NCBI RefSeq assembly: GCF_021353295.2
Contig: NZ_CP120635.1
Location: 843,501 to 907,500, forward strand
DNA: 64,000 nucleotides
Origin: Pseudodesulfovibrio thermohalotolerans
GTDB taxonomy: Bacteria; Desulfobacterota; Desulfovibrionia; Desulfovibrionales; Desulfovibrionaceae
Direction: 5' to 3'
Every line of letters begins with the position of its first letter. Position 1 is the first letter of the stretch. This document shows, piece by piece, positions 1 through 64,000 of the stretch. A model generated the notes under the pieces. The model was not told the DNA's origin, searched no databases, and saw only the letters and a list, made by a program, of their open reading frames with translations. The position numbers and the translations under genes were made by a program.

Positions 1-310
1 CCAGCAGGAGCAGGGTCTTGGTGTACCGCTTGCCCGCGCGGGCCACGATGTAGGCGAAGGGGTATCCGATCACCAGGCACAGCAGGGTGGCCGTGGCCGC
101 CATGGTAATGGAGTCGGCCAGCATGGAGCCCAGGGCGGGCCGGAGCAGCTCGTGATAGCTCTCGAAGGAGAAGACGGGCTCGATGAGTTTGTCCGGGTGG
201 CGCTTGAGGAAGCTAACCCCCAGGAGCATGAGCGTGGGCACGGCTCCGAACAGGAACATCCAGCCGAGCACGCCGGTGACGACCAGTCGTTTGAACAGGC
301 TATCCTTCAT
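1..310 (-). CDS. potB: Spermidine/putrescine ABC transporter permease PotB, N-terminal part (runs off the left edge)
   Basis: Inner-membrane permease of a polyamine ABC importer; only the first ~103 residues are inside the window. The protein begins MKDSLFKRLVVTGVLGW and continues with a hydrophobic first membrane segment (residues ~10-30), a periplasmic stretch containing PVFSFESYHELL, and a second membrane region (TMAATATLLCLVIGYPFAYIVA), the arrangement of PotB/PotC-type permeases. Its ATG lies inside the last codons of potA (11-nt overlap), so the two are translationally coupled. The substrate is inferred from this family and the PotA neighbour; other small cationic compounds are possible. 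Confidence 0.8.
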   Translation of the reverse strand, partial: MKDSLFKRLVVTGVLGWMFLFGAVPTLMLLGVSFLKRHPDKLIEPVFSFESYHELLRPALGSMLADSITMAATATLLCLVIGYPFAYIVARAGKRYTKTLLLL

Positions 311-1418
311 GGGGCAGGACCACCTCCCATCCCTCGAACCAGCCCACGGCCACCCGGTCGCCCGAGTGGAAGTAGAGGCTTTCGCTGTCTTCGTCGAAAA
401 ACTCCGTGACCAGGATGCGCTTGCCGTCATCCAGGGTGATGTCCACGTCGTAGGTGGCGCCCCGGTAGCAGGTGCCGTCCACGGTGCCGTTGAGCAGGGC
501 CTTGGCGAACTTGTCGGCCAGGTCCGGGGATTCTTCCAGGTCCTTCATGACCTCCACGCGGAAATCCTCGGGACGCAGGAGCACATGCACGCGGTCCCCG
601 TCCGCGAATTCGCGGCGGGCCTTGACCAGCACGGACGCGCCCTCCACCTCGGCGGTGTAGCTCTCGCCCCTGCGGCCGGTGATGGTCCCTTCCAGAACGT
701 TGATCTCGCCGACGAACCGGGCCACGTAGAGGTTGGCCGGTTCCTCGTAGATTTCACGCGGGGTGCCCACCTGTTCGATGCGCCCGTCGTTCATGACCAC
801 CACGCGGTCGGACATGGTGAACGCCTCCTCCTGGTCGTGGGTGACGAGGACGAAGGTGATCCCCAGGGTTCGCTGGAGGTCCTTGAGCTCCTTCTGCATC
901 TGCTTGCGCAGCCTGTAGTCCAGGGCGGACATGGGTTCGTCCAGGAGCAGGAGTCGGGGCTTGTTGACGATGGCCCGTGCGATGGCCACGCGTTGCTGTT
1001 GGCCGCCGGAGAGTTCCGAGGGCATCCGTTTGCCCATGGAGGACAGAAAGACCTGTCGAAGGGCTTCGTCCACGGTGCGTCGGAGTTCGGCCTCGGGGGT
1101 TCCGGATATGCGCAGCCCGAAGGCCACGTTGTCAAAGACGTTCATGTGCGGGAACAGGGCATAGCTCTGGAACACGGTGTTTATGGCCCTTGATTCGGGC
1201 GGCACGCCCTTGACCGAGCGGCCGTCCAGCTCCACCCGGCCGAGGTCGCATTCCTCGAATCCGCCGAGAATGCGCAGGAGGGTGGTCTTGCCGCACCCGG
1301 ACGGGCCGAGCAGGGTGATGAACTCGCCGTCCATGATGGACAGAGAGATGTTTTCGACGGCGGTCTCCCCTTCAAAGGACTTGGTTACGCTGTCCAGATT
1401 GGCGACAGGTTGCGACAT
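300..1418 (-). CDS. potA: Polyamine ABC transporter ATP-binding protein PotA
   Basis: ATPase subunit (372 aa) that powers polyamine import with PotB/PotC on the cytoplasmic face. Walker A GPSGCGKTTLL, signature LSGGQQQR, Walker B LLLLDEPMSALD and the switch His region LVTHDQEEA are all present, followed by a C-terminal TOBE region (residues ~280-370). The start MSQPVANLD is chosen because GAGGAG precedes it at proper distance; the frame is open 15 nt further upstream. potB overlaps its end. The acyltransferase gene upstream on the same strand overlaps its first 34 bases in another frame, an unusual arrangement for pot operons. Confidence 0.9.
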   Translation of the reverse strand: MSQPVANLDSVTKSFEGETAVENISLSIMDGEFITLLGPSGCGKTTLLRILGGFEECDLGRVELDGRSVKGVPPESRAINTVFQSYALFPHMNVFDNVAFGLRISGTPEAELRRTVDEALRQVFLSSMGKRMPSELSGGQQQRVAIARAIVNKPRLLLLDEPMSALDYRLRKQMQKELKDLQRTLGITFVLVTHDQEEAFTMSDRVVVMNDGRIEQVGTPREIYEEPANLYVARFVGEINVLEGTITGRRGESYTAEVEGASVLVKARREFADGDRVHVLLRPEDFRVEVMKDLEESPDLADKFAKALLNGTVDGTCYRGATYDVDITLDDGKRILVTEFFDEDSESLYFHSGDRVAVGWFEGWEVVLPHEG

Positions 1419-2530
1419 GTATCTCCTCGACATGTGGACGCCGGACAGGCGCTATCTGATCTGGACCGCGGGCTGAAGGACAGCTCGGCGGCCGGGACGG
1501 GAAGCGTATGGCGGCGGCGCAATTTGGTTTTCAGGGACTCGATGCCCGAGTTGAACAGGAAGTGGACCGCAACGGAGGCCGCCAGCGCGGCGGCCAGAAT
1601 GAGCCATCCATCGGGCTCATCCGCGTAGGTCTCGAACAGGGCGATGACGATGTAGTGCAGCAGGTAGAACGGGTAGCTGAGCTTGCCCGCGAATCTGTCC
1701 AATTGTAACCGTTTGAAGCCTCTAAAGACAAGAGGAAGCGTCAACAGGGTCGCCGCGGGCAGAAAAAACGGGAGCAGGGGCTTGGCGACGAGGCCGCCCG
1801 ACAGGATCAGCGCGGCCAGGGCCGGAAAGAAACAGTAGTCGAACCACCGGGGGGCGGCGGGTAGCTGCCTGTGGACGCGGTAGGCCAGAATCCCGCCGGC
1901 AAAGAGCCAGAATTCCAAAGGGAAAAAACGTTTGAAAAAAACGACTTCGGCCAGACCGGAATTCAATATCGCGAGCTTGAGCGCCAGACTGGCTCCCAAA
2001 AGGGACAGGAGTGTCCGGGTGCGCAGCCTGACCAGGAACGGGGCCAGGGCGTAGAAGGTGAGTTCCAGCGAAAGGGACCACCCCTGGATGAGCGGCGCGT
2101 CGGACCACATGGCGGCGCGGCTGTCGGTCACGAAGCCCAGGCCTCCTTCGGGAAGCCTGGTCAGGCTGAACAGCATCTCCTGCCCGAAGGTGACGGCCGA
2201 GGTCCAGGCCATGATCGCGAAGGCGGCCGGATCGGCCAGGATGGAGCGCAGGGTTTCCCGGTTGGTCATGGAGTGTATGTCCAGACCGGCGAGGAGCCCC
2301 AGGCTGATCGTCACCGCCAGGACGTACATGGGGTAGAGCGTCAGGAAACGGCTCAGGTAGAAGGATCGCGCGGTGTCGTAGGACTTGTCCAGGACAAGAG
2401 CCATGTAGAAGCCGGAGATGGCGAAGAAGGTCAGCACCGCTTCATGGCCGTTGGCCAGGGGGGAGTGCTCCAAAGTGGGAAAATGGGAATTGAAGACCGC
2501 AAAGGCGAGCAGCAGGCGAATGAAGCCCAT
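1385..2530 (-). CDS. Acyltransferase 3 family membrane protein (OatA/OafB-like)
   Basis: Integral membrane acyltransferase of 381 aa, predicted to move acetyl or other acyl groups onto cell-surface carbohydrate. The N-terminus carries the family signature region (NSHFP at residues ~14-18, then AVLTFFAISGFYMALV and YLSRFLTLYPMYV), followed by about ten hydrophobic segments. The usual catalytic His lies in the NSHFP segment. GGGAGG precedes the ATG. Its last 11 codons overlap the start of potA, so it is cotranscribed with the polyamine transporter, although a functional link is not obvious. Acceptor substrate unknown. Confidence 0.8.
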   Translation of the reverse strand: MGFIRLLLAFAVFNSHFPTLEHSPLANGHEAVLTFFAISGFYMALVLDKSYDTARSFYLSRFLTLYPMYVLAVTISLGLLAGLDIHSMTNRETLRSILADPAAFAIMAWTSAVTFGQEMLFSLTRLPEGGLGFVTDSRAAMWSDAPLIQGWSLSLELTFYALAPFLVRLRTRTLLSLLGASLALKLAILNSGLAEVVFFKRFFPLEFWLFAGGILAYRVHRQLPAAPRWFDYCFFPALAALILSGGLVAKPLLPFFLPAATLLTLPLVFRGFKRLQLDRFAGKLSYPFYLLHYIVIALFETYADEPDGWLILAAALAASVAVHFLFNSGIESLKTKLRRRHTLPVPAAELSFSPRSRSDSACPASTCRGDTCRNLSPIWTA

Positions 2531-2619
2531 GGCGTTACCTCCCTCTCCGGGAAACCGGACCAGTATGGGCCGGTGGGGTGCACGGTGCGGACAAGGCCGC
2601 CGCGGACCGCCTCAAGCGC

Positions 2620-3264
2620 TCAGCCGTTGACCTCGAAGGGGGCGTGCTTGGGGTGATCCGGCGGGACTGCGGACAATACGGCCGGAGTGTGGCGGCACAG
2701 GGCCGCGACGGACTGGTACGGCTCCTCGCCGCAGAAGTAGGCGCGCAGCCGTTGCCGGGTCTCGGCGTCCATGTGGGCCATGAGCGGTTGGGACACGTCG
2801 GCCGTGCGGCTCAGCGCGTCCCGAATCCGCTCGTCCCAGACCGCGTGGAAGCGTTTCAGGTCGTCGGGGCGCAACTGTTTGCGGCAGCGGGTGCAGCCGC
2901 AGGCCAGGGGAATCTCGCGTCCCAGGTCGAACAGGCCGTATTCCTCGCAAATTTCCTGGCCCCGCCAGATGTCCCGCACGGCGATTTCAAAGCCGTAGGC
3001 CGTGGCCAACACGTTGCAGTCGCAGCGGTGGTTGACGTAGCGCGCGTTGTCCCTGCTCACGATGTGCACGCCGGTTTCGTCGGCGTAGGCCGTTTTGCCG
3101 GGCCTTTCGGCTGGGCCGGGCCGGTTGGAGCGACGGGCCACATAGGCCGCTTCCAGCCGGTCGCGGACATAGACAATGGTACCGCGCGGTATGTCGGCGG
3201 TAGCGAATACGCCGTACCCCGTGGCGGGGTCGACGAAACGTACTTCGGTCTTTGGATGCATCAT
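2620..3264 (-). CDS. SET domain-containing protein (putative protein-lysine methyltransferase)
   Basis: A 214-aa protein built mainly of a SET domain. Visible signatures are GYGVFATADIPRGTIVY near the start, the NH motif in RYVNHRCDCNV (residues ~78-88) and GQEICEEYGLF (~102-112), followed by a post-SET-like Cys cluster CGCTRCRKQL. SET enzymes transfer methyl from S-adenosylmethionine to lysine; the bacterial substrate is unknown. The gene is separated from the downstream acyltransferase by ~90 bp on the same strand and may form its own unit. Two adjacent ATGs (3264 and 3261) could serve as start. Confidence 0.8.
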   Translation of the reverse strand: MMHPKTEVRFVDPATGYGVFATADIPRGTIVYVRDRLEAAYVARRSNRPGPAERPGKTAYADETGVHIVSRDNARYVNHRCDCNVLATAYGFEIAVRDIWRGQEICEEYGLFDLGREIPLACGCTRCRKQLRPDDLKRFHAVWDERIRDALSRTADVSQPLMAHMDAETRQRLRAYFCGEEPYQSVAALCRHTPAVLSAVPPDHPKHAPFEVNG

Positions 3265-3319
3265 GGGCAGTCACCGTCCCTGCTGGACAGGGGGACGTTT
3301 TCGGCTTCTTCCGGGCCGT

Positions 3320-3592
3320 TTACCAATCCTCGTCGGTATCGTAGTCGATGTCGTCTTCCAGGGTGTAGTTGCGCACCTTGATGCGCAGCTCATCATCGTT
3401 TTCGGTGACCACGCCTTCGGCCGTGACCCACCTGTCAAGGAATTCGATCAGGCTTTCTCCGTTCTCGTCGGGTTCGACGATGAATTCCTCCTCGCCGTCC
3501 ACGAGCAGAATGATGCCGGATACCGTTTCGTTATCCCACCCCAAGGGCAGCACCTGCCCGAACAGGGAATCCTCATACACGTCAGTAGCCAT
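3320..3592 (-). CDS. Small acidic hypothetical protein
   Basis: A 90-aa, strongly acidic cytoplasmic protein (ends DDIDYDTDEDW) with no signal peptide and no membrane segment. I chose ATG 3592 (MATDVYEDSL) because AGGAG lies 8 nt upstream; a GTG nine bases earlier is also in frame. It lies 11 bp after the GNAT gene on the same strand and is probably cotranscribed. I do not recognise the family; the pattern of alternating hydrophobic and acidic residues suggests a small beta-rich fold, but no function can be assigned. Confidence 0.6.
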   Translation of the reverse strand: MATDVYEDSLFGQVLPLGWDNETVSGIILLVDGEEEFIVEPDENGESLIEFLDRWVTAEGVVTENDDELRIKVRNYTLEDDIDYDTDEDW

Positions 3593-3603
3593 TTCTCCCA
3601 CTC

Positions 3604-4167
3604 CTATTGGTATTGATTTTCCACGTCGTCTTCGTCGATGAGCAGGCGGTAGACGAGACCGCCATCCATTGGAATGAATTGTTTGCAGAACCTGTGCTGC
3701 AACGAGAAATCGTTGGCTTCGTAAAAACGGTGCGCGTTCTCGAAGGCCCGGCCTTCGCCGGTCTCCAGGAATATGGAGCGTCCCGTTTCGCGGGCCACCC
3801 TTCGAATCATTTCGGACACCAGGGCCGAGCCGATGCCCAGTCTTCGGAATTCGGGGTCCACGGTGATGCCGTAGAGTTCGAACTCGCCGGGCCAGTGCAG
3901 GATCGGGCCGTAGCAGAGGAACCCGATGATCCGGCTTCCCTCGGCGTCTTCGATTTTTGCAACGAGGAAGGTCTGTGCCTCCTCCCCGTTGCCGTAGGCG
4001 CAGTCCCAGGCCATGTCCTCGGCGGACATCATCGCGTCCGAAGAAAACAGCCCGCTTGAGGCTGCCATGTTCAGGACGGTTTCCACGTCCTCGGGCGTGA
4101 TGCCGGTGGAGATGCGGACTTCCCGCATTTCCTCGGAAGCGTCTTCATTTCTGGTTGTCGTGTCCAT
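3604..4167 (-). CDS. GNAT family N-acetyltransferase
   Basis: A 187-aa GCN5-related acetyltransferase that would move acetyl from acetyl-CoA to an amine. The acetyl-CoA loop is visible as FRRLGIGSALVSEMIRRV (residues ~107-124, Q/RxxGxG/A type), preceded by the beta-strand ELYGITVDPEF and followed by the usual ENAHRFYEANDF. The substrate is not predictable. It is followed closely by the small acidic gene on the same strand. No clear ribosome site precedes the chosen ATG; an internal ATG at 4128 is an alternative start. Confidence 0.8.
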   Translation of the reverse strand: MDTTTRNEDASEEMREVRISTGITPEDVETVLNMAASSGLFSSDAMMSAEDMAWDCAYGNGEEAQTFLVAKIEDAEGSRIIGFLCYGPILHWPGEFELYGITVDPEFRRLGIGSALVSEMIRRVARETGRSIFLETGEGRAFENAHRFYEANDFSLQHRFCKQFIPMDGGLVYRLLIDEDDVENQYQ

Positions 4168-4195
4168 GGTGGTTCCGAATCCGCTGTGGGAGCAG

Positions 4196-4546
4196 TCAGG
4201 CGAGACGGTCTGTCCGCCCGCCGGGTTGTGCGTTCATGGATGTATAGTTCATGGACGAGGTGTCGCCGACGACCTGAATGGAATCGACGTTGATGGTGTC
4301 GATGCCAAGCGAGTTGGAGGCCGTGCCGGTGACTTCGCAAGTCCTGCCTTCCAATGTGCCGGGGTCCTGGCTTACGCCCAGGAGCAGATACTCGGTGTCG
4401 CCGTTTTTGATGACCAGGCCGAAATTCGTGTTGACCACCAGGCCCCAGACGGTGATGGGGCCGTCGGCGGCGGAGGCCGCGCCGGTCAGGACGGGAGAGA
4501 CGCAGAGGGCCATGGCCAGCAGCAAGGGAAACAGTAATTTTCGCAT
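4196..4546 (-). CDS. Small exported hypothetical protein
   Basis: A 116-aa protein with a classic Sec signal peptide (MRKLLFPLLLAMALCVSPV, cleavage likely after ASA at residue ~27), so it is exported to the periplasm. The mature part (VWGLVVNTNFGLVIKNGDTEY, GRTCEVTGTA) resembles a small beta-barrel or OB-like domain with a single Cys. AGGA precedes the ATG. Only 3 bp separate it from the upstream gene ending at 4550, indicating an operon. No known family is recognised with confidence. Confidence 0.6.
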   Translation of the reverse strand: MRKLLFPLLLAMALCVSPVLTGAASAADGPITVWGLVVNTNFGLVIKNGDTEYLLLGVSQDPGTLEGRTCEVTGTASNSLGIDTINVDSIQVVGDTSSMNYTSMNAQPGGRTDRLA

Positions 4547-4549
4547 GGG

Positions 4550-4822
4550 TTATCCTGATATGTTGTTTTCCACGGGCGCGAAACTGTCCACGACCATGGA
4601 CTCCACCCCGCATTCCTTGCGGACTACGCCGGTGAAAATCGCCTCCGTCCTCGTCAGTGAGAGGAGGGTCGGGAGGCTCTTGAAGTTCTCCACGAGAATT
4701 TCCCGCTCGTTCTTGCAGGCTATCAGCACCTCGGTCACCCGGAACTGCTCGTCCCACTGTCTGGGGACCAACGTTCCTCTGACGATGACCGTGTCTTGCT
4801 GATGGCGTTTATCTTGCGGCAT
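4550..4822 (-). CDS. Small hypothetical protein, possible OB-like fold
   Basis: A 90-aa soluble protein (MPQDKRHQQDTVIVRGTLVP...) without signal or membrane segment. Its layout VIVRGTLVP / RVTEVLIACKNEREILVEN / AIFTGVVRKE is that of a small five-strand barrel similar in outline to the following exported protein; this is only a visual impression. It is first in a short operon with the exported protein (3-bp gap). Function unknown. Confidence 0.5.
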   Translation of the reverse strand: MPQDKRHQQDTVIVRGTLVPRQWDEQFRVTEVLIACKNEREILVENFKSLPTLLSLTRTEAIFTGVVRKECGVESMVVDSFAPVENNISG

Positions 4823-5094
4823 GAAACTTCTCTACCTGGTGGTTTTGAAGTGACGGGAAAGCATGGAGTGTGCCAATAACGTAATTACTCGAAATATATT
4901 GGTAAAATGCGTTTTGGGCCTGACACTGATCGGAACTGTTTGTTCTTCTTTGTGGTCAGATGCGGGAAAAACGGAGTGAAACAGGTGGTCAACGGGCTGT
5001 GACGGGGATCGACCGTTGTTGATATATCTTGTGTTTTCAGCATATTAAAATGAATTAGGAATGTTTTATTCCGGTTGTCTGCAATGCGGAAGTA
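4823..5094. other. Intergenic region, AT-rich, no gene seen
   Basis: This 272-bp stretch separates two minus-strand genes and is clearly more AT-rich than its flanks. It presumably holds the promoter of the 4822 gene. I see no tRNA, no good hairpin terminator for the response regulator and no convincing reading frame. Confidence 0.5.
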
Positions 5095-6495
<1,401 letters not shown>

Positions 6496-6617
6496 GGCGG
6501 CTTGGTCTCCAAGCCACCTTTTACTTCGATGCCGCAATTGAGACAATTCAAATCTGTGCCTCCGGCGGCCTTGGAAAGGGAGTTTTTCGGCAGAAGCGGA
6601 AAGGATGGCATCCCTTG

Positions 6618-6663
6618 AGGGCTTTCCCCATCGCGCGATCGGTTGCGCTCTGAGGAAAGCCCT
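6618..6663. repeat. Inverted repeat with 10-bp arms between glycogen operon and response regulator
   Basis: AGGGCTTTCC at 6618-6627 pairs with GGAAAGCCCT at 6654-6663 around a 26-nt loop that contains a CGCGCG run. No U-tract follows on either strand, so it is not a typical intrinsic terminator. It could attenuate readthrough from the glycogen operon into the response regulator gene. Confidence 0.45.
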
Positions 6664-6703
6664 TGGGGGCGGGGGTGCGGAAGTCTTTTCGGCGACGGAC
6701 GCC

Positions 6704-9700
6704 TCAGCTCCAGCGGATCAACCTGGGGTCGCATTTCCCGGCGAGTCCCGGATGCGCGGGGAGTACGCGGACGCCGTAGCGGACGGGACCGGACTCGTCG
6801 GGGCTGTACTTGGCCCGGTAGAGCAGCGTGGTCCCCTCGCTGTGCTTCAGTTCCATGGGGATGCAGGCGATAATGGTCTCCTCGTCGGGCGTGGCGGCCA
6901 CGAATTCCGCCAGGATTTCCTCGGTCAGGAGCTGTCCCCGGTCAACCTTGGCGGTCACCGTCAGTTCGTTGCCCAGCCGGAAGACGTCGCCGTTGATGCC
7001 CTCCACCTGGACTTCGCGGATGTTCACCGTGGCGAACCGGCCGGGGATGCGCATACGCCATTCACCCAGCCGTTGCGCGAGTTCGTTGTTGTTCTTCTCC
7101 CGCGCGGCGGACAGCCTGATGGCGGGCAGGTACATGTCGTCGATGTAGTCCCGGACCATGCGGTGGGTGCCGTATTGCCGGAAGGCTGTCCGCATGGACG
7201 CCTTCATGCGGGCGAGCCAGGCATGGGGCACGCCGTCTCCGTTTCGGTCGTAGAATTCGGGGACCACCTCGGATTGGAGGGTGGCGTAAAGGTTGTCCGC
7301 GTCCACGATGTCCTGGTTGACCTGGCTTTCGTAGACCAGGCCGCTGCCCACGGCCCAGCCGTTGGTGCCGTCGAACGCCTCGTCCCACCAGCCGTCCAGT
7401 ATGGAGCAGTTGGGCACGCCGTTGGCCGCGGCCTTCATGCCGCTGGTGCCGCTGGCCTCCATGAGCCGGGTGGGGTTGTTCAGCCAGACGTCCGCGCCGG
7501 ACACGAGCAGCCTGGCCAGGCGGATGTCGTAGCTTTCCAGGAAGATGACCCGGCCCAGGAAGTCGTCCTGCTTGGCCAGTCGGCAGATGAGGTTGATGTA
7601 GCTCGCCCCCATGGTGTCCGCCGGGTGGGCCTTGCCCGCGAAGATGACGTTCACCGGCCGGTCCTCGCTGCACAGGATTTCCTTGATCCGTTGCAGGTTG
7701 TGGAAGAGCAGGGTGGGCCGCTTGTAGGCCGTGCACCGCCGGGCGAAGCACAGCGTCAGGTGGTCGGGATTCAGGGTCTTCAGGAAGGCTTGCAGTCGGT
7801 TGGGCGGTTCGCCTTCCCGGGTCCACTGGGTGGAGATGGATCGCCGGACCTCGTCGTACAGGCGGTGCTTGAGGGAAACATGGGTGTCCCATAACCGCCG
7901 GTCGTCCAGATTGCCCAGGCCGTCCCACTCGTTCCGCTCGATGAGCGCGCGGTGCACGGACAGGCTGCATGATTCCTCGATCTCGTGCCGGACGCGCTCG
8001 TCCAGCCAGGAGGGGATATGCACGCCGTTGGTCACGTGATCCACCGGGACCTCGCTCAGGATGAAGCCGCGCCACAGGTTCTGCCACATGCGCCTGGACA
8101 CGTCGCCGTGCAGGCTGGAGACGCCGTTGCGCCTGCATGAGAGTTGGAGGGCCAGCACGGTCATGTTCAGGTGGTCCGCCTCCTCGGCGTAGATGTGCCC
8201 GAGGTTCCACAGCCCTTCCCAGGGCACGCCCATTTCATCGGCGAAGCCGCGGAAGTAGTTCTCCACCAGGGATTTCTCGAACCGTTCGTTGCCCGCCGGG
8301 ACCGGGGTGTGCATGGTGAACACGGTGTTGCCCCGGACGATCTCCTTGGCCGTGGCGAAGCTCACGCCGTCAAGGATCATGAGTTGGCGGATGCGTTCGA
8401 AGAGCAGGAAGGCGGAGTGGCCCTCGTTGAGGTGGAAGACCGATGGGACGACTTCCAGGGCGGTGAGCAGGCGGACGCCGCCCACCCCGAGAACGATCTC
8501 CTGTTCGATGCGCCCCTTGGAGGTGGGGTCGTAGAGTTTGGAGGTGATGTCCCGGTCCGAGCGGGAGTTTTCGACCACGTCCGTGTCGAGCAGGTAGAGC
8601 CTGGCGCGGCCTACGTGGACTTCCCATATCTGGGCAAAGACCGTGCGGCCCGGCAGGTTCAGGGTTATCATGACCTTTTCCCCGTCCTTGTGCAGCGGGG
8701 TGATGGGCATGGTGGCGAAGTCGTTCTCCCGGTACTCTACCACCTGGTCGCCGTTGCCGTTGATCCGCTGGTGGAAGAAGCCGTTCTTGTAGAGCAGGGA
8801 GATGCCGATGAAGGGCAGGTTCAGGTCGCTGGCCGACTTGATATGGTCGCCGGAGAGCAGGCCGAGGCCGCCGGAATAAACCGGGATGGATTCGTGCAGG
8901 CCGAACTCCATGGAGAAGTAGGCCACCGGATTCTTCCAGGTGATGCCCTGCACGTTGGCCGTCCGGCTTTCGGCCATGTAGGCGTCGAAGCGTTCCAGGA
9001 CGGTCTTGAGCCGTCCCATGAATTCGGAATCGTCGGCCAGCTCCTTCAGCCGGTCGGTGCGCATGGTGTTGAGGAAGAGGTCCGGGTTGTGGCCGCTCGC
9101 GTGCCACTTGTCCGCGTCCATCCATTCGAACAGTTCCTGGGAGTCGCGGTGCCAGACCCACCAGAGGTTTTCGGCGAGGTCGCGCAGCCTGGCGAGGGGC
9201 GCGGGCAGCTCCGTGACCACGGTGAAGGCGCGGAGCCGGGGCTGGGTGGTGTTCACGCCGGAGAAGCTGATCTCGGTGCCGGGCGCGGCGGCCATGCGCT
9301 GCACGCCCGCGATGCGCTCGGTGCGGATGTCCGCCGCGTGCCCGTACGCCTCCAGGTAGCGGGGGTAAAAGTGGGTCCAGGTGGCCTCTTCGGCGATGCT
9401 CCTGGCTTCGGCGCTACGGGCGGTTCGTTCTTCCGGGGACCATCGGGTGAAATCGGCCAGGAAGCGGGCCAGGTTCTCCCGGGCGGTCTCGTAGTCGTCG
9501 TCCAGCCGGTTGAGGACGTGCACCCCGGGGTGGCCCTGCGGGTGCTTCTCCATAACCCATTGTCCGAATCCGGCCCGGTCGGAGGTGACTGTGGGCACGG
9601 CGAACGCCGCGCTTTCCATGGGGGTGTAGCCCCACGGCTCGTAGAAGGAGGGAAAGACGGTCAGGTCCATGCCCGCCAGCGCGTCGTAGTATTCCAGGTT

Positions 9701-10942
9701 GAGGACGCCGTCGTTGCCGTCCAGGTAGACCGGGATGAAGATGACGCAGCAACTGTTCTCGGGCCGGTTGTCGAGCTTCCTCTCGCGGCATTTCACGACC
9801 ATGGGGTCGTGGTCGGCGTCGCCCAGGTGGTGGGTGCTGATGCCGGCGTATTTCTCGATATCGTACCGCTCCTGCTTGAGACGCCGACGGGCCTCGTCGC
9901 TGAATCCCGCGTATCCGCAGGAAACGAGCAGGAAGGCGACCACGGTGACGTCGTTGCCCGCCTTGGCGAGTTCTTCGTCCAGGTCGCCCAGCCCGTCCAG
10001 GAGCAGGTCGATGCCCTTGTTGTGAAATTCGTACCGCCCGCTGGTGGCCACCAGCAGGGTCTTGTCCGGTTCGAGGTCGCGTTCGAGGAAGTTGGCGGCC
10101 AGGTCGATGAGCCGTTCGCGCGATGTCTTGCGCGTCTGGGCAACGGTCCCGGGCTCGGCGAATCCTTCGAGATTGAAGCCGTTGACCGTAACCACGGCGG
10201 GGTTGGTGCCGAGCAGGTTGGAGGCCTCCTTGCGGGTGATGTTGGAGACCGTGGTGAAGCAGTCCGCCTCGCGGGCCGAGACCGATTCCATGGAGTGCTT
10301 GGCCGTGACCCCGAACGCCTTGGCCTCCTGGGAGGGCTCGATTTCCTCAAGCCGCTTGTAGATGTCCACTCCGGACCCGGACATGGCTCGGCCGAGCATG
10401 GTGGCGTGGGTGGTCAGCACGGTGACCACCGAGGGCGCGTGCTTCTTCAGGTGGAGCACGCCCGCTCCGGTCATCCATTCGTGGAAGTGGGCGTACACGT
10501 CGGCCCCTTCCCCCACGTCCTCGCTGATCTCGCGGATGGCCATGGCCGCAGCCGTGGAGAAGAGGACGGGCTCGATGTAGTCCCAGCCGCCCGCCATGGA
10601 ATCCACGCCGTAATCGTTCCAGAGCTGGAAGAGGAGCTTGTCGTGGGCCGGGAAGGCGTTGCTGAAGCCGATGAGCAGGACCAGGGGGGTGCCGGGAATA
10701 TCCCAGTGGCCCGATGCGGTCTCCACGCCCCATGCCTTGAGCCGTTCCAGGGCGGGGCGGATTTCCTCCGGGGGGGCTTCCGGAACGAAACCGGGGTTGC
10801 GGTCGAGCAGCGGGCCCACGGCCACGTAGTGGTTCTCGAAGGCCGCCATGGCCTGCACGGCCTTGCTGCTGATGACGGTGTGGATGCCGCCGACCTTGTT
10901 GCACACTTCCCAGGATACTTCGAATAGCCAGCTTTTCTCCAT
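6704..10942 (-). CDS. Fusion of GT3-type glycogen synthase and GT35 alpha-glucan phosphorylase
   Basis: A 1412-aa bifunctional protein. Residues 1-~545 resemble the eukaryote-like GT3 glycogen synthase (SWEVCNKVGGIHTVIS near the N-terminus, later PSFYEPWGYTPMESAAF as donor-site loop). Residues ~565-1412 are an alpha-glucan phosphorylase (LAENLWWVWHRDSQELF, then GHSAFL, and EASGTSGMKAAANG carrying the pyridoxal-phosphate lysine). One part extends alpha-1,4-glucan from nucleotide sugar, the other releases glucose-1-phosphate. AGGAG precedes the ATG and the gene lies 10 bp after the GH57 gene. Putting synthesis and breakdown on one chain is notable; related fused proteins are known to me from this family group. 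Confidence 0.85.
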   Translation of the reverse strand: MEKSWLFEVSWEVCNKVGGIHTVISSKAVQAMAAFENHYVAVGPLLDRNPGFVPEAPPEEIRPALERLKAWGVETASGHWDIPGTPLVLLIGFSNAFPAHDKLLFQLWNDYGVDSMAGGWDYIEPVLFSTAAAMAIREISEDVGEGADVYAHFHEWMTGAGVLHLKKHAPSVVTVLTTHATMLGRAMSGSGVDIYKRLEEIEPSQEAKAFGVTAKHSMESVSAREADCFTTVSNITRKEASNLLGTNPAVVTVNGFNLEGFAEPGTVAQTRKTSRERLIDLAANFLERDLEPDKTLLVATSGRYEFHNKGIDLLLDGLGDLDEELAKAGNDVTVVAFLLVSCGYAGFSDEARRRLKQERYDIEKYAGISTHHLGDADHDPMVVKCRERKLDNRPENSCCVIFIPVYLDGNDGVLNLEYYDALAGMDLTVFPSFYEPWGYTPMESAAFAVPTVTSDRAGFGQWVMEKHPQGHPGVHVLNRLDDDYETARENLARFLADFTRWSPEERTARSAEARSIAEEATWTHFYPRYLEAYGHAADIRTERIAGVQRMAAAPGTEISFSGVNTTQPRLRAFTVVTELPAPLARLRDLAENLWWVWHRDSQELFEWMDADKWHASGHNPDLFLNTMRTDRLKELADDSEFMGRLKTVLERFDAYMAESRTANVQGITWKNPVAYFSMEFGLHESIPVYSGGLGLLSGDHIKSASDLNLPFIGISLLYKNGFFHQRINGNGDQVVEYRENDFATMPITPLHKDGEKVMITLNLPGRTVFAQIWEVHVGRARLYLLDTDVVENSRSDRDITSKLYDPTSKGRIEQEIVLGVGGVRLLTALEVVPSVFHLNEGHSAFLLFERIRQLMILDGVSFATAKEIVRGNTVFTMHTPVPAGNERFEKSLVENYFRGFADEMGVPWEGLWNLGHIYAEEADHLNMTVLALQLSCRRNGVSSLHGDVSRRMWQNLWRGFILSEVPVDHVTNGVHIPSWLDERVRHEIEESCSLSVHRALIERNEWDGLGNLDDRRLWDTHVSLKHRLYDEVRRSISTQWTREGEPPNRLQAFLKTLNPDHLTLCFARRCTAYKRPTLLFHNLQRIKEILCSEDRPVNVIFAGKAHPADTMGASYINLICRLAKQDDFLGRVIFLESYDIRLARLLVSGADVWLNNPTRLMEASGTSGMKAAANGVPNCSILDGWWDEAFDGTNGWAVGSGLVYESQVNQDIVDADNLYATLQSEVVPEFYDRNGDGVPHAWLARMKASMRTAFRQYGTHRMVRDYIDDMYLPAIRLSAAREKNNNELAQRLGEWRMRIPGRFATVNIREVQVEGINGDVFRLGNELTVTAKVDRGQLLTEEILAEFVAATPDEETIIACIPMELKHSEGTTLLYRAKYSPDESGPVRYGVRVLPAHPGLAGKCDPRLIRWS

Positions 10943-10952
10943 GGCTGCTCTC

Positions 10953-12155
10953 CTACCCCTGTCTTCCGGCCCCGTTGTCCAGACGGAGGGCGAGGTCGTT
11001 GAGGACGTTCATGTAGGTGATGAACGCCTGATGCGGGGTGTCGTACGGGTTGAAGTACTTGTGCACGTCGCCGTCGGAAAACCACTTGGTGCACATGTAA
11101 TAGAAATGGTCGCTGGTCAGGAGTTCGCGCCAGGTGGCGATGATGTCCGCGTCGCCCGAGGCCAGGACCCTGTCCTCAAGGGAATAGGCCATCTCGGCCG
11201 CCTGGTCCTGCATGGGATTGCCCAGCCAGGCCGTCACGTCGCGCTCAAGGTCGGCCCATGAGGTGAAGTAGGGCACGTCGAGCTGGGCCATGGGGTCCAG
11301 GTGCGCGGCGGCTTCACCGGGCGTCTCGAAGACGAAGTCGCCATGGGACAGGACCGCCCCGGGCAGGCTTCTGAAGAATTCGAAGATGCCGGTGTCCGCC
11401 CACTGGTGTTCGCCGATGGTCTCGTAGTCCATGAACAGGTTGATGACCTCGCCGCTGCCCGCCATGCCGTGGACCCATCCGGCGAATTTTTCGGTGGTCA
11501 CGGGCCATTCGTTCCATCCCCGGTCCGAAAAGCGGAAGGCAACGTCGTCCGAGAGGCGGTAGTTCTTGAGCAGGGTCTTGAGCTTGGAGCAGCCCGCGGG
11601 CTGGTAGACGAAGTTGGGCGACCGCCAGCCCAGGACCTGATCCGCGCCCTCGGCCAGGATGGCCTTGTAGCCCATTTTCTCGATCTCCAACGCCAAGTCG
11701 TTGTTGTAGATAAGCTCGGTGTTGCGGAAGGTCACCGGTTTGGAGCCGAAGAACTCCTCCAGCACGCGGCCGTGCATCTTCACCTGGCGGCGGAACTCCT
11801 CCTTCGAAAAGAGGAAGGCCAGGGAATGGTAGTGGGTCTCGCCGATGAACTCCACGCAGCCGGTGTCGGCCAGAGTGCGGAAGGACTCCAGCACTTCGGG
11901 GCAGAACTCCTGGAACTGCTCCATGGCCACGCCGGTGATGGCGTAGGAGATGCGGAATTCCCCCTTGAACTCGTCGATGAGGTCGAGCATCAGCCGGTTG
12001 GCGGGCAGGTAGCACTTCTGGGCCACCTTGCGCATGATGTCCCGGTTGGCGGCCTCGTCGCGGTAGTGGTGGCTGCGCCCCAGGCTGAAGAACGAGTAGT
12101 CCTTGTCCAGGCGCATGGGCTGGTGGACCTGGAAGTAGAAGCACACGGAAGTCAT
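10953..12155 (-). CDS. Glycoside hydrolase family 57 protein (amylase/branching-type)
   Basis: A 400-aa GH57 enzyme acting on alpha-glucans. The hallmark start MTSVCFYFQVHQPMRL contains the family HQP motif, followed by ITGVAMEQFQEF, GCVEFIGETHYHSLAFL (catalytic-region pattern) and the C-terminal EFFRSLPG. The frame is open 76 codons further upstream, but that part overlaps the GT4 gene antiparallel in content and lacks protein character; ATG 12155 forms an ATGA overlap with the end of the GT4 gene. Whether it is a hydrolase, transferase or branching enzyme cannot be decided by eye. Confidence 0.85.
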   Translation of the reverse strand: MTSVCFYFQVHQPMRLDKDYSFFSLGRSHHYRDEAANRDIMRKVAQKCYLPANRLMLDLIDEFKGEFRISYAITGVAMEQFQEFCPEVLESFRTLADTGCVEFIGETHYHSLAFLFSKEEFRRQVKMHGRVLEEFFGSKPVTFRNTELIYNNDLALEIEKMGYKAILAEGADQVLGWRSPNFVYQPAGCSKLKTLLKNYRLSDDVAFRFSDRGWNEWPVTTEKFAGWVHGMAGSGEVINLFMDYETIGEHQWADTGIFEFFRSLPGAVLSHGDFVFETPGEAAAHLDPMAQLDVPYFTSWADLERDVTAWLGNPMQDQAAEMAYSLEDRVLASGDADIIATWRELLTSDHFYYMCTKWFSDGDVHKYFNPYDTPHQAFITYMNVLNDLALRLDNGAGRQG

Positions 12156-13438
12156 GACAGCCCTCCGGTAAGTTGCCGATATACGTTGAGGACCTTCCCT
12201 GCGGCCTGGTCCCACTGGATGTTCTTGAGGGCTTCCCGCCCCCGCTCGACCAGTGTTCTGGCTCGATCCTCGTTGGTGAGGATGTCCTCGATCTCGCTGG
12301 CCAGACGGTCTACGTCCCAGAAGTCCACCTTGACCGCGTCCTCCAGGACCTCGGCTACGCCGGACTGCTTGGAGACGATGCACGGCACGTCGAATACCGA
12401 GGCCTCCAGCGGGGTGATGCCGAAGGGTTCGGACACGCTCGGCATGACGTAGAGGTCGCTCATGGCGTAGATGCGCTCCACGTCGATTCCGCGCACGAAG
12501 CCCGCGAAGTGGAACCTGTCGCCCAGCCGGAGTTCGGCCATGCGTTCGACCATGCGCGGGAACATGTCGCCGGTCCCGGCCATGGCGAAACGGACGTCGC
12601 GGTGTTTTTCGAGCACCTTGGCCGCCGCCTCCACAAAGTAGTCCGGGCCTTTTTGAAAGGTGATGCGGCCCAGGAAGAGGACCAGCTTCTCTTTGAACGG
12701 CTTCTGGATACGGAGTTGTCCCAGCCGCCGGTGCTTGGCCACGGCGTTGTGGACCACGGTGATCTTGGCCGGGTCGATGGAATAGCGGTTGACGATGGTT
12801 TCCTTGGTGAGATGGCTGACCGCGATGATCCGGTCCGCAGCCTCGAAACCGGCCCGCTCGATGTCGTAGACGGACTGGTTGACGTGCTCGCCCGAGCGGT
12901 CGAATTCCAGGGCGTGCGCGTGGACCACCAGGGGCTTGCCCGAGATGCGCTTGGCCTCGATGCCCGCCGGGGCGGTCAGCCAGTCGTGGGCGTGGATGAC
13001 GTCGAACCGTTCGGTCAGTCCCAAGTGCGCGCCGATGAGGCTGTAGCGCACAATCTCGTCCATGAGGTTCGCGCCGTATCCGCCCGAGAAGTCGTTTTCG
13101 AGTTCCGCGAAGATATCTTCGGTGGAGACCCGCTCGTTCTTTTCAAGCAGGAAACGGTATTCCTTTTCCGTAAGGTAGGGGCGCAGCGGGGAGAGCACTT
13201 CCAGCACGGACATCCTTTCCTGCAACTCCCGGATTTCGGACACGCCGACCTTGGCGCGCAGCCGGTTGGCCCCGAGCAGGGTCAGGTGTTGCGCCTCTTC
13301 GTCGGAGTCCAGCCGTGGCAGGACGAACAGGATATCGGTCCCGAGGTTGGCCAGTCCCTTGGTCAGGCCCAGGCAGGCCGTTCCCAGGCCGCCCGAGATA
13401 TATGGCGGGAATTCCCAGCCGAACATGAGTACACGCAT
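12152..13438 (-). CDS. GT4-family glycosyltransferase (glycogen synthase-like)
   Basis: A 428-aa GT-B fold glycosyltransferase. The N-terminal signature MRVLMFGWEFPPYISGGLG is that of glycogen/starch synthase-like GT4/GT5 enzymes; HDWLTAPAG, VHNAVAKHRR and the donor-binding YVMPSVSEPFGITPLEASVF are also visible. It probably elongates alpha-glucan or maltosyl chains from a nucleotide-sugar donor. ATG 13438 is chosen because the family starts there; the stop of the upstream debranching gene lies 3 bp before it and the downstream GH57 start overlaps its stop, so all are coupled. Confidence 0.85.
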   Translation of the reverse strand: MRVLMFGWEFPPYISGGLGTACLGLTKGLANLGTDILFVLPRLDSDEEAQHLTLLGANRLRAKVGVSEIRELQERMSVLEVLSPLRPYLTEKEYRFLLEKNERVSTEDIFAELENDFSGGYGANLMDEIVRYSLIGAHLGLTERFDVIHAHDWLTAPAGIEAKRISGKPLVVHAHALEFDRSGEHVNQSVYDIERAGFEAADRIIAVSHLTKETIVNRYSIDPAKITVVHNAVAKHRRLGQLRIQKPFKEKLVLFLGRITFQKGPDYFVEAAAKVLEKHRDVRFAMAGTGDMFPRMVERMAELRLGDRFHFAGFVRGIDVERIYAMSDLYVMPSVSEPFGITPLEASVFDVPCIVSKQSGVAEVLEDAVKVDFWDVDRLASEIEDILTNEDRARTLVERGREALKNIQWDQAAGKVLNVYRQLTGGLS

Positions 13439-13440
13439 GG

Positions 13441-15399
13441 CTAGTTCTCCTTGAGGAGCTTGTTCAGGCGGATGGCCTCGGCCATGGACCACGCCTGGGC
13501 CACGGCGCCCTTGGGCGCGTGCGGCGGGTTGCCCGTGTACAGCTCCGGCACCGCGTTGATGCAGAAGTCGTCCGGGAATGCGCGCAGGATCGGCTTGAAG
13601 TATTTGCGCAGGAACGCTCCGGTTCCGGCGCGGTCAGCGGCCTGACGCAGCAGGGCCTGGCCGAAATGACCGGCCAGCCAGGGCCAGACCATGCCCTGGT
13701 GGTAAGCCGAGTCGCGGGCGTCGGCGTCGCCCTTGTAGAAGGGGGAGTAGCCCGGGTCCCGGGGCGAGAGGGTGCGCAGGCCGTAGGGGGTCAGCAGATG
13801 AGCCTGAACCACGCCGATGACCGCGCGCATGAGATGGTAGTCGAGCATGGTGTGCGGCAGGGACAGGGCGAAGATCTGATTGGGCCGGATGCGTCGGTCG
13901 CGGCCGTGCTCGTTGACCACGTCGTACAGGCAGTTGTCCCGGTCGTTCCAGAACCGGGCCACGAAGTTGGCCTGGAGGCGGTCGGCCGCCTCGCCCGCGC
14001 GCATGGCCGTTTCGCGGTCCGCGTCGCCCGCCAGCTCCAGGAAGAAGCGTAGGGCGTTGTACCACAGGGCGTTGATCTCCACCGCCGCTCCGTGGCGCGG
14101 CGTGACAGGCTGCCCGTAAGCCTGGGCGTCCATCCAGGTGAGCTGGGTGCGTTCGTTGCCGGCGTGAAGCAGCCCGTCCCGGTCCAGCCCGCACAGGGGC
14201 ACGCGGCCGTCCAGGTGGGCGGTCACGATGGAGCGCAGGGCCGGGTAGATGCGGTCCATGACGAAAGACATGCTTCCCCGGGTCTTGAGGTATTCCTGGA
14301 CGGCCCAGAAGAACCACAGGGAGGCGTCCACCGAGTTGTAGGCCAGGTGGTCGGAGTTCTGGTCCAGATAGTTGGGCAGCAGTCCGTCGCGGCACAGCCC
14401 TGCGTAGGCGGCCAGAACCTCTTCGCCGAACTCCCGGCGTCCGGCGTGGAAGGTCAGGCCGGGCAGGCTTATCATGGTGTCGCGGCCCCATTCGCCGAAC
14501 CAGTGGTAACCGGCGATGACCGAGGCGAATCCCGAGGGATTGCGGATCAGGAACATGCCGGAGAAATACTTGAGCCATCGCGTGGTCCGGCTGCGGTCCT
14601 TGCAGGCTTCGAACTCGGCCTCGCGCCGGGCGACCTCCTTCTTGCGCCACCGCTCCAGGTTGCCCAACGGCTCCACGGAAGCGGCGAAAATCACGGGCTT
14701 GCCCTTTTCCAGGCGCGTCTCGAACATGCCGGGGCAGAACAGGTCTTCCTGGTAGTCGAAGCCGCGCGACCGCTCCATGAGGTATTCGACGTTGTAGGTC
14801 CACTTGGGGCCGGGGAAGAACTCCGAGGCCCGGTTGGTGCCCATGTAGAGGGGAGGCATCCCCTCGTAGGGCTGGACCTTGCGGCCGTTGCGCTCGGGGT
14901 AGGATTTGGGCCGCAGGAACATGTTCTCCCGGGTCAGCTTGTGGATGTCCCGGTACGCGAGCAGGGGGCGCAGGCGCAGGGCTGGCTTCACCCTGCCCTC
15001 AAGGAGTTCGAAGCAGACCAGCACGGTGTTCTGCCCGTGGATCATGAGAAAGGACTTGCGGATGAGGGCGTCGCCGATGCGGTAGGTCGTGGCCGGGAAG
15101 AGGCCCTGGTCGAAGGAGTCCACGAATTGGTGCCCGGTGGGATGGTACACGCCGGGGTATTTGTTGGACGAGAGGAAAAACTCCTTGTCGTTGGCCAGAA
15201 CCGAGGTTTCCAGCTTGGAGAGGAGGACGAACCGTCCCTTGGGCTCCTTGAGGGCCGCGACGAGCAGACCGTGGTATTTGCGGGTATGGCAGTTGATGAT
15301 GGTGCTGGACGCGTAGCCGCCAAGCCCGTTCCCGTCGATCCATTCCTTTCTGGTCGCCGTTTCGGTGTTGATGCATTCTTCTCTGGAAATATGCAGCAT
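13441..15399 (-). CDS. Glycogen debranching enzyme (amylo-alpha-1,6-glucosidase family)
   Basis: A 652-aa protein, first gene of the glycogen operon. The N-terminal domain pattern ATRKEWIDGNGLGGYASST and TRKYHGLLVAAL is typical of archaeal/bacterial amylo-1,6-glucosidases; the (alpha/alpha)6 catalytic part includes FGEWGRDTMISLPGL and a late KGDADARDSAYHQGMVWPWL segment. It removes alpha-1,6 branches from glycogen in the cytoplasm. ATG 15399 is preferred because AGGTGG precedes it by 5 nt; a GTG nine bases upstream is in frame. The following three genes are almost contiguous with it. Confidence 0.85.
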   Translation of the reverse strand: MLHISREECINTETATRKEWIDGNGLGGYASSTIINCHTRKYHGLLVAALKEPKGRFVLLSKLETSVLANDKEFFLSSNKYPGVYHPTGHQFVDSFDQGLFPATTYRIGDALIRKSFLMIHGQNTVLVCFELLEGRVKPALRLRPLLAYRDIHKLTRENMFLRPKSYPERNGRKVQPYEGMPPLYMGTNRASEFFPGPKWTYNVEYLMERSRGFDYQEDLFCPGMFETRLEKGKPVIFAASVEPLGNLERWRKKEVARREAEFEACKDRSRTTRWLKYFSGMFLIRNPSGFASVIAGYHWFGEWGRDTMISLPGLTFHAGRREFGEEVLAAYAGLCRDGLLPNYLDQNSDHLAYNSVDASLWFFWAVQEYLKTRGSMSFVMDRIYPALRSIVTAHLDGRVPLCGLDRDGLLHAGNERTQLTWMDAQAYGQPVTPRHGAAVEINALWYNALRFFLELAGDADRETAMRAGEAADRLQANFVARFWNDRDNCLYDVVNEHGRDRRIRPNQIFALSLPHTMLDYHLMRAVIGVVQAHLLTPYGLRTLSPRDPGYSPFYKGDADARDSAYHQGMVWPWLAGHFGQALLRQAADRAGTGAFLRKYFKPILRAFPDDFCINAVPELYTGNPPHAPKGAVAQAWSMAEAIRLNKLLKEN

Positions 15400-15660
15400 G
15401 ATGACCACCTGTTCATGAGGTTCGGAAGATGGGAGTTGCCCCGGAAGGGGTCTTTCCGATTATTAGAGTTGATAGAAAAATACGGTTGGTTGCAAGTGAA
15501 AAAGCGTTTAGCGGAGTATTATTTTCAAAATGGTACGCTAAAGGATGGCGAAGCGTGACAGCGGACGAGCGGAATTGTTGGCGGCGTGGCTTCTCGGCTT
15601 TCGGCTTGGGAAGAAGAAAAACGAAGACGCGGCCTCACGGCCGGGGCCGGGAAAGTTTCG
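15400..15660. other. Intergenic region between efflux pump and glycogen operon
   Basis: 261 bp without a supported gene. The half near 15450-15545 is AT-rich and should hold the promoter of the glycogen operon (minus strand). The other end carries a terminator-like hairpin, listed separately. Confidence 0.5.
15611..15643 (-). terminator. Possible intrinsic terminator of the RND efflux operon
   Basis: On the minus strand CGGCC-GTGA-GGCCG (15630-15643) forms a short GC stem with a tetraloop, followed by the T-rich stretch complementary to 15611-15626. It lies just after the stop codon of the efflux transporter. The stem is only 5 bp, so this is tentative. Confidence 0.45.
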
Positions 15661-18600
15661 TTATTCGGAGGAGGGACGCACCGCTTCCGCCTTGCCGAAG
15701 ATTCGGTTGAGCCACTGCTGGGCCGCGTCCAGGTACATGAAGTAGACCGGGGTGAAGTAGAGAGTCAGGAACTGGGAGACCATGAGCCCGCCGACCACGG
15801 CCAGGCCGAGCGGACGCCGGGCCTCGGCTCCCGCGCCAAGGCCCAGGGCGATGGGCAGGGTGCCCATGAGCGCCGCCATGGTGGTCATCATGATCGGCCG
15901 GAAGCGGATCAGCGCGCCCTCGCGGATGGCCTCGGCCGCGCGCAGCCCGTGTTCGCGTTGGGCTTCCACCGCGAAGTCGATCATCATGATGGCGTTCTTC
16001 TTGACGATGCCGATGAGCATGATGATGCCCACGAAGCCGTAGATGTTCAGGTCGAGCCCGAAGAGCATCAGCGTGAGCAGCGCGCCCACGCCCGCCGACG
16101 GCAGCCCGGACAGGATGGTCAGGGGGTGGATGAAGGACTCGTAGAGCACGCCGAGGACCAGGTAGATGACCAGGATGGCCATGGCCAGCAGGACCCACAG
16201 GCCGCGCATGGAGTCCTGGAACGCCTGGGCCTCGCCCTGGAAGCTGGTGGACACCGAGGCGGGAATCACCTCGCGCGCCAGCTCGGAGACGGCGTCCACG
16301 GCCGAGCCCAGGGATTCGCCCGGCGGCAGGTTGAAGGAGATGGTCGCCGAAGGCAGTTGGCCCGAGTGGTTGATGGACAGCGGCCCCACGCCGAGGCCCC
16401 ATTTCGCCAGGGTTTCCAGGCGGATGAGTCTACCGTTTTGCGAGCGCACCGAGAGCATGGCCAGGGCGTCCGGGTTGCTCTGGAATTGCGGGGCCAGCTC
16501 CATGATGACGTCGTAGGTGTCGGTGGGGGCGTAGATGGAGGAAATCTTGCGGTTTCCGAAGGATGTCGAGAGGGCGTCCTCGATCTGGTAGGCGGAGATG
16601 CCCAGCGCCGAGGCCTTGTCGCGGTCGATGTCGATGGCCAGCTCGGGGTTGTCGAATTCCATGTCCGAGGAGACGTCCTGGACGTTGGCCAGGTCCCTCA
16701 TGCGCTTTTCCATCTCGGCGGCGGCCAGGAAGAGGACTTCGGTGTCGGGGCTTTGCAGGGTGTACTGGTACTGCCCCTTGGAGCTGCGTCCGCCGATGCG
16801 GATGGCCGGTGGATTGGACACGTAGGACCGGACCCCGGGCACCTGCGCGAGCTTGGCTCGGAGCCGCTGCTGGACCACTTCGATGGGGCCGCGTTCGCGG
16901 CGGGGCTTGAGGTCGACCATCAGCCTGCCGGAGTTGCCGCCCCGGTTGGGCCCGCCTCCGCCGACCACGGACATGTATCCTTCCACGGCCGGGTCCTTGC
17001 TCACGATGGCCATGAGCCGCTGTTGGCGCGCCTTCATTATGTCGAAGGCCACGCCCTGCTCGGCCTCGGTCCGGACCATGAGCCTGCCCGCGTCCTCGGT
17101 GGGCAGGAATCCCTTGGGAATGGCGCGGAACAGGACCACGGTAAGGATCAGGACCAGGACGGACGCGAGCATGGTCAGCCGGTGGTGGCGGATGGTCCAG
17201 TCCAGGGTGGCCGAGTAGAAGTTGCGCAGCCCCTCGAAGCCCCGCTCGAACAGGTTGAAGATCCTGCCGCGCCGTTTCTCTTCCGAGCGGGGACGGATTA
17301 TCAGGCTGCACAGCATGGGGGTCAGAGTCAGGGAGACCAGTCCGGAGATCAGGATGGAGGCGCAGATGGTCACCGCGAATTCGTGGAACAGGCGGCCCAC
17401 GATGCCGCCCATGAAGAGCACGGGCAGGAACACGGCGGCCAGGGATATGGTCATGGAGACGATGGTGAAGGCGATCTCCCTGGAGCCGTCCATGACCGCC
17501 TCCATGGTGGATTTGCCCATCTCCCCGTGGCGGACGATGTTTTCGAGCATGACGATGGCGTCGTCGACCACGAAGCCCACCGACAGGGTCAGGGCCATGA
17601 GCGAGATGTTGTTCAGGCTGAACCCGTAGAGGTGCATGACCGCGAAGGTGCCGATGATGGACATGGGCAGGGCCAGGCTCGGGATGATCGTGGCCGACAG
17701 CCTGCGCAGGAAAAGGAAGATGACCGTTATGACCAGCGCCACGGTGAGCAGCAGGGTGAACTGGACGTCCTCGATGGATTCCTTGATGGACTCGGAACGG
17801 TCGTACAGGACGTCGAGGTTCACGGCGGCGGGCAGTTGGGCCTGGAAGGTGGGCAGCAGGGCGCGCACGGCCTCGACCACCTCCACGGTGTTCGTGCCGG
17901 GCTGGCGCTGGATGGCCAGGACCATGCCGGGCTGGCCGTTGTACCAGTTTCGCCGCCTGGTCTGCTCCACGGAGTCGAAGACGTCGGCCACGTCGGACAG
18001 GCGCACGGGCGCGCCCTTGCGCCAGGCCACCACCAGCGGCTTGTAGTCCTCGGCGTTCATGAGCTTGCCGCTGGAGCGGACGATGTACTCGCGCACCGGA
18101 CCGGCCACGGTGCCCACGGGCAGGTTGACGTTGCCCTTGCGCACGGCCTCGGCCACCTCGTCCACACCCAGCTCCATGGAGGAGAGCTTCTCGGGCGAGA
18201 GCTGGATGCGCACCGCGTACTTCTGGGAGCCGTAGACCATGACCTGGGCCACGCCGTTGACCATGGAGATGCGTTGGGCCATGAAGTTCTCGGCGAACTC
18301 GTTGACGTTGGACAGCCGCATGGTCGGCGAGGAGAGCGAAAGATAGAGGATCGGCGAGTCCGCCGGGTTGACCTTGCGGAAGCTCGGCGTGGAGGTCATG
18401 TCGTCGGGCAGCCGCCGCAGGGCGGTGGTGATGGCCGACTGCACGTCCAGCGCGGCGTCGTCGATGTTCCGCTCCAGGTCGAACTGGAGGGTGACGCGCG
18501 TGGAGCCCAGGCTGGATATCGAGGTCATGGAGTCCAGGCCCGCTATGGTCGAGAACTGCTTCTCCAGCGGCGTGGCCACGGACGAGGCCATGGTCTCGGG

Positions 18601-18765
18601 GTTGGCGCCGGAGAGCTGGGCCGAGACCTCGATGGTCGGAAAGTCCACGTTGGGCAGGTCGCTGACCGGCAGCCGCAGATAGGCCATGATGCCGAACACC
18701 AGGATGGCGGTCATGAGCAGTGTGGTCATGACCGGGCGTCGGACGAAAAGGGCTGACGGGTTCAT
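15661..18765 (-). CDS. RND multidrug efflux transporter, inner-membrane subunit (AcrB/MdtB type)
   Basis: A 1034-aa proton-driven RND pump of the HAE1 family, the usual length. The start MNPSALFVRRPVMTTLLM, the porter motif DLPNVDFPTIEVSAQLSGANPETM and the membrane segment GFVVDDAIVMLENIVRH (with the conserved Asp pair that relays protons) are diagnostic, and a second set of membrane helices fills the C-terminal part (NIYGFVGIIMLIGIVKKNAIMMIDFA). It expels drugs or other amphiphiles through a tripartite complex. Its ATG overlaps the adaptor's stop by one base (TAATG), so they are one operon. No outer-membrane factor gene is adjacent. Confidence 0.92.
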   Translation of the reverse strand: MNPSALFVRRPVMTTLLMTAILVFGIMAYLRLPVSDLPNVDFPTIEVSAQLSGANPETMASSVATPLEKQFSTIAGLDSMTSISSLGSTRVTLQFDLERNIDDAALDVQSAITTALRRLPDDMTSTPSFRKVNPADSPILYLSLSSPTMRLSNVNEFAENFMAQRISMVNGVAQVMVYGSQKYAVRIQLSPEKLSSMELGVDEVAEAVRKGNVNLPVGTVAGPVREYIVRSSGKLMNAEDYKPLVVAWRKGAPVRLSDVADVFDSVEQTRRRNWYNGQPGMVLAIQRQPGTNTVEVVEAVRALLPTFQAQLPAAVNLDVLYDRSESIKESIEDVQFTLLLTVALVITVIFLFLRRLSATIIPSLALPMSIIGTFAVMHLYGFSLNNISLMALTLSVGFVVDDAIVMLENIVRHGEMGKSTMEAVMDGSREIAFTIVSMTISLAAVFLPVLFMGGIVGRLFHEFAVTICASILISGLVSLTLTPMLCSLIIRPRSEEKRRGRIFNLFERGFEGLRNFYSATLDWTIRHHRLTMLASVLVLILTVVLFRAIPKGFLPTEDAGRLMVRTEAEQGVAFDIMKARQQRLMAIVSKDPAVEGYMSVVGGGGPNRGGNSGRLMVDLKPRRERGPIEVVQQRLRAKLAQVPGVRSYVSNPPAIRIGGRSSKGQYQYTLQSPDTEVLFLAAAEMEKRMRDLANVQDVSSDMEFDNPELAIDIDRDKASALGISAYQIEDALSTSFGNRKISSIYAPTDTYDVIMELAPQFQSNPDALAMLSVRSQNGRLIRLETLAKWGLGVGPLSINHSGQLPSATISFNLPPGESLGSAVDAVSELAREVIPASVSTSFQGEAQAFQDSMRGLWVLLAMAILVIYLVLGVLYESFIHPLTILSGLPSAGVGALLTLMLFGLDLNIYGFVGIIMLIGIVKKNAIMMIDFAVEAQREHGLRAAEAIREGALIRFRPIMMTTMAALMGTLPIALGLGAGAEARRPLGLAVVGGLMVSQFLTLYFTPVYFMYLDAAQQWLNRIFGKAEAVRPSSE

Positions 18766-19985
18766 TACTCGCCGTCCTTGGCCGGGGCTTGCCCTTGCCC
18801 TTTGCCGCTGCCGGGCTCGTTCTTGATGGACACCTTTGCCCCGGGGCTCAGGCCCACCTGGCCGTCAAGGACGACCAGTTCTCCGGATTCGAGCCCGGCG
18901 GCGATGACGGTCCGCTTGCCCACGATGTGGGAGGCGGTCACCTGCCTCGCCTCCACAGTGCCGGTCGAGGGGGCGTCCTTGTTTGTCGTGATGACGTAGA
19001 CATACGGCCCTTCCATGCCCTGCATCACCGCGCCGGTGGGCAGGAGCAGGGCGTCCTTGAGGGTCCGAAGGGTCAGCTCCACCCGGGCGAATTGGCCGGG
19101 CCAGAAGCGGGTGTCCTCGTTGGGGTATGAGGCCAGCAGGCGGATGGTGCCGGTGGTCGTGTCCACGGCGTTGTCCACGGCGGCGAGGTCCGCGTCCACG
19201 GGCGCGGCGTTCGTGCCGGACGGGGTGATGCGCACCCGCATGGGGCCCTGCCTGCGGCGTTCCATGATTTCGTTCAGGTAGCGTTCGGGCAGGGTGAAGG
19301 AAATGTTGATGGGCCTGATCTGGTTGATGACGCACAGGGTCCGGTCGTCGTTGGCCTTGATGACGTTGCCCACGTTCACCTGGACGATGCCCACCCTCCC
19401 CGGGATGGGGGCCCGGATGGAGGCGTAGTCGCGGTCGAGCCGGGCCTTTTCCAGGGCGGCCTCGTTGAGCCGGATGGTGTTCTCCAGGGATGTGGCCTCG
19501 GCAAAGGTGTCGTCGTACTGCTCCTGGGCGACCACGTTCAGGTCGCGGAGCTTGGAGTACCGCCGCAGGTCCTCCTTGGCCTTGTTCAGGTGGGCGCGGT
19601 CTCGGTCGAGCCGGGCCTGGGCCTCCTTCACAGCCAGGTCGAAGGAGCGGGAATCCACCAGGAAGAGCAGGTCGCCCGCTTCCACGTCCTGACCGTTGCG
19701 GACCAGTTGTTTCTCAATGATTCCGCCCACCCTGGACTTGATTTCCACCGAGGCCAGCGGGGTGACGTTGCCGACCGCCGACAGGGTGACGGGCACATCC
19801 TCGCGCACTGCGGCCGCAGCCGTGACCGGGACCACCCGTTCCCGCCTGGCCTTCTTTTCGCCGTTTCCGCAGGCAGCGAGAAAGCCCGCCGCGAGCAGGC
19901 AGAGCAGCCCGGTCAGGACCGGGCGGACAACGGCCCGACGGCAGGCCCGATTTCCCTTGAATTCACGAAGAAGTGAGCGAGGCAC
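18765..19985 (-). CDS. RND efflux periplasmic adaptor (membrane fusion protein), lipoprotein
   Basis: A 406-aa membrane fusion protein linking the RND pump to an outer-membrane channel. A lipobox LAAC with Cys39 follows a hydrophobic signal, so it should be lipid-anchored. The biotinyl-lipoyl halves (VEIKSRVGGIIEKQLVRNGQDVEAGDLL and YASIRAPIPGRVGIVQVNVGNVI) frame a coiled coil (residues ~115-165). Translation starts at GTG 19985 with GGGAGGG 5 nt upstream. The C-terminus is rich in Gly/Lys. Cotranscribed with the pump. Confidence 0.9.
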   Translation of the reverse strand: MPRSLLREFKGNRACRRAVVRPVLTGLLCLLAAGFLAACGNGEKKARRERVVPVTAAAAVREDVPVTLSAVGNVTPLASVEIKSRVGGIIEKQLVRNGQDVEAGDLLFLVDSRSFDLAVKEAQARLDRDRAHLNKAKEDLRRYSKLRDLNVVAQEQYDDTFAEATSLENTIRLNEAALEKARLDRDYASIRAPIPGRVGIVQVNVGNVIKANDDRTLCVINQIRPINISFTLPERYLNEIMERRRQGPMRVRITPSGTNAAPVDADLAAVDNAVDTTTGTIRLLASYPNEDTRFWPGQFARVELTLRTLKDALLLPTGAVMQGMEGPYVYVITTNKDAPSTGTVEARQVTASHIVGKRTVIAAGLESGELVVLDGQVGLSPGAKVSIKNEPGSGKGQGQAPAKDGE

Positions 19986-20449
19986 ATGCCCTCCCGGTAT
20001 GCAGCCCCGCAGCGGCGGGAGCCGTAGGTCGTCATGCCGCCGGATACCGGCGGACGGTTGTTCCGTTTACACTGTCCGCGTTTATAATTGTAAAGAAACA
20101 CAAACACAATGGGGTTGCCCGCGCGAATAGCGTTCCCGCCGCCCCGCCATGTCACCGCATGGGGAATTCCCAGGCGATTCACTCTCTTGCCGCTTGCGGA
20201 AAAATGAGGGGGCAATGACCGGGCGAAAAGAGAGGAGGAACCCCGGTGAGGGAAAGTGAGGCGGTCTCCGGTTGTCGCTGGTTTTTCATCCCATTATATT
20301 CATGTATTTTTTTTGTGATGCGTGTCGCACGAAAGGCGCGGTCATGCCGGTCCGGCAGGACTTTTCCGAAATTGTAAACAAATGCGCCGGGCAGCGGAAA
20401 AGGCGGGGCAGGTAGGGCGTTGGTCAGCCGCAGGGCGTGGCCGTTGGCT
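19986..20449. other. 464-bp intergenic region upstream of the efflux operon
   Basis: No coding frame is supported. It holds the promoter and a ~300-nt leader of the efflux operon: a perfect TATAAT on the minus strand and a Crp/Fnr-like half-palindrome next to it (listed separately). The segment 20281-20320 is AT-rich, the rest is GC-rich. Confidence 0.55.
20293..20330 (-). promoter_or_regulatory. Candidate promoter of the efflux operon with a Crp/Fnr-type site
   Basis: TATAAT on the minus strand (20293-20298) is a perfect -10 box. At 20313-20330 lies TTGTGA-N6-TCGCAC, an imperfect match to the TTGTGA-N6-TCACAA pattern of HcpR/Crp-like regulators, placed where the -35 would be. No good -35 hexamer is present, which fits activator dependence. 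The divergent logic with the neighbouring Crp/Fnr gene makes that protein a candidate, but this is inference. Confidence 0.4.
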
Positions 20450-21130
20450 TCAATCGTTGCGCGTGGCGTCGACAAGGCCGTCGTGGTCGATGATGCGGAT
20501 ATTTCGGCCGGAGGCCTCGATAAGCCGCCGGCGTTTGAATCGCTGGATGACGCGCGACAGGGTTTCCGGGGTTGTGCCGACGATCCTGGCCATCTCGGCG
20601 TGGGAGATGTGCAGGGTAAAGGGCTCGCCGGGCCGGGCGGCGCAACATCCTTCGGAGTGCCGGAGGAAACGGGCGATTCGCTTCTGCGTGCCGTGCAGGG
20701 CCAGGGATTCCACGAGGTTCATGGTTTCCAGCAGCCTGCCCGCCAGGGTTTGCATGATCTTGAGCAGCAGGAGGGGCTCGCGTCGGGCCAGGTCCTCCAT
20801 GTCTTCCGACGGGACGCTCGCCACGCGGCTCTTTTCGAGGGCGGTTACGTTCACGGGGTAGGGCTTGTCCGTAAAGGCCGTGCAGAAGCAGAACGGCTGA
20901 CCCGCCTCCACCAGGTAGAGGGTCTGCTCCTTGCCTTCCGGGGTGCCTCGGAAAATTTTGGCCCGCCCGGACAGGACGATGAAGAAGGCCTGGGTCTCGT
21001 CCGACTGGCTGATGATCCGTTCCCCGGGCTCGTAGACGTTTGTTTCGGCCCGGCTGGCCAACGCCCGGACCGCTTCGTCCTCAAGCCCCGCAAAAAGGGG
21101 AATTCGTCGCAATAACCGGAAGTTGTCCAT
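20450..21130 (-). CDS. Crp/Fnr family transcriptional regulator
   Basis: A 226-aa regulator with an N-terminal cyclic-nucleotide-like effector domain (RIPLFAGLEDEAVRALASRAE, EPGERIISQSDETQAFFIVLSGRAKIF) and a C-terminal winged HTH (FTLHISHAEMARIVGTTPETLSRVIQRFKRRRLIE). The effector domain lacks the N-terminal Cys cluster of FNR, so it does not sense oxygen through that 4Fe-4S cluster; Cys residues FCFC in the beta-roll could matter for haem or redox sensing. ATG 21130 (MDNFRLL) is chosen; an in-frame ATG at 21145 would leave only 5 bp to the operator. It is divergent from the cytochrome operon it probably controls. Confidence 0.82.
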   Translation of the reverse strand: MDNFRLLRRIPLFAGLEDEAVRALASRAETNVYEPGERIISQSDETQAFFIVLSGRAKIFRGTPEGKEQTLYLVEAGQPFCFCTAFTDKPYPVNVTALEKSRVASVPSEDMEDLARREPLLLLKIMQTLAGRLLETMNLVESLALHGTQKRIARFLRHSEGCCAARPGEPFTLHISHAEMARIVGTTPETLSRVIQRFKRRRLIEASGRNIRIIDHDGLVDATRND

Positions 21131-21150
21131 GACTTTTTTTCCCATAAAAA

Positions 21151-21192
21151 TTGATCGCGATCAATGTGATGATTTAAAAATTCTCCTATGAT
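21151..21192 (+). promoter_or_regulatory. Class II FNR-type promoter of the ferredoxin-HybB-cytochrome operon
   Basis: TTGATCGCGATCAA (21151-21164) is a perfect 14-bp FNR-type palindrome (TTGAT-N4-ATCAA). The -10 box TATGAT (21187-21192) has its centre exactly 32 bp downstream of the palindrome centre. That is the geometry of a class II site centred at -41.5, where the bound regulator touches RNA polymerase. No -35 hexamer is needed or seen. The site also lies just upstream of the divergent Crp/Fnr gene, so autoregulation is possible. Confidence 0.8.
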
Positions 21193-21241
21193 ATATGCGT
21201 GAATAGCTGTTAATGGTTTGGAATCTAAGGAGGTATCAATA

Positions 21242-22150
21242 ATGACAATTTCCCGCAGAGGATTTTTGGGAGCGTTGGGGGTCGCGGGGGCGGCCTCGGC
21301 GGCGCCCGGAAATGCGCAGGCGTGGCAATCCAAGGCGCCGCCCGATCCATATGGCTGCCTGGTGGATCTGACCCGCTGCGTTGGGTGCCGCAAGTGCGAG
21401 CAGGCGTGCAAGGAGGTCAACGACCTGCCCGAGCCCGCCGTGAAGTTCGACGATCTGACCGTGCTCGACGCCAAGAGGCGGCCGGACCAGAACGTTTTCA
21501 CCGTAATCAACCGCTATTACCCCGGGCGCATCGACGACCGCGACAAGCTGGCTCCGACCTTCGTGAAGGTGCAGTGTATGCACTGCCAGGACCCGGCCTG
21601 CGTTTCGGCCTGCATCACCGGGGCGTTGACCAAGAAGGACAACGGGGCCGTGCATTATGACGTCGATAAGTGCATAGGCTGCCGCTACTGCATGGCGGCC
21701 TGTCCCTTTGAAATCCCGGCCTATGAGTACGACAAGCCCATCATGCCCCGGGTGCGCAAGTGTACGTTCTGTTATGAGCGCATCTCCAAGGAGGGCGGCA
21801 AGCCCGGTTGCGCTTCCATATGCCCGGTGGAGGCGATCACCTTCGGCAGGCGTTCGGAACTGTTGCGCCTGGCGAAAAACCGCATCGAAAACGATCCCGG
21901 CAAGTACCTGAACCACATCTACGGAGAGCACGAGGTGGGAGGCACGAGCTGGCTGTACATCTCCAACGTGGACTTTGAGAAGGTCGGCTTCCAGAAGCTG
22001 CCGACGCGGCCCATGCCGCAGACCACGGAGACCATCCAAAGCTCGCTGTTCAGCTATTTGTGGTCCCCGCTGGCCCTGTTCGGGGTCCTCGGGGCGGTAA
22101 TGGGCGCGACTGCGCGCAAGGGAGACAAGGAGGGCGATCATGACGCATAA
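21242..22150 (+). CDS. Tat-exported ferredoxin with four [4Fe-4S] sites (HmcB/DsrO-type)
   Basis: A 302-aa periplasmic electron-transfer subunit. The start [19 protein letters not shown] has a twin-arginine signal and AAGGAGG lies upstream. Cys motifs [35 protein letters not shown] and a final CTFCYERI...CASIC give four cubane clusters. A hydrophobic C-terminal segment (residues ~272-290, [21 protein letters not shown]) should anchor it in the membrane. It passes electrons between the NrfD-type subunit and the periplasmic multihaem cytochrome encoded downstream. Its last codons overlap the next gene by 11 nt. Confidence 0.88.
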
Positions 22151-23303
22151 GCCGCAACCCGTGGACCGGCCCTTCTGGACGCCGGGCGTGCTGGTCATGC
22201 TGGTCCTGATGATCGGGGCGGGCCTGACCCTGGCGGTCCGCTACACCTACGGCCTGGCCGCCGTGACCAACCTGAACAACCACTACCCGTGGGGCATCTG
22301 GATCGGCCTGGACGTGGCCTCGGGCGTCGCCCTGGCCGCGGGCGGTTTCACCACCGCCTTTCTGGGGCACATCCTGGGCCGCCACTACTACGAGTCCGTG
22401 ACCCGGCCCGCTCTGCTGACCGCCGCGCTGGGCTATACCTTCGTGGCGTTGGCCGTGTTCTTCGATATTGGCCGCTCCTGGGCCATTTGGAAGCCGGTCT
22501 TCTTCCAGAACCACAACTCGGCCCTGTTCGAGGTGGCCATGTGCGTCATGGTTTACGTCTCCGTGCTGTGGATCGAGTTCATTCCGGTCCTGGCGGAGCG
22601 GCTGGGGAGCAGGATCAAGCTTCTGGCCGTCCTGAACCGACTTCTGGACAAGACCATGTGGGTCTTCATCATCCTTGGGGTGGTGTTGTCCTGTATGCAT
22701 CAGTCGAGCCTCGGCACCCTGTTGGTCATCGCGCCCACCAAGGTGTCGCCGCTATGGTACACGCCGTATCTGCCGCTGCTCTTCCTGACTTCGGCCTTTG
22801 CCGTGGGGTATCCCATGGTTATCGTGGAGACGACCATCGCCACCTCTTCGCTCAAGCTGGAGTCGGAGATGAACGTGCTCTCCCCGTTGTCCAGGATCAC
22901 CATCCTGCTGCTGGGCGTGTACATGTTCCTGAAGATCGGCGACCTGGTCGTGCGCGGCGCGTACACGACCCTGCTGGACGGCTCGGCCCAGAGCAACTCC
23001 TTCCTGGTGGAGGTGGCGCTCGGCGTTGTTCTGCCGTGGCTCATGCTGCTCTTCCCGGCGGTTCGCCGTTCGCGCAGGCTGCTTTTCACGGCAGCGCTGC
23101 TCATCGTGTCGGGCGTCATGCTCAATCGATTCAACGTGTTCGTGGTCTCCTTCAAGGCCCCGTATGCAAACTACCCGTACTATCCGGCCATCGGCGAGAT
23201 ACTCGTCACCGTCGGGGCCGTGGCCACGATCTTCTTCCTCTATCGTCTGATCGTGACCTGGTTCCCGGTGCTTTCCGCCCAACGACAGGAGGTGTCGCAA
23301 TGA
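22140..23303 (+). CDS. hybB: HybB/NrfD-type quinone-interacting membrane subunit
   Basis: A 387-aa integral membrane protein with about ten membrane segments. [26 protein letters not shown] is the HybB hallmark near residue 45, and [20 protein letters not shown] follows. Such proteins oxidise or reduce menaquinone and exchange electrons with a partner ferredoxin. It overlaps the ferredoxin gene and ends inside the ATGATG start of the cytochrome gene, so the three form one translationally coupled respiratory module. HmcC of Desulfovibrio is a functional parallel. The gene name is family-level only. Confidence 0.85.
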
Positions 23304-25459
23304 TGAGGAAGATACTCGGATGGCTGGCCTTCGCCGTCGTGGCGGCGTTTCTGGCCGGGGCCGTCCCTTCCATGGCCGCCACGGCTCCGGGCGTGTCCGC
23401 CGAGCCCCCGGCCAAGTCCCGGAAGGACCAGACGCCCATGCCGGAAGGCTGGTCGCCCGTCGATCAGGTCAAGGCCGAAGCGGAAGCCCGCAAGCCATAT
23501 CAGTATGTGGAAAAGGTGCTCATGGAGGACCTGCCCCTGCGCCAGCAGCGGTTGCGCGAGTTGGGCATCGGCCCCAAGGACATCAAGCGCAGCTACGTGC
23601 TGCTGAACAGCCCGCTGGTGGAGACCTTCGGGCGCAAGTACGGCCCCGTGCGGTTCATGCACGCCAAGCATTCGGCCGCTCTCGACGGCGACTGCGCGTC
23701 CTGTCACCATTACCGGCCCGCCGATCCCGAGGCATCGGAGACCGTGGCCTGCCGCGCCTGCCATCAGGACGCGTTTTCGGAGAAGAATCCGGAGCGCATC
23801 GGGCTCAAGGCGGCCTACCACATGCAATGCATGAACTGCCATGAGGAGATGAAGCGCGGTCCGGTGAGCTGCGAGGGGTGCCACGCCAAGCGGAGCACGG
23901 ACCACAAGGAGCTGGTTAATCTCCCGGAGAATCCCACTCCGCAACAGGTGACCGGGGAATGCCTGCGCTGCCACGAGCAGGCGGGCGAGGACATGCTCGA
24001 CACGGCCCACTGGCTGTGGCGCGGCCCGTCCCCCTACACGGTGGAACACAGACGGAGCGTCATGTCCGGCAAGGGGACCACGACGCTCAACAACTTCTGA
24101 ATATCCCCCATCAGCAACGAGGCTCGTTGCACATCATGTCATGCGGGATACGGCTGGAAGGACTCCACCTTCGACTTCACCAACAAGAACAACATCGACT
24201 GTCTGGTCTGTCACGACACCACGGGCAGCTACAAGAAGGCCCCGCCCGCGGCGGGTATGCCCGACCCCAAGGTGGACATGCTCTACGTTGCGCAGCGCGT
24301 CGGCCCCACCAGCAGGAAGACCTGCGGAGCCTGCCACTTCAGCGGCGGCGGTGGCGATGCGGTAAAGCACGCCGACATGTCCGCCGAGCTGTACTGGCCG
24401 GACCGCAACTGTGATATCCACATGGGCGGGTACGACTTCTCCTGCGTGGAGTGTCACACGACCCGCAACCACAAGATATCGGGCCGGTCCACATCGGCTC
24501 CGGTGGCCGAGGGGTCCCGCGCCTGCGAGGACTGCCACACCACCAAGCCGCATTATGGCGAGACCCTGCTCGACCATCACCTGAACAAGCACTGCGAGGC
24601 CGTGGCGTGCAACACCTGCCATTCGCCCATCTACTCCAAGTGCGCCCCCACCAAGACGTGGTGGGACTGGTCCACCGCCGGCGACAAGAAGCGCGAAGTC
24701 GGCAAGGACAAGTACGGCAAGCCCGACTATGACTGGAAGAAGGGCGACTTCCGCTGGGGCGAGTCCGTCAAGCCCGAGTACGCCTGGTACAACGGGTTCA
24801 TGAAGCGGCTGCTGCTCGGTGACGCCATCAATCCCGAGGCCAGAGGCTTCAATCCCGGCGAGCGGCTGACCGCCGCCGAGAAGGACGGGCTGGTGAAGAC
24901 CAACATCACCGAGCCCATCGGTTCCATCAAGGACCCGCATTCGCGGATCACGCCGTTCAAGATCATGTCCGGCATCCAGCCCGCCGACGCCAAGAATCGG
25001 TATCTGCTCCTCCCGCATCTGTATCCGTACGGCAAGGAGGACAAGACCGCCTACTGGAAGGGCGCGGACTGGCAGGCCGCCTTCAAGGAAGGCATGGAAA
25101 AGGCCAAGCTTCCGTACAGCGGCGAGTACATATGGGTGGCAACGGAGATGTACTGGCGCATCGAGCACGAGGTCATGCCCAAGGAACACGCGCTCTCCTG
25201 CGTTCAGTGCCACGACAGCCTCAAGGGCGAGAAGACCTGTGACCGCTGCCATCAGGACACCCGCGACGTGAAGTTCCGGGAACTGACGGAAAAGGGCGCG
25301 GACTTCGAGCTGCTGCGGATGATGGGCCGCGACGTGGGCGATCTGATCGGCAAGACCGATTACATCGACTTCAAGAAGCTCGGCTACAAGGGCGACCCGA
25401 TCCTCTACGGCGGCCGGTTCAGCCAGTTGCCGCTCGGACAGGGACCCGCCAAGGACTAG
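23300..25459 (+). CDS. 13-haem cytochrome c, octahaem tetrathionate reductase family, predicted selenoprotein (TGA = Sec at residue 267)
   Basis: A periplasmic multihaem cytochrome read through an in-frame TGA at 24098-24100 (719 aa). Signal peptide at residues 1-~29. An N-terminal tetrahaem part has CASCH, CRACH, CMNCH, CEGCH; the rest has CLRCH, CTSCH, CLVCH, CGACH, CVECH, CEDCH, CNTCH, CVQCH, CDRCH. From ~residue 232 it matches the octahaem tetrathionate reductase family, where TGA falls in NNF-[TGA]-I; the Shewanella family members, as I remember them, have Cys there. The same frame stays open with haem motifs on both sides and 43 in-frame codons before any new ATG. AGGAGGT precedes the ATGATG start. 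Electrons come from the HybB/ferredoxin pair. Alternative: a recent nonsense mutation. Confidence 0.8.
24114..24130 (+). promoter_or_regulatory. SECIS-like hairpin just after the in-frame TGA
   Basis: GCAACG-AGGCT-CGTTGC forms a perfect 6-bp stem with a 5-nt loop, starting 13 nt after the TGA. The bacterial fdhF element has an apical hairpin with loop AGGUCU starting ~11 nt after its UGA, so spacing and loop (AGGCU) are very similar. SelB binding to such a hairpin recodes UGA as selenocysteine. The hairpin lies inside coding sequence. Confidence 0.7.
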
Positions 25460-25483
25460 GGAGGAATTCCCTTCGCAAACGGC

Positions 25484-25517
25484 AAGGCCCGGAGTCGTTG
25501 GACTCCGGGCCTTTTTG
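25484..25517 (+). terminator. Intrinsic terminator after the cytochrome operon
   Basis: AAGGCCCGGAGTC-GTTG-GACTCCGGGCCTT forms a 13-bp GC-rich stem followed by TTTT. It lies 24 bp after the cytochrome stop and before the convergent acoR gene. An A-run does not precede it strongly, so it mainly serves the plus strand. Confidence 0.9.
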
Positions 25518-25548
25518 CTTGTGCGGTTGCCGCCTCGCAGGGCGGACG

Positions 25549-27618
25549 TCAGGCCTGGATGCCGTAGCGGTCCATTTTGGCGTACAGGGTGTTGCGGCCG
25601 ATGCCCAGGGCCTTGGCCGTCTTGCTGATGTTGCCCTGGTGGAAGTCCAGGGCCTCCCGGATGGCGTTGGCCTCGCGGTGCTTGAGGAGGAATCCCTTGT
25701 CCCGGGAACGGTCGCCGGAGCCGATGGCCCTGCCGCCCGCTTTCTCCTGGATGTAGTGGGGCAGATGCTCGGGCAGGAGCAGGTCGCCGGACAGGTTGTT
25801 GGCCGCGTACTCCAGGCAGTTGACGAGCTCGCGCACATTGCCGGGCCAGTCGTGGGCCTTGAGCAGTTCCCCGGCCTCGGGGGATATGGCCGGGCAGGGG
25901 ATGCCGAAGGCGTCGCACAGCCGGTTGAGATGGTGCTCGGCCAGCAGGGAGATATCGTTGCCGCGTTCCCTGAGCGGGGGGATGGCGATGGTCACGACGT
26001 TGAGCCGGTAGTAGAGGTCCTCGCGGAAGAGGCCCCGGTCCACCAGGTCTCGCAGGTTCTTGTTGGTGGCCGCCAGTATCTTCACGTCCACGGGCAGGGG
26101 GCTGGTGCCGCCCACCGGGACCACGGCCCGTTCCTCAAGGGCGCGGAGCAGGTTGACCTGCTGGGACAGGGGCATCTCGGATATTTCGTCGAGAAAGAGC
26201 ACGCCCTTGTCCGCCTTCTGGAATTTGCCGACCCGGCCTCGCTTGGCCGCGCCGGTGAAGGCCCCTTCCCGGTAGCCGAACAGTTCGCTCTGGACCAGTT
26301 CCTCGGTGAACGCGCCGCAGTTCACGGCAACGAAGGGCTGCTTGGCGCGGGGACCGGCCTGGTGAATGCCTTTGGCGAAGAGTTCCTTGCCGGTGCCGGA
26401 TTCGCCGGTGAGCAGCACGGTGGACGGGGTGCGGGCGGCATTGGCCGCCCGGCGGATGGCCTGGCGCATGGCCGTGCCTTCGTGAAGCACGTGTTCGAAC
26501 CCCGCGACCTCCTCGGGTTCCGCCTGCTTCCGCGACGCGGTGCGCGGCCCGGCCGTGAACTGCCGTGCGCGCTGGGTCTCGCTGACCGTGACGATGGTGT
26601 CGAGCCACGCGCCGCTCGCGCTGAAGGTCGGCATGACCCGGATGTACAGGCTGGAGTTCACCAGGCATTTGACGATGACCGGCTCGCACAGGGACGCGTT
26701 CTTGGCCTTGGCGAGATACGGGGCCATGTCGAAGAAATCCTCGGCCTTGCGGCCGCGCAGGGCGTCGCCGGAACGGTTCAGCAACAGCTCGGCGGTATTG
26801 TTCGCGCTGGTGATCCGGCCGGATTTGTTCAGGAACAGCACGCCGGTCATGACCGAGTTGAACATGGAGGAGAACAGGGAGGCCATCTGGCCTTCCAGCT
26901 CGGAGCAGTACAGGCGGCTCAGGTTCTGTTCCAGGGCCCTGGCGGCGTGGAGCACAAGGTCCATGGCCTCGGAATGGTCGGCCGAGATCGGGCCGGAAAT
27001 GTCGAAGCAGCCCCAGACGTTGCCCCGGGGGTCCAGGATGGGCGCGGCAGTGCAGTTCCACCTGTGGTGGCTCTCGCAGAAATGCTCCGCGCCGAAGACC
27101 TGCATGGGCCGTCCCGTGGCCAGGGCCGTGCCGATGGCGTTGGTGCCCACGCACGATTCCGACCAGTTCGCGCCGGGACCGAAATTGAGCCGGTCCGCTT
27201 CGCGCAGGACGGACAGGTCGCCGCAGGTTCGAGCCACGCGGGCGTCGGCGTTGGCGATGGTCATGAGCAGCCCCTTGCCCTTGATGAGGTCGTAGGCCGT
27301 GCTCTCGATCTCGCCGCAGATTTTTTCCAGGGTGACGGTGAACTGTTCGAGCTGGGTCATGGGGAGGAAGTCCCAGCAACTGCGGGGGGCCGGATCAACC
27401 GCCATGTCCTTGCATCGCCGCCAGGAATCCAGCAGGGACTGGTCCACGTTTCTGGCCTTCATCCTCTTGCCTTCCACGAACTGCTTCCAGTTCGAATAGT
27501 CGACTTGTGCGTCGCGTTGCTTGTGGGAGCGGGGCACGGGAAGCGGCGCACGCTCCTCTGGTTCGTGCGGGTCCCGCCGTATTTCGAAACCGTTTCCATC
27601 TCTGAGGAGCAGGTGCAT
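25549..27618 (-). CDS. acoR: AcoR-type sigma-54 activator of acetoin catabolism
   Basis: A 689-aa activator. An N-terminal GAF-like sensor domain (FGPGANWSESCVGTNAIGTALATGRPMQVFGAEHF, residues ~165-215) is the AcoR hallmark; a PAS-like region follows (FLNKSGRITSANNTAELLLNRSG). The AAA+ domain has GESGTGKE, contact loop GAFTGA (~residue 453) and FREDLYYRLNVVTIAI. The C-terminal Fis HTH ends GNISKTAKALGIGRNTLYAKMDRYGI. GGAGG lies 8 nt before the ATG. It is divergent from the acetoin dehydrogenase operon, whose promoter has a clear -24/-12 element. Confidence 0.9.
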   Translation of the reverse strand: MHLLLRDGNGFEIRRDPHEPEERAPLPVPRSHKQRDAQVDYSNWKQFVEGKRMKARNVDQSLLDSWRRCKDMAVDPAPRSCWDFLPMTQLEQFTVTLEKICGEIESTAYDLIKGKGLLMTIANADARVARTCGDLSVLREADRLNFGPGANWSESCVGTNAIGTALATGRPMQVFGAEHFCESHHRWNCTAAPILDPRGNVWGCFDISGPISADHSEAMDLVLHAARALEQNLSRLYCSELEGQMASLFSSMFNSVMTGVLFLNKSGRITSANNTAELLLNRSGDALRGRKAEDFFDMAPYLAKAKNASLCEPVIVKCLVNSSLYIRVMPTFSASGAWLDTIVTVSETQRARQFTAGPRTASRKQAEPEEVAGFEHVLHEGTAMRQAIRRAANAARTPSTVLLTGESGTGKELFAKGIHQAGPRAKQPFVAVNCGAFTEELVQSELFGYREGAFTGAAKRGRVGKFQKADKGVLFLDEISEMPLSQQVNLLRALEERAVVPVGGTSPLPVDVKILAATNKNLRDLVDRGLFREDLYYRLNVVTIAIPPLRERGNDISLLAEHHLNRLCDAFGIPCPAISPEAGELLKAHDWPGNVRELVNCLEYAANNLSGDLLLPEHLPHYIQEKAGGRAIGSGDRSRDKGFLLKHREANAIREALDFHQGNISKTAKALGIGRNTLYAKMDRYGIQA

Positions 27619-27800
27619 CGCCTTACCTCCGGACTGACACAGGAAATGTATTTATAACCGCATGGTTATTGTCCTCCAAGGTTAAAACCGTGTCAAGTGT
27701 TCCAAATTCGAACGCCTAATCTATGTCGATGTGACGAATTTTTGTTTTATATCGGCATGATGCGGTTGTCAGAAGACTTTTGCGGCGAATTCCACCCGGT

Positions 27801-27817
27801 TGTTCGCGCCCCGAACA
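27801..27817. promoter_or_regulatory. Candidate upstream activator site for AcoR
   Basis: TGTTCG-N5-CGAACA is a perfect 6-bp inverted repeat centred about 72 bp upstream of the -24 element, a normal distance for a sigma-54 activator. The divergent acoR gene is the obvious partner. No second copy was seen. Confidence 0.5.
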
Positions 27818-27878
27818 GTTGGACGGTGTATAACGTAAAATGGTGTATTATCTCGTTGGAATAATTTACTTATATGGC

Positions 27879-27894
27879 TTGGCACCGCCGTTGC
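27879..27894 (+). promoter_or_regulatory. Sigma-54 promoter (-24/-12) of the acetoin dehydrogenase operon
   Basis: TTGGCAC-N5-TTGC shows the invariant GG at 27881-27882 and GC at 27893-27894 separated by exactly 10 bp, matching the consensus TGGCAC-N5-TTGC. Transcription would begin about 12 bp later, and the ATG of acoC follows at 27938 after AGGAGGA. Confidence 0.9.
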
Positions 27895-27937
27895 AATCCT
27901 CCTGCAAACGTAAGCAAAAAACCAGGAGGACTTGGTT

Positions 27938-29284
27938 ATGGCTCAAGATGTGATAATGCCCAAGTGGGGCCTGACCATGAAGGAAGGCAAGGTCGTCCGC
28001 TGGCTCAAGGGCGAAGGGGATTCGGTTGAAGCCGGAGAGCCTTTGTTCGAAGTGGAAACGGACAAAATCACCAACTCGGTCGAAGCGCCCGCCGGGGGCG
28101 TTTTGGCCCAAATCATCGTTCCCGAGGGCGACGTGGCGCCGGTTCAGGCCGTTCTCGGCATCATCGCCGCGCCGGGCGAGGCCGTGGAGCGCGCTGCCGC
28201 GTCTTCCGATTCGGCCCAACCCGCCGGGGATGCGGCCCCCGCAACCACTGCCGATCAGCCCGCCGCTGCCGCCGCTCCCGCCGGGGACGGCAAGTTCGTT
28301 CCGGCCATGCCCGCCGCGCGCAAGCTCGCCCGCGAGCTGGGCGTGGACCTGGCCGAAGTGACCGGCACCGGGGCGAACGGCTCCATCACCATGAAGGACG
28401 TCCAGGCCCGGGCCGATTCCGCTTTTGAAGGAATCAACGCCAGCCCCAAGGCCATCGAGTTCGCCCGCAAGCAGGGCATCGACCTTTCTCTGGTCGAGGG
28501 AACGGGCGAGGACGGCCGGATCACCAAGGCGGACATCCTGCGCGCCATGAATCCGGCCGCCGATCAACCTGCCGCTGCGTCCGCTCCGGCCGCCGGGGAC
28601 ACCGTCGTGCCCATGGAAGGCGTGCGCAGGCTCATCGCGGACAACATGCAGGCCAGCCTTCAGAACGCCGCCCAATTGACCGTGTTCGTGGAGGTGGACG
28701 CCACTGAGATGGTCAACCTGCGTGCGCGGCTGCTGGAGCGCAACAAGCGCGATGCCGAGTACCGGCTGTCCTACAACGACATCATCTCCTACGCCGTGTG
28801 CCGCGCCCTGAAGCGTCATCCGATCATGAACTCCACCCTTCAGGAAGACGGCATCCATCTGCACGAGCGCGTCAACCTCGGCATCGCCGTGTCCCTTGAA
28901 AACGGCCTTATCGTTCCCAACGTCAAGGAAGCCGACACCTTCGGCCTGGAAGAGCTCAAGACCCGTGTTCGCGATGTGGCCGGGCGGGCGCGCAAGGGCG
29001 GCCTGAACATGGACGAGATCAGCGGCGGCACCTTCACCATCAGCAACGTGAGTATGCTCGGCGTGGACGGCTTCACTCCCATCCTCAACCCGCCCGAGAC
29101 GGGCATTCTGGGCGTCGGCCGCATCGTCGAGAAGCCCGCTGTGCATAACGGCGAGATCGCGGTTCGCCGGATGATGACCCTGTCCCTGACCTTCAACCAC
29201 ATGACCACGGACGGCGCTCCGGCCATGGCCTTCCTGCGCGAGCTGGGGGACATGCTGGAAACTCCCGGCCTGATGATCGTCTAG
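27938..29284 (+). CDS. acoC: Dihydrolipoamide acetyltransferase (E2) of the acetoin dehydrogenase complex
   Basis: A 448-aa E2. The N-terminal lipoyl domain has Lys43 in ETDKITN as the lipoylation site. Two peripheral subunit-binding domains follow (PAMPAARKLARELGVDL and ASPKAIEFARKQGIDL), whereas many E2s have one. The C-terminal acyltransferase domain ends with FNHMTTDG, where the catalytic His is kept but the usual DHR is NHM. It transfers the acetyl group formed from acetoin to CoA. AGGAGGA precedes ATG 27938. First gene of the aco operon; the lipoate ligase gene at 34318 may charge it. Confidence 0.9.
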   Translation: MAQDVIMPKWGLTMKEGKVVRWLKGEGDSVEAGEPLFEVETDKITNSVEAPAGGVLAQIIVPEGDVAPVQAVLGIIAAPGEAVERAAASSDSAQPAGDAAPATTADQPAAAAAPAGDGKFVPAMPAARKLARELGVDLAEVTGTGANGSITMKDVQARADSAFEGINASPKAIEFARKQGIDLSLVEGTGEDGRITKADILRAMNPAADQPAAASAPAAGDTVVPMEGVRRLIADNMQASLQNAAQLTVFVEVDATEMVNLRARLLERNKRDAEYRLSYNDIISYAVCRALKRHPIMNSTLQEDGIHLHERVNLGIAVSLENGLIVPNVKEADTFGLEELKTRVRDVAGRARKGGLNMDEISGGTFTISNVSMLGVDGFTPILNPPETGILGVGRIVEKPAVHNGEIAVRRMMTLSLTFNHMTTDGAPAMAFLRELGDMLETPGLMIV

Positions 29285-29293
29285 GAGGAGCCC

Positions 29294-29719
29294 GTGGCGT
29301 TGAAACGGTTTGCCATCGAGCTTGGCTACGCCGCCGACCTGCACGGCGAGGACATGACCAAGGCCGCCGTCCGGGCGGTACGCGACGCCGTGTCCCGCAT
29401 ATGCCTGTGCGGCATCGTGGAGATTTGCGGCCGTGATCGGTTTCAGGGCGTGTACGTCCACGCGGACGTGGCCGTTCCCGATCCTGACGGCGTGGACCGC
29501 GACGCGGTGCTCGCCTGCATTCCCATCGGCGAGGCGTCCCTGACGGTAATCGTCGGGGGAATGAGTGTGCCGGGGATCGAGGTCCCGTGTTTCGCCCCGG
29601 GCGCGAGCAATATCGTTGCGGCCTGCGCCGCCCTGACCGTCTCCATTGAAATGGACGGGGCGGGGGGAGCGGAAGGAACGAACCAACAGGCCTGCGGATG
29701 CGCCGCCAAGGCCGAATAA
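29294..29719 (+). CDS. Lin0512-family conserved protein
   Basis: A 141-aa cytoplasmic protein of the Lin0512 conserved family (LGYAADLHGEDMTKAAVRAVRDAVSRICLCGI is the recognisable block). The fold is unknown to me, and the C-terminal tail QQACGCAAKAE with a CGC motif looks variable. It starts at GTG with AGGAGG upstream and sits between acoC and acoA in the operon, so it is likely to assist acetoin breakdown or the complex. No reaction can be assigned. Confidence 0.75.
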   Translation: MALKRFAIELGYAADLHGEDMTKAAVRAVRDAVSRICLCGIVEICGRDRFQGVYVHADVAVPDPDGVDRDAVLACIPIGEASLTVIVGGMSVPGIEVPCFAPGASNIVAACAALTVSIEMDGAGGAEGTNQQACGCAAKAE

Positions 29720-29737
29720 CCTACAGGAGAGAAAGCA

Positions 29738-30697
29738 ATGGCTCTCAGCAAGAAGACATTGATTCACATGTATGAAACCATGAACAGAATCCGTCTGTTC
29801 GAGCAGAAGTTGCAGGAATTCTTCGCCGCGGGCGAGATTCCGGGCTTCGTGCACCTGTACCTCGGCGAGGAAGCCGTGGCCACCGGAGCCTGCTCGGCAC
29901 TGACCGACGCCGACATGATTACCAGCACCCATCGCGGCCACGGCCACCTGCTGGCCAAGGGCGGCGACCTGAAGCTGATGATGGCCGAAATCTTCGGCCG
30001 CTCCACCGGCTATTGCAAGGGCAAGGGCGGTTCCATGCATATCGCCGACCTCGACCTCGGCATCCTCGGCGCGAACGGCATCGTGGGCGGCGGCGGACCG
30101 CTGGCCGTGGGCGCAGCCCTGGCCGCCAAATACAAGAAATCCAAGGAGGTGGCCCTGTGCTTCTTCGGCGACGGCGCGTCCAACCAGGGCACCACGCAGG
30201 AATCCCTGAACATGGCCAGCGCGTGGAAGCTGCCCCTGGTCTTCGTCAACGAGAACAACGGCTACGGCATCTCCTGCCCGCAGTGCAAGTCCATGGCCGT
30301 GGTCGACATCGCCGACCGCGCTGCCGCCTACGACATGCCCGGCGTGGTGGTCGACGGCAACGACGTGCTGGCCGTGTACGAGGCCGTGACCGAGGCCGTG
30401 AAGCGCGCCCGCAAGGGCGAAGGCCCCTCGCTCATCGAATGCAAGACCTACCGCTGGCGCGGTCATTTCGAGGGCGACGCCTGCACCTACCGCTGCACCG
30501 AGGAGCTGGAGGAGTGGATGGCCAAGGACCCCATTCCCCGGTTCGAGGCCAAGTTGCTGGAAAGCAAGACCCTGTCCAGGAAGGAAGCGGACAAGATCAA
30601 GGAACGCATCGCCGGGGACATCGACGACGCCGTGAACTTCGCCAAGGAAAGCCCGATGCCGCTCACCCCGGCGCTCATGGACGACGTTTACGCCTAA
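29738..30697 (+). CDS. acoA: Acetoin dehydrogenase E1 alpha subunit (TPP-dependent)
   Basis: A 319-aa E1 alpha chain. The thiamine-pyrophosphate motif GDGASNQG...ENN lies at residues ~143-172, and FVHLYLGEEAVATGACSAL and THRGHGHLLAKGGD are family blocks. With E1 beta it cleaves acetoin to acetaldehyde and an acetyl group held on lipoamide. AGGAG is upstream. The length matches AcoA rather than the longer pyruvate dehydrogenase chains, and the operon has AcoX and AcoR, so acetoin is the best substrate call. Confidence 0.9.
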   Translation: MALSKKTLIHMYETMNRIRLFEQKLQEFFAAGEIPGFVHLYLGEEAVATGACSALTDADMITSTHRGHGHLLAKGGDLKLMMAEIFGRSTGYCKGKGGSMHIADLDLGILGANGIVGGGGPLAVGAALAAKYKKSKEVALCFFGDGASNQGTTQESLNMASAWKLPLVFVNENNGYGISCPQCKSMAVVDIADRAAAYDMPGVVVDGNDVLAVYEAVTEAVKRARKGEGPSLIECKTYRWRGHFEGDACTYRCTEELEEWMAKDPIPRFEAKLLESKTLSRKEADKIKERIAGDIDDAVNFAKESPMPLTPALMDDVYA

Positions 30698-30746
30698 GCG
30701 GCGGTTCACCTTTCACGAATCCACATATAATTCTACGGAGAGAACA

Positions 30747-31718
30747 ATGTCCGAAAAAACATATCTTCAGGCACTCAATGAGGCGTTGAGGCAGGAAATG
30801 GAGCGCGACGAGAACGTGTTCATTCTCGGCGAGGACGTGGGCCGGTTCGGCGGCTGCTTCGGCGTCACCCAGGGGCTGTTCGATCAGTTCGGCGAGGAGC
30901 GCGTCATGGACACCCCCATCACCGAAAGCGCCATCGTGGGCGCGGCTTCCGGGGCCGCCGCCGCCGGGCTGCGCCCCGTGGCCGAGCTGATGTTCGTCGA
31001 CTTTATCGGCGTGGCCATGGATCAGCTCTTCAACCAGGCCGCCAAGATGCGCTTCATGTTCGGCGGCAAGGCCACGGTGCCCATGACCCTTCGGATGCCC
31101 CAGGGCGCGGGCATCGGCGCGGCCGCCCAGCACTCTCAATCCCTGGAGTCCTGGTTCATGAATATCCCCGGCCTCAAGGTGGTCATCCCCTCCACCCCGC
31201 GCGACGCCAAGGGCTTGCTCGTCAGTGCCATCCGCGACGACAACCCGGTGGTCTTCCTGGAGCACAAGTTGCTCTACGGCGTCTCCGGCGAGGTCCCGGA
31301 CGAGAGCTACTCCATCGAGCTGGGCAAGGGCGAGATCAAGCGCGAGGGCACGGACGTGACCATCGTGGCCACCTCCCAGATGGTCTATTCCGCCCTGGAA
31401 GCGGCCGAGAAGCTCAAGGCCGACGGCATCGAGGCCGAGGTGGTGGACCCGCGTTGCCTCCAGCCGCTGGACAAGGACATCATCCTTGATTCCGTCAAGA
31501 AGACCCACGCCCTGGTCGTGGCCCATGAGGCCGTGCAGTACTCCGGCCCCGGCGCGGAGATCGCGGCCATGGCGGCCGAAGAGGCCCTTGATTATCTGGA
31601 CGCTCCCGTGAAGCGCGTCGGTGCGCCGTTCTGCCCGGTGCCGTTCTCCCCGCCGCTGGAACAGTTCTACATTCCCGGCGCGGACAACATCGTCGAAGCC
31701 GTCAAGAGTATTCGCTAA
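30747..31718 (+). CDS. acoB: Acetoin dehydrogenase E1 beta subunit
   Basis: A 323-aa E1 beta chain with the transketolase pyrimidine and C-terminal domains. FILGEDVGRFGGCFGVTQGL and DTPITESAIVGAASGAA hold the TPP-activating Glu, and PHSQSLESW-like QHSQSLESWFMNIPGLKVV follows. It pairs with AcoA. GGAGAG is upstream of the ATG, 49 bp after acoA. No E3 (dihydrolipoamide dehydrogenase) gene follows, so a shared E3 from elsewhere must be used. Confidence 0.9.
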   Translation: MSEKTYLQALNEALRQEMERDENVFILGEDVGRFGGCFGVTQGLFDQFGEERVMDTPITESAIVGAASGAAAAGLRPVAELMFVDFIGVAMDQLFNQAAKMRFMFGGKATVPMTLRMPQGAGIGAAAQHSQSLESWFMNIPGLKVVIPSTPRDAKGLLVSAIRDDNPVVFLEHKLLYGVSGEVPDESYSIELGKGEIKREGTDVTIVATSQMVYSALEAAEKLKADGIEAEVVDPRCLQPLDKDIILDSVKKTHALVVAHEAVQYSGPGAEIAAMAAEEALDYLDAPVKRVGAPFCPVPFSPPLEQFYIPGADNIVEAVKSIR

Positions 31719-31783
31719 TCCCACACCCTGGCGGGAGGGCGGCTTCGGCCGTTCTCCCGCCGCATTTTCATGAGGGCGTCCCA

Positions 31784-32773
31784 TTGAGCATCGCAGCCAT
31801 TCTGGCCAATCCCGCTTCCGGCAAGGACATCCGCCGCCTGGTGGCCCATGGTTCGGTTTTCGACAATCAGGAAAAGGTGCGCATGGTCCGCAGGCTCATC
31901 CTCGGCCTGGAAAAGGCGGGGGTGACCAAAATCCTCTATATGCCGGACTCCTACGCCATCGTGCCCAGGGCCCTCAACGCCATTTCTCCTTCCATCCCCG
32001 TGGAAGCGGTGGAAATGCCCATCCGCAACAGCCAGACCGACACCACAGTGGCGGCGGGCATCATGGAAACCCTCGGCGCGCGGTGTCTCGTCATCCTCGG
32101 CGGCGACGGCACGAGCCGGGCGGTTTGCAAGGGCACCACAGCCATTCCGCTTCTGCCGCTTTCCACGGGGACAAACAACGTCTTCCCCGTCATGGGGGAG
32201 GCCACCGTGGCCGGGTTGGCCGCCGGGCTCGTGGCCACCGGACGTTTGCCGCGCGACAGGTGCTGCTATCGCTCCTGCAGGTTCGACATCCTGCTCGACG
32301 GCGAGGTTGTGGATATGGCCCTGGTGGACGCGGCGGTGTATGACGACGTCTTTCTCGCCTCCAAGGCCGTCTGGCACATGGATAAGGTGCCCCAGCTTTT
32401 CCTGACGCGGTGCAGCGCGGCTTCCATCGGGCTGTCGGCCATCGGCGGCCAGTTGCGGGCCATCCGTCCCGAGGAGCCCAAGGGGCTCGCCCTGCGCCTC
32501 GGGAACGGTTCCACCATGGTGGTTTCGGCCGCCATTGCGCCGGGCATGTTCGCGGACGTGCCGGTCGGCGGCGTCGCGGAAATGGCCCCCGGAGAGATTT
32601 TCGATATCGGTACGAGCCCCGGTCTCATCGCCCTGGATGGCGAACGCGAGGTGGAGATTCCGAGCGGGAGCCGCGCGGCCATCCGGCTGAACACCGACGG
32701 GCCGATGGTCGTGGACATGGAAAAAACCATGTCGCTGGCCGGGGCCGAGGGCGTGTTTCGCAAACCGTCATAA
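31784..32773 (+). CDS. AcoX-like NAD kinase-fold protein
   Basis: A 329-aa protein of the ATP-NAD kinase/diacylglycerol kinase fold. The nucleotide loop VILGGDGTSRAVCKG (GGDG motif at residues ~104-107) and LPLSTGTNNVFP are diagnostic, and ANPASGKDIRRLVAHGSVF begins the family. Such proteins accompany acetoin dehydrogenase genes as AcoX; the true activity is not firmly known. It starts at TTG 31784 directly after a 65-bp gap from acoB. The first ATG inside lies much later, so the TTG start is needed to keep the GKD block. Confidence 0.8.
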   Translation: MSIAAILANPASGKDIRRLVAHGSVFDNQEKVRMVRRLILGLEKAGVTKILYMPDSYAIVPRALNAISPSIPVEAVEMPIRNSQTDTTVAAGIMETLGARCLVILGGDGTSRAVCKGTTAIPLLPLSTGTNNVFPVMGEATVAGLAAGLVATGRLPRDRCCYRSCRFDILLDGEVVDMALVDAAVYDDVFLASKAVWHMDKVPQLFLTRCSAASIGLSAIGGQLRAIRPEEPKGLALRLGNGSTMVVSAAIAPGMFADVPVGGVAEMAPGEIFDIGTSPGLIALDGEREVEIPSGSRAAIRLNTDGPMVVDMEKTMSLAGAEGVFRKPS

Positions 32774-32788
32774 TAAAGAGGAGCAATC

Positions 32789-33097
32789 ATGAGCAGCGCA
32801 TTGAAAGCCGCCTTCATCTTCGTCGCGCCCAACGCCGATCCGGCAAGGGACCGCAATTGGGTCAGGACCGAAGCCGTGGAATTGCTGGCCGTGGCCGTGA
32901 AGGACTACGCCCAGGCCGAGACCGTGGCCCGCGACCTGGTGGAGAGGGAAGGCATCGCCGCCATAGAGCTGTGCGGCGGATTCGGCACGGCGGGCACCGC
33001 GCGCATCGCGGCGGCGGTGAATGTCCCGGTGGGCGCGGTCCGGTTCGATATCCACCCCGGCTTGGGCAACGCCAGCGGCGACACCCTGTTCGGCTAG
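32789..33097 (+). CDS. DUF6506-family small protein
   Basis: A 102-aa soluble protein, last gene of the aco operon. FIFVAPNADPARDR and IAAIELCGGFGTAGTARIAAAVNVPVGAVRFD form a Rossmann-like alternation that I assign to DUF6506. AGGAG is upstream and the gap to the AcoX-like gene is 15 bp. A role in acetoin metabolism is inferred only from position. Confidence 0.65.
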   Translation: MSSALKAAFIFVAPNADPARDRNWVRTEAVELLAVAVKDYAQAETVARDLVEREGIAAIELCGGFGTAGTARIAAAVNVPVGAVRFDIHPGLGNASGDTLFG

Positions 33098-33244
33098 ACG
33101 TAGAAAGGACGTATGCCGCGTCGCGGGCGCAACATGGTATGCAAGGGGGTGACCCTTTGCCCGCCAGAGGCGAAATCACCCGACCAACGCCGCGACTCGG
33201 CTTTCAACGTCTGGTTTTTATTCAGCGAGTGGGGATAGTTCCTG

Positions 33245-33278
33245 AAAAAAGGGGCCGCATCCAATGGATGTCGGCCCC
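33245..33278 (-). terminator. Intrinsic terminator of the thioesterase gene (minus strand)
   Basis: GGGGCCG-CATCC-AAT-GGATG-TCGGCCCC (33251-33278) is a long stem with one small mismatch; read on the minus strand it is followed by TTTTTT (33245-33250). It ends transcription of the minus-strand gene that stops at 33300 and lies between convergent operons. Confidence 0.85.
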
Positions 33279-33299
33279 GCAAGACTGTTCGCGAAGAGC

Positions 33300-33689
33300 C
33301 TAGGAGCCGGCGAGCACGTGTTCCTTGGTCACGAAACAGGTGAACGTCCCGCTGAAGACCACGTCTTCGCCGCACGACACCTCCACCTGCACGAGATGCT
33401 TGCGCTCCTGCGGGGTCTGGTCCTTTGCCCTGGCCACAAGGACGTCTCCCACGCGCGACGGCTTCAGAAAACGGGTTTCGGCAGCGCCGAGGACCACGTT
33501 GGGGTGGTTGACGGACAACATGGCCGCGTAGTCGGCCAGTCCGAAAATGAAGCCGCCGTGGACCAGTCCGCTGGCGTCGGCGGCCATGCACGGGGCGCAT
33601 TCGAGCCGCACCGCGCTGCTTCCTTCCTTTACCTCGATCGGCTCGCCGCACAGGGCGCGGTCGATGCTTTCGTGGGTCTTTATCTCCAT
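33300..33689 (-). CDS. Hotdog-fold thioesterase (PaaI-like)
   Basis: A 129-aa hotdog-fold protein. The segment GLVHGGFIFGLADYAAMLSVNHPNVVLGAAETRFLKPSRVGD carries the HGG turn and long hotdog helix typical of PaaI-type acyl-CoA thioesterases. It would hydrolyse a small or aromatic acyl-CoA. ATG 33689 follows GGAGG by 5 nt. Its frame is open further upstream, but that part overlaps the next gene in another frame. It follows the CMD gene by ~110 bp on the same strand. Confidence 0.8.
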   Translation of the reverse strand: MEIKTHESIDRALCGEPIEVKEGSSAVRLECAPCMAADASGLVHGGFIFGLADYAAMLSVNHPNVVLGAAETRFLKPSRVGDVLVARAKDQTPQERKHLVQVEVSCGEDVVFSGTFTCFVTKEHVLAGS

Positions 33690-33799
33690 CAATGCCTCCG
33701 GGAATGCGGCTCGGTCGTCCGCCGTCGGGCAGGCGGCGGAACTCCGGGGCCGCGGGGCGCGCATTCCGCCCCCGGGCCCCGACAAAATCCGCCGTCCGG

Positions 33800-34126
33800 T
33801 TAATCGAAAAGGTCGTCCAGTTCGTCGAACACGTAGTGCATGTACATGACCTTCGGCGAGCCGCCCATGGAAATGGCCAGCATGGCCGCCTGCATGATTT
33901 CTTCCTTGGTCGCGCCGTGGCTGGCCGCGCCCTGGATATGAAGGGAAATGCACATTTCACACTGGGACATCATGGAACAGGCCACGTGGATCAGTTCCTG
34001 CGTCTTGTGATCGATGGGCCCAAACTGGCTGATCTCCTTTGTGAAGGCAAGGTAATTCGGGAAGACGTTGCCCGCCCGCTGCGTCATCTTGGCCAAGGTC
34101 GTTGCTGCTTTTTCGGCTGCATCCAT
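33800..34126 (-). CDS. Carboxymuconolactone decarboxylase (AhpD-like) family protein
   Basis: A 108-aa all-helical CMD-family protein. CEMCISLHIQGAASHGATKEEIMQAAMLAISMGG has the CxxC and downstream His of the AhpD-like redox site. Such proteins act as small peroxidase or disulfide reductants, or as decarboxylases. AGGAG precedes the ATG by 8 nt. It is followed by the thioesterase gene on the same strand. Substrate unknown. Confidence 0.82.
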   Translation of the reverse strand: MDAAEKAATTLAKMTQRAGNVFPNYLAFTKEISQFGPIDHKTQELIHVACSMMSQCEMCISLHIQGAASHGATKEEIMQAAMLAISMGGSPKVMYMHYVFDELDDLFD

Positions 34127-34317
34127 GAGAGTTTCTCCTGGGTTTTGATGTTGAGATGCACGAATAAAGCAAGGAGTATGCCCCGGCTGTTTTTGTCTTA
34201 TAAAACGGTATGTTTTGCAGAATATCGGATTGTGGAGATGGGGAAAGGGGGCCGGAGCCTGTCCCGGACATGAACATTGCTCGGATTTCGAACAGGCACG
34301 TTCGGGACGCGGCAGGC

Positions 34318-35295
34318 TCAGAACAGGCAGTCGAGGAGGGCGGGCAGGGTAACGCCGTGCAGGTAGTCGTCGAGGGGGATTCCGGCCAGCCGCGCTTCGA
34401 TCTCACGGCGTTCGTGGCGGCTTCCGACAAGCCGTTCCTCCAGTTCGCCGACGTCGCGAACGCCAAAGTAGTCGCCGAACAGGCGGGCCTTGAGGACGCG
34501 CCCCTTCTTTACGTACAGGTTCACGTCCAGCAGGCCGCCGGGGGTGCGGGTGCGCTTGCTGAAGTTGTAGGCGGGGGAGGAGCCGAAGTTCCAGTCCCAG
34601 GTGCGGTACCGTTTGTCGGCCAGTCGGTCGATGGTCTCGGTCTCGTCGCCGGTCAGGGCCGTTTCGTCCGGGGATGCGCCGCCGGATACGAAATTCATGA
34701 GTGCCTCAATGAATTCCGTGACTTCCATGGGCTTTTTCAGGTGGCTCGATATGTTCGTCACCCTGGAGCGCACACTCTTGACCGCCTTGTCCTGGTATTT
34801 TTCCGGGGCCACGCGCAATGCGCCGGAGAGGTCGGTCATGTCCGAGGCGAAGAGCAGGGTGCCGTGGTGGAGGACGCGCCCGCCATGGAAGTGCTGGGCG
34901 TTGCCCGAGAACTTCTTTCCGTCGATGAGCAGGTCGTTGCGTCCGCTGAAGACGCATTCAACGCCCATGGAGCGCAGTGCCTGCTGAATGGGGATGGTGA
35001 ACCGCTCGAAGTCCAGCCCTTCCGACGGGTTGCCGTTATTGATGAAGGTGAAGTTGATGTTTCCAAGGTCGTGAAACACGGCCCCGCCGCCGCTCAGTCT
35101 GCGGACCACCGGAATATCCCGCTCGCGGGTGAAGGTCTCGTCGATTTCCGCCAGGGTGTTCTGGTTTCGCCCGACAATGACCGCGGGCCGGTTGCGCCAG
35201 AGCATGAAGACTTCGTCGCCGGATTCCGTAAGCAGCCATTCCTCGGCGGCCAGGTTGAACGCGGGGTCGGTGGATTGGTTATGGATGTATCGCAT
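34318..35295 (-). CDS. lplA: Lipoate-protein ligase LplA
   Basis: A 325-aa ligase that activates free lipoate with ATP and attaches it to lysines of E2-type proteins. The start MRYIHNQSTDPAFNLAAEEWLL and RRLSGGGAVFHDLGNINF (residues ~67-84, lipoyl-AMP binding) are diagnostic, and GRNDLLIDGKKFSGNAQ holds the catalytic Lys. A C-terminal accessory domain is present. Its closeness to the aco operon suggests it lipoylates AcoC. AGGAG lies before the ATG. Divergent from the metallo-hydrolase gene. Confidence 0.92.
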   Translation of the reverse strand: MRYIHNQSTDPAFNLAAEEWLLTESGDEVFMLWRNRPAVIVGRNQNTLAEIDETFTRERDIPVVRRLSGGGAVFHDLGNINFTFINNGNPSEGLDFERFTIPIQQALRSMGVECVFSGRNDLLIDGKKFSGNAQHFHGGRVLHHGTLLFASDMTDLSGALRVAPEKYQDKAVKSVRSRVTNISSHLKKPMEVTEFIEALMNFVSGGASPDETALTGDETETIDRLADKRYRTWDWNFGSSPAYNFSKRTRTPGGLLDVNLYVKKGRVLKARLFGDYFGVRDVGELEERLVGSRHERREIEARLAGIPLDDYLHGVTLPALLDCLF

Positions 35296-35468
35296 GAACG
35301 CTCCTTTGTGGCGGGCATTGCAAAAGGCGGGCCCCGGGATCTCGGGCCGATCGCCCTATACCCGCTGCCGGACCGTCGGGCAAGACCCTCCCGGGCTGTC
35401 CGGCTGGTCTCGGGCGGCCGAAGGGGGTATGACCCTTGCATCGGGAACGCCGCAAGGAGGGCAAAAAC

Positions 35469-36263
35469 GTGACCGAGTGCATCGATATCGATCTGGTGGC
35501 CAACGCCGGGGTTCTGGTCCGGGGCGGCGGCCTGGGGCTGCTCGTGGACGGCGTTCACGACGAGGGCGGGCATCCGTTCAGCCGGGTGGGGCCGGACACC
35601 GTGGCGCGCATGGTTCGGGGAGAGGGCGTCTTCGCGGACCTGGATTACCTGCTGTTTACCCATGAGCATCCGGACCACTTCACCCCGAAGCTGACGTTGG
35701 AGCTTCTTCGCCGCAGACCCGTCAGGGGCGTGCTTCTGCCGGACGCGGCCCAAGGCTCGTCCGAGCTGGCGCGGTTCACGGACGCGCTTGTGGAGATGGG
35801 CGTTCCGCACTGGCCCCTCGGGCTCGCGCCGGGCTGTGTCAGGAGAGTAGAGCCCGAGCCCGGTCTGGCCGTCACCGCCGTGGGCGCACGTCACATGGGA
35901 CCGAAGTTCCGGGGCGTACGCAACGATTGCCTGCTCGTCACCCTGGACGGCATGAACCTGCTTTTCACCGGCGACGCCGACCACGTTCCGGAATACTACG
36001 AGGACGCCCTGCGCGACGTTGATATCGACGCGGTTTTCGTCAATCCGATCTTCTACCACAACCCGGACGGCCAGGCGGTCATCAACGACACCTTCCGCCC
36101 GCGCGAGGTGTTCATTTACCACATGCCGCCCAAGGACGACGATCCCTTCCATCTCGTCTTCACGGTCAAGCGGGCGCTGGAACGTCACGCCCGGCCGGAC
36201 ATGCCGGTCCGCGTGCTCGATGCGGACAACGCGGCCGCGCGTCTCTGTCGGGCGGGGACGTAA
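35469..36263 (+). CDS. MBL-fold metallo-hydrolase
   Basis: A 264-aa beta-lactamase-fold hydrolase. The metal motif THEHPDHF (HxHxDH) is at residues ~63-69, and FTGDADHVPEYYEDAL and later HMPPKDD supply other ligands. It resembles UlaG-like or L-ascorbate-6-phosphate lactonase-like hydrolases in outline. Translation starts at GTG 35469, 8 nt after AAGGAGG. Stands between lplA (divergent) and the sensor kinase. Substrate unknown. Confidence 0.8.
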   Translation: MTECIDIDLVANAGVLVRGGGLGLLVDGVHDEGGHPFSRVGPDTVARMVRGEGVFADLDYLLFTHEHPDHFTPKLTLELLRRRPVRGVLLPDAAQGSSELARFTDALVEMGVPHWPLGLAPGCVRRVEPEPGLAVTAVGARHMGPKFRGVRNDCLLVTLDGMNLLFTGDADHVPEYYEDALRDVDIDAVFVNPIFYHNPDGQAVINDTFRPREVFIYHMPPKDDDPFHLVFTVKRALERHARPDMPVRVLDADNAAARLCRAGT

Positions 36264-36332
36264 CCCCGCGTTTCGCGAACCGGATTGCGGTCAGGGGCGA
36301 TTGCGGCTACTTATGGAGGAAGGATCACAACC

Positions 36333-38177
36333 ATGCCCACGGCCACATCATCTCCACGCAATTCCGGCTCCCGGCTTTCGGACCGACTCAAGAAACAGTT
36401 GTTTCTCTACGCCTCCGGGGCGCTGCTCGTCCTGACGCTCGGCGTGGGGCTTTCCGTGGTGGCCACGCTGTTCAGCCAGCTCAAGCAGGCCGAGGAGGCC
36501 GGGCTGGCCCACATCGCCGAGACGCGCGCCCTGGCCGTGGGCGAATGGTGCCGCCGGGCCGTGGATCTGTCCCGGCAGGTGACCAGCCGGACCCGCATCC
36601 GGGAAGAGCTGGCCGCATACAACGCGGGCCGCCGCTCCCTCAAGGAGCTGGCCGATTTCACCAGGCCCAAGCTCGAAGACGCCATGAACCTGTCCGAGGA
36701 AGTAGTCGGTCTGACCCGCCTTGATCGGGACGGACGTTTCGTGACTTCGGTTGGCGTGGCCGTGCCCGAGGCCCTTGCGGCCGATCTGGCCGCGCCCGGC
36801 AAGGACGTACGCTTTTCCGGCCCTGCGGTTCTGGGCGGCGCGCCGTGTCTGGTCATCGCCGCGCCCATCATGGACCGCGCCGGGCGCGGACTGGGCGCGG
36901 ACCTGGTGGTCATGAACATTTCCCGGCTCCTCGGGATCATCGAAAGCGGCAGGAAAGTGCGGGGCGCGGGAACCATCGGCCTCGGCTACGCTTCCGGGGA
37001 AGGCGCCAAGCCGTTCCCGGACGGGGCGGGCGGAACGGCCGGGGGAGGGGCCAGCCAGGCGGAGGCGTTGCGTCTGGCCGTGGCCGGAAAGACCGGCATC
37101 CTGGTCTCCGGCGACGAGGTTACGGCCTATACTCCGGTAAGCGGCTGCGGATGGGGACTGGCCGTGTCCATCAATGAACGCGAGCTGTACAATCCGATCA
37201 GGCTGCGGCTCATCCAATTGGCCCTGTACTCCCTGCTCATCTATGCGGTCTGCCTCATCGGCCTGTGGCGGCTTTTGCGCCCCCTGACCGGGCGGCTGCT
37301 GCTCCACGCCTCGGAGCTGGAGTCCGAGGTGGACGCCAAAACCTCGACCCTCAAGTCCGAGCTGGACGCCCGGCTCAAGGCGGAGCGCGCTCTTGAGGAG
37401 GCCCGCCGTCAGCTTGAGGATCGCGTGCGCGAGCGCACCCGCGAGCTGGCCCTGGCCAACGAGGAGCTGCGCGAGATTCACAGCCGTCTGGAGGTGGAGC
37501 ACGAGCAGCGCAAGATTCTTTCCCGCGACCTTATCAACCTTCTGGAAGAGGACCGCCGGGAGGTGGCCCGCGAGCTGCACGATCACACCGGACAGCTCCT
37601 GACCACCCTGCGGCTCGATTTGCAAGCGGCTCTGGAGTCCCTGGCTTCGTCCGAAGGGTGTTGCCGTGGGCAGTTGGAGAGCGCGGCGGACAAGATCACC
37701 CTGGTCCAGCGGGACATCAAGTCCATTTCCAAGGGGCTGAGGCCCGACACGCTGGAGTATCTCGGCCTGGCGCAGGCCATCGAGGCGCTGCTCGACGAGT
37801 ATCGCGCCTCCACCGACCTGGACATTCATTTCTTCCATAAGGGCGTTCCCAAACGCTTTGACAGCCAGAAGGAGCTGGCCCTATACAGGATTACCCAGGA
37901 GGCGTTGACCAATACGGTTAAATACGCCGGGGCGAAACAGGTCCACATCAGCCTGATCGACCGCGACGGGCGGCTCAATCTGACCATCGAGGACGACGGC
38001 CGGGGATTCGACCCGGCGGCCGTGGCCGAGGCGGCGGGGGCGTCCGGCAGCCTGGGCCTGACCCTGATGAAGGAGCGCATGGTTCAGCTCGAAGGGACCT
38101 TCCATCTCGAATCCGCGCCCGGACGGGGCACGCAGATTCTGGCCGAGCTGAATATCCGGGACACCAACGATGCATAA
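36333..38177 (+). CDS. Membrane sensor histidine kinase (NarX/DesK type)
   Basis: A 614-aa sensor kinase. Two membrane helices (residues ~22-45 and ~290-312) frame a periplasmic domain of ~240 aa with a Cache-like look (ALAVGEWCRRAVDLSRQV, VGLTRLDRDGRFVTSVG). A long coiled coil (~325-400) leads to HisKA_3 with RELHDHTGQLL (His ~416), and the ATPase part has DDGRGFDP and GLTLMKERM. It phosphorylates the LuxR-type regulator, whose gene overlaps by 8 nt. GGAGGAAGGA is upstream of ATG 36333. Its signal may be a sulfur oxyanion, since ttrBCA follows; TtrS proper is built differently. Confidence 0.85.
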   Translation: MPTATSSPRNSGSRLSDRLKKQLFLYASGALLVLTLGVGLSVVATLFSQLKQAEEAGLAHIAETRALAVGEWCRRAVDLSRQVTSRTRIREELAAYNAGRRSLKELADFTRPKLEDAMNLSEEVVGLTRLDRDGRFVTSVGVAVPEALAADLAAPGKDVRFSGPAVLGGAPCLVIAAPIMDRAGRGLGADLVVMNISRLLGIIESGRKVRGAGTIGLGYASGEGAKPFPDGAGGTAGGGASQAEALRLAVAGKTGILVSGDEVTAYTPVSGCGWGLAVSINERELYNPIRLRLIQLALYSLLIYAVCLIGLWRLLRPLTGRLLLHASELESEVDAKTSTLKSELDARLKAERALEEARRQLEDRVRERTRELALANEELREIHSRLEVEHEQRKILSRDLINLLEEDRREVARELHDHTGQLLTTLRLDLQAALESLASSEGCCRGQLESAADKITLVQRDIKSISKGLRPDTLEYLGLAQAIEALLDEYRASTDLDIHFFHKGVPKRFDSQKELALYRITQEALTNTVKYAGAKQVHISLIDRDGRLNLTIEDDGRGFDPAAVAEAAGASGSLGLTLMKERMVQLEGTFHLESAPGRGTQILAELNIRDTNDA

Positions 38178-38817
38178 AACCACTCTGCTTATCGCCGACG
38201 ACCACCAGGTGGTCATCGCGGGCATCCGCAGCCTGCTCGCCTCGCGCCGCGACATCGAGATCGTGGGCGAGGCCGCCAACGGGGCCGAGGCCGTGGCCCT
38301 CTCCCGGGAACTGCGCCCGGACATCGTCATCATGGATATCTCCATGCCCGAGATGGACGGGGTGGAGGCCACCGGGCGCATCCGCGAGGTCTCCCCGGAC
38401 ACGCGGATCATCATCTATACCATGCACTCGGACCAGCGGTTCATCCTGGAGCTGTTCAAGGCCGGCATCTTCGGCCATGTACTCAAGGAAGGGCCGCCCG
38501 CCGAACTCTGCGCCGCCGTGGAGGCGGTCATGGCCGGACAGACCTACTTCACGACCATCGACCCGGCCGCGCTCCTGCGCCAGCTTTCCCCGGATCGGGC
38601 GGACGAGGCCGCGCTGTTCGACCACCTGAGCCCGCGCGAGCTTGAGGTCTTCCGGCTTCTGGCCGACGGCCTCACCGTCAAGGAAGCGGCGGCGAAACTC
38701 CACATCAGTCCCAAGACCGTCGAGACCCACAAGTACAACCTGATGGAAAAGCTGGAGGTCGGGACTATCCCGGACCTGACCAAGCTGGCCATCCGCCACG
38801 GGCTCATCGCGGTCTGA
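38170..38817 (+). CDS. NarL/FixJ-family response regulator
   Basis: A 215-aa two-domain regulator. The receiver has Asp56 in PDIVIMDIS as phosphate acceptor, DD at 10-11, and Lys in VLKEG. The C-terminal LuxR-type HTH is LSPRELEVFRLLADGLTVKEAAAKLHISPKTVETHKYNLMEKL. The start overlaps the kinase gene by 8 nt. It likely activates the ttr operon 228 bp downstream, playing the part that TtrR has elsewhere; this is inference from position. Confidence 0.88.
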   Translation: MHKTTLLIADDHQVVIAGIRSLLASRRDIEIVGEAANGAEAVALSRELRPDIVIMDISMPEMDGVEATGRIREVSPDTRIIIYTMHSDQRFILELFKAGIFGHVLKEGPPAELCAAVEAVMAGQTYFTTIDPAALLRQLSPDRADEAALFDHLSPRELEVFRLLADGLTVKEAAAKLHISPKTVETHKYNLMEKLEVGTIPDLTKLAIRHGLIAV

Positions 38818-39045
38818 CGCCGGGTCGACATCTTCCTTCGGGAAATTCCCCACCCCCGGCGGAGCTTCGTCTCGGCCGTCATTCAATGAATGCTTTTCAA
38901 CATATTGTTTTCATGAGGTAATTCGAAGGCGTTTCGCTGCGTCGTTTTCGAAAAAGGAACCGCTGAATCAGAAGCTTCCCGATTGTTCCGGTTGCAAATC
39001 CGTCGCATTCTCCGGGTAAACGCGAAAAGCGCAACCGGAGGTTTC
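38818..39045. other. Intergenic promoter region of ttrBCA
   Basis: 228 bp between the response regulator and ttrB. AT-rich in 38880-38930, where ATTCAATGAAT (38881-38891) is a short palindrome and possible regulator site. No clear -35/-10 pair or sigma-54 element was found. CCGGAGG at 39034-39040 is the ttrB ribosome site. Confidence 0.45.
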
Positions 39046-39759
39046 ATGGACAGACGGAAATTTCTCAAGCTCGCCTGCGCCGGGGTGCCCGCCCTGGGCG
39101 CGCTCAGGGCGGCGGAAGCGCGTGCCGGGGGCGAAACGCCGCGGTACGCTATGGTCATAGATCTCAGGCGGTGCGTGGGCTGCCATTCCTGTTCGGTCTC
39201 CTGTTCCGTGGAGAATCGGGTTCCCGTGGGAAAATACCGCGCCTCGGTGGGAGAATACATCATCGAGGACGCGGCTCCGACCGTGGCCCCGCTGCCCCGG
39301 CTCTGCAACCATTGCGAGGAGCCCGCCTGCGTGCCGGTCTGTCCGGTGCACGCCACCTACAAGAACAAGGACGGGCTGGTCCTGGTGGACAGCGACAAGT
39401 GCCTTGCCTGCGGCTTTTGCGTGCAGGCCTGCCCCTACGACGCCCGCTACATCAACCCCGACACCCGCTCGGCGGACAAGTGCACCTTTTGCGTTCACCG
39501 CCTTCATGCCGGGCTGCTGCCCGCCTGCGTGGAGAACTGCGTGGGCGGGGCGCGCATTTTCGGCGACATGAACGACCCTGAGAGCCTGGTCAGCCGGACG
39601 CTCAAGGAACACGAAGGCGCGATAAAGGTCCTGGCCCCGGAAATGGGAACCAGGCCCAACGTCTATTACGTCAATCTGAACGCCTTCCTGGAGAGTCCGG
39701 CCAATGTCGGACTGCCCATGGCCGAAGGCGCGCAGGCCGTTGGAGGTGGACATGCCTAG
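39046..39759 (+). CDS. ttrB: Tetrathionate reductase iron-sulfur subunit TtrB
   Basis: A 237-aa periplasm-facing ferredoxin subunit with a twin-arginine signal MDRRKFLKLACAG. Four [4Fe-4S] motifs are visible: CVGCHSCSVSC, CNHCEEPACVPVC, CLACGFCVQAC and CTFCVHRL...CVENC. It carries electrons from the TtrC quinol site to the molybdenum subunit TtrA. ATG 39046 follows GGAGG. Overlaps ttrC by 8 nt. The order ttrB-ttrC-ttrA equals that of the Salmonella ttr operon. Confidence 0.85.
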   Translation: MDRRKFLKLACAGVPALGALRAAEARAGGETPRYAMVIDLRRCVGCHSCSVSCSVENRVPVGKYRASVGEYIIEDAAPTVAPLPRLCNHCEEPACVPVCPVHATYKNKDGLVLVDSDKCLACGFCVQACPYDARYINPDTRSADKCTFCVHRLHAGLLPACVENCVGGARIFGDMNDPESLVSRTLKEHEGAIKVLAPEMGTRPNVYYVNLNAFLESPANVGLPMAEGAQAVGGGHA

Positions 39760-40723
39760 GGTCATCGAATTGGTCAACGTGCCTCCGGCAATAACCTGGG
39801 AGATTCTGGAGCCGCTCGCCCTGGCCCTGCTCACGTCGGCGGCCGTCGCGGTTCTGCTGGCCGGGGTGCTCGTCCTGGCGGGAAGAAGCGGGGAAGGCCG
39901 CAGGACCCTGTTCGCGACGGGCATCGCCTCGGCCATGACCGGCATGGGCGCGCTCGCCTTGTCTCTGGGCAACCCCTTCCATCTCTACATGTTCATGATT
40001 TCGCCCGCCTTCAGTTCCTGGACGACCATCGGCACCTTCCTGCTGCCAGTGTTTCTCGGGATGTCCCTGCTGGCCCTGTACCTGGACGCTGGGGATGACG
40101 GCATGGCCAGGCCCGTGGCCGGGCTGGCGATCCTCTTCGCCCTGGGCGTGCTGGTCTACGCGTCTCGCGAGATAGGCTACCTCAAGGGCAGGGTCATGTG
40201 GACCTCCGCGATGCTGCCGTTCGGCTTCGCGCTGGCCGGACTGTCCGGCGGCGCGGGGCTGGCCGCGCTGTTGGGCGGGCTTCGGCGGCAGGCCGCGCCG
40301 GGCTGGCTGCTCCTGGCCATGAGCGGAGCGTCCCTGGCCTGCGCCGGGGCCGGTTTCCTGCTCACTCCGCCCGAGGGGTATGTCCTGGCCGCTCCCGGGG
40401 TCTGGAACGCGCTTTCGCTGATCGGAGTCGTCGGAGCCGTCCTCGGCCTGATCGCCCTCAAGGCGCGGGGCCTGGCGTCTCTGGCCGGGCTGGTCGGCTA
40501 CGGCGCGGGGCTGGGTTTCTTCGTCCGGCTCATCTTCCTCGGCCAGGCGGTCCCCCGCAAATCGTTTACCGCCGTCGACGCGGGTGCGGCGGCCCATCTC
40601 GTCTCGGCCCAGTCCCTGTTGTCCATCGCCGGAAGCCTGGTCTTCCTGGTGGGGCTCGGCCTGGTCCTGAAGTCCCTTTTCAGCAACGTCGCCACGGCGA
40701 GGAAGGAGCATTCCCATGGATAA
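39752..40723 (+). CDS. ttrC: Tetrathionate reductase membrane subunit TtrC (NrfD family)
   Basis: A 323-aa membrane protein with about nine hydrophobic helices (e.g. ALLTSAAVAVLLAGVLVLAG, TIGTFLLPVFLGMSLLALYL). NrfD-type proteins oxidise menaquinol. WEILEPLALALL near the start is a common NrfD opening. ATG 39752 follows GGAGGTGG. It is coupled to ttrB (8-nt overlap) and ttrA (8-nt overlap). Confidence 0.82.
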   Translation: MPRVIELVNVPPAITWEILEPLALALLTSAAVAVLLAGVLVLAGRSGEGRRTLFATGIASAMTGMGALALSLGNPFHLYMFMISPAFSSWTTIGTFLLPVFLGMSLLALYLDAGDDGMARPVAGLAILFALGVLVYASREIGYLKGRVMWTSAMLPFGFALAGLSGGAGLAALLGGLRRQAAPGWLLLAMSGASLACAGAGFLLTPPEGYVLAAPGVWNALSLIGVVGAVLGLIALKARGLASLAGLVGYGAGLGFFVRLIFLGQAVPRKSFTAVDAGAAAHLVSAQSLLSIAGSLVFLVGLGLVLKSLFSNVATARKEHSHG

Positions 40724-43700
40724 AGACAGACGCGAACTCGTCAGGAACGGCCTCGCGGCCGCCGGGCTGGGTGTTCTCGGCGCGGCCGCTCTCCTCAAGC
40801 CGGGCAGAGCCGGGGCCGAACCTTCGGCCGGCGTTGCCGAGGACCCGAAGAAGGTCTCTCCCCGATCCCTGTCCCCGGAATACGAGCGTACCGCCGATGG
40901 CGAAGTGCGGCTCGGCAAGGGGAGCCGCATCGCTTTCAACCAGTGTTGGGGATGCACCACCTTCTGCGGCGTGCGCCTGCACATCGACGAGGCCACCGGC
41001 AAGGTGGTCCGGGTGGCGGGCAACCCGTACAACCCGCTGTCCCACGAGAAGCATTTTCCCATGTCCATGCCGGTGAAGGAAGCGCTCGACCGGCTGTCCG
41101 CCGACAAGGACATGGGCCATGCCCAACGGTCCACGGTCTGCGGGCGCGGGGCGGCCATGTTCGAGGCCGCGGACAGTCCGTTTCGCATCACCCACTGCCT
41201 CAAGCGCGCGGGCAGGCGCGGGGAGAACAAGTGGACGCGCATTCCTTTCGAACAGTTGGTCCAGGAGGTGGTCGAGGGCGGCGACCTCTTCGGCGAAGGC
41301 CACGTGGACGGACTGCGCGCCATCCGCGATCTCAAGGAACCCGCCAACCCCGAGCGTCCCGAGTTCGGCCCCAAGAGCAATCAACTGCTCCTGACCTATG
41401 CCGTGGACGACGGGCGCAGCGACTTCTTCTTCCGCCGGTTCGGCATGAAATCCTTCGGAACCAAGAACTTCGGCAAGCACGGGGCGTATTGCGGCCTTTC
41501 CTTCCGCATCGGCTCGGGTATGTTCATGGACGATCTGGCCAAAAACGCCCACATCAAGCCGGATTACGCCAACTGCGAGTTTGCCCTGTTCTGGGGCACG
41601 GCGCCGTCCCAGGCGTCCAACCCGTTCAACCGGTCGGCACGGCTCCTGGCCTCCGCCCGCACCGACGGCAAGCTGCATTATGCGGTCATCGACCCCGTGC
41701 TGCGTATGCCCGCTTCGGACGCGGCCCGAGAGCGATCCAGCTGGGTGCCCATCAACCCCGGCATGGACTCGGCACTGGCCATGGGCATGATCCGCTGGAT
41801 CATCGAGAACAGGCGGTACGACAGGAATTTCCTGGTTCGTCCCAATGTGGCGGCCGCCGGGAAGGCGGGCGAAATCAGCATCTGCAACGCCACCTACCTG
41901 GTGGCCCGGTCCGGCGCGTCCAGCGGGAAGTTCCTCCGCGCGGCCCAGCTTGGCCTTGGCGGCGATGAGGAATTCGTCGTCATGGATGCGGCCACCGGCA
42001 AGCCCGTCTCTTCGGAGAAATGCGACGAGGGCGTGCTGGAGTTTCGGGGCGAGATAGTCCTGGCCTCGGGCGAGACCGTGGAGGCGGCCACTTCTTTCCA
42101 GCTTCTCGCGGATCAGGCCATGACCCACGGGCTGGACGAGATGTCCGCCGTGTGCGGCGTGCCCGTGGAAAGAATGATCGAGCTGGCCCGGGAATTCACC
42201 TCCCACGGCAAGAGGGCGGCGGTGGACGTGCACGGAGGCATGATGAGCACCTCGGGCACCAACGCCACCTTCACCGTCCTGACGCTGAACACGCTCATCG
42301 GCAACATCAACGCCAAGGGCGGCATCTCGGCCACGGCGGGCAATTTTCACGGCCCGGCCATGAAGGGGCCGAAGTACGATCTGGACGGGTTCCCCGGCGC
42401 GATCAAGGCCAAGGGGTTCCCGGCCGTGCGCTGCCGCGCGCCGTACCAGAAGTCCACGGAGTTCAAAAAGAAGAAGGCCGCCGGACAGAATCCCTACCCG
42501 GCGCAGTATCCCTGGTATCCGTTCACCCCGCCGAACATGCCCGCCGAGCACCTGCTCAGTCACGTGAACGGCTATCCGTTCCGCTACAAGTGCTGGATCA
42601 ACTGGACCGGCAACGTCATTTACGGCCACGGCGGACTTCAGCGGGCCGTGGATGAGAGTCTCCGCGACCCCGGGAACCTGCCGCTGATCGTCGGCATCGA
42701 CACCTTTCACAACGAGACCAACGCCTATGCCGACTATCTCGTTCCGGACCCGTGCATGTTCGAGGGGTGGGGCGGATTCTCCGGCGCGTGGTCCGGCGTG
42801 CTGACCAAGATGTCCACGGCCCGCTGGCCCGCCGTGGAGCCCCGGCAGGAGCGGACGGCGGACGGCCGCCCGGTGTGCATGGAGCAGTTCCTCATTGAGG
42901 CGGCCAAGCGCATGGGACTGTCCGGATTCGGCGATAATTCCATTCCGGCGGAAGACGGCTCGGTCGATCCGCTGAACGGGCCCGAGGACTACTATCTGCG
43001 GCTGGCGGCCAACATCGCCTTCTTCAAGGGGCAGAAACTGCCCGCCCCGAGCGACGAGGATGTCGCGCTGTCCGGCATCGGACGCATCCTGCCGGATATC
43101 GAGCGCACTCTGCGGTCCGGCGAGCGCGGCCCGGTCGCCGCCGTGTACAGCCGGGGAGGCCGGTTTGCGCCATACTCCAAGAGCTACGAGGGCGAATGGC
43201 TCGGCGGGCGGTGGAAGCGGACCATGCAAATCTACAACGAGACCGTGGGCACGTCGATCAATTCCCAGACCGGCGAGCCATATCTCGGCGTGGCCTCGTT
43301 CATGCCGCCCAGGCTGTGCGACGGGAGCGAGCTGCGCACGGTCTGGACCACGGACGACTATCCCTTTGTCATGACCTCGTTCAAGTCGAACCTGATAAAC
43401 TCCTACGCCGTGGTCCTGGACCGGCTGCGGGCCATCAAGCCCCTGAATATGGTCATGGTCAACGACAGGGACGCCGCCGGGCTCGGTCTGGCCCACGGCG
43501 ACGAGGTGGAGATCGAAAGCCCGGCCGCCGCCGTTCGCGCCAGGGTGGTGGTCGGCGACGTGGTCGCCCCCGGCGTCATCGCCGTGGAGCACGGTTTCGG
43601 CCACCGCGCCCTTGGGGCGGCGAACGTCGAGGTGGACGGCTCGGTCATCCCGGCCAACCCGGGCGCGGCTGGCGGCTTCAGCCTCAACGACCTCGTCCCG

Positions 43701-43799
43701 GAAGACCCCACCCGCCGGGGCGCATCCACGCTCCAGGAACACGAAACCGGCGCGGCCGCCCGCCAAGGCATCCCCGTGCGCCTCAAGCGGGTCGGCTGA
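40716..43799 (+). CDS. ttrA: Tetrathionate reductase molybdopterin subunit TtrA
   Basis: A 1027-aa Mo-bisPGD enzyme of the DMSO reductase superfamily, close to the known TtrA length. An N-terminal Tat-like signal (DRRELVRNGLAAAGLG) is followed by the 4Fe-4S motif QCWGCTTFCG with a further Cys at VCGRG (residues ~74-145). HGAYCGLSFR at ~255-264 supplies the Mo-ligating Cys. NETNAYADYLVPD and the C-terminal ADVVAPG-type beta-barrel fold are standard. It reduces tetrathionate to thiosulfate in the periplasm. Arsenate and other sulfur-oxyanion reductases are close relatives, so the substrate is likely but not certain. Confidence 0.85.
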   Translation: MDKDRRELVRNGLAAAGLGVLGAAALLKPGRAGAEPSAGVAEDPKKVSPRSLSPEYERTADGEVRLGKGSRIAFNQCWGCTTFCGVRLHIDEATGKVVRVAGNPYNPLSHEKHFPMSMPVKEALDRLSADKDMGHAQRSTVCGRGAAMFEAADSPFRITHCLKRAGRRGENKWTRIPFEQLVQEVVEGGDLFGEGHVDGLRAIRDLKEPANPERPEFGPKSNQLLLTYAVDDGRSDFFFRRFGMKSFGTKNFGKHGAYCGLSFRIGSGMFMDDLAKNAHIKPDYANCEFALFWGTAPSQASNPFNRSARLLASARTDGKLHYAVIDPVLRMPASDAARERSSWVPINPGMDSALAMGMIRWIIENRRYDRNFLVRPNVAAAGKAGEISICNATYLVARSGASSGKFLRAAQLGLGGDEEFVVMDAATGKPVSSEKCDEGVLEFRGEIVLASGETVEAATSFQLLADQAMTHGLDEMSAVCGVPVERMIELAREFTSHGKRAAVDVHGGMMSTSGTNATFTVLTLNTLIGNINAKGGISATAGNFHGPAMKGPKYDLDGFPGAIKAKGFPAVRCRAPYQKSTEFKKKKAAGQNPYPAQYPWYPFTPPNMPAEHLLSHVNGYPFRYKCWINWTGNVIYGHGGLQRAVDESLRDPGNLPLIVGIDTFHNETNAYADYLVPDPCMFEGWGGFSGAWSGVLTKMSTARWPAVEPRQERTADGRPVCMEQFLIEAAKRMGLSGFGDNSIPAEDGSVDPLNGPEDYYLRLAANIAFFKGQKLPAPSDEDVALSGIGRILPDIERTLRSGERGPVAAVYSRGGRFAPYSKSYEGEWLGGRWKRTMQIYNETVGTSINSQTGEPYLGVASFMPPRLCDGSELRTVWTTDDYPFVMTSFKSNLINSYAVVLDRLRAIKPLNMVMVNDRDAAGLGLAHGDEVEIESPAAAVRARVVVGDVVAPGVIAVEHGFGHRALGAANVEVDGSVIPANPGAAGGFSLNDLVPEDPTRRGASTLQEHETGAAARQGIPVRLKRVG

Positions 43800-43840
43800 C
43801 GCCTTCCCGCCCGATTCCCGACTAAACTCCCTTGATCGAA

Positions 43841-43873
43841 GGCCCCCGCGGAAACACCGTTTTCGCGGGGGCC
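43841..43873 (+). terminator. Terminator-like hairpin after ttrA
   Basis: GGCCCCCGCG (43841-43850) pairs with CGCGGGGGCC (43864-43873), extended by GAAAC/GTTTT inside the loop. Only a weak T-run follows, so it may be a stabilising 3' end or a terminator of moderate strength. It separates ttrA from cas3. Confidence 0.65.
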
Positions 43874-43982
43874 TGTACGTTTGCCCGCCAAAGCGCGAAG
43901 TCTGATTTGCGGGTGAAGTCGTATATAAGATATTTTATTGACGTTTCATTTGTGCTATGCCGATTCTCAAATGGGAGTTCAA

Positions 43983-46160
43983 ATGGATATTTACGCGCAC
44001 TCATTGGAGAATACGGGACCGGAAAATTGGCAGACGCTGGAAGATCACCTGCGGAACGTGGCGGACAGGGGGGCCGGTTTCGCCGGTGCTTTTGGGGCTG
44101 CGGAATGGGGGCGCATACTCGGCGCGTATCACGACATCGGCAAGCGCAATCCAAAGTTCCAGCAGCGGTTGACGGGCGAATACACCGGCCACGCCGACCA
44201 CAAGGGGACCGGAGCCAGGCTCTTCGACGAACTCGGCAACGCTTTCGGGCGCATGGCCGCCTATTGCATCGCCGGGCACCATAGCGGATTGCCGGATTTT
44301 TATGGAACCGATTACGGGGCATCGTTGGGCCGGATCATTGAAAAGGCTTACGCTTTGCCCGACGACAATCCGCTGGACGGCCTTGAGCCGCCCGAGTGGC
44401 CGTTTATGCCGCAAAACGGTTTCCAATGTTCCTTTTTGATTCGAATGCTCTTTTCTTCCCTGGTGGATGCGGACTTTCTCGACACCGAATCGTTCATGGA
44501 CGCCGAGAAAAGCTCGTGGCGTGTTTCGGGACCGTCCCTCGAATCCCTGCGAGCTGCCCTGGACCGCAAGCTCGCCGAGTTTGACGGTGCGGGCCGGATC
44601 AACGGGCTGCGTGCCGAGATACTGGCCCACTGCCGGAAACAGGCCGTCCTTGATCCCGGCCTGTTCACCCTGACCGTCCCCACCGGCGGCGGCAAGACCC
44701 TGTCATCCATGGCGTTCGCCCTGGATCACGCGCTCAGGCACGACATGCGGCGGGTGGTCCATGTCATCCCGTACACCTCCATTATCGAGCAGAACGCCCG
44801 CGTTTTCCGCGACGTGTTCAGGGAGTTCCCCGGCGCGGTCGTCGAACATCACAGCAATTTCGACGCGGATTCAACCTTTGGCGGCGTGGACAACGCACGC
44901 GAGTCCGAAGCGGCCCGCCGTCATCGGTTGGCCTGCGAGAACTGGGACGCGCCCGTGGTGGTCACCACCAACGTGCAGTTTTTCGAGTCCCTGTTCGCGG
45001 CCAAAACGTCTCGTTGCCGCAAGCTGCACAATCTGGCCGGGTCGGTGATCGTTCTGGATGAGGCGCAGATGCTGCCCGTGGATTTCATGGACCCCTGCCT
45101 GCGCGCCCTTGAGGAGCTTGCCGCCCATTACAGATGCAGTGTGGTCCTGTGCACGGCCACCCAGCCCGCTTTGCGCCGGGAGGATTTCGCGCGCGGCCTG
45201 GCCGGGCTTGACGGACGCGAGCTGGCCCCGGACCCGGTTAGGTTGCACAAAGCCTTTGAGCGGACGGAGCTGCACGATCTCGACGAGTTGGGCCTCCCGG
45301 AAGTGGCCGATCTGGTCCGGGAGCGGGATCAGGTCCTGTGCATAGTCAACACTCGCGCCCGGGCGTCCGAGCTGTTCGGGATGATTAGGGACGAATCCGG
45401 GGCGCGGCACCTGAGCGCGTTGATGTGCCCGGCCCATCGCTCCGAACGGCTGAACGAGATCAGGGCCATGCTGTCGGCCGGAAAGCCGTGCCGCGTGGTG
45501 TCCACGCAGTTGGTCGAGGCAGGCGTTGACGTATCATTCCCCGAAGTGATCCGTGAGATGGCGGGGCTGGACTCCATTGTCCAGGCGGCGGGACGGTGTA
45601 ACCGCGAGGGCGAACGCGAGGGGACCGCGCCGGTGTCGGTGTTTTACCCGGCGGAGGGTTTGCCCAAGGCCTTTGCCGCTCAGGCGGGACATGCGGCTTC
45701 GGTGCTGCGCGGCCCGGAAGGAAGGGACCCGTTTTCGCCCGAGGCCGTAAAGCGGTATTTCGGGCTGCACTACTGGCTGGAGAGCGACCATATGGACCAA
45801 AAGAGAATCATGGAGTCCCTGGGCGATGAAGACGGGAAAGGGGAATGGTATTTCAAGCGGGCCGAGCATGACTTTCGGCTTATCGACAACCCCATGGTTC
45901 CGGTCATTATCCCTTGGGACGACACGGCGCGGAAGCTGTTGGACGATCTTCGTTACGCCGAGCATCCGGGCGGAATCCTGCGCAGGCTGCAACAGTACAC
46001 GGTGCAGGTTTACGACCGCCAGTTCAAGGCGCTGGATGAAGCCGGCGGCCTGGAGATGGTCGTCGACGGATGCGCCGCGCTGAGTCGAGAGGAGTTGTAT
46101 GACGATTTGTTCGGCCTGGCCGTGCTTACTGACTCTTTTTCCAAGAGTTTTATCTTTTAG
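43983..46160 (+). CDS. cas3: CRISPR-associated helicase/nuclease Cas3 (type I-C)
   Basis: A 725-aa Cas3 that degrades DNA marked by Cascade. The HD nuclease domain comes first (AHS at 5-7, YHDIGKRNPKFQ with His50-Asp51, later GHHSGLPDF). The helicase has Walker A PTGGGKTLSS (~residue 234), DEAQMLP, CTATQPAL and STQLVEAGVDVSF...QAAGRCNREGE. ATG 43983 follows GGGAG by 5 nt; an in-frame ATG at 43971 is an alternative. It stands 760 bp apart from the other cas genes, although in most I-C loci cas3 and cas5 are nearly contiguous. Confidence 0.93.
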   Translation: MDIYAHSLENTGPENWQTLEDHLRNVADRGAGFAGAFGAAEWGRILGAYHDIGKRNPKFQQRLTGEYTGHADHKGTGARLFDELGNAFGRMAAYCIAGHHSGLPDFYGTDYGASLGRIIEKAYALPDDNPLDGLEPPEWPFMPQNGFQCSFLIRMLFSSLVDADFLDTESFMDAEKSSWRVSGPSLESLRAALDRKLAEFDGAGRINGLRAEILAHCRKQAVLDPGLFTLTVPTGGGKTLSSMAFALDHALRHDMRRVVHVIPYTSIIEQNARVFRDVFREFPGAVVEHHSNFDADSTFGGVDNARESEAARRHRLACENWDAPVVVTTNVQFFESLFAAKTSRCRKLHNLAGSVIVLDEAQMLPVDFMDPCLRALEELAAHYRCSVVLCTATQPALRREDFARGLAGLDGRELAPDPVRLHKAFERTELHDLDELGLPEVADLVRERDQVLCIVNTRARASELFGMIRDESGARHLSALMCPAHRSERLNEIRAMLSAGKPCRVVSTQLVEAGVDVSFPEVIREMAGLDSIVQAAGRCNREGEREGTAPVSVFYPAEGLPKAFAAQAGHAASVLRGPEGRDPFSPEAVKRYFGLHYWLESDHMDQKRIMESLGDEDGKGEWYFKRAEHDFRLIDNPMVPVIIPWDDTARKLLDDLRYAEHPGGILRRLQQYTVQVYDRQFKALDEAGGLEMVVDGCAALSREELYDDLFGLAVLTDSFSKSFIF

Positions 46161-46203
46161 GAAAGGTTGACGGCCCAAGTTTCTTCATGCATCTTAATAC
46201 AAT

Positions 46204-46268
46204 GGGAGAGGTTAGCGTGGATTGAAACACTAGTTAGGATTTATGTACTTATGTCGCTAACCTCTTCC
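46204..46268 (+). ncRNA. crRNA-like element: partial CRISPR repeat plus pseudo-spacer, framed by a 14-bp stem
   Basis: GCGTGGATTGAAAC (46215-46228) is identical to the last 14 bases of the array repeat and contains the whole 11-nt crRNA 5' handle. It is followed by a 24-nt AT-rich pseudo-spacer (46229-46252, starting ACTAGTTAGGATTTAT) and GTCGC (46253-46257), which equals the repeat's first five bases. The flanks pair: GGGAGAGGTTAGCG (46204-46217) with CGCTAACCTCTTCC (46255-46268), including one G-U pair. TTGACG at 46167 could be its -35, with TTAATA at 46194 at non-ideal spacing. Such guides in CreTA and CreR systems steer Cascade to repress a promoter. Transcription is not proven. Confidence 0.65.
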
Positions 46269-46279
46269 TATCTAGTGAA
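46266..46279 (-). promoter_or_regulatory. PAM-flanked match to the pseudo-spacer, site 1 (minus strand)
   Basis: On the minus strand TTC (46277-46279) is followed by ACTAGATAGGA (down to 46266). It equals pseudo-spacer positions 1-11 except position 6 (A for T). TTC is the known type I-C PAM and sits on the correct side. Position 6 is a base flipped out of the type I crRNA-DNA duplex, so the mismatch should be harmless. Confidence 0.6.
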
Positions 46280-46363
46280 TTGTTTTCACTTGCCGTCGTC
46301 ACTTTTTTCGGATACGACAGGTTAAACATCTTTGATGTGATTAAGCGCACGGGTGTCCAGGCA

Positions 46364-46567
46364 ATGTCAGATCATTCAGGAGTTTCACTAGATATGATTT
46401 ATACTAAAATTAAATTTCGACATTTGACTGTATTCTTTTGTCGCCTTGCGATTGATTTAGGTATGCTGCCTGCCGATTGGCTTTTGTCTATCCAATTGGT
46501 TTTCGGGGTTGTGTCTATCCTTGTTGGCTTTTTGAAAAAACAAAATAAAAGGGGCTGTACCAGGTAA
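46364..46567 (+). CDS. Putative small single-pass membrane protein (possible CreT-like toxin)
   Basis: A possible 67-aa protein starting MSDHSGVSLDMIYTKIKF, with one predicted membrane helix near the C-terminus (WLLSIQLVFGVVSILVGFLKK) and a basic tail KKQNKRGCTR. An internal ATG at 46394 with AGGAG 11 nt upstream is an alternative start giving 57 aa. Small hydrophobic proteins of this kind are typical type I toxins. The second PAM-flanked site lies on its 5' end. Codon use is AT-rich, unlike its neighbours. Its stop codon falls inside a strong hairpin. Could be fortuitous. Confidence 0.35.
   Translation: MSDHSGVSLDMIYTKIKFRHLTVFFCRLAIDLGMLPADWLLSIQLVFGVVSILVGFLKKQNKRGCTR
46384..46402 (+). 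promoter_or_regulatory. PAM-flanked match to the pseudo-spacer, site 2 (plus strand)
   Basis: TTC (46384-46386) is followed by ACTAGATATGATTTAT (46387-46402), which matches pseudo-spacer positions 1-16 except positions 6 and 9. The PAM is in the right place for type I-C. With site 1 it forms an inverted repeat TATCTAGTGAA/TTCACTAGATA enclosing about 104 bp. Confidence 0.6.
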
Positions 46568-46594
46568 CTAATTTTGGTTATCTGGTACAACCCC
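46533..46594 (-). terminator. Intrinsic terminator on the minus strand within the AT-rich insert
   Basis: GGGGCTGTACCAGGTAAC (46551-46568) pairs with GTTATCTGGTACAACCCC (46577-46594) at 17 of 18 positions. Read on the minus strand the stem is followed by TTTTATTTTGTTTTTT. It implies a transcript running leftward from the region upstream of cas5c, for which I see no gene. Confidence 0.75.
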
Positions 46595-46920
46595 AAACAA
46601 AAAAATTAGAACATTGCATCGCAAAAGGAGTATTCAGGTAAATATTTGAATGAATATTTTATTTTCTTTCTCGCTATATGCTTATTCTGAAGCACAATCA
46701 CTGCAGGTAATAACTTATGACTTGAGAAGTGGGCAAGTTTTAATCGATAGTATTGGTGTACGAGTGCTTATTTGTTTATTCTGTGTTTTGTTTTGATGTT
46801 TTTAAGTGAGCATATAACAGTTCAAGATAACAATTAAATCAATATGTTTTGAATATTTTTATTGTTGTTCAAATAGTTGGTTTTGAATAAGGTCCGCAGA
46901 CAAACAACACGGAGGTGTGA

Positions 46921-49313
<2,393 letters not shown>

Positions 49314-49316
49314 ATC

Positions 49317-50198
49317 ATGACCGCCATCAATAATCGCTATGAGTTCATCTACCTGTTCGATGTGGAAAACGGCAATCCCAACGGCGACCCGGACGCGGGC
49401 AACACTCCGCGTATCGACCCCGAAACCGGTTTTGGTCTTGTCACCGACGTGTGCCTCAAGCGCAAGGTCCGCAATTATGTGGATATCGTGAAGCAGGGGG
49501 CCGAGAGCTACAATATCTATGTGGCCGAACGGGGCGTGCTGTCGCAGACGCGTGAACCCGCTTACAAGACCGAGGAAGTCAAGAAGCTCAAGAAGAAGGA
49601 AGAGCAGGTGGCTGCGGCACGGCAGTGGATGTGCGACAATTTCTTTGACGTGCGTACCTTCGGGGCGGTCATGTCCACCAAGGAGAACAACTGCGGACAG
49701 GTGCGCGGGCCGGTGCAGTTGACCTTTGCCCGGAGCATCCAGCCAATCGTGCCGGCCGAGGTGTCCATCACCCGCATGGCCGTGGAGACCGCCAAGGAGG
49801 CCGAGGCGCAGGAGGGCGGCAACCGCACCATGGGGCGCAAATACATCGTGCCTTACGCCCTGTATCGCGCCGAAGGGTTCGTTTCCGCGCATCTGGCGCA
49901 GGGCGACAAGGGGACCGGCTTTTCCGAGGCCGACCTTGAGCTGTTCTGGCAGGCCCTGGCGAATATGTTCGACCACGATCATTCCGCGGCCCGGGGCAAG
50001 ATGAGCCCGCGTGGTCTGATTGTCTTCAAGCATCAGGACGCCCTGGGTAATGCCCCGGCGCACAAGCTCTTCGAGGCCGTGACCGTGAAGCGCAGGGAAG
50101 AGGACGCGGAAGCTCCAGCCCGTTCCTTTGCGGATTATGCGGTTTCGGTAGACCGGGATGCGGTTCCCGATACTGTGGACGTTGAAGTGAAGTTCTAG
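49317..50198 (+). CDS. cas7c: Cas7c (Csd2), crRNA backbone subunit
   Basis: A 293-aa Cas7 protein that polymerises along the guide. [49 protein letters not shown] is the Csd2 signature, and [33 protein letters not shown] follows. GGAGG lies upstream and only 3 bp separate it from cas8c. Followed after 3 bp by cas4. Confidence 0.93.
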
Positions 50199-50201
50199 CC
50201 C

Positions 50202-50813
50202 ATGGACCGGACCCTGCCCCTTTCCGCGTTGCAGCATTACCTGTACTGCCCGAGGCAGTGCGCGCTCATTCATGTGGAAAAAGTCTGGGAGGAGAACCGG
50301 TTCACCGCCGAAGGGCGGCTTTTGCACCTCCGCGCCGATGCCGGAAATCCGGGGCGGCGCGGAGGTGTCATCCAGGATCGGGCCGTGCCGTTACGCAGTG
50401 ATCGGCTGGGGCTTTATGGTGTGGCCGACGTTGTGGAGATGAGGCCCGGCTCGGACGGGCGCGAGGTGCCGTTTCCCGTGGAGTACAAGCGTGGCAGCCC
50501 CAAGGTCGAGGATTGGGACCGCGCCCAGCTTTGCGCCCAGGCAATGTGTCTGGAGGAGATGCTCGGCGTGGCCGTGCCGGAAGGGGCCATCTTCTACGGC
50601 AAGCCCCGGCGCAGGGAGCGAGTTGTTTTCGACGCCCGGTTGCGCGAGGCTGTCGAGGGGTATTGCCGGGATCTGCACGCCATGGTCGAACGGGCCGAGA
50701 CCCCGGAGGCCGTGGCCGGAAAGCGGTGCCGAAATTGTTCCCTGAAGAGCACGTGTATGCCTAGCGCGTCCCGACGGGTGGAAAACTATTTGCTGAAGGG
50801 ATTGGACCCGTGA
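50202..50813 (+). CDS. cas4: Cas4, adaptation exonuclease
   Basis: A 203-aa Cas4 that selects and trims PAM-bearing prespacers with Cas1-Cas2. The YLYCPRQCALIHVE cluster and C-terminal CRNCSLKSTC supply four Cys for an iron-sulfur cluster; PVEYKRGSPKVEDWDRAQLCAQAMCLEEM holds the RecB-type nuclease motif. Overlaps cas1 by 4 nt. Confidence 0.92.
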   Translation: MDRTLPLSALQHYLYCPRQCALIHVEKVWEENRFTAEGRLLHLRADAGNPGRRGGVIQDRAVPLRSDRLGLYGVADVVEMRPGSDGREVPFPVEYKRGSPKVEDWDRAQLCAQAMCLEEMLGVAVPEGAIFYGKPRRRERVVFDARLREAVEGYCRDLHAMVERAETPEAVAGKRCRNCSLKSTCMPSASRRVENYLLKGLDP

Positions 50814-51841
50814 AAAAGCTATTGAATACGCTCTACGTCACCTCTCAGGGCACCTACCTGTCCAAGGACGGGGAGTGCGTGGTGGTGCGGGCCGAGGACG
50901 GAGTGAAGCGGCGCTTTCCGGTCCACGTGCTGGACGGCATCGTCTGTTTCGGCAACGTGTTGTGCAGTCCTTTTTTGCTTGGTCATTGCGGAGAGAAGGG
51001 GCTGGCCGTGTCGTTTTTGACCGAGCGGGGACGGTATCTGGCCGGGGTGCGCGGTCCGCAGAGCGGCAACGTCCTGCTTCGGAGGGCTCAATATCGGTTG
51101 GCCGACGAGGCGGAGGCATCGTCGCGGTTGGCACGCGCCATTATTGCGGGGAAGATAGCCAATTCGCGAGCGGTGCTCCGTCGTTGCTTGCGCGACCACA
51201 GGAATCGCGTGGACGCCCTCGCCATGAACGGGGCAATATCCATGCTCGACGCGTGCGCCGAACGCCTGCGCCACCCTGTGAGCCTGGACGAGGCTCGCGG
51301 CATGGAAGGGCAGGCGGCCAACGCCTATTTTGCGGTCTTTGACAATCTGATTCTTGCCGAGGACCGGACGTTTCATTTCGAAGGCAGGAACCGGCGGCCG
51401 CCATTGGATGCGGTAAATTGTCTCCTTTCCTTTGTCTATACGCTGCTCGCCCATGACGTGCGTTCCGCGCTGGAAGCGGTGGGCCTTGATCCGCAGGTTG
51501 GTTTTCTGCATCGGGACAGACCCGGACGCCCCGGGCTTGCCTTGGACATAATGGAGGAATTTCGGCCGTTCCTGGCGGACAGGCTGGTACTTTCTCTGAT
51601 AAATCGGGGCGAGGTGCGCGCCCGTGGATTCGTGAGCAAGGAGAGCGGTGCGGTATTCATGGACGAAGACACGCGCAAGACGGTGCTGACGGCGTGGCAG
51701 AAACGGAAACAGGAGGAAGTGGCGCATCCGTTTTTGAAGGAACGCATCTCGCTTGGGTTGGCCTTTCATGTCCAGGCGCAGCTTATGGCGCGCGCCATAC
51801 GTAATGATCTTGACGGATACCCTCCTTACTTCTGGAGGTAA
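50810..51841 (+). CDS. cas1c: Cas1 integrase (type I-C)
   Basis: A 343-aa integrase that inserts spacers at the leader end. KKLLNTLYVTSQGTYLSKDGECVVVRAEDG opens the family; the metal site includes EGQAANAYF (Glu), LHRDRPGRPGLALDIMEEFRP (His and Asp/Glu). Overlaps cas4 by 4 nt and precedes cas2 by 2 bp. Confidence 0.94.
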   Translation: MKKLLNTLYVTSQGTYLSKDGECVVVRAEDGVKRRFPVHVLDGIVCFGNVLCSPFLLGHCGEKGLAVSFLTERGRYLAGVRGPQSGNVLLRRAQYRLADEAEASSRLARAIIAGKIANSRAVLRRCLRDHRNRVDALAMNGAISMLDACAERLRHPVSLDEARGMEGQAANAYFAVFDNLILAEDRTFHFEGRNRRPPLDAVNCLLSFVYTLLAHDVRSALEAVGLDPQVGFLHRDRPGRPGLALDIMEEFRPFLADRLVLSLINRGEVRARGFVSKESGAVFMDEDTRKTVLTAWQKRKQEEVAHPFLKERISLGLAFHVQAQLMARAIRNDLDGYPPYFWR

Positions 51842-51843
51842 GA

Positions 51844-52137
51844 ATGTTGGTGTTGGTCAGTTACGATGTGAGTTTCGAGGAATCGGGCGGCAAGCGGCGT
51901 TTGCGCAAAATCGCCAAGATTTGCGAGAACTACGGGCAGCGGGTGCAGTATTCCGTATTCGAATGCGTGGTCGATCCTGCTCAGTGGGCACATTTGCGTC
52001 ATAATTTGCTCGAAGCATTTGATGAGGACCGTGACAGTTTGCGGTTTTATTTTTTGGGGAAGAATTGGCAACGGCGGGTGGAGCAGCACGGGGCAGGTGT
52101 CGCCTACGATCCGGAGAGGGACACCCTCATTCTTTAG
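51844..52137 (+). CDS. cas2: Cas2
   Basis: A 97-aa ferredoxin-fold protein that bridges the two Cas1 dimers. MLVLVSYDVSFEESGGKRRLRKIAKICENYGQRVQYSVFEC is a textbook Cas2 start. GGAGG precedes the ATG. Last cas gene, followed by the leader. Confidence 0.94.
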   Translation: MLVLVSYDVSFEESGGKRRLRKIAKICENYGQRVQYSVFECVVDPAQWAHLRHNLLEAFDEDRDSLRFYFLGKNWQRRVEQHGAGVAYDPERDTLIL

Positions 52138-52313
52138 CGCGAACCCCAAGCGGTCGGTAAAATCCCGGCAGGTTCGCGTTACGGTAAAAGCAAGTTGATA
52201 CAATCAACAAAGAAGGCAAGGTCGGAATCTGAACAGATTTGAGGCGTCCGTTTCCCTTGGTTCGCGATGTTTGCCTTGGCAACCCGCGTCCAAAGGGCGT
52301 TCGGCGTCCCACA
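52138..52313 (+). promoter_or_regulatory. CRISPR leader
   Basis: 176 bp between cas2 and the first repeat. It should hold the array promoter and the adaptation signals read by Cas1-Cas2. AT-rich in its first part, GC-rich near the repeat. No protein frame is supported. Confidence 0.7.
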
Positions 52314-54920
52314 GTCGCCCCCCACCCGGGGGCGTGGATTGAAACAACAAGGACTCTAAGCTGCTCTGCGTAGCCCGGCGTCGCCCCCCACCCGGGGGCG
52401 TGGATTGAAACCGGCGCGGATACAGCACCCAAAAGAGGCTCGTCGGTCGCCCCCCACCCGGGGGCGTGGATTGAAACCAGAGCGTCTGTGGTTCAAAAGC
52501 GCTGGCAGGACGGTCGCCCCCCACCCGGGGGCGTGGATTGAAACAATATCGTTGTGATTAAGCACGATGGTTTCGAATGTCGCCCCCCACCCGGGGGCGT
52601 GGATTGAAACAGCCGTGAGCAACGATACATCGTGGAACTTGGCGGTCGCCCCCCACCCGGGGGCGTGGATTGAAACCGGCGTTTTGCCGCCACGGTTGAG
52701 ACGGAATGGGGTCGCCCCCCACCCGGGGGCGTGGATTGAAACCCGTGGCCTTGTCCTCGCCGCTCAGGTCCATGCGTCGCCCCCCACCCGGGGGCGTGGA
52801 TTGAAACGGCCATCACGCCCATGTAGTCGGGCAGCCCCGTGTCGCCCCCCACCCGGGGGCGTGGATTGAAACAGGAATCATTTGCATCTGGTCACCTCTA
52901 GACGTTGGTCGCCCCCCACCCGGGGGCGTGGATTGAAACGTTGATGGTGGAGGCGTAGGTGGCGGTGTTGTCGGTCGCCCCCCACCCGGGGGCGTGGATT
53001 GAAACAGGCTTGTGCTGCGCCGGTCCGGGGGGTGGTTCTGTCGCCCCCCACCCGGGGGCGTGGATTGAAACCCGAACTTCTTTTGTGCCGGGGGGAACTT
53101 ACCGGCGTCGCCCCCCACCCGGGGGCGTGGATTGAAACGTCTTTATCCATACCCCGCGCAACGTCAGAAACGAGTCGCCCCCCACCCGGGGGCGTGGATT
53201 GAAACAAGTGCATAATTTGCTGCTAGTAAATCAACAGGAAGTCGCCCCCCACCCGGGGGCGTGGATTGAAACAGCGCAGAATGAAGGTTCAGAACATGAA
53301 TAGAAAGTCGCCCCCCACCCGGGGGCGTGGATTGAAACAAGGTGTTGACGAAACGCCACCTTGAATCCCACGGCGTCGCCCCCCACCCGGGGGCGTGGAT
53401 TGAAACATTATTCTATTATCGAGTGTGTCTTCGATTTCATGTCGCCCCCCACCCGGGGGCGTGGATTGAAACTATAATAAACCATATCTTATTATCGAGA
53501 ACAATGGTCGCCCCCCACCCGGGGGCGTGGATTGAAACACACATCAGGCCGCACTCATCGACGATGATCTTGGTCGCCCCCCACCCGGGGGCGTGGATTG
53601 AAACCTGCATGGACCCGTCGATGAACGCGCCCAGGCGGGTCGCCCCCCACCCGGGGGCGTGGATTGAAACCAGTCTCTCCATCATGGCGAACACCTACGA
53701 GGCCGTGTCGCCCCCCACCCGGGGGCGTGGATTGAAACTGTAACGTATTGAATTTATTGACCGTAAATTTAGGTCGCCCCCCACCCGGGGGCGTGGATTG
53801 AAACTTCCTGGCGGGCTTCTTCCGCGAAATCCTCAGCGAGTCGCCCCCCACCCGGGGGCGTGGATTGAAACATGGGCCGCAGCTTGCTGGCAACCCACTT
53901 ACGGGGTCGCCCCCCACCCGGGGGCGTGGATTGAAACTATTTTTTTCTTGACCATGGCGTAAAATTTAGGAGTCGCCCCCCACCCGGGGGCGTGGATTGA
54001 AACTGCCGTTAACGTGAGATCGTATAATTTCATTTAAGTCGCCCCCCACCCGGGGGCGTGGATTGAAACCAGTACGGCAATGACGTGTACAGCGTGACGT
54101 GTCCCGTCGCCCCCCACCCGGGGGCGTGGATTGAAACTCACGCCACTGGTAGTAGACCGCCATCATGGCGTCGCCCCCCACCCGGGGGCGTGGATTGAAA
54201 CGAGAATCCCTTTCTGGGGGTTGCGCCACATGCGGGTCGCCCCCCACCCGGGGGCGTGGATTGAAACATACCAGTTTGTTTTTTGATGAGCCGCCCGACA
54301 GGTCGCCCCCCACCCGGGGGCGTGGATTGAAACCTGCCGCAGTATTGGCTGCGTCAAGTCGGTCCTGATGTCGCCCCCCACCCGGGGGCGTGGATTGAAA
54401 CACGGTTGGAGTAGGGCTGGCCCTTGGCGTCCAGAGTCGCCCCCCACCCGGGGGCGTGGATTGAAACAGGTGCTGAAGAGCTTCCTGTTGAACTGTTCGG
54501 GGCGTCGCCCCCCACCCGGGGGCGTGGATTGAAACCTCGCTGATCAGGCCACGGTCGGCGGCGTCGCCCGTCGCCCCCCACCCGGGGGCGTGGATTGAAA
54601 CCGCCTGGAGCGACACGCCGAACATGCCGGGAATGTCGCCCCCCACCCGGGGGCGTGGATTGAAACCATGGAATCCCCTGCGACATTAATCACTGCAAAG
54701 GTCGCCCCCCACCCGGGGGCGTGGATTGAAACCCACCCTTGGACATTTAACCCCCCCCCCTACCAGTCGCCCCCCACCCGGGGGCGTGGATTGAAACGGA
54801 CGCCTGGGAGCATGAGGTTTACGAGCGGAAGTCGCCCCCCACCCGGGGGCGTGGATTGAAACTTGGATTGCTTATTATCCTCGCCTCCATTTGCGTCGCC
54901 CCCCCCACCCGGGGGCGTGG
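52314..54920 (+). CRISPR. Type I-C CRISPR array, 39 intact repeats plus a degenerate last repeat, 39 spacers
   Basis: The 32-bp repeat (first copy 52314-52345; starts GTCGCCCCCCACCC, ends GGCGTGGATTGAAAC) recurs every 64-68 bp with no change I can see in copies 1-39 (last intact 54831-54862). Spacers are 32-36 bp. The final copy (54895-54920) has two extra C in its first C-run and loses the ATTGAAAC end, marking the leader-distal end. The stem CGCCCCC/GGGGGCG and handle TGGATTGAAAC fit Cas5c processing. The uniform repeats and full cas set suggest an active, well-adapted array. Spacer origins cannot be given without a search. Confidence 0.97.
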
Positions 54921-54935
54921 CTGGGGGCTGCGGTT

Positions 54936-55163
54936 TTATGCGAAAACGATGCCTACGGCCAGCCCGACCAGATCCGAGCGGAAGGCGAATGGGAGCAGCT
55001 GCGAACGGGTGGTTTTTTGGCCCTCGGACCCCGCCTTGCCGATGATGGCCGGACCAAAACTCTCGGCCTGAGTCCGGCCGGGCGGGCAAACTGCGGCGAG
55101 TGTCCCCGCCAGGAGAAAGAGCAGGGTTCCGGTCAGGATTCGTGCAAAAAACGTCTCGATCAT
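54936..55163 (-). CDS. Possible small exported protein next to the CRISPR array
   Basis: A possible 75-aa protein with an N-terminal signal-like helix (ARILTGTLLFLLAGTLAAV) and a second hydrophobic C-terminal end (RSDLVGLAVGIVFA). It ends only 16 bp from the last CRISPR repeat, converging on the array. No clear ribosome site. It could be the N-terminal remnant of a longer outer-membrane or periplasmic protein cut off by the array, or a chance frame. Confidence 0.35.
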   Translation of the reverse strand: MIETFFARILTGTLLFLLAGTLAAVCPPGRTQAESFGPAIIGKAGSEGQKTTRSQLLPFAFRSDLVGLAVGIVFA

Positions 55164-55325
55164 CAGATGCGCCGTTGATGGTTCAAATGAGTCCAAGTGG
55201 CTTGCGCGCCAACCGATCCGCCATGGGATCGCCTATATGGCTCCGCGTCCGTTGTTAGCATCCCGGCCGTGAAGTGAAAACAGTTTCCTGCCTCGAAATG
55301 TGATGCCCCGGTGCGGGCGGGCGAT

Positions 55326-56006
55326 CTACATGGTTTCGGGAAATTCGATGGCGTCCTGCGGGCAGACTTGGATGCAACTGCCGCATTCGTCGCACCGTTC
55401 GCCGTTGACCCGGTAGACGTCGCCTTCCTCGATGGCCTTGAAGGTGCAGGCTTCGCGGCATTCGCCGCAGGCGATGCACTTGTCGGGATCGATGCGGACC
55501 CCGGCCTCCCGGACGGTCTCCCCGCCAAAGGCGAAGCGCGTGCGCAACAGCTTGTGGTCGCGGTTTTCCATCTCGAAGTCGTAATCGTAGATTTCCCCCT
55601 TGCCCCGGAATATGCAGAACAGCCTCATGGCGGGGTAGCGTTCGGCATCCTCCAGGGCGTACCTGTGGGGTTCGCTGCCGCCTTCGGCCTTTTTTTTCAC
55701 TTCGTCTTCCGGGATCTCCCGGACCTCGCCCGTGATGCGCAGGAAAAAGCCGGGCTGCCAATACGGCTGGCCCACCTTGTTTTTCCCTTCCTTCCGGCCG
55801 GACGGGTATATTCCACATACGGACACATGGGGGTTGCCCTTCAACTGACGGTAAAAGGGCTTGATGTTCATGGTCAGGAAGTAGATGCCTTCGTCGTCTC
55901 CCCCACACACGCTGACGATCCTGCTGTGCATGGTGGTGTTGTCGAGGGTGGTGAAAGTGAGACAGCCGATTTTTTCGATGGCCGAATGGATTTCCTGCAT
56001 GGTCAT
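55326..56006 (-). CDS. Pyridoxamine 5'-phosphate oxidase-like flavin protein with C-terminal 2[4Fe-4S] domain
   Basis: A 226-aa cytoplasmic redox protein. Residues 1-~150 form a split-barrel FMN-binding domain (MTMQEIHSAIEKIGCLTFTTLDN, GIYFLTMNIKPFYRQLKGNPHVSVCG). The C-terminus carries two [4Fe-4S] motifs, CIACGECREAC and CDECGSCIQVC. It resembles flavin/ferredoxin fusion reductases of anaerobes. ATG 56006 follows GGAGAGG by 4 nt. It lies 10 bp after the AraC gene on the same strand, so that protein probably controls it. Substrate unknown. Confidence 0.8.
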   Translation of the reverse strand: MTMQEIHSAIEKIGCLTFTTLDNTTMHSRIVSVCGGDDEGIYFLTMNIKPFYRQLKGNPHVSVCGIYPSGRKEGKNKVGQPYWQPGFFLRITGEVREIPEDEVKKKAEGGSEPHRYALEDAERYPAMRLFCIFRGKGEIYDYDFEMENRDHKLLRTRFAFGGETVREAGVRIDPDKCIACGECREACTFKAIEEGDVYRVNGERCDECGSCIQVCPQDAIEFPETM

Positions 56007-56016
56007 AGGACCTCTC

Positions 56017-56910
56017 CTATCTGGAAAATTGCTGATATTTGCTTCGGATGGCATCCCGAAAAGACAATGGTGACGTGCCCGTCTCCCGCTTGAAGAAGCG
56101 GCCGAAGTACGACGGGTCTTCGAAGTTGAGGCTGAAACATATCTCGGACACGTTCATGTCGGAGTGGGCGAGCAGCCGTTTGGCCGCCATCACCTGTTCG
56201 TTGCGAACGATTTGGCCGGGCGTGAGCCCTGTGCCGTCCTTGATGACCTCGTTGAGTCTGCTGACGCTGACATTGAGCTTCTCGGCGTATTCCTGAATGT
56301 TGGTCTGGCTTGCATACAGCTCCGAGACCAGCCGCTTGAACCCGCGTACCAGCCGGTGCTCCCTGCGGCCTTTCACTTTGGTCATCTCTTCGGCGGCGAT
56401 GCGCTGCAACTGGACGATGAAGATGTGAAAGGAGGCCCGGAGCACGGACACATAACCTTCGCGGCGTTCGGCGTACTCCTCGCGCATGGCGCTTAGCTGG
56501 GTTTCGATTGCGTGGCCGTGGCCTTCGGTGAGGCGGATCGTCGGCGAGTGGGTGGCGGTGTGGAAAAATTCCAGTTCCGGTATGCCGTCTCCCAGCCCGG
56601 CCGAAGAGATGAGGAAGTCTTCGCTGAAGGCCATGATGAAGCCGTCGAGTTTCGATTCCACCTGCCACAGGTGCAACTGTCGGGGAGAGACGAAAAACAG
56701 CGTGCCCGGTTCGATGTCGTAATATTCGAAATCGATGACGTGCCTTCCGCGCCCCCTGGAAACGTAGTGAACCACATAGAAATCGTGGCAGTGCGCCTCG
56801 CTCAGGTCGCTGATCGGACAGCCCGTGCCCACGGTGAATGGCCATATCTCGAAGTTGGACAATGCGTCGATGTGGTCCGCTGCCTTGTGCGTGGGGACTG
56901 CGTTCTTCAT
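56017..56910 (-). CDS. AraC-family transcriptional regulator
   Basis: A 297-aa regulator with an N-terminal cupin-like sensor (HCHDFYVVHYVSRGRGRHVIDFEYYDIEPGTLFFVSPRQLH) and two C-terminal HTH motifs (IQEYAEKLNVSVSRLNEVIKDGTGLTP and NVSEICFSLNFEDPSYFGRFFKRETGTSP). It likely responds to a small molecule and controls the flavin/4Fe-4S gene just downstream. ATG 56910 is chosen; an in-frame ATG at 56997 is possible and neither has a strong ribosome site. Confidence 0.85.
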   Translation of the reverse strand: MKNAVPTHKAADHIDALSNFEIWPFTVGTGCPISDLSEAHCHDFYVVHYVSRGRGRHVIDFEYYDIEPGTLFFVSPRQLHLWQVESKLDGFIMAFSEDFLISSAGLGDGIPELEFFHTATHSPTIRLTEGHGHAIETQLSAMREEYAERREGYVSVLRASFHIFIVQLQRIAAEEMTKVKGRREHRLVRGFKRLVSELYASQTNIQEYAEKLNVSVSRLNEVIKDGTGLTPGQIVRNEQVMAAKRLLAHSDMNVSEICFSLNFEDPSYFGRFFKRETGTSPLSFRDAIRSKYQQFSR

Positions 56911-57057
56911 GTCCGCCACGATACCACGGACCGCGCCGATCGAACCAGCCATAAAAGGGCTCCCGGTTGTGCCGCGCGATCTCCATTTCATATTCATTCG
57001 CCTTGGTTGATGTGCAAGAACGCCCGGCCCGTGGCAGCGAGCCGGACGTTCGTTGCG

Positions 57058-57900
57058 CTAGAACTTGCCGTTGCCGTTTTTCCAGGCGTCACGGGGAAGG
57101 ATTTCCTCGATGGTGTCCCAGTGCTCGACGAGCTTGCCGTCCTCGACCCGGAAAAGGTCGTAGAAGGCGGAGCGTTTGCCGAGGAATTCGCCTTCGGACA
57201 CGCTGAGCACGAAGTTCCCTTCGCCGAGGATCATGTGGTTGGCGGTATAGGTCATCGGGGTTCCGGCGTCGGCCATGGCCTTCAGCGCCGCGCCCAGCGC
57301 TTCGAGCCCGTCGCCCATGGCGGGGTTGTGCTGAATGTAGTTTGTCGGGACGATGTAGTCGGTGATCTTGCCGGGATTGCGGCCCATGAGCACGTCTTCC
57401 ACGAAGTCCTTCACGAGCGCCTTGTTCTCCTCGGTCTTGTCCAGGTCAATGGCGGCGGTGGGGCCGTCGAACTGCGTACGGCCGGAGGGGTTCGCCGGAG
57501 CCAGGGCCTGGAGGTTGTCCCAATGCTCGACGATCAGGCCGTTTTCAAACCGGAAGATGTCGAACCCGGCCTTGGGGCCGAAGAAGTCGTATTCGGTGTG
57601 GAGAAAGACGTACTCGCCGTCCTGGAAGGCGCGGACCACGCGGGTCTTGGCGCTTCCGGCGGGCAACTGGGCGAGTGCCGCCCCGAAGCCCGCCAGTCCG
57701 TCGGCGATCAGCAGGTTATGCTGGATGTACTTGTCGGGATTCACGTACGAGGCCGGTCCGCTGTCGCCGGATTCGATGCTTTGGATCAGGGCGACCGCCT
57801 TTTCCTTGGAGGACAGGCCGGTTTCGCCTTCGGACCGGGCATTTTGCGCGCCGGCCGCGAAGGTAACGACCAGGGCCAATAATAAGATCAGTTTTTTCAT
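57058..57900 (-). CDS. Exported protein with two SnoaL-like (NTF2-fold) domains
   Basis: A 280-aa protein with a Sec signal (MKKLILLLALVVTFAAGAQNA). The mature part holds two homologous SnoaL-like domains, recognised by YIQHNLLIADGLAGFGAALAQL / FRFENGLIVEHWDNLQ and YIQHNPAMGDGLEALGAALKAM / FRVEDGKLVEHWDTIE. The duplication inside one chain is clear by eye. The SnoaL fold is used by cyclases and isomerases and often binds small hydrophobic ligands. Single gene; function unknown. Confidence 0.82.
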   Translation of the reverse strand: MKKLILLLALVVTFAAGAQNARSEGETGLSSKEKAVALIQSIESGDSGPASYVNPDKYIQHNLLIADGLAGFGAALAQLPAGSAKTRVVRAFQDGEYVFLHTEYDFFGPKAGFDIFRFENGLIVEHWDNLQALAPANPSGRTQFDGPTAAIDLDKTEENKALVKDFVEDVLMGRNPGKITDYIVPTNYIQHNPAMGDGLEALGAALKAMADAGTPMTYTANHMILGEGNFVLSVSEGEFLGKRSAFYDLFRVEDGKLVEHWDTIEEILPRDAWKNGNGKF

Positions 57901-58024
57901 GGGATATCTCCTGTTTGCTGTTGTCTAGAGGAGAAAAAATAACCGGTCCTATTCTTTGGAAAAAGGGATTGAATGGCGGAAGAGTGGCACTTTTGGCCGG
58001 GGAAAGCGGGAAGGGAGGGATTCA

Positions 58025-58058
58025 CCGCCCGCGCATCGGCGGTTCGGTGCGCGGGCGG
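58025..58058. terminator. GC-rich hairpin after sdaA
   Basis: CCGCCCGCGCA (58025-58035) pairs perfectly with TGCGCGGGCGG (58048-58058). No T-run follows on either strand. It sits 58 bp downstream of the minus-strand serine dehydratase gene and may act as its transcript end. Confidence 0.5.
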
Positions 58059-58115
58059 TTCTTGAGAATGAGAGAGATAGGGAGAGGAGCGGTCTCTCGC
58101 TTGGGAGCGTGCGCC

Positions 58116-59321
58116 TCAGCTCTTCCTGATGCCGAGCCTGGCCAGTCCGGCCAGGGAGGTCTCGCGGTATCCGCATTTCAGGTCGCGGCCCGTCTCCGCC
58201 ATGGTTTGCACGACCTGGTCGAAGCTGATGCGGTGCTCGCCGTCTGTGAAAAGAACATATTCCGCAGCGTTGATGGCCCGGATGGCCGAGACCGCGTTGC
58301 GTTCGATGCAGGGCACCTGAACGTAGCCGCCGACCGGGTCGCAGGTCATGCCCAGATGGTGTTCCAGGGACATCTCGGCCGCGTAGTCGATCTGCATGAG
58401 CGAGCCGCCGAATAGGTAGGCAGCCATGCCGCCGGCCATGGCGCACGCGGTTCCTATTTCTCCCTGGCAGCCGACTTCCGCCCCGGAGATGGAGGCGTTC
58501 GTCTTGACGACGTTGCCGATCAGGCCGCCCACGGCCAGGGCGTGCAGAATCTCCATCTCGCCCAGGTCGTAGCTCTCCTGCATGGAGCGAAGGACGGCGG
58601 GGATCAACCCGGCCGAACCGCAGGTGGGCGCGGTGACGACCCTTCCGCCCGAGGCGTTTTCTTCGGCGACGGCCAGGGCGTAGGCGAACGTCTTGCCCGT
58701 GCTGCGTAACGGCCCCGACTGGGTTCGGGCCTTCTTGAAGAACGTGCTGGCCTTGCGGGGGTAGTGCAGCTCGCCGGGCAGGACACCCGTGCGCTTGAGG
58801 CCTCGTTCGACGGCGTCCTGCATGGCCCGCCAGATGTCCTCAAGGAACGGCCAGAGCTCAGGCCCTTCCTGTTCCTCGGCGTATTGCCACAGTTCCAGGT
58901 TGTTCTCCTTGCAATAGGCCGTGATGGCCGACAGCGTGGAGTGGGGATACAGGGTTTTCGTGCCCCGGGTCGGCGAATCGGCTTCGGCGATGGTGCCGCC
59001 GCCCACGCTGTACACTTCCCAGGAGTCCAGGACGGTCTCCTGGGCGTCCAGGGCCTTGAAGATCATGCCGTTGGAGTGGAAGGGACGCACGACCTCCGGC
59101 TTCCATACGATTTCCGTACGATCGGTCCCCAGGGTCTGTTCGATGATCCAGTCCGTGAGATGCCCCTTGCCCGTGGCCGCGAGGCTGCCGAACAGGGTTG
59201 CCCGATAGCGCGCGGCTTCGGGCGTGCGCTCCATGAACGCCTTGGCCGCTTTCTGTGGACCCATGGTGTGGCTGCTGGAGGGGCCGTTGCCTTTCTTGTA
59301 GAGCTCTTTCAGAGAATCCAT
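58116..59321 (-). CDS. sdaA: L-serine ammonia-lyase (iron-sulfur dependent)
   Basis: A 401-aa single-chain serine dehydratase that converts L-serine to pyruvate and ammonia. The GPSSSHTMGPQKAAKAF motif starts the beta domain; the alpha domain holds TAPTCGSAGLIPA, CAMAGGMAAYL and TCDPVGGYVQVPC, whose Cys bind the oxygen-labile [4Fe-4S] cluster. It is slightly shorter than E. coli SdaA. It follows the M20 amidohydrolase gene on the same strand, separated by a strong hairpin, and is likely part of an amino-acid breakdown locus. Confidence 0.92.
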   Translation of the reverse strand: MDSLKELYKKGNGPSSSHTMGPQKAAKAFMERTPEAARYRATLFGSLAATGKGHLTDWIIEQTLGTDRTEIVWKPEVVRPFHSNGMIFKALDAQETVLDSWEVYSVGGGTIAEADSPTRGTKTLYPHSTLSAITAYCKENNLELWQYAEEQEGPELWPFLEDIWRAMQDAVERGLKRTGVLPGELHYPRKASTFFKKARTQSGPLRSTGKTFAYALAVAEENASGGRVVTAPTCGSAGLIPAVLRSMQESYDLGEMEILHALAVGGLIGNVVKTNASISGAEVGCQGEIGTACAMAGGMAAYLFGGSLMQIDYAAEMSLEHHLGMTCDPVGGYVQVPCIERNAVSAIRAINAAEYVLFTDGEHRISFDQVVQTMAETGRDLKCGYRETSLAGLARLGIRKS

Positions 59322-59350
59322 TTTCTGTTCCGTTGTGAAAGATGGATGGG

Positions 59351-59379
59351 GCTGCCCGGGAAGCGGTGTCCCGGGCAGC
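59351..59379. terminator. Hairpin between M20 amidohydrolase and sdaA
   Basis: GCTGCCCGGG (59351-59360) pairs perfectly with CCCGGGCAGC (59370-59379). No U-run follows. It lies 30 bp after the amidohydrolase stop or, read the other way, 30 bp before the sdaA start. It may separate expression of the two genes. Confidence 0.5.
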
Positions 59380-59408
59380 GTTGCGGGAGTATGGTTCCGC
59401 GGCGGTCC

Positions 59409-60563
59409 CTAGGGCTGCCGCGTGACTTCCTTCAGGAGCTCCGCGAAGTAGGAGGCTCCCACCAGGATGCCGTGGTCGTTGAAGTCGAACTTGCTGTTGT
59501 GGAGGACGGGCGAATCCATGCCGTTGCCCACCCACACGAAGCACCCCTTGGTGTGCTGCATGTAGAAGGCGAAGTCCTCGCTCCCCATGGCCGGGAGTTC
59601 CTTGGTGCGTACGTTTTCCTCGCCCACCACGCGGGCCGCCGCCTTCATGGCCGGTTCCGGAGTGGAGTTCGTCAGCACCGGATGTTTCCGATGATAGGCG
59701 AACGACGTTTGCACCCCGTAGATGGAGGCCAGGCCGTCGGCCAGGCGGCCCAGGGATTCCTCAATGAGGTCCTGCACGCCGCTGTCCGTGGTGCGCACAT
59801 TGCCGCGTATGACCACCTCGTCCGGGATGATGTTGTACGCGCTGCCGCCGTGCACCTGGGTGATGCTGATGACCGCCTTGTCGTGTGCCGAAACCATGCG
59901 CGTGATGATCGACTGCGCGCCTCCGATGAAGTCGGCCACCGCCGCGAACGGCTCCACGCAGAGGTGGGGGGAGGACGCGTGCCCGCTCTTGCCCCGGATG
60001 GTCACATCGAAACGGTCTTCCGAGGCCATTGCGGCTCCCGGATGGACGATGATGTGGTTCTCCGCGTGTCCGGGCCAGTTGTGCAGGCCGAACATGAGGT
60101 CGATTTTGTACTTTTCGAACAGGCCGTCCTCAATGATCTTGACCGCGCCGCCGAAGCCTTCTTCGCCCGACTGGAACAGGAGAAGCGCCGTGCCGTCGAA
60201 GTCCCGGTGGTCCGCCAGATAGCGGGCGAAGGTCAGCATGGTGGCGGTATGACCGTCGTGGCCGCAGGCGTGCATACGTCCTTCGGTCCGGGATTGGTAA
60301 GGCAGTCCGGTCTCTTCGGTGATTTCCAGTCCGTCCATGTCGGCGCGGAAGGCGATGGTCTTGCCCGGTCCGCGTCCCTCGACTATGGCCAACACCGAAT
60401 TTGCGCCGATATCTTGGTGGTCGATTCCGAAGCCGTCGAGCTGTTCCTTCACGAATGCGGCGGTCCCGGCCGTCTCAAGGCCGATTTCCGGGCATGTATG
60501 CAGGTGCCTGCGGATGTCCCGCATCTCTTCGAAGCAGGCTTCGATCTCGGGATTCAGAGGCAT
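59409..60563 (-). CDS. M20-family amidohydrolase (N-acyl amino acid/hippurate hydrolase-like)
   Basis: A 384-aa metallopeptidase-fold amidohydrolase. EIGLETAGTAAFV, CGHDGHTATML (metal ligands), SGEEGFGGAV (catalytic Glu) and the C-terminal GSEDFAFYMQ mark the IAL-ILR1/hippurate hydrolase group. It cleaves N-acyl amino acids in the cytoplasm. Its ATG lies one base from the stop of the small membrane subunit gene upstream, so it is cotranscribed with the two transporter genes, which presumably import its substrate. Confidence 0.88.
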   Translation of the reverse strand: MPLNPEIEACFEEMRDIRRHLHTCPEIGLETAGTAAFVKEQLDGFGIDHQDIGANSVLAIVEGRGPGKTIAFRADMDGLEITEETGLPYQSRTEGRMHACGHDGHTATMLTFARYLADHRDFDGTALLLFQSGEEGFGGAVKIIEDGLFEKYKIDLMFGLHNWPGHAENHIIVHPGAAMASEDRFDVTIRGKSGHASSPHLCVEPFAAVADFIGGAQSIITRMVSAHDKAVISITQVHGGSAYNIIPDEVVIRGNVRTTDSGVQDLIEESLGRLADGLASIYGVQTSFAYHRKHPVLTNSTPEPAMKAAARVVGEENVRTKELPAMGSEDFAFYMQHTKGCFVWVGNGMDSPVLHNSKFDFNDHGILVGASYFAELLKEVTRQP

Positions 60564-61010
60564 TTAGATCTCTCCAAGGGATTTGAGGATGACCTGGGCG
60601 ATACCGGCCGAGGCGATGTAGGTGCCGGCCATGACGAACAAGCTGATGACAGCGATGCGCCAGCCGGTGGCCTTCAGGGCCGGAAGATCCTTGCCTATGC
60701 CGACGCCCGCGTAGGCGAGGATCGGGGTGGTCAGGGCCAGGAAGTTGACCTTGGAAACCCAGCCCGCGACAACGGCATTGCCGGGAACGCCGGGCATGGT
60801 CAGGATCATTCCGAAGGTGATAACGTACAGGACGGCGGGCAGCTTGAAGACGTACTTGCTGGCCAGGATGCCGAGGATAGAGATCGCCACGAGCACGGCC
60901 ATGCCGGGCAGGGCGTCGATGATGCCGAAGCCGTAGCCGATCCAGTTGCCGACCAGGGTGATGGCGGCCACGATGATAAGGACGATTGCGGATTCCGTGA
61001 TCTTATTCAT
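60564..61010 (-). CDS. Membrane protein, second half of a split transporter
   Basis: A 148-aa membrane protein with four or five helices (ITESAIVLIIVAAITLVGNWIGYGF, GMAVLVAISILGILASKYVF, LPAVLYVITFGMILTM, RIAVISLFVMAGTYIASAG). With the 265-aa protein upstream (2-bp gap) it probably forms one transporter. It may correspond to the second half of single-chain homologues. Directly followed by the M20 hydrolase gene. Substrate likely an acylated amino acid or peptide; inferred only. Confidence 0.65.
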   Translation of the reverse strand: MNKITESAIVLIIVAAITLVGNWIGYGFGIIDALPGMAVLVAISILGILASKYVFKLPAVLYVITFGMILTMPGVPGNAVVAGWVSKVNFLALTTPILAYAGVGIGKDLPALKATGWRIAVISLFVMAGTYIASAGIAQVILKSLGEI

Positions 61011-61012
61011 TG

Positions 61013-61810
61013 CTAGGCCTCCTGGGCGGCGCCGTACCGGATGCGGTAGACGATCTTATACAGTTTGTTAGCCAGGGGCAGTGCAATGAACATGGACATG
61101 TACAGACCGTCCAGCCCGGACAAGGTGTTGCTGGCCACGCCTAGCGCCTGGATCTTGTCGGCCATTTCGGGATAGATGGCCGAGAGGCTGCCCACGGTGG
61201 CGGTCATCATGCTGGCGGAACCGACGCCGGCGGCCATGGCCAGCGCATAGGGGTGGAACAGGTTCAGCGCGCTCAGGATGGATGCGGTCAGGCCGAAGAA
61301 GATGGTTCCGAAGACCGTGCCGCAGATGTAGACGCCCATGACGCCTCGTCCTTCGGGGGAATCCAGGCCGTACACTTCGCCGATGAGGGCGACGTTGGGC
61401 TCGCGGGCGATGGAGTGGGCCGCGCCCACGGCTTCGCGCTTCAGGCCGAGGAAGATGGCGATCGGAATGCCGATGAGCAGGGTTCCGATGTTGCCGAACT
61501 CCTGAAGGAGCAGGGCCGGACCGGCCTTGATGAGTTCGACGATGTTCGGGCCGACCAGGGTGCCGTAGCGGGCCATGAGCAGCATGAGGGTCAGGGCGAC
61601 CAGGGAACTTGCGTGGCCCATGTCCTTGTCGTTGACGATCTTCAGGAATTTGGGCCCCATGAACGTGCCGATAATCACGGCGTAGAGCATGGGGATCAGG
61701 ACCAACATGCCCGGACCAACGTCGAACTTGAGAATGCCGATCAGCTCAGAGCCGACCACCAGCGCGAGCACAAGCAGGTGGACCTTCACGTTTTTGATTG
61801 CGTCTACCAT
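61013..61810 (-). CDS. DUF3100-like membrane transporter subunit
   Basis: A 265-aa membrane protein with about seven helices that I assign tentatively to DUF3100 (MGHASSLVALTLMLLMARYGTLVGPNI, PYALAMAAGVGSASMMTATVGSLSAIYPEMADKI). The glycine/serine-rich loops resemble substrate sites of secondary transporters. First gene of the transporter-transporter-hydrolase operon. Upstream lies the operator-like TGTCCGAAAA sequence shared with the regulator gene. Confidence 0.6.
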   Translation of the reverse strand: MVDAIKNVKVHLLVLALVVGSELIGILKFDVGPGMLVLIPMLYAVIIGTFMGPKFLKIVNDKDMGHASSLVALTLMLLMARYGTLVGPNIVELIKAGPALLLQEFGNIGTLLIGIPIAIFLGLKREAVGAAHSIAREPNVALIGEVYGLDSPEGRGVMGVYICGTVFGTIFFGLTASILSALNLFHPYALAMAAGVGSASMMTATVGSLSAIYPEMADKIQALGVASNTLSGLDGLYMSMFIALPLANKLYKIVYRIRYGAAQEA

Positions 61811-61973
61811 GGAATGTTACCTTTTGTTGGTTTGATTGATGCGTATCCGGCGCGCTCGTTGTCGCCCGCCCCCTCACTGGAGCGGGAGACCGCTTTGCGC
61901 CGGCCTCTCCTCTGAATTCGGAATCCTCTTCTTGCCCTCCCGCTAACAGGTTGGTGCGATTGATTGTTTTATA

Positions 61974-62006
61974 TCGGACACGTCAGAAATATGTCCGAAA
62001 ATGGCC
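61974..62006. promoter_or_regulatory. Inverted repeat and shared operator-like sequence upstream of the transporter operon
   Basis: TCGGACA (61974-61980) and TGTCCGA (61992-61998) form a perfect inverted repeat with 11-bp spacing. The right arm continues as TGTCCGAAAATGG, of which the first ten bases recur upstream of the regulator gene (63356-63365). Likely binding site of that regulator. Confidence 0.5.
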
Positions 62007-62025
62007 AAAACAAAACGGGCGCACA

Positions 62026-63315
62026 TTACAACTTTATTTGAAAAAGCTTTTTCGGACGTCCAACGGTGTGGGGAGCCCCTTGGCCCACCACGGCGGCATG
62101 GCCGTTGTCCAGAAATTTTTTGAGCACGCGTCTGGCGCTGCGTTCGCTAATGCCCAGGCAAGCGGCCAGATCGCCGGAGTCGAAAGTGTTCTTGCCCGTT
62201 TTTTCTATGATGGCCCGGATGCGGTCCAGATAGCGGGGGGTGGTGCCCATCTCCTTGGCGATGCGTTGCAGGGCGTTGTCTTCGACGCGCGTGCGGTAGA
62301 GCAGCTCGTCATCTTCGCCCAAAGGACCGCGAATGTGATCGTCGTGGACCAGGAACAGGCCGCCTTCGGGAAGCTCGCGGCTGTGCGAGATAGCCGTCTG
62401 TGCGGATTTCTCCGCTTCAAAGGCCGTGGTGCCGATGCCGATGCCCGAACTTACGTTGATGCTGTTCTTTCGGCCCCAGTCTATGAGTAGGCCGAACATG
62501 TCCAGATGTTCGGGGCTTTCGATGACTCCCCTTGTGGAAAAAATGACGTATTCACGCTTGCCTATGGTGAAGATACTTCCCTGGACAGCGCGCACGTAGT
62601 CGAGAAGTTCAAGGAAAAAGCGTCCCTCGTCCTTCATGCGGTCATATTGATTTGTGGAGTAGGTTTCGTTGCGGCTCAGTTGGATAATCTGGATGGCGAT
62701 GCCTGCGGAACGGAGCCCCTGGGCCGCGATGGCGGTCAGGAGGTGCTCGACCGTATCGCGGACCTGGAGGGAGCTGGGCAACATGCGAAGCGCCGAGTGG
62801 CCGTGGGAAACCAGCTCCTGATACACCAGGCCGAAGCCGGAAATGGCCAGGTCGACCTGATCGGATTCAAGCAGCTCGCGGTGCCAGTCCAGGAATGCCT
62901 GTTCCGGCACTTTTGTCGAGAAGGGCATGGAATGAACCTTGCCGAAGGGGATGCCGAATTCTCGGACAACTTCATGCAGGATCTGATTCGTGACGCAGTC
63001 GATGCTGATGCGGTCGAAGGAGAGCCCAAGGCGGAGTACCTCGGAGAAGGCGCGGATCAGGCTGTAGGCTCCGCGTTCGATCTTGGCGTACGGTTTCGTC
63101 AGGATGCATCTGGCCTTGGCGGCGTCCTGTACGCCGATGCCGGAGAAAAGCAGGCCGTCGCATTCCATCTGGCATTGCTCGATGACTTCGTGGGTGTCTT
63201 CGATGCGCTCCCGGATGTATTCCCGGAATGGAACGTTCGGGAAGAACCGGACCATGGATTCCCGCATGATCTCCACCGAGTCGGAGGGGCCGATGAGCGC
63301 GATTGTCTTTTTCAT
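62026..63315 (-). CDS. Probable transcriptional regulator of the transporter/amidohydrolase operon
   Basis: A 429-aa protein beginning MKKTIALIGPSDSVEIMRESM. The N-terminal part (to ~residue 190) looks like a ligand-binding domain; the middle (residues ~235-345, QSIFTIGKREYVIFSTRG-like and INVSSGIGIGTTAFEAEKSAQTAISHSRE) resembles a degenerate GGDEF-type domain without the signature loop. The C-terminus is a wHTH (SGDLAACLGISERSARRVLKKFLDNGHAAVVG). ATG 63315 is chosen by domain start. It is on the same strand directly upstream of the transporter operon and shares an operator-like sequence with it. I do not recognise the exact family. Confidence 0.65.
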   Translation of the reverse strand: MKKTIALIGPSDSVEIMRESMVRFFPNVPFREYIRERIEDTHEVIEQCQMECDGLLFSGIGVQDAAKARCILTKPYAKIERGAYSLIRAFSEVLRLGLSFDRISIDCVTNQILHEVVREFGIPFGKVHSMPFSTKVPEQAFLDWHRELLESDQVDLAISGFGLVYQELVSHGHSALRMLPSSLQVRDTVEHLLTAIAAQGLRSAGIAIQIIQLSRNETYSTNQYDRMKDEGRFFLELLDYVRAVQGSIFTIGKREYVIFSTRGVIESPEHLDMFGLLIDWGRKNSINVSSGIGIGTTAFEAEKSAQTAISHSRELPEGGLFLVHDDHIRGPLGEDDELLYRTRVEDNALQRIAKEMGTTPRYLDRIRAIIEKTGKNTFDSGDLAACLGISERSARRVLKKFLDNGHAAVVGQGAPHTVGRPKKLFQIKL

Positions 63316-63354
63316 TACATGCCGGTCGGAAGCGGTTACAGAGTAGTTACGGCC

Positions 63355-63368
63355 TTGTCCGAAAAATG
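63355..63368. promoter_or_regulatory. Operator-like copy upstream of the regulator gene
   Basis: TTGTCCGAAAAATG is the second copy of the TGTCCGAAAA motif seen at 61992. It lies 40 bp upstream of the regulator's start codon, fitting autoregulation. Confidence 0.45.
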
Positions 63369-63369
63369 C

Positions 63370-64000
63370 CCGTAAATGGTTTTTGCTAGCGGTTTCACAT
63401 GAATTTGTCAACAGGGCTGAGCTATATTCCCCGGGGCTTCGGGGTATCCTCGTCGGTCGCGACCATATCATATTATATGCTTCGGGATTGTAGGGGCTGC
63501 TGATGCTCAAGCGATGAAATCGGGTCGCGGGTCATCGGACTCTTTAGCCTGGGGAGGAGTCTTGGTGGGGAAGGGGCTTCTCCGCCTGAGCGGACCGAGC
63601 TCGTGTGGGTTCAAGGCGTGGTCTGTCGGAGAGGCCGAGGCGTTGGTGTTGGAGGCGAATTGATGGATGTCTTCGAGAGCGTCTCGTGATATGGAGGATT
63701 GTTCGGGGGAGGACGAGGTTCAGGTTGGGGCCAGGGAGCATCCCCAGTCGCATTCAAGCGGCCAAGCACGGTCGTTCATATCTATAAGAGGTCTGTTGTA
63801 ACGTGCTGATTTGATGTTTGTTGCGGGCGCAAACCGTGTGTTGGCGGGCTTTTCCGGGGAGCGGGGGCGCGGGGAGTGAAAAAAGATGCGATTGGACGAA
63901 AAAAGGTGTTGACTTGGGGAGGGCTAAAGCATAGTTTTCCCCTCCCGCCAACGAGTGGGGTCAACGTCCGCTTCGACGAAAAAAAAGTTGAAAAAAGGTG
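63370..64000. other. Right-edge intergenic region without a convincing gene
   Basis: About 630 bp. Short frames exist but none has a ribosome site or protein-like composition. The last 110 bp carry promoter-like sequences listed separately. No tRNA or rRNA sequence lies inside the window. Confidence 0.5.
63893..64000 (+). promoter_or_regulatory. Candidate strong promoter region, possibly of a stable-RNA operon starting outside the window
   Basis: GGACGAAAAAAGGTG is followed by TTGACT (63909-63914), then ATAGTT (63931-63936) at 16-bp spacing. A near copy of the A-rich block, CGACGAAAAAAAAGTTGAAAAAAGGTG in outline, ends at the window edge, suggesting a tandem second promoter. GGGGAGGG (63916-63923) and CCCCTCCC (63939-63946) form an inverted repeat around the -10. 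Tandem promoters with A-rich UP-like elements are common before rRNA operons. Confidence 0.45.

What the first reader, a model, noticed from the sequence alone, without database searches (positions are those of the whole stretch)
46204..46402. crRNA-like guide inside the cas locus with two TTC-flanked target sites
Between cas3 and cas5c lies the last 14 bases of the CRISPR repeat followed by a 24-nt pseudo-spacer. Within 160 bp are two sites that start with the type I-C PAM TTC and then match the pseudo-spacer from base 1: site 1 (minus, 46279 downward) at 10 of 11, site 2 (plus, 46384 onward) at 14 of 16. Both mismatch at position 6, the first flipped-out base in type I guide-DNA duplexes. 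This is the logic of CreA/CreR guides, which lead Cascade to repress a toxin or cas promoter. I know of no described example in a Desulfovibrio I-C locus.
Basis: partly seen in the sequence, partly recalled or inferred. Interest (0 to 1): 0.94.

Follow-up and report, generated by a model that had tools for sequence, protein, structure and literature searches.

The report
CRISPR guide silencing a neighbouring gene
Between two genes of its CRISPR defence system this bacterium carries a lone CRISPR-like guide sequence whose only two close, correctly flanked matches in the genome lie right beside it, and it likely leads the defence complex to switch off a small, possibly toxic neighbouring gene, so that losing or blocking the defence would be punished.

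Summary
At 46215-46228 lie the last 14 bases of the array repeat, then a 24-nt guide and GTCGC, the start of a second half-repeat. Two TTC-flanked sites match it at 10/11 (minus, 46276) and 14/16 (plus, 46387); in the 3.89-Mb genome no other place fits TTC plus seed with at most one mismatch.

Comparative evidence is strong. Among 26 lone repeat tails at the cas3-cas5c junction of the order, 17 have a TTC site matching 9-10 of 10 seed bases (1-5, 7-11); guides swapped between loci give 0 of 632. Mismatches pile up at positions 6, 12 and 18, the flipped-out bases of a type I duplex. In the congener G010 guide and target changed together at five positions. With loci from other phyla, 26 of 151 I-C loci have guide and site.

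I read the window element as a CreA-type antitoxin guide in a type I-C system: site 2 covers the start codon of a 57-codon hydrophobic ORF. Three distant loci carry a HicA-family ORF beside such a guide; others look like CreR-style cas autorepression. Expression, Cascade loading and toxicity are inferred. A known kind, in a subtype for which I found no report.

The parts
43938..46160 (+). cas3 (HD + helicase), upstream border of the module
   Evidence: TIGR01587 and TIGR01596 above cut-off
46204..46217 (+). left arm of the stem that encloses handle and guide
   Evidence: complementary to 46255-46268; RNA fold z -2.9; flush cross-guide stem of 13 or more pairs in 5 of 26 elements against 1 of 650 swaps
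46215..46228 (+). psi-R1: 3' end of the CRISPR repeat, including the predicted 11-nt 5' handle
   Evidence: 14/14 identical to array repeat end; handle length recalled
46229..46252 (+). psi-S: 24-nt guide (array spacers about 32-36 nt)
   Evidence: matches sites 1 and 2
46253..46268 (+). psi-R2: GTCGC start of a second, degenerate half-repeat; 46255-46268 is the right arm of the stem
   Evidence: read from sequence
46266..46279 (-). target site 1: PAM TTC + 11 nt, 10/11 (1-5 and 7-11)
46290..46318 (+). possible -35/-10 (TTGCCG-17-TACGAC, 7 of 12) of the small ORF, 10 nt beyond the PAM of site 1
   Evidence: by inspection only; below the threshold; placed by analogy with other loci, where a -35-like hexamer follows the PAM of minus-strand targets after 2-9 nt (11 of 12, the window being the twelfth)
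46378..46382 (+). Shine-Dalgarno-like AGGAG, 11 nt before the ATG
   Evidence: read from sequence
46384..46402 (+). target site 2: PAM TTC + 16 nt, 14/16, covers the start codon
46394..46567 (+). 57-codon ORF, hydrophobic C-terminal segment; predicted cargo (toxin-type)
   Evidence: 19-residue hydropathy maximum 2.29; no Pfam; one homologue, P0001
46924..47586 (+). cas5c, downstream border of the module
   Evidence: TIGR01876 196.9 bits
47586..49313 (+). cas8c
   Evidence: TIGR01863 519 bits
49317..50198 (+). cas7 (type I-C)
   Evidence: TIGR02589 383.8 bits
52314..54600 (+). CRISPR array (repeat GTCGCCCCCCACCCGGGGGCGTGGATTGAAAC); runs on beyond the end given here
   Evidence: 37 copies counted

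Best explanation
The element is predicted to make a crRNA-like guide of the CreA kind that likely loads the type I-C Cascade and leads it to two TTC-flanked sites, one just upstream of and one over the start codon of a small 57-codon ORF, which Cascade would thereby keep silent. Shown: guide, the two sites, the lack of other such sites in the genome, and the covariation of guide and target between loci. Inferred: the RNA is made, held by Cas5c through its TGGATTGAAAC handle, and pairs over 11-16 nt, which would be enough for binding but too short for Cas3 cleavage. Inferred from the neighbouring ORF and from HicA-family cargo in other loci: the ORF product (peptide or RNA) is harmful, so loss or inhibition of Cascade would release it (addiction to CRISPR-Cas, or death on meeting an anti-CRISPR). 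Site 1 overlaps the end of the guide gene and may also give autoregulation.
For: Exact handle, PAM and seed geometry; no other such site in the genome. Same layout in congener G010: guide, then a TTC site over the start codon of another small membrane-type ORF, with mismatches at 6, 7, 12, 18 and 24 of 24; five concerted guide/target changes against the window (8, 10, 13, 14, 15). 17 of 26 order-wide elements have a TTC site with 9 or more of 10 seed matches, against 0 of 632 swapped guides (pairs with like seeds left out) and 9 of 5200 shuffled seeds; of 64 trinucleotides only TTC (17 loci), TTT (3) and ATA (1) flank such sites. Mismatches over 22 sites at 6/12/18: 16/16/19; at 13-15, not used for selection: 2/4/4. 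In related pairs 10 of 12 guide changes at positions 13-17 are followed by the target, 0 of 8 at 6, 12 and 18. In 11 of 12 minus-strand targets a -35-like hexamer follows the PAM after 2-9 nt (no shuffle control). HicA toxin family (PF07927, 53.9-55 bits, cut-off 27) in L144, L145 and L154 beside the guide. Nine of 12 congeneric loci lack the module and have a gap of about 25-35 bp, so it is likely an insert.
Against: No expression or binding data. No clear promoter for the ORF (one search lists none there), and the window's site 1 is the one minus-strand target of 12 without a listed -35 close to its PAM. The ORF has no known family and one homologue, in which all six substitutions inside the frame fall in residues 57-79 of the 95-residue open frame and none in the first 56: no sign of protein-level constraint in its C-terminal half. 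Site 2 is intragenic, not a promoter target. Other loci with the same guide anatomy have no cargo ORF (L072, L106), and 11 of 37 loci with a handle-like motif have no site of 9 or more, so a guide alone does not prove a toxin. With one mismatch allowed, about two chance matches per genome would be no surprise (backward control).
Confidence: 0.6

Rival explanations
1. CreR-type autorepression: the guide leads Cascade to damp transcription of cas5c-cas8c-cas7, and the small ORF is incidental.
For: In I-C loci without cargo the target sits right before a -35-like hexamer, followed by the guide and cas5c (L072, L106). In L176, L181, L191 and L205 reverse-oriented guides match sites inside the gap before cas5c (places read from the gaps printed). 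The window target could block read-through from upstream into cas5c.
Against: In the window site 2 ends 521 bp before cas5c and lies over an ORF with a Shine-Dalgarno-like sequence; the same start-codon position recurs in G010. No promoter is evident at either site.
Confidence: 0.2
2. A functional guide that controls only itself: site 1 overlaps the end of the guide gene, site 2 is a leftover copy.
For: Site 1 has the 1-5/7-11 match and touches the right arm; in G022 a site of the same quality overlaps the TTGACA before the guide.
Against: Site 2 has the longer match (14/16); its counterpart in G010 is the only good site listed there and changed in concert with the guide.
Confidence: 0.1
3. 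A decayed array unit with a self-matching spacer, no longer functional.
For: Only the 3' half of psi-R1 and the first bases of psi-R2 resemble the repeat.
Against: Handle, seed, PAM and stem are all kept; guide changes are followed by the target at paired but not at flipped positions, which needs selection.
Confidence: 0.06
4. Chance similarity in AT-rich DNA.
For: The gap is AT-rich (36% GC), which raises chance matches among AT-rich 11-mers.
Against: Expected 0.01 in the window; swap control 0 of 632 in the same kind of gaps.
Confidence: 0.02

Closest known systems
CreTA of haloarchaeal type I-B (Haloarcula hispanica, Halobacterium hubeiense; PMC8501985: abstract, outline, passages and section 14 seen)
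   Different: Type I-C here (Cas5c in the place of Cas6); target over a start codon as well as upstream; cargo is a 57-codon ORF, not a four- or six-codon tRNA-sequestering RNA; the two half-repeats pair with each other around the guide
CreTA of Acinetobacter type I-F (PMC10097628: passages and section 8 seen)
   Same: Lies in an enlarged cas3-effector gap (cas3-csy1) that a reference strain lacks; two half-repeats; short guide (20-nt psi-S in the mature RNA); PAM-flanked target near a mini-ORF with a Shine-Dalgarno sequence, with the start of transcription upstream of the target
   Different: I-F, Csy4 processing of local hairpins, PAM CC; the toxin is an RNA with a 33-bp ORF
CreR (PMC12737573 and PMC13131331: passages seen; original not held)
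   Same: crRNA-like guide with partial promoter match; several cargo-less I-C loci found here have this layout
   Different: Named for I-B, I-E and V-A in PMC13131331 (PMC12737573 says type I and V-A); the window has a small ORF at the target
CrePA (PMC12737573: section 10 seen; original not held)
   Same: Protein toxin repressed by Cascade and a crRNA-like CreA
   Different: CreP typically has a KilA-N domain; the window ORF has no Pfam domain, and other I-C loci carry HicA

Membership tests
CreTA | crRNA-like guide with degenerate repeat(s) next to cas genes, outside the array | tested here: met
   (sequence only; RNA not shown)
CreTA | PAM-flanked target nearby with partial pairing (seed 1-5, 7-11) | tested here: met
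   rule from PMC8501985
[quoted passage not shown]
   site 1 is upstream of the ORF but no clear promoter is seen; site 2 is over the start codon
CreTA | the regulated gene is toxic (tRNA-sequestering or other toxic RNA) | not testable with these tools
   needs expression; no known family
CreTA | guide RNA is made and repression needs Cascade | not testable with these tools
   no transcript or binding data
CreR | target on the cas operon promoter | tested here: inconclusive
   sites are 521 bp or more before cas5c; no promoter assigned
CreR | no toxin gene coupled to the guide | tested here: inconclusive
   57-codon ORF under site 2, toxicity unknown
CrePA | KilA-N protein toxin | tested here: not met
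   no Pfam match up to E 1 for the ORF
Type I-C CRISPR-Cas (host system) | cas5c, cas8c, cas7 of I-C with cas3, cas4, cas1, cas2 and array | tested here: met

The most novel reading that the evidence does not exclude
The cas3-cas5c junction of type I-C loci, from Desulfovibrionales to Gammaproteobacteria and Clostridia, is a cassette slot: a lone guide, its PAM-flanked operator and an exchangeable cargo (nothing, a membrane peptide, or a HicA toxin) are inserted and lost again, making Cascade either its own repressor or the antitoxin of whatever sits there. In the window form the guide sits in the loop of a stem made by the two halves of one split repeat, so that it may enter Cascade without the usual Cas5c cut.
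Probability: 0.45. Interest if true: 0.88.

Novelty: new variant of a known kind. Interest (0 to 1): 0.77.

Why it matters
If true, RNA-guided toxin repression and cas autorepression extend to type I-C, in bacteria from several large groups. It gives a simple rule for finding more (enlarged cas3-cas5c gap, lone repeat tail, TTC site with free positions 6, 12 and 18) and a set of natural guide/target pairs that show how much pairing type I-C Cascade needs to bind without cutting. HicA-family ORFs beside such guides would link a classical protein toxin to Cascade control, and anti-CRISPR phages would face a built-in penalty.

Tried and rejected
Rejected: the hairpin at 46551-46594 as a terminator of the small ORF (one search finds no T-tailed stem on either strand; its copies in other genomes, point to a repeated palindromic element). 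Rejected: position 6 mismatch as a required feature (16 of 22 mismatch = unconstrained). The cross-guide stem as a general feature: stems of 8 or more pairs are not more frequent than in swaps (7 of 26 against 154 of 650); only a subset has long flush stems (13 or more pairs: 5 of 26 against 1 of 650), others have a local hairpin after the guide. Led nowhere: Rfam (one sub-threshold snoRNA match), plasmids (DNA), phages (protein), Pfam for six cargo ORFs (two sub-threshold matches only). A handle-free scan of 16 loci had a TTC-flanked site among its listed hits in L145, L154 and L174 only, and missed reverse-oriented guides; one search repeated it with handles on both strands. Not followed: Cas5c hits under 66 bits were not fetched; one search kept the best 80 of 178 relatives; most pattern hits look like array units and were not examined.

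Limits of the controls. Seed matches were used to select sites, so only positions 6 and 12-18 are informative in the mismatch profiles; the best site was also chosen by matches over 17 positions and PAM was limited to TTC/TTT, and no swap control was run on that larger set. The swap control left out 18 of 650 pairs with like seeds. In short gaps (95 of 151) little sequence was searched. The pairs are not independent (two triples). The -35 distances have no shuffle control. The tree has several long branches and left out four loci without a long cas3 frame.

Full report
What is there. The window holds a complete type I-C locus: cas3, cas5c, cas8c, cas7, cas4, cas1, cas2 and an array with the repeat GTCGCCCCCCACCCGGGGGCGTGGATTGAAAC. 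Between cas3 and cas5c lies a 763-bp gap with 36% GC. In it, GCGTGGATTGAAAC (46215-46228) equals the end of the repeat; the 24-nt guide ACTAGTTAGGATTTATGTACTTAT follows, then GTCGC, which is how the repeat begins. The bases before and after (46204-46217, 46255-46268) pair with each other around the guide; folding gives z -2.9, with 4 of 200 shuffles as good.

Chance. TTCACTAGNTAGGA with up to one mismatch occurs twice in the window (expected 0.01) and nowhere else in the 3.89-Mb genome. The same call's control, the pattern read backwards, also has two matches, so two chance matches per genome would be no surprise; that both lie within 160 bp of the guide is what needs explaining.

Relatives in the genus. 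Of 36 genomes of the genus, 13 have a Cas5c hit, 12 of them close. Nine of these 12 have cas3 and cas5c about 25-35 bp apart (for L020 the script printed 5 because of another frame; the cas3-length frame ends 25 bp before cas5c); three (window, G010, G022) have an enlarged gap with a lone repeat tail. The genus is that of Pseudodesulfovibrio. In G010 the element is 78% alike over 65 bp; guide ACTAGGTTGAATGATTTTAGAATG meets TTC-ACTAGTATGAAAGATTTAAGAATA with mismatches at 6, 7, 12, 18 and 24 only. That target again covers the start codon of a small ORF (74 codons, membrane-type C-terminus). Between window and G010, the guide changed at six paired positions, and guide and target changed together at five of them: 8, 10, 13, 14 and 15. 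G022 has two sites matching all ten seed bases, one overlapping a TTGACA before the guide. In G010 a copy of the cas3 tail stands again before cas5c, which suggests insertion at the junction (read).

The order. 100 of 348 genomes have a Cas5c hit. I fetched the upstream stretch of 72 places, 66 bits and better, and with the 12 of the genus examined 84. 26 carry a repeat tail in the gap. Of these, 17 have a TTC site with at least 9 of the 10 seed bases (1-5, 7-11); guides swapped between loci reach that in 0 of 632 cases and shuffled seeds in 9 of 5200. Among all 64 trinucleotides such sites are flanked only by TTC (17 loci), TTT (3) and ATA (1). Of the nine others, three have a TTT site with 9-10 (L067, L101, L114), three reach 8 with TTC (L076, L083, L102) and three have nothing of 8 or more (L078, L107, L116; in L116 I see by eye a TTC site that lacks one base at position 6). 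Over 22 TTC/TTT sites mismatches are 16, 16 and 19 at positions 6, 12 and 18, and 2, 4 and 4 at 13-15. In seven related pairs (not independent), guide changes are followed by the target in 17 of 19 cases at seed positions (biased by selection), in 10 of 12 at positions 13-17 (not used for selection) and in 0 of 8 at 6, 12 and 18. A cas3 tree of 80 loci needs at least 16 gains or losses for 23 element rows (shuffled labels 19.9 on average, 12 of 500 as low; several long branches), so the module comes and goes.

Beyond the order. A genome scan for Cas5c kept the best 80 of 178 relatives; 13 duplicate loci of the order set. In the 151 distinct loci, handles on either strand were sought: 37 have a handle-like motif (10 or more of 12), 26 of them with a TTC (23) or TTT (3) site of at least 9 of 10 seed bases. 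These make up 25 of 49 gaps of 120 bp or more, 1 of 7 unresolved and 0 of 95 shorter gaps (where little sequence was searched). The 11 without such a site are L076, L078, L083, L099, L102, L107, L116, L139, L144, L188 and L192; L144 and L192 reach 8 with TTT. Mismatches over the 26: 6: 18, 12: 20, 18: 21; 13-15: 1, 5, 3; from 17 on near random. Four guides point the other way: L176 (title: uncultured Clostridia), L181 (Lachnospiraceae), L191 (Oscillospiraceae) and L205 (Aeromonadaceae); the handles of L181 and L205 are only 10 of 12.

What is regulated. In the order, 11 of 12 minus-strand targets lie right before a -35-like hexamer, 2-3 nt in six loci and 8-9 nt in five; the twelfth is the window's site 1 (no shuffle control). 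Downstream follows either a small ORF and then the guide (L073, L077, L094; also L116, whose target is doubtful), or the guide at once and then cas5c (L072, L106). The former look like CreTA, the latter like CreR. In three distant loci (L144, L145, L154) the ORF after the guide is of the HicA toxin family (PF07927); their sites are 8/10 with TTT, 10/10 with TTC, and 9/10 with TTC behind a weaker handle (9 of 12). Vibrio metschnikovii CIP 69.14 (L174) has a 49-codon ORF with a membrane-type C-terminus, which I read by eye from the gap printed (hydropathy), between target and guide. In the window and G010 the guide comes first and the site covers the start codon of the ORF.

The window ORF. 46394-46567, 57 codons, AGGAG 11 nt upstream, hydropathy maximum 2.29 over 19 residues. 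No Pfam family, no match in phages. One homologue in a search of 5.8 billion proteins that needs shared 5-residue words, P0001, 95 residues because its frame was called from further upstream. It is 88/95 identical to the same frame here; apart from the first residue all six changes fall in residues 57-79. This does not show protein-level constraint, so an RNA-level function or a fast-changing peptide are both open.

Mechanism. Shown: guide, PAM, seed, covariation, position. From the literature: in haloarchaeal I-B CreTA the same 1-5/7-11 pairing with TTC is what repression needs, and changes at 6 and 12 are tolerated (PMC8501985, passages); in Acinetobacter I-F a CreTA module lies in the cas3-csy1 gap (PMC10097628, passages and section 8). 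Inferred: the RNA is made, is held by I-C Cascade and represses the small ORF; the ORF product is harmful. The 11-nt handle of I-C crRNAs, the need of Cas5c for a local hairpin and the flipped-out sixth bases of type I duplexes are recalled, from no call; here the local hairpin is missing because psi-R1 lacks its 5' half, so either the split-repeat stem replaces it or the RNA is not cut.

Known or new. Reviews name CreTA, CreR and CrePA (PMC12737573, passages and section 10); [quoted passage not shown] 'I-C' does not occur in the main texts of PMC8501985, PMC9458426, PMC12737573 or PMC10097628 (word counts). Ten library searches gave no I-C example among the listed papers, but the library lacks most subscription papers; the original CreR and CrePA papers and a survey of CRISPR-derived regulatory elements that I recall were looked up and are not held. 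So: a known kind of regulation, in a subtype for which I found no report, with a cargo and an RNA anatomy of its own.

Noticed in passing
window 46542-46604: Long hairpin (arms GGGGCTGTACCAGGTAAC / GTTATCTGGTACAACCCC at 46551-46594) with many partial copies in genomes of the genus; the small ORF ends inside it.
   Followed up: partly
L144, L145, L154, cas3-cas5c gap: HicA-family ORF after a lone guide; L144 and L145 also have an ORF on the opposite strand that looks HicB-like by eye (no Pfam match above cut-off).
   Followed up: partly
L176, L181, L191, L192, L205: Lone repeat tails on the opposite strand between cas3 and cas5c; four of five with 10/10 TTC sites inside the gap before cas5c, which looks like CreR.
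   Followed up: partly
L077, L094: The cargo ORFs of two loci are alike (MEYRK..WHFCKNC.., four cysteines); a search with the L077 one gives six proteins, one in Desulfobaculum xiamenense.
   Followed up: partly
L019 1436-1473: A second copy of the cas3 C-terminal tail stands just before cas5c in G010, as if the module had been inserted with a duplication of the junction.
   Followed up: no
window 46120-46160: The last codons of cas3 (LTDSFSKSFIF) differ from those of close relatives such as G002 (...EYFLA), perhaps because of the insert.
   Followed up: no
L116: Apparent target that lacks exactly the base at position 6 (AGAAT-GTGTCTTT), PAM TTC, read by eye.
   Followed up: no
L078, L102: Two or three lone repeat tails in a row in gaps of more than 800 bp, without a site of 9 or more.
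   Followed up: no
window 40716-43799: Large ORF upstream of cas3, by eye a molybdopterin oxidoreductase; not tested.
   Followed up: no
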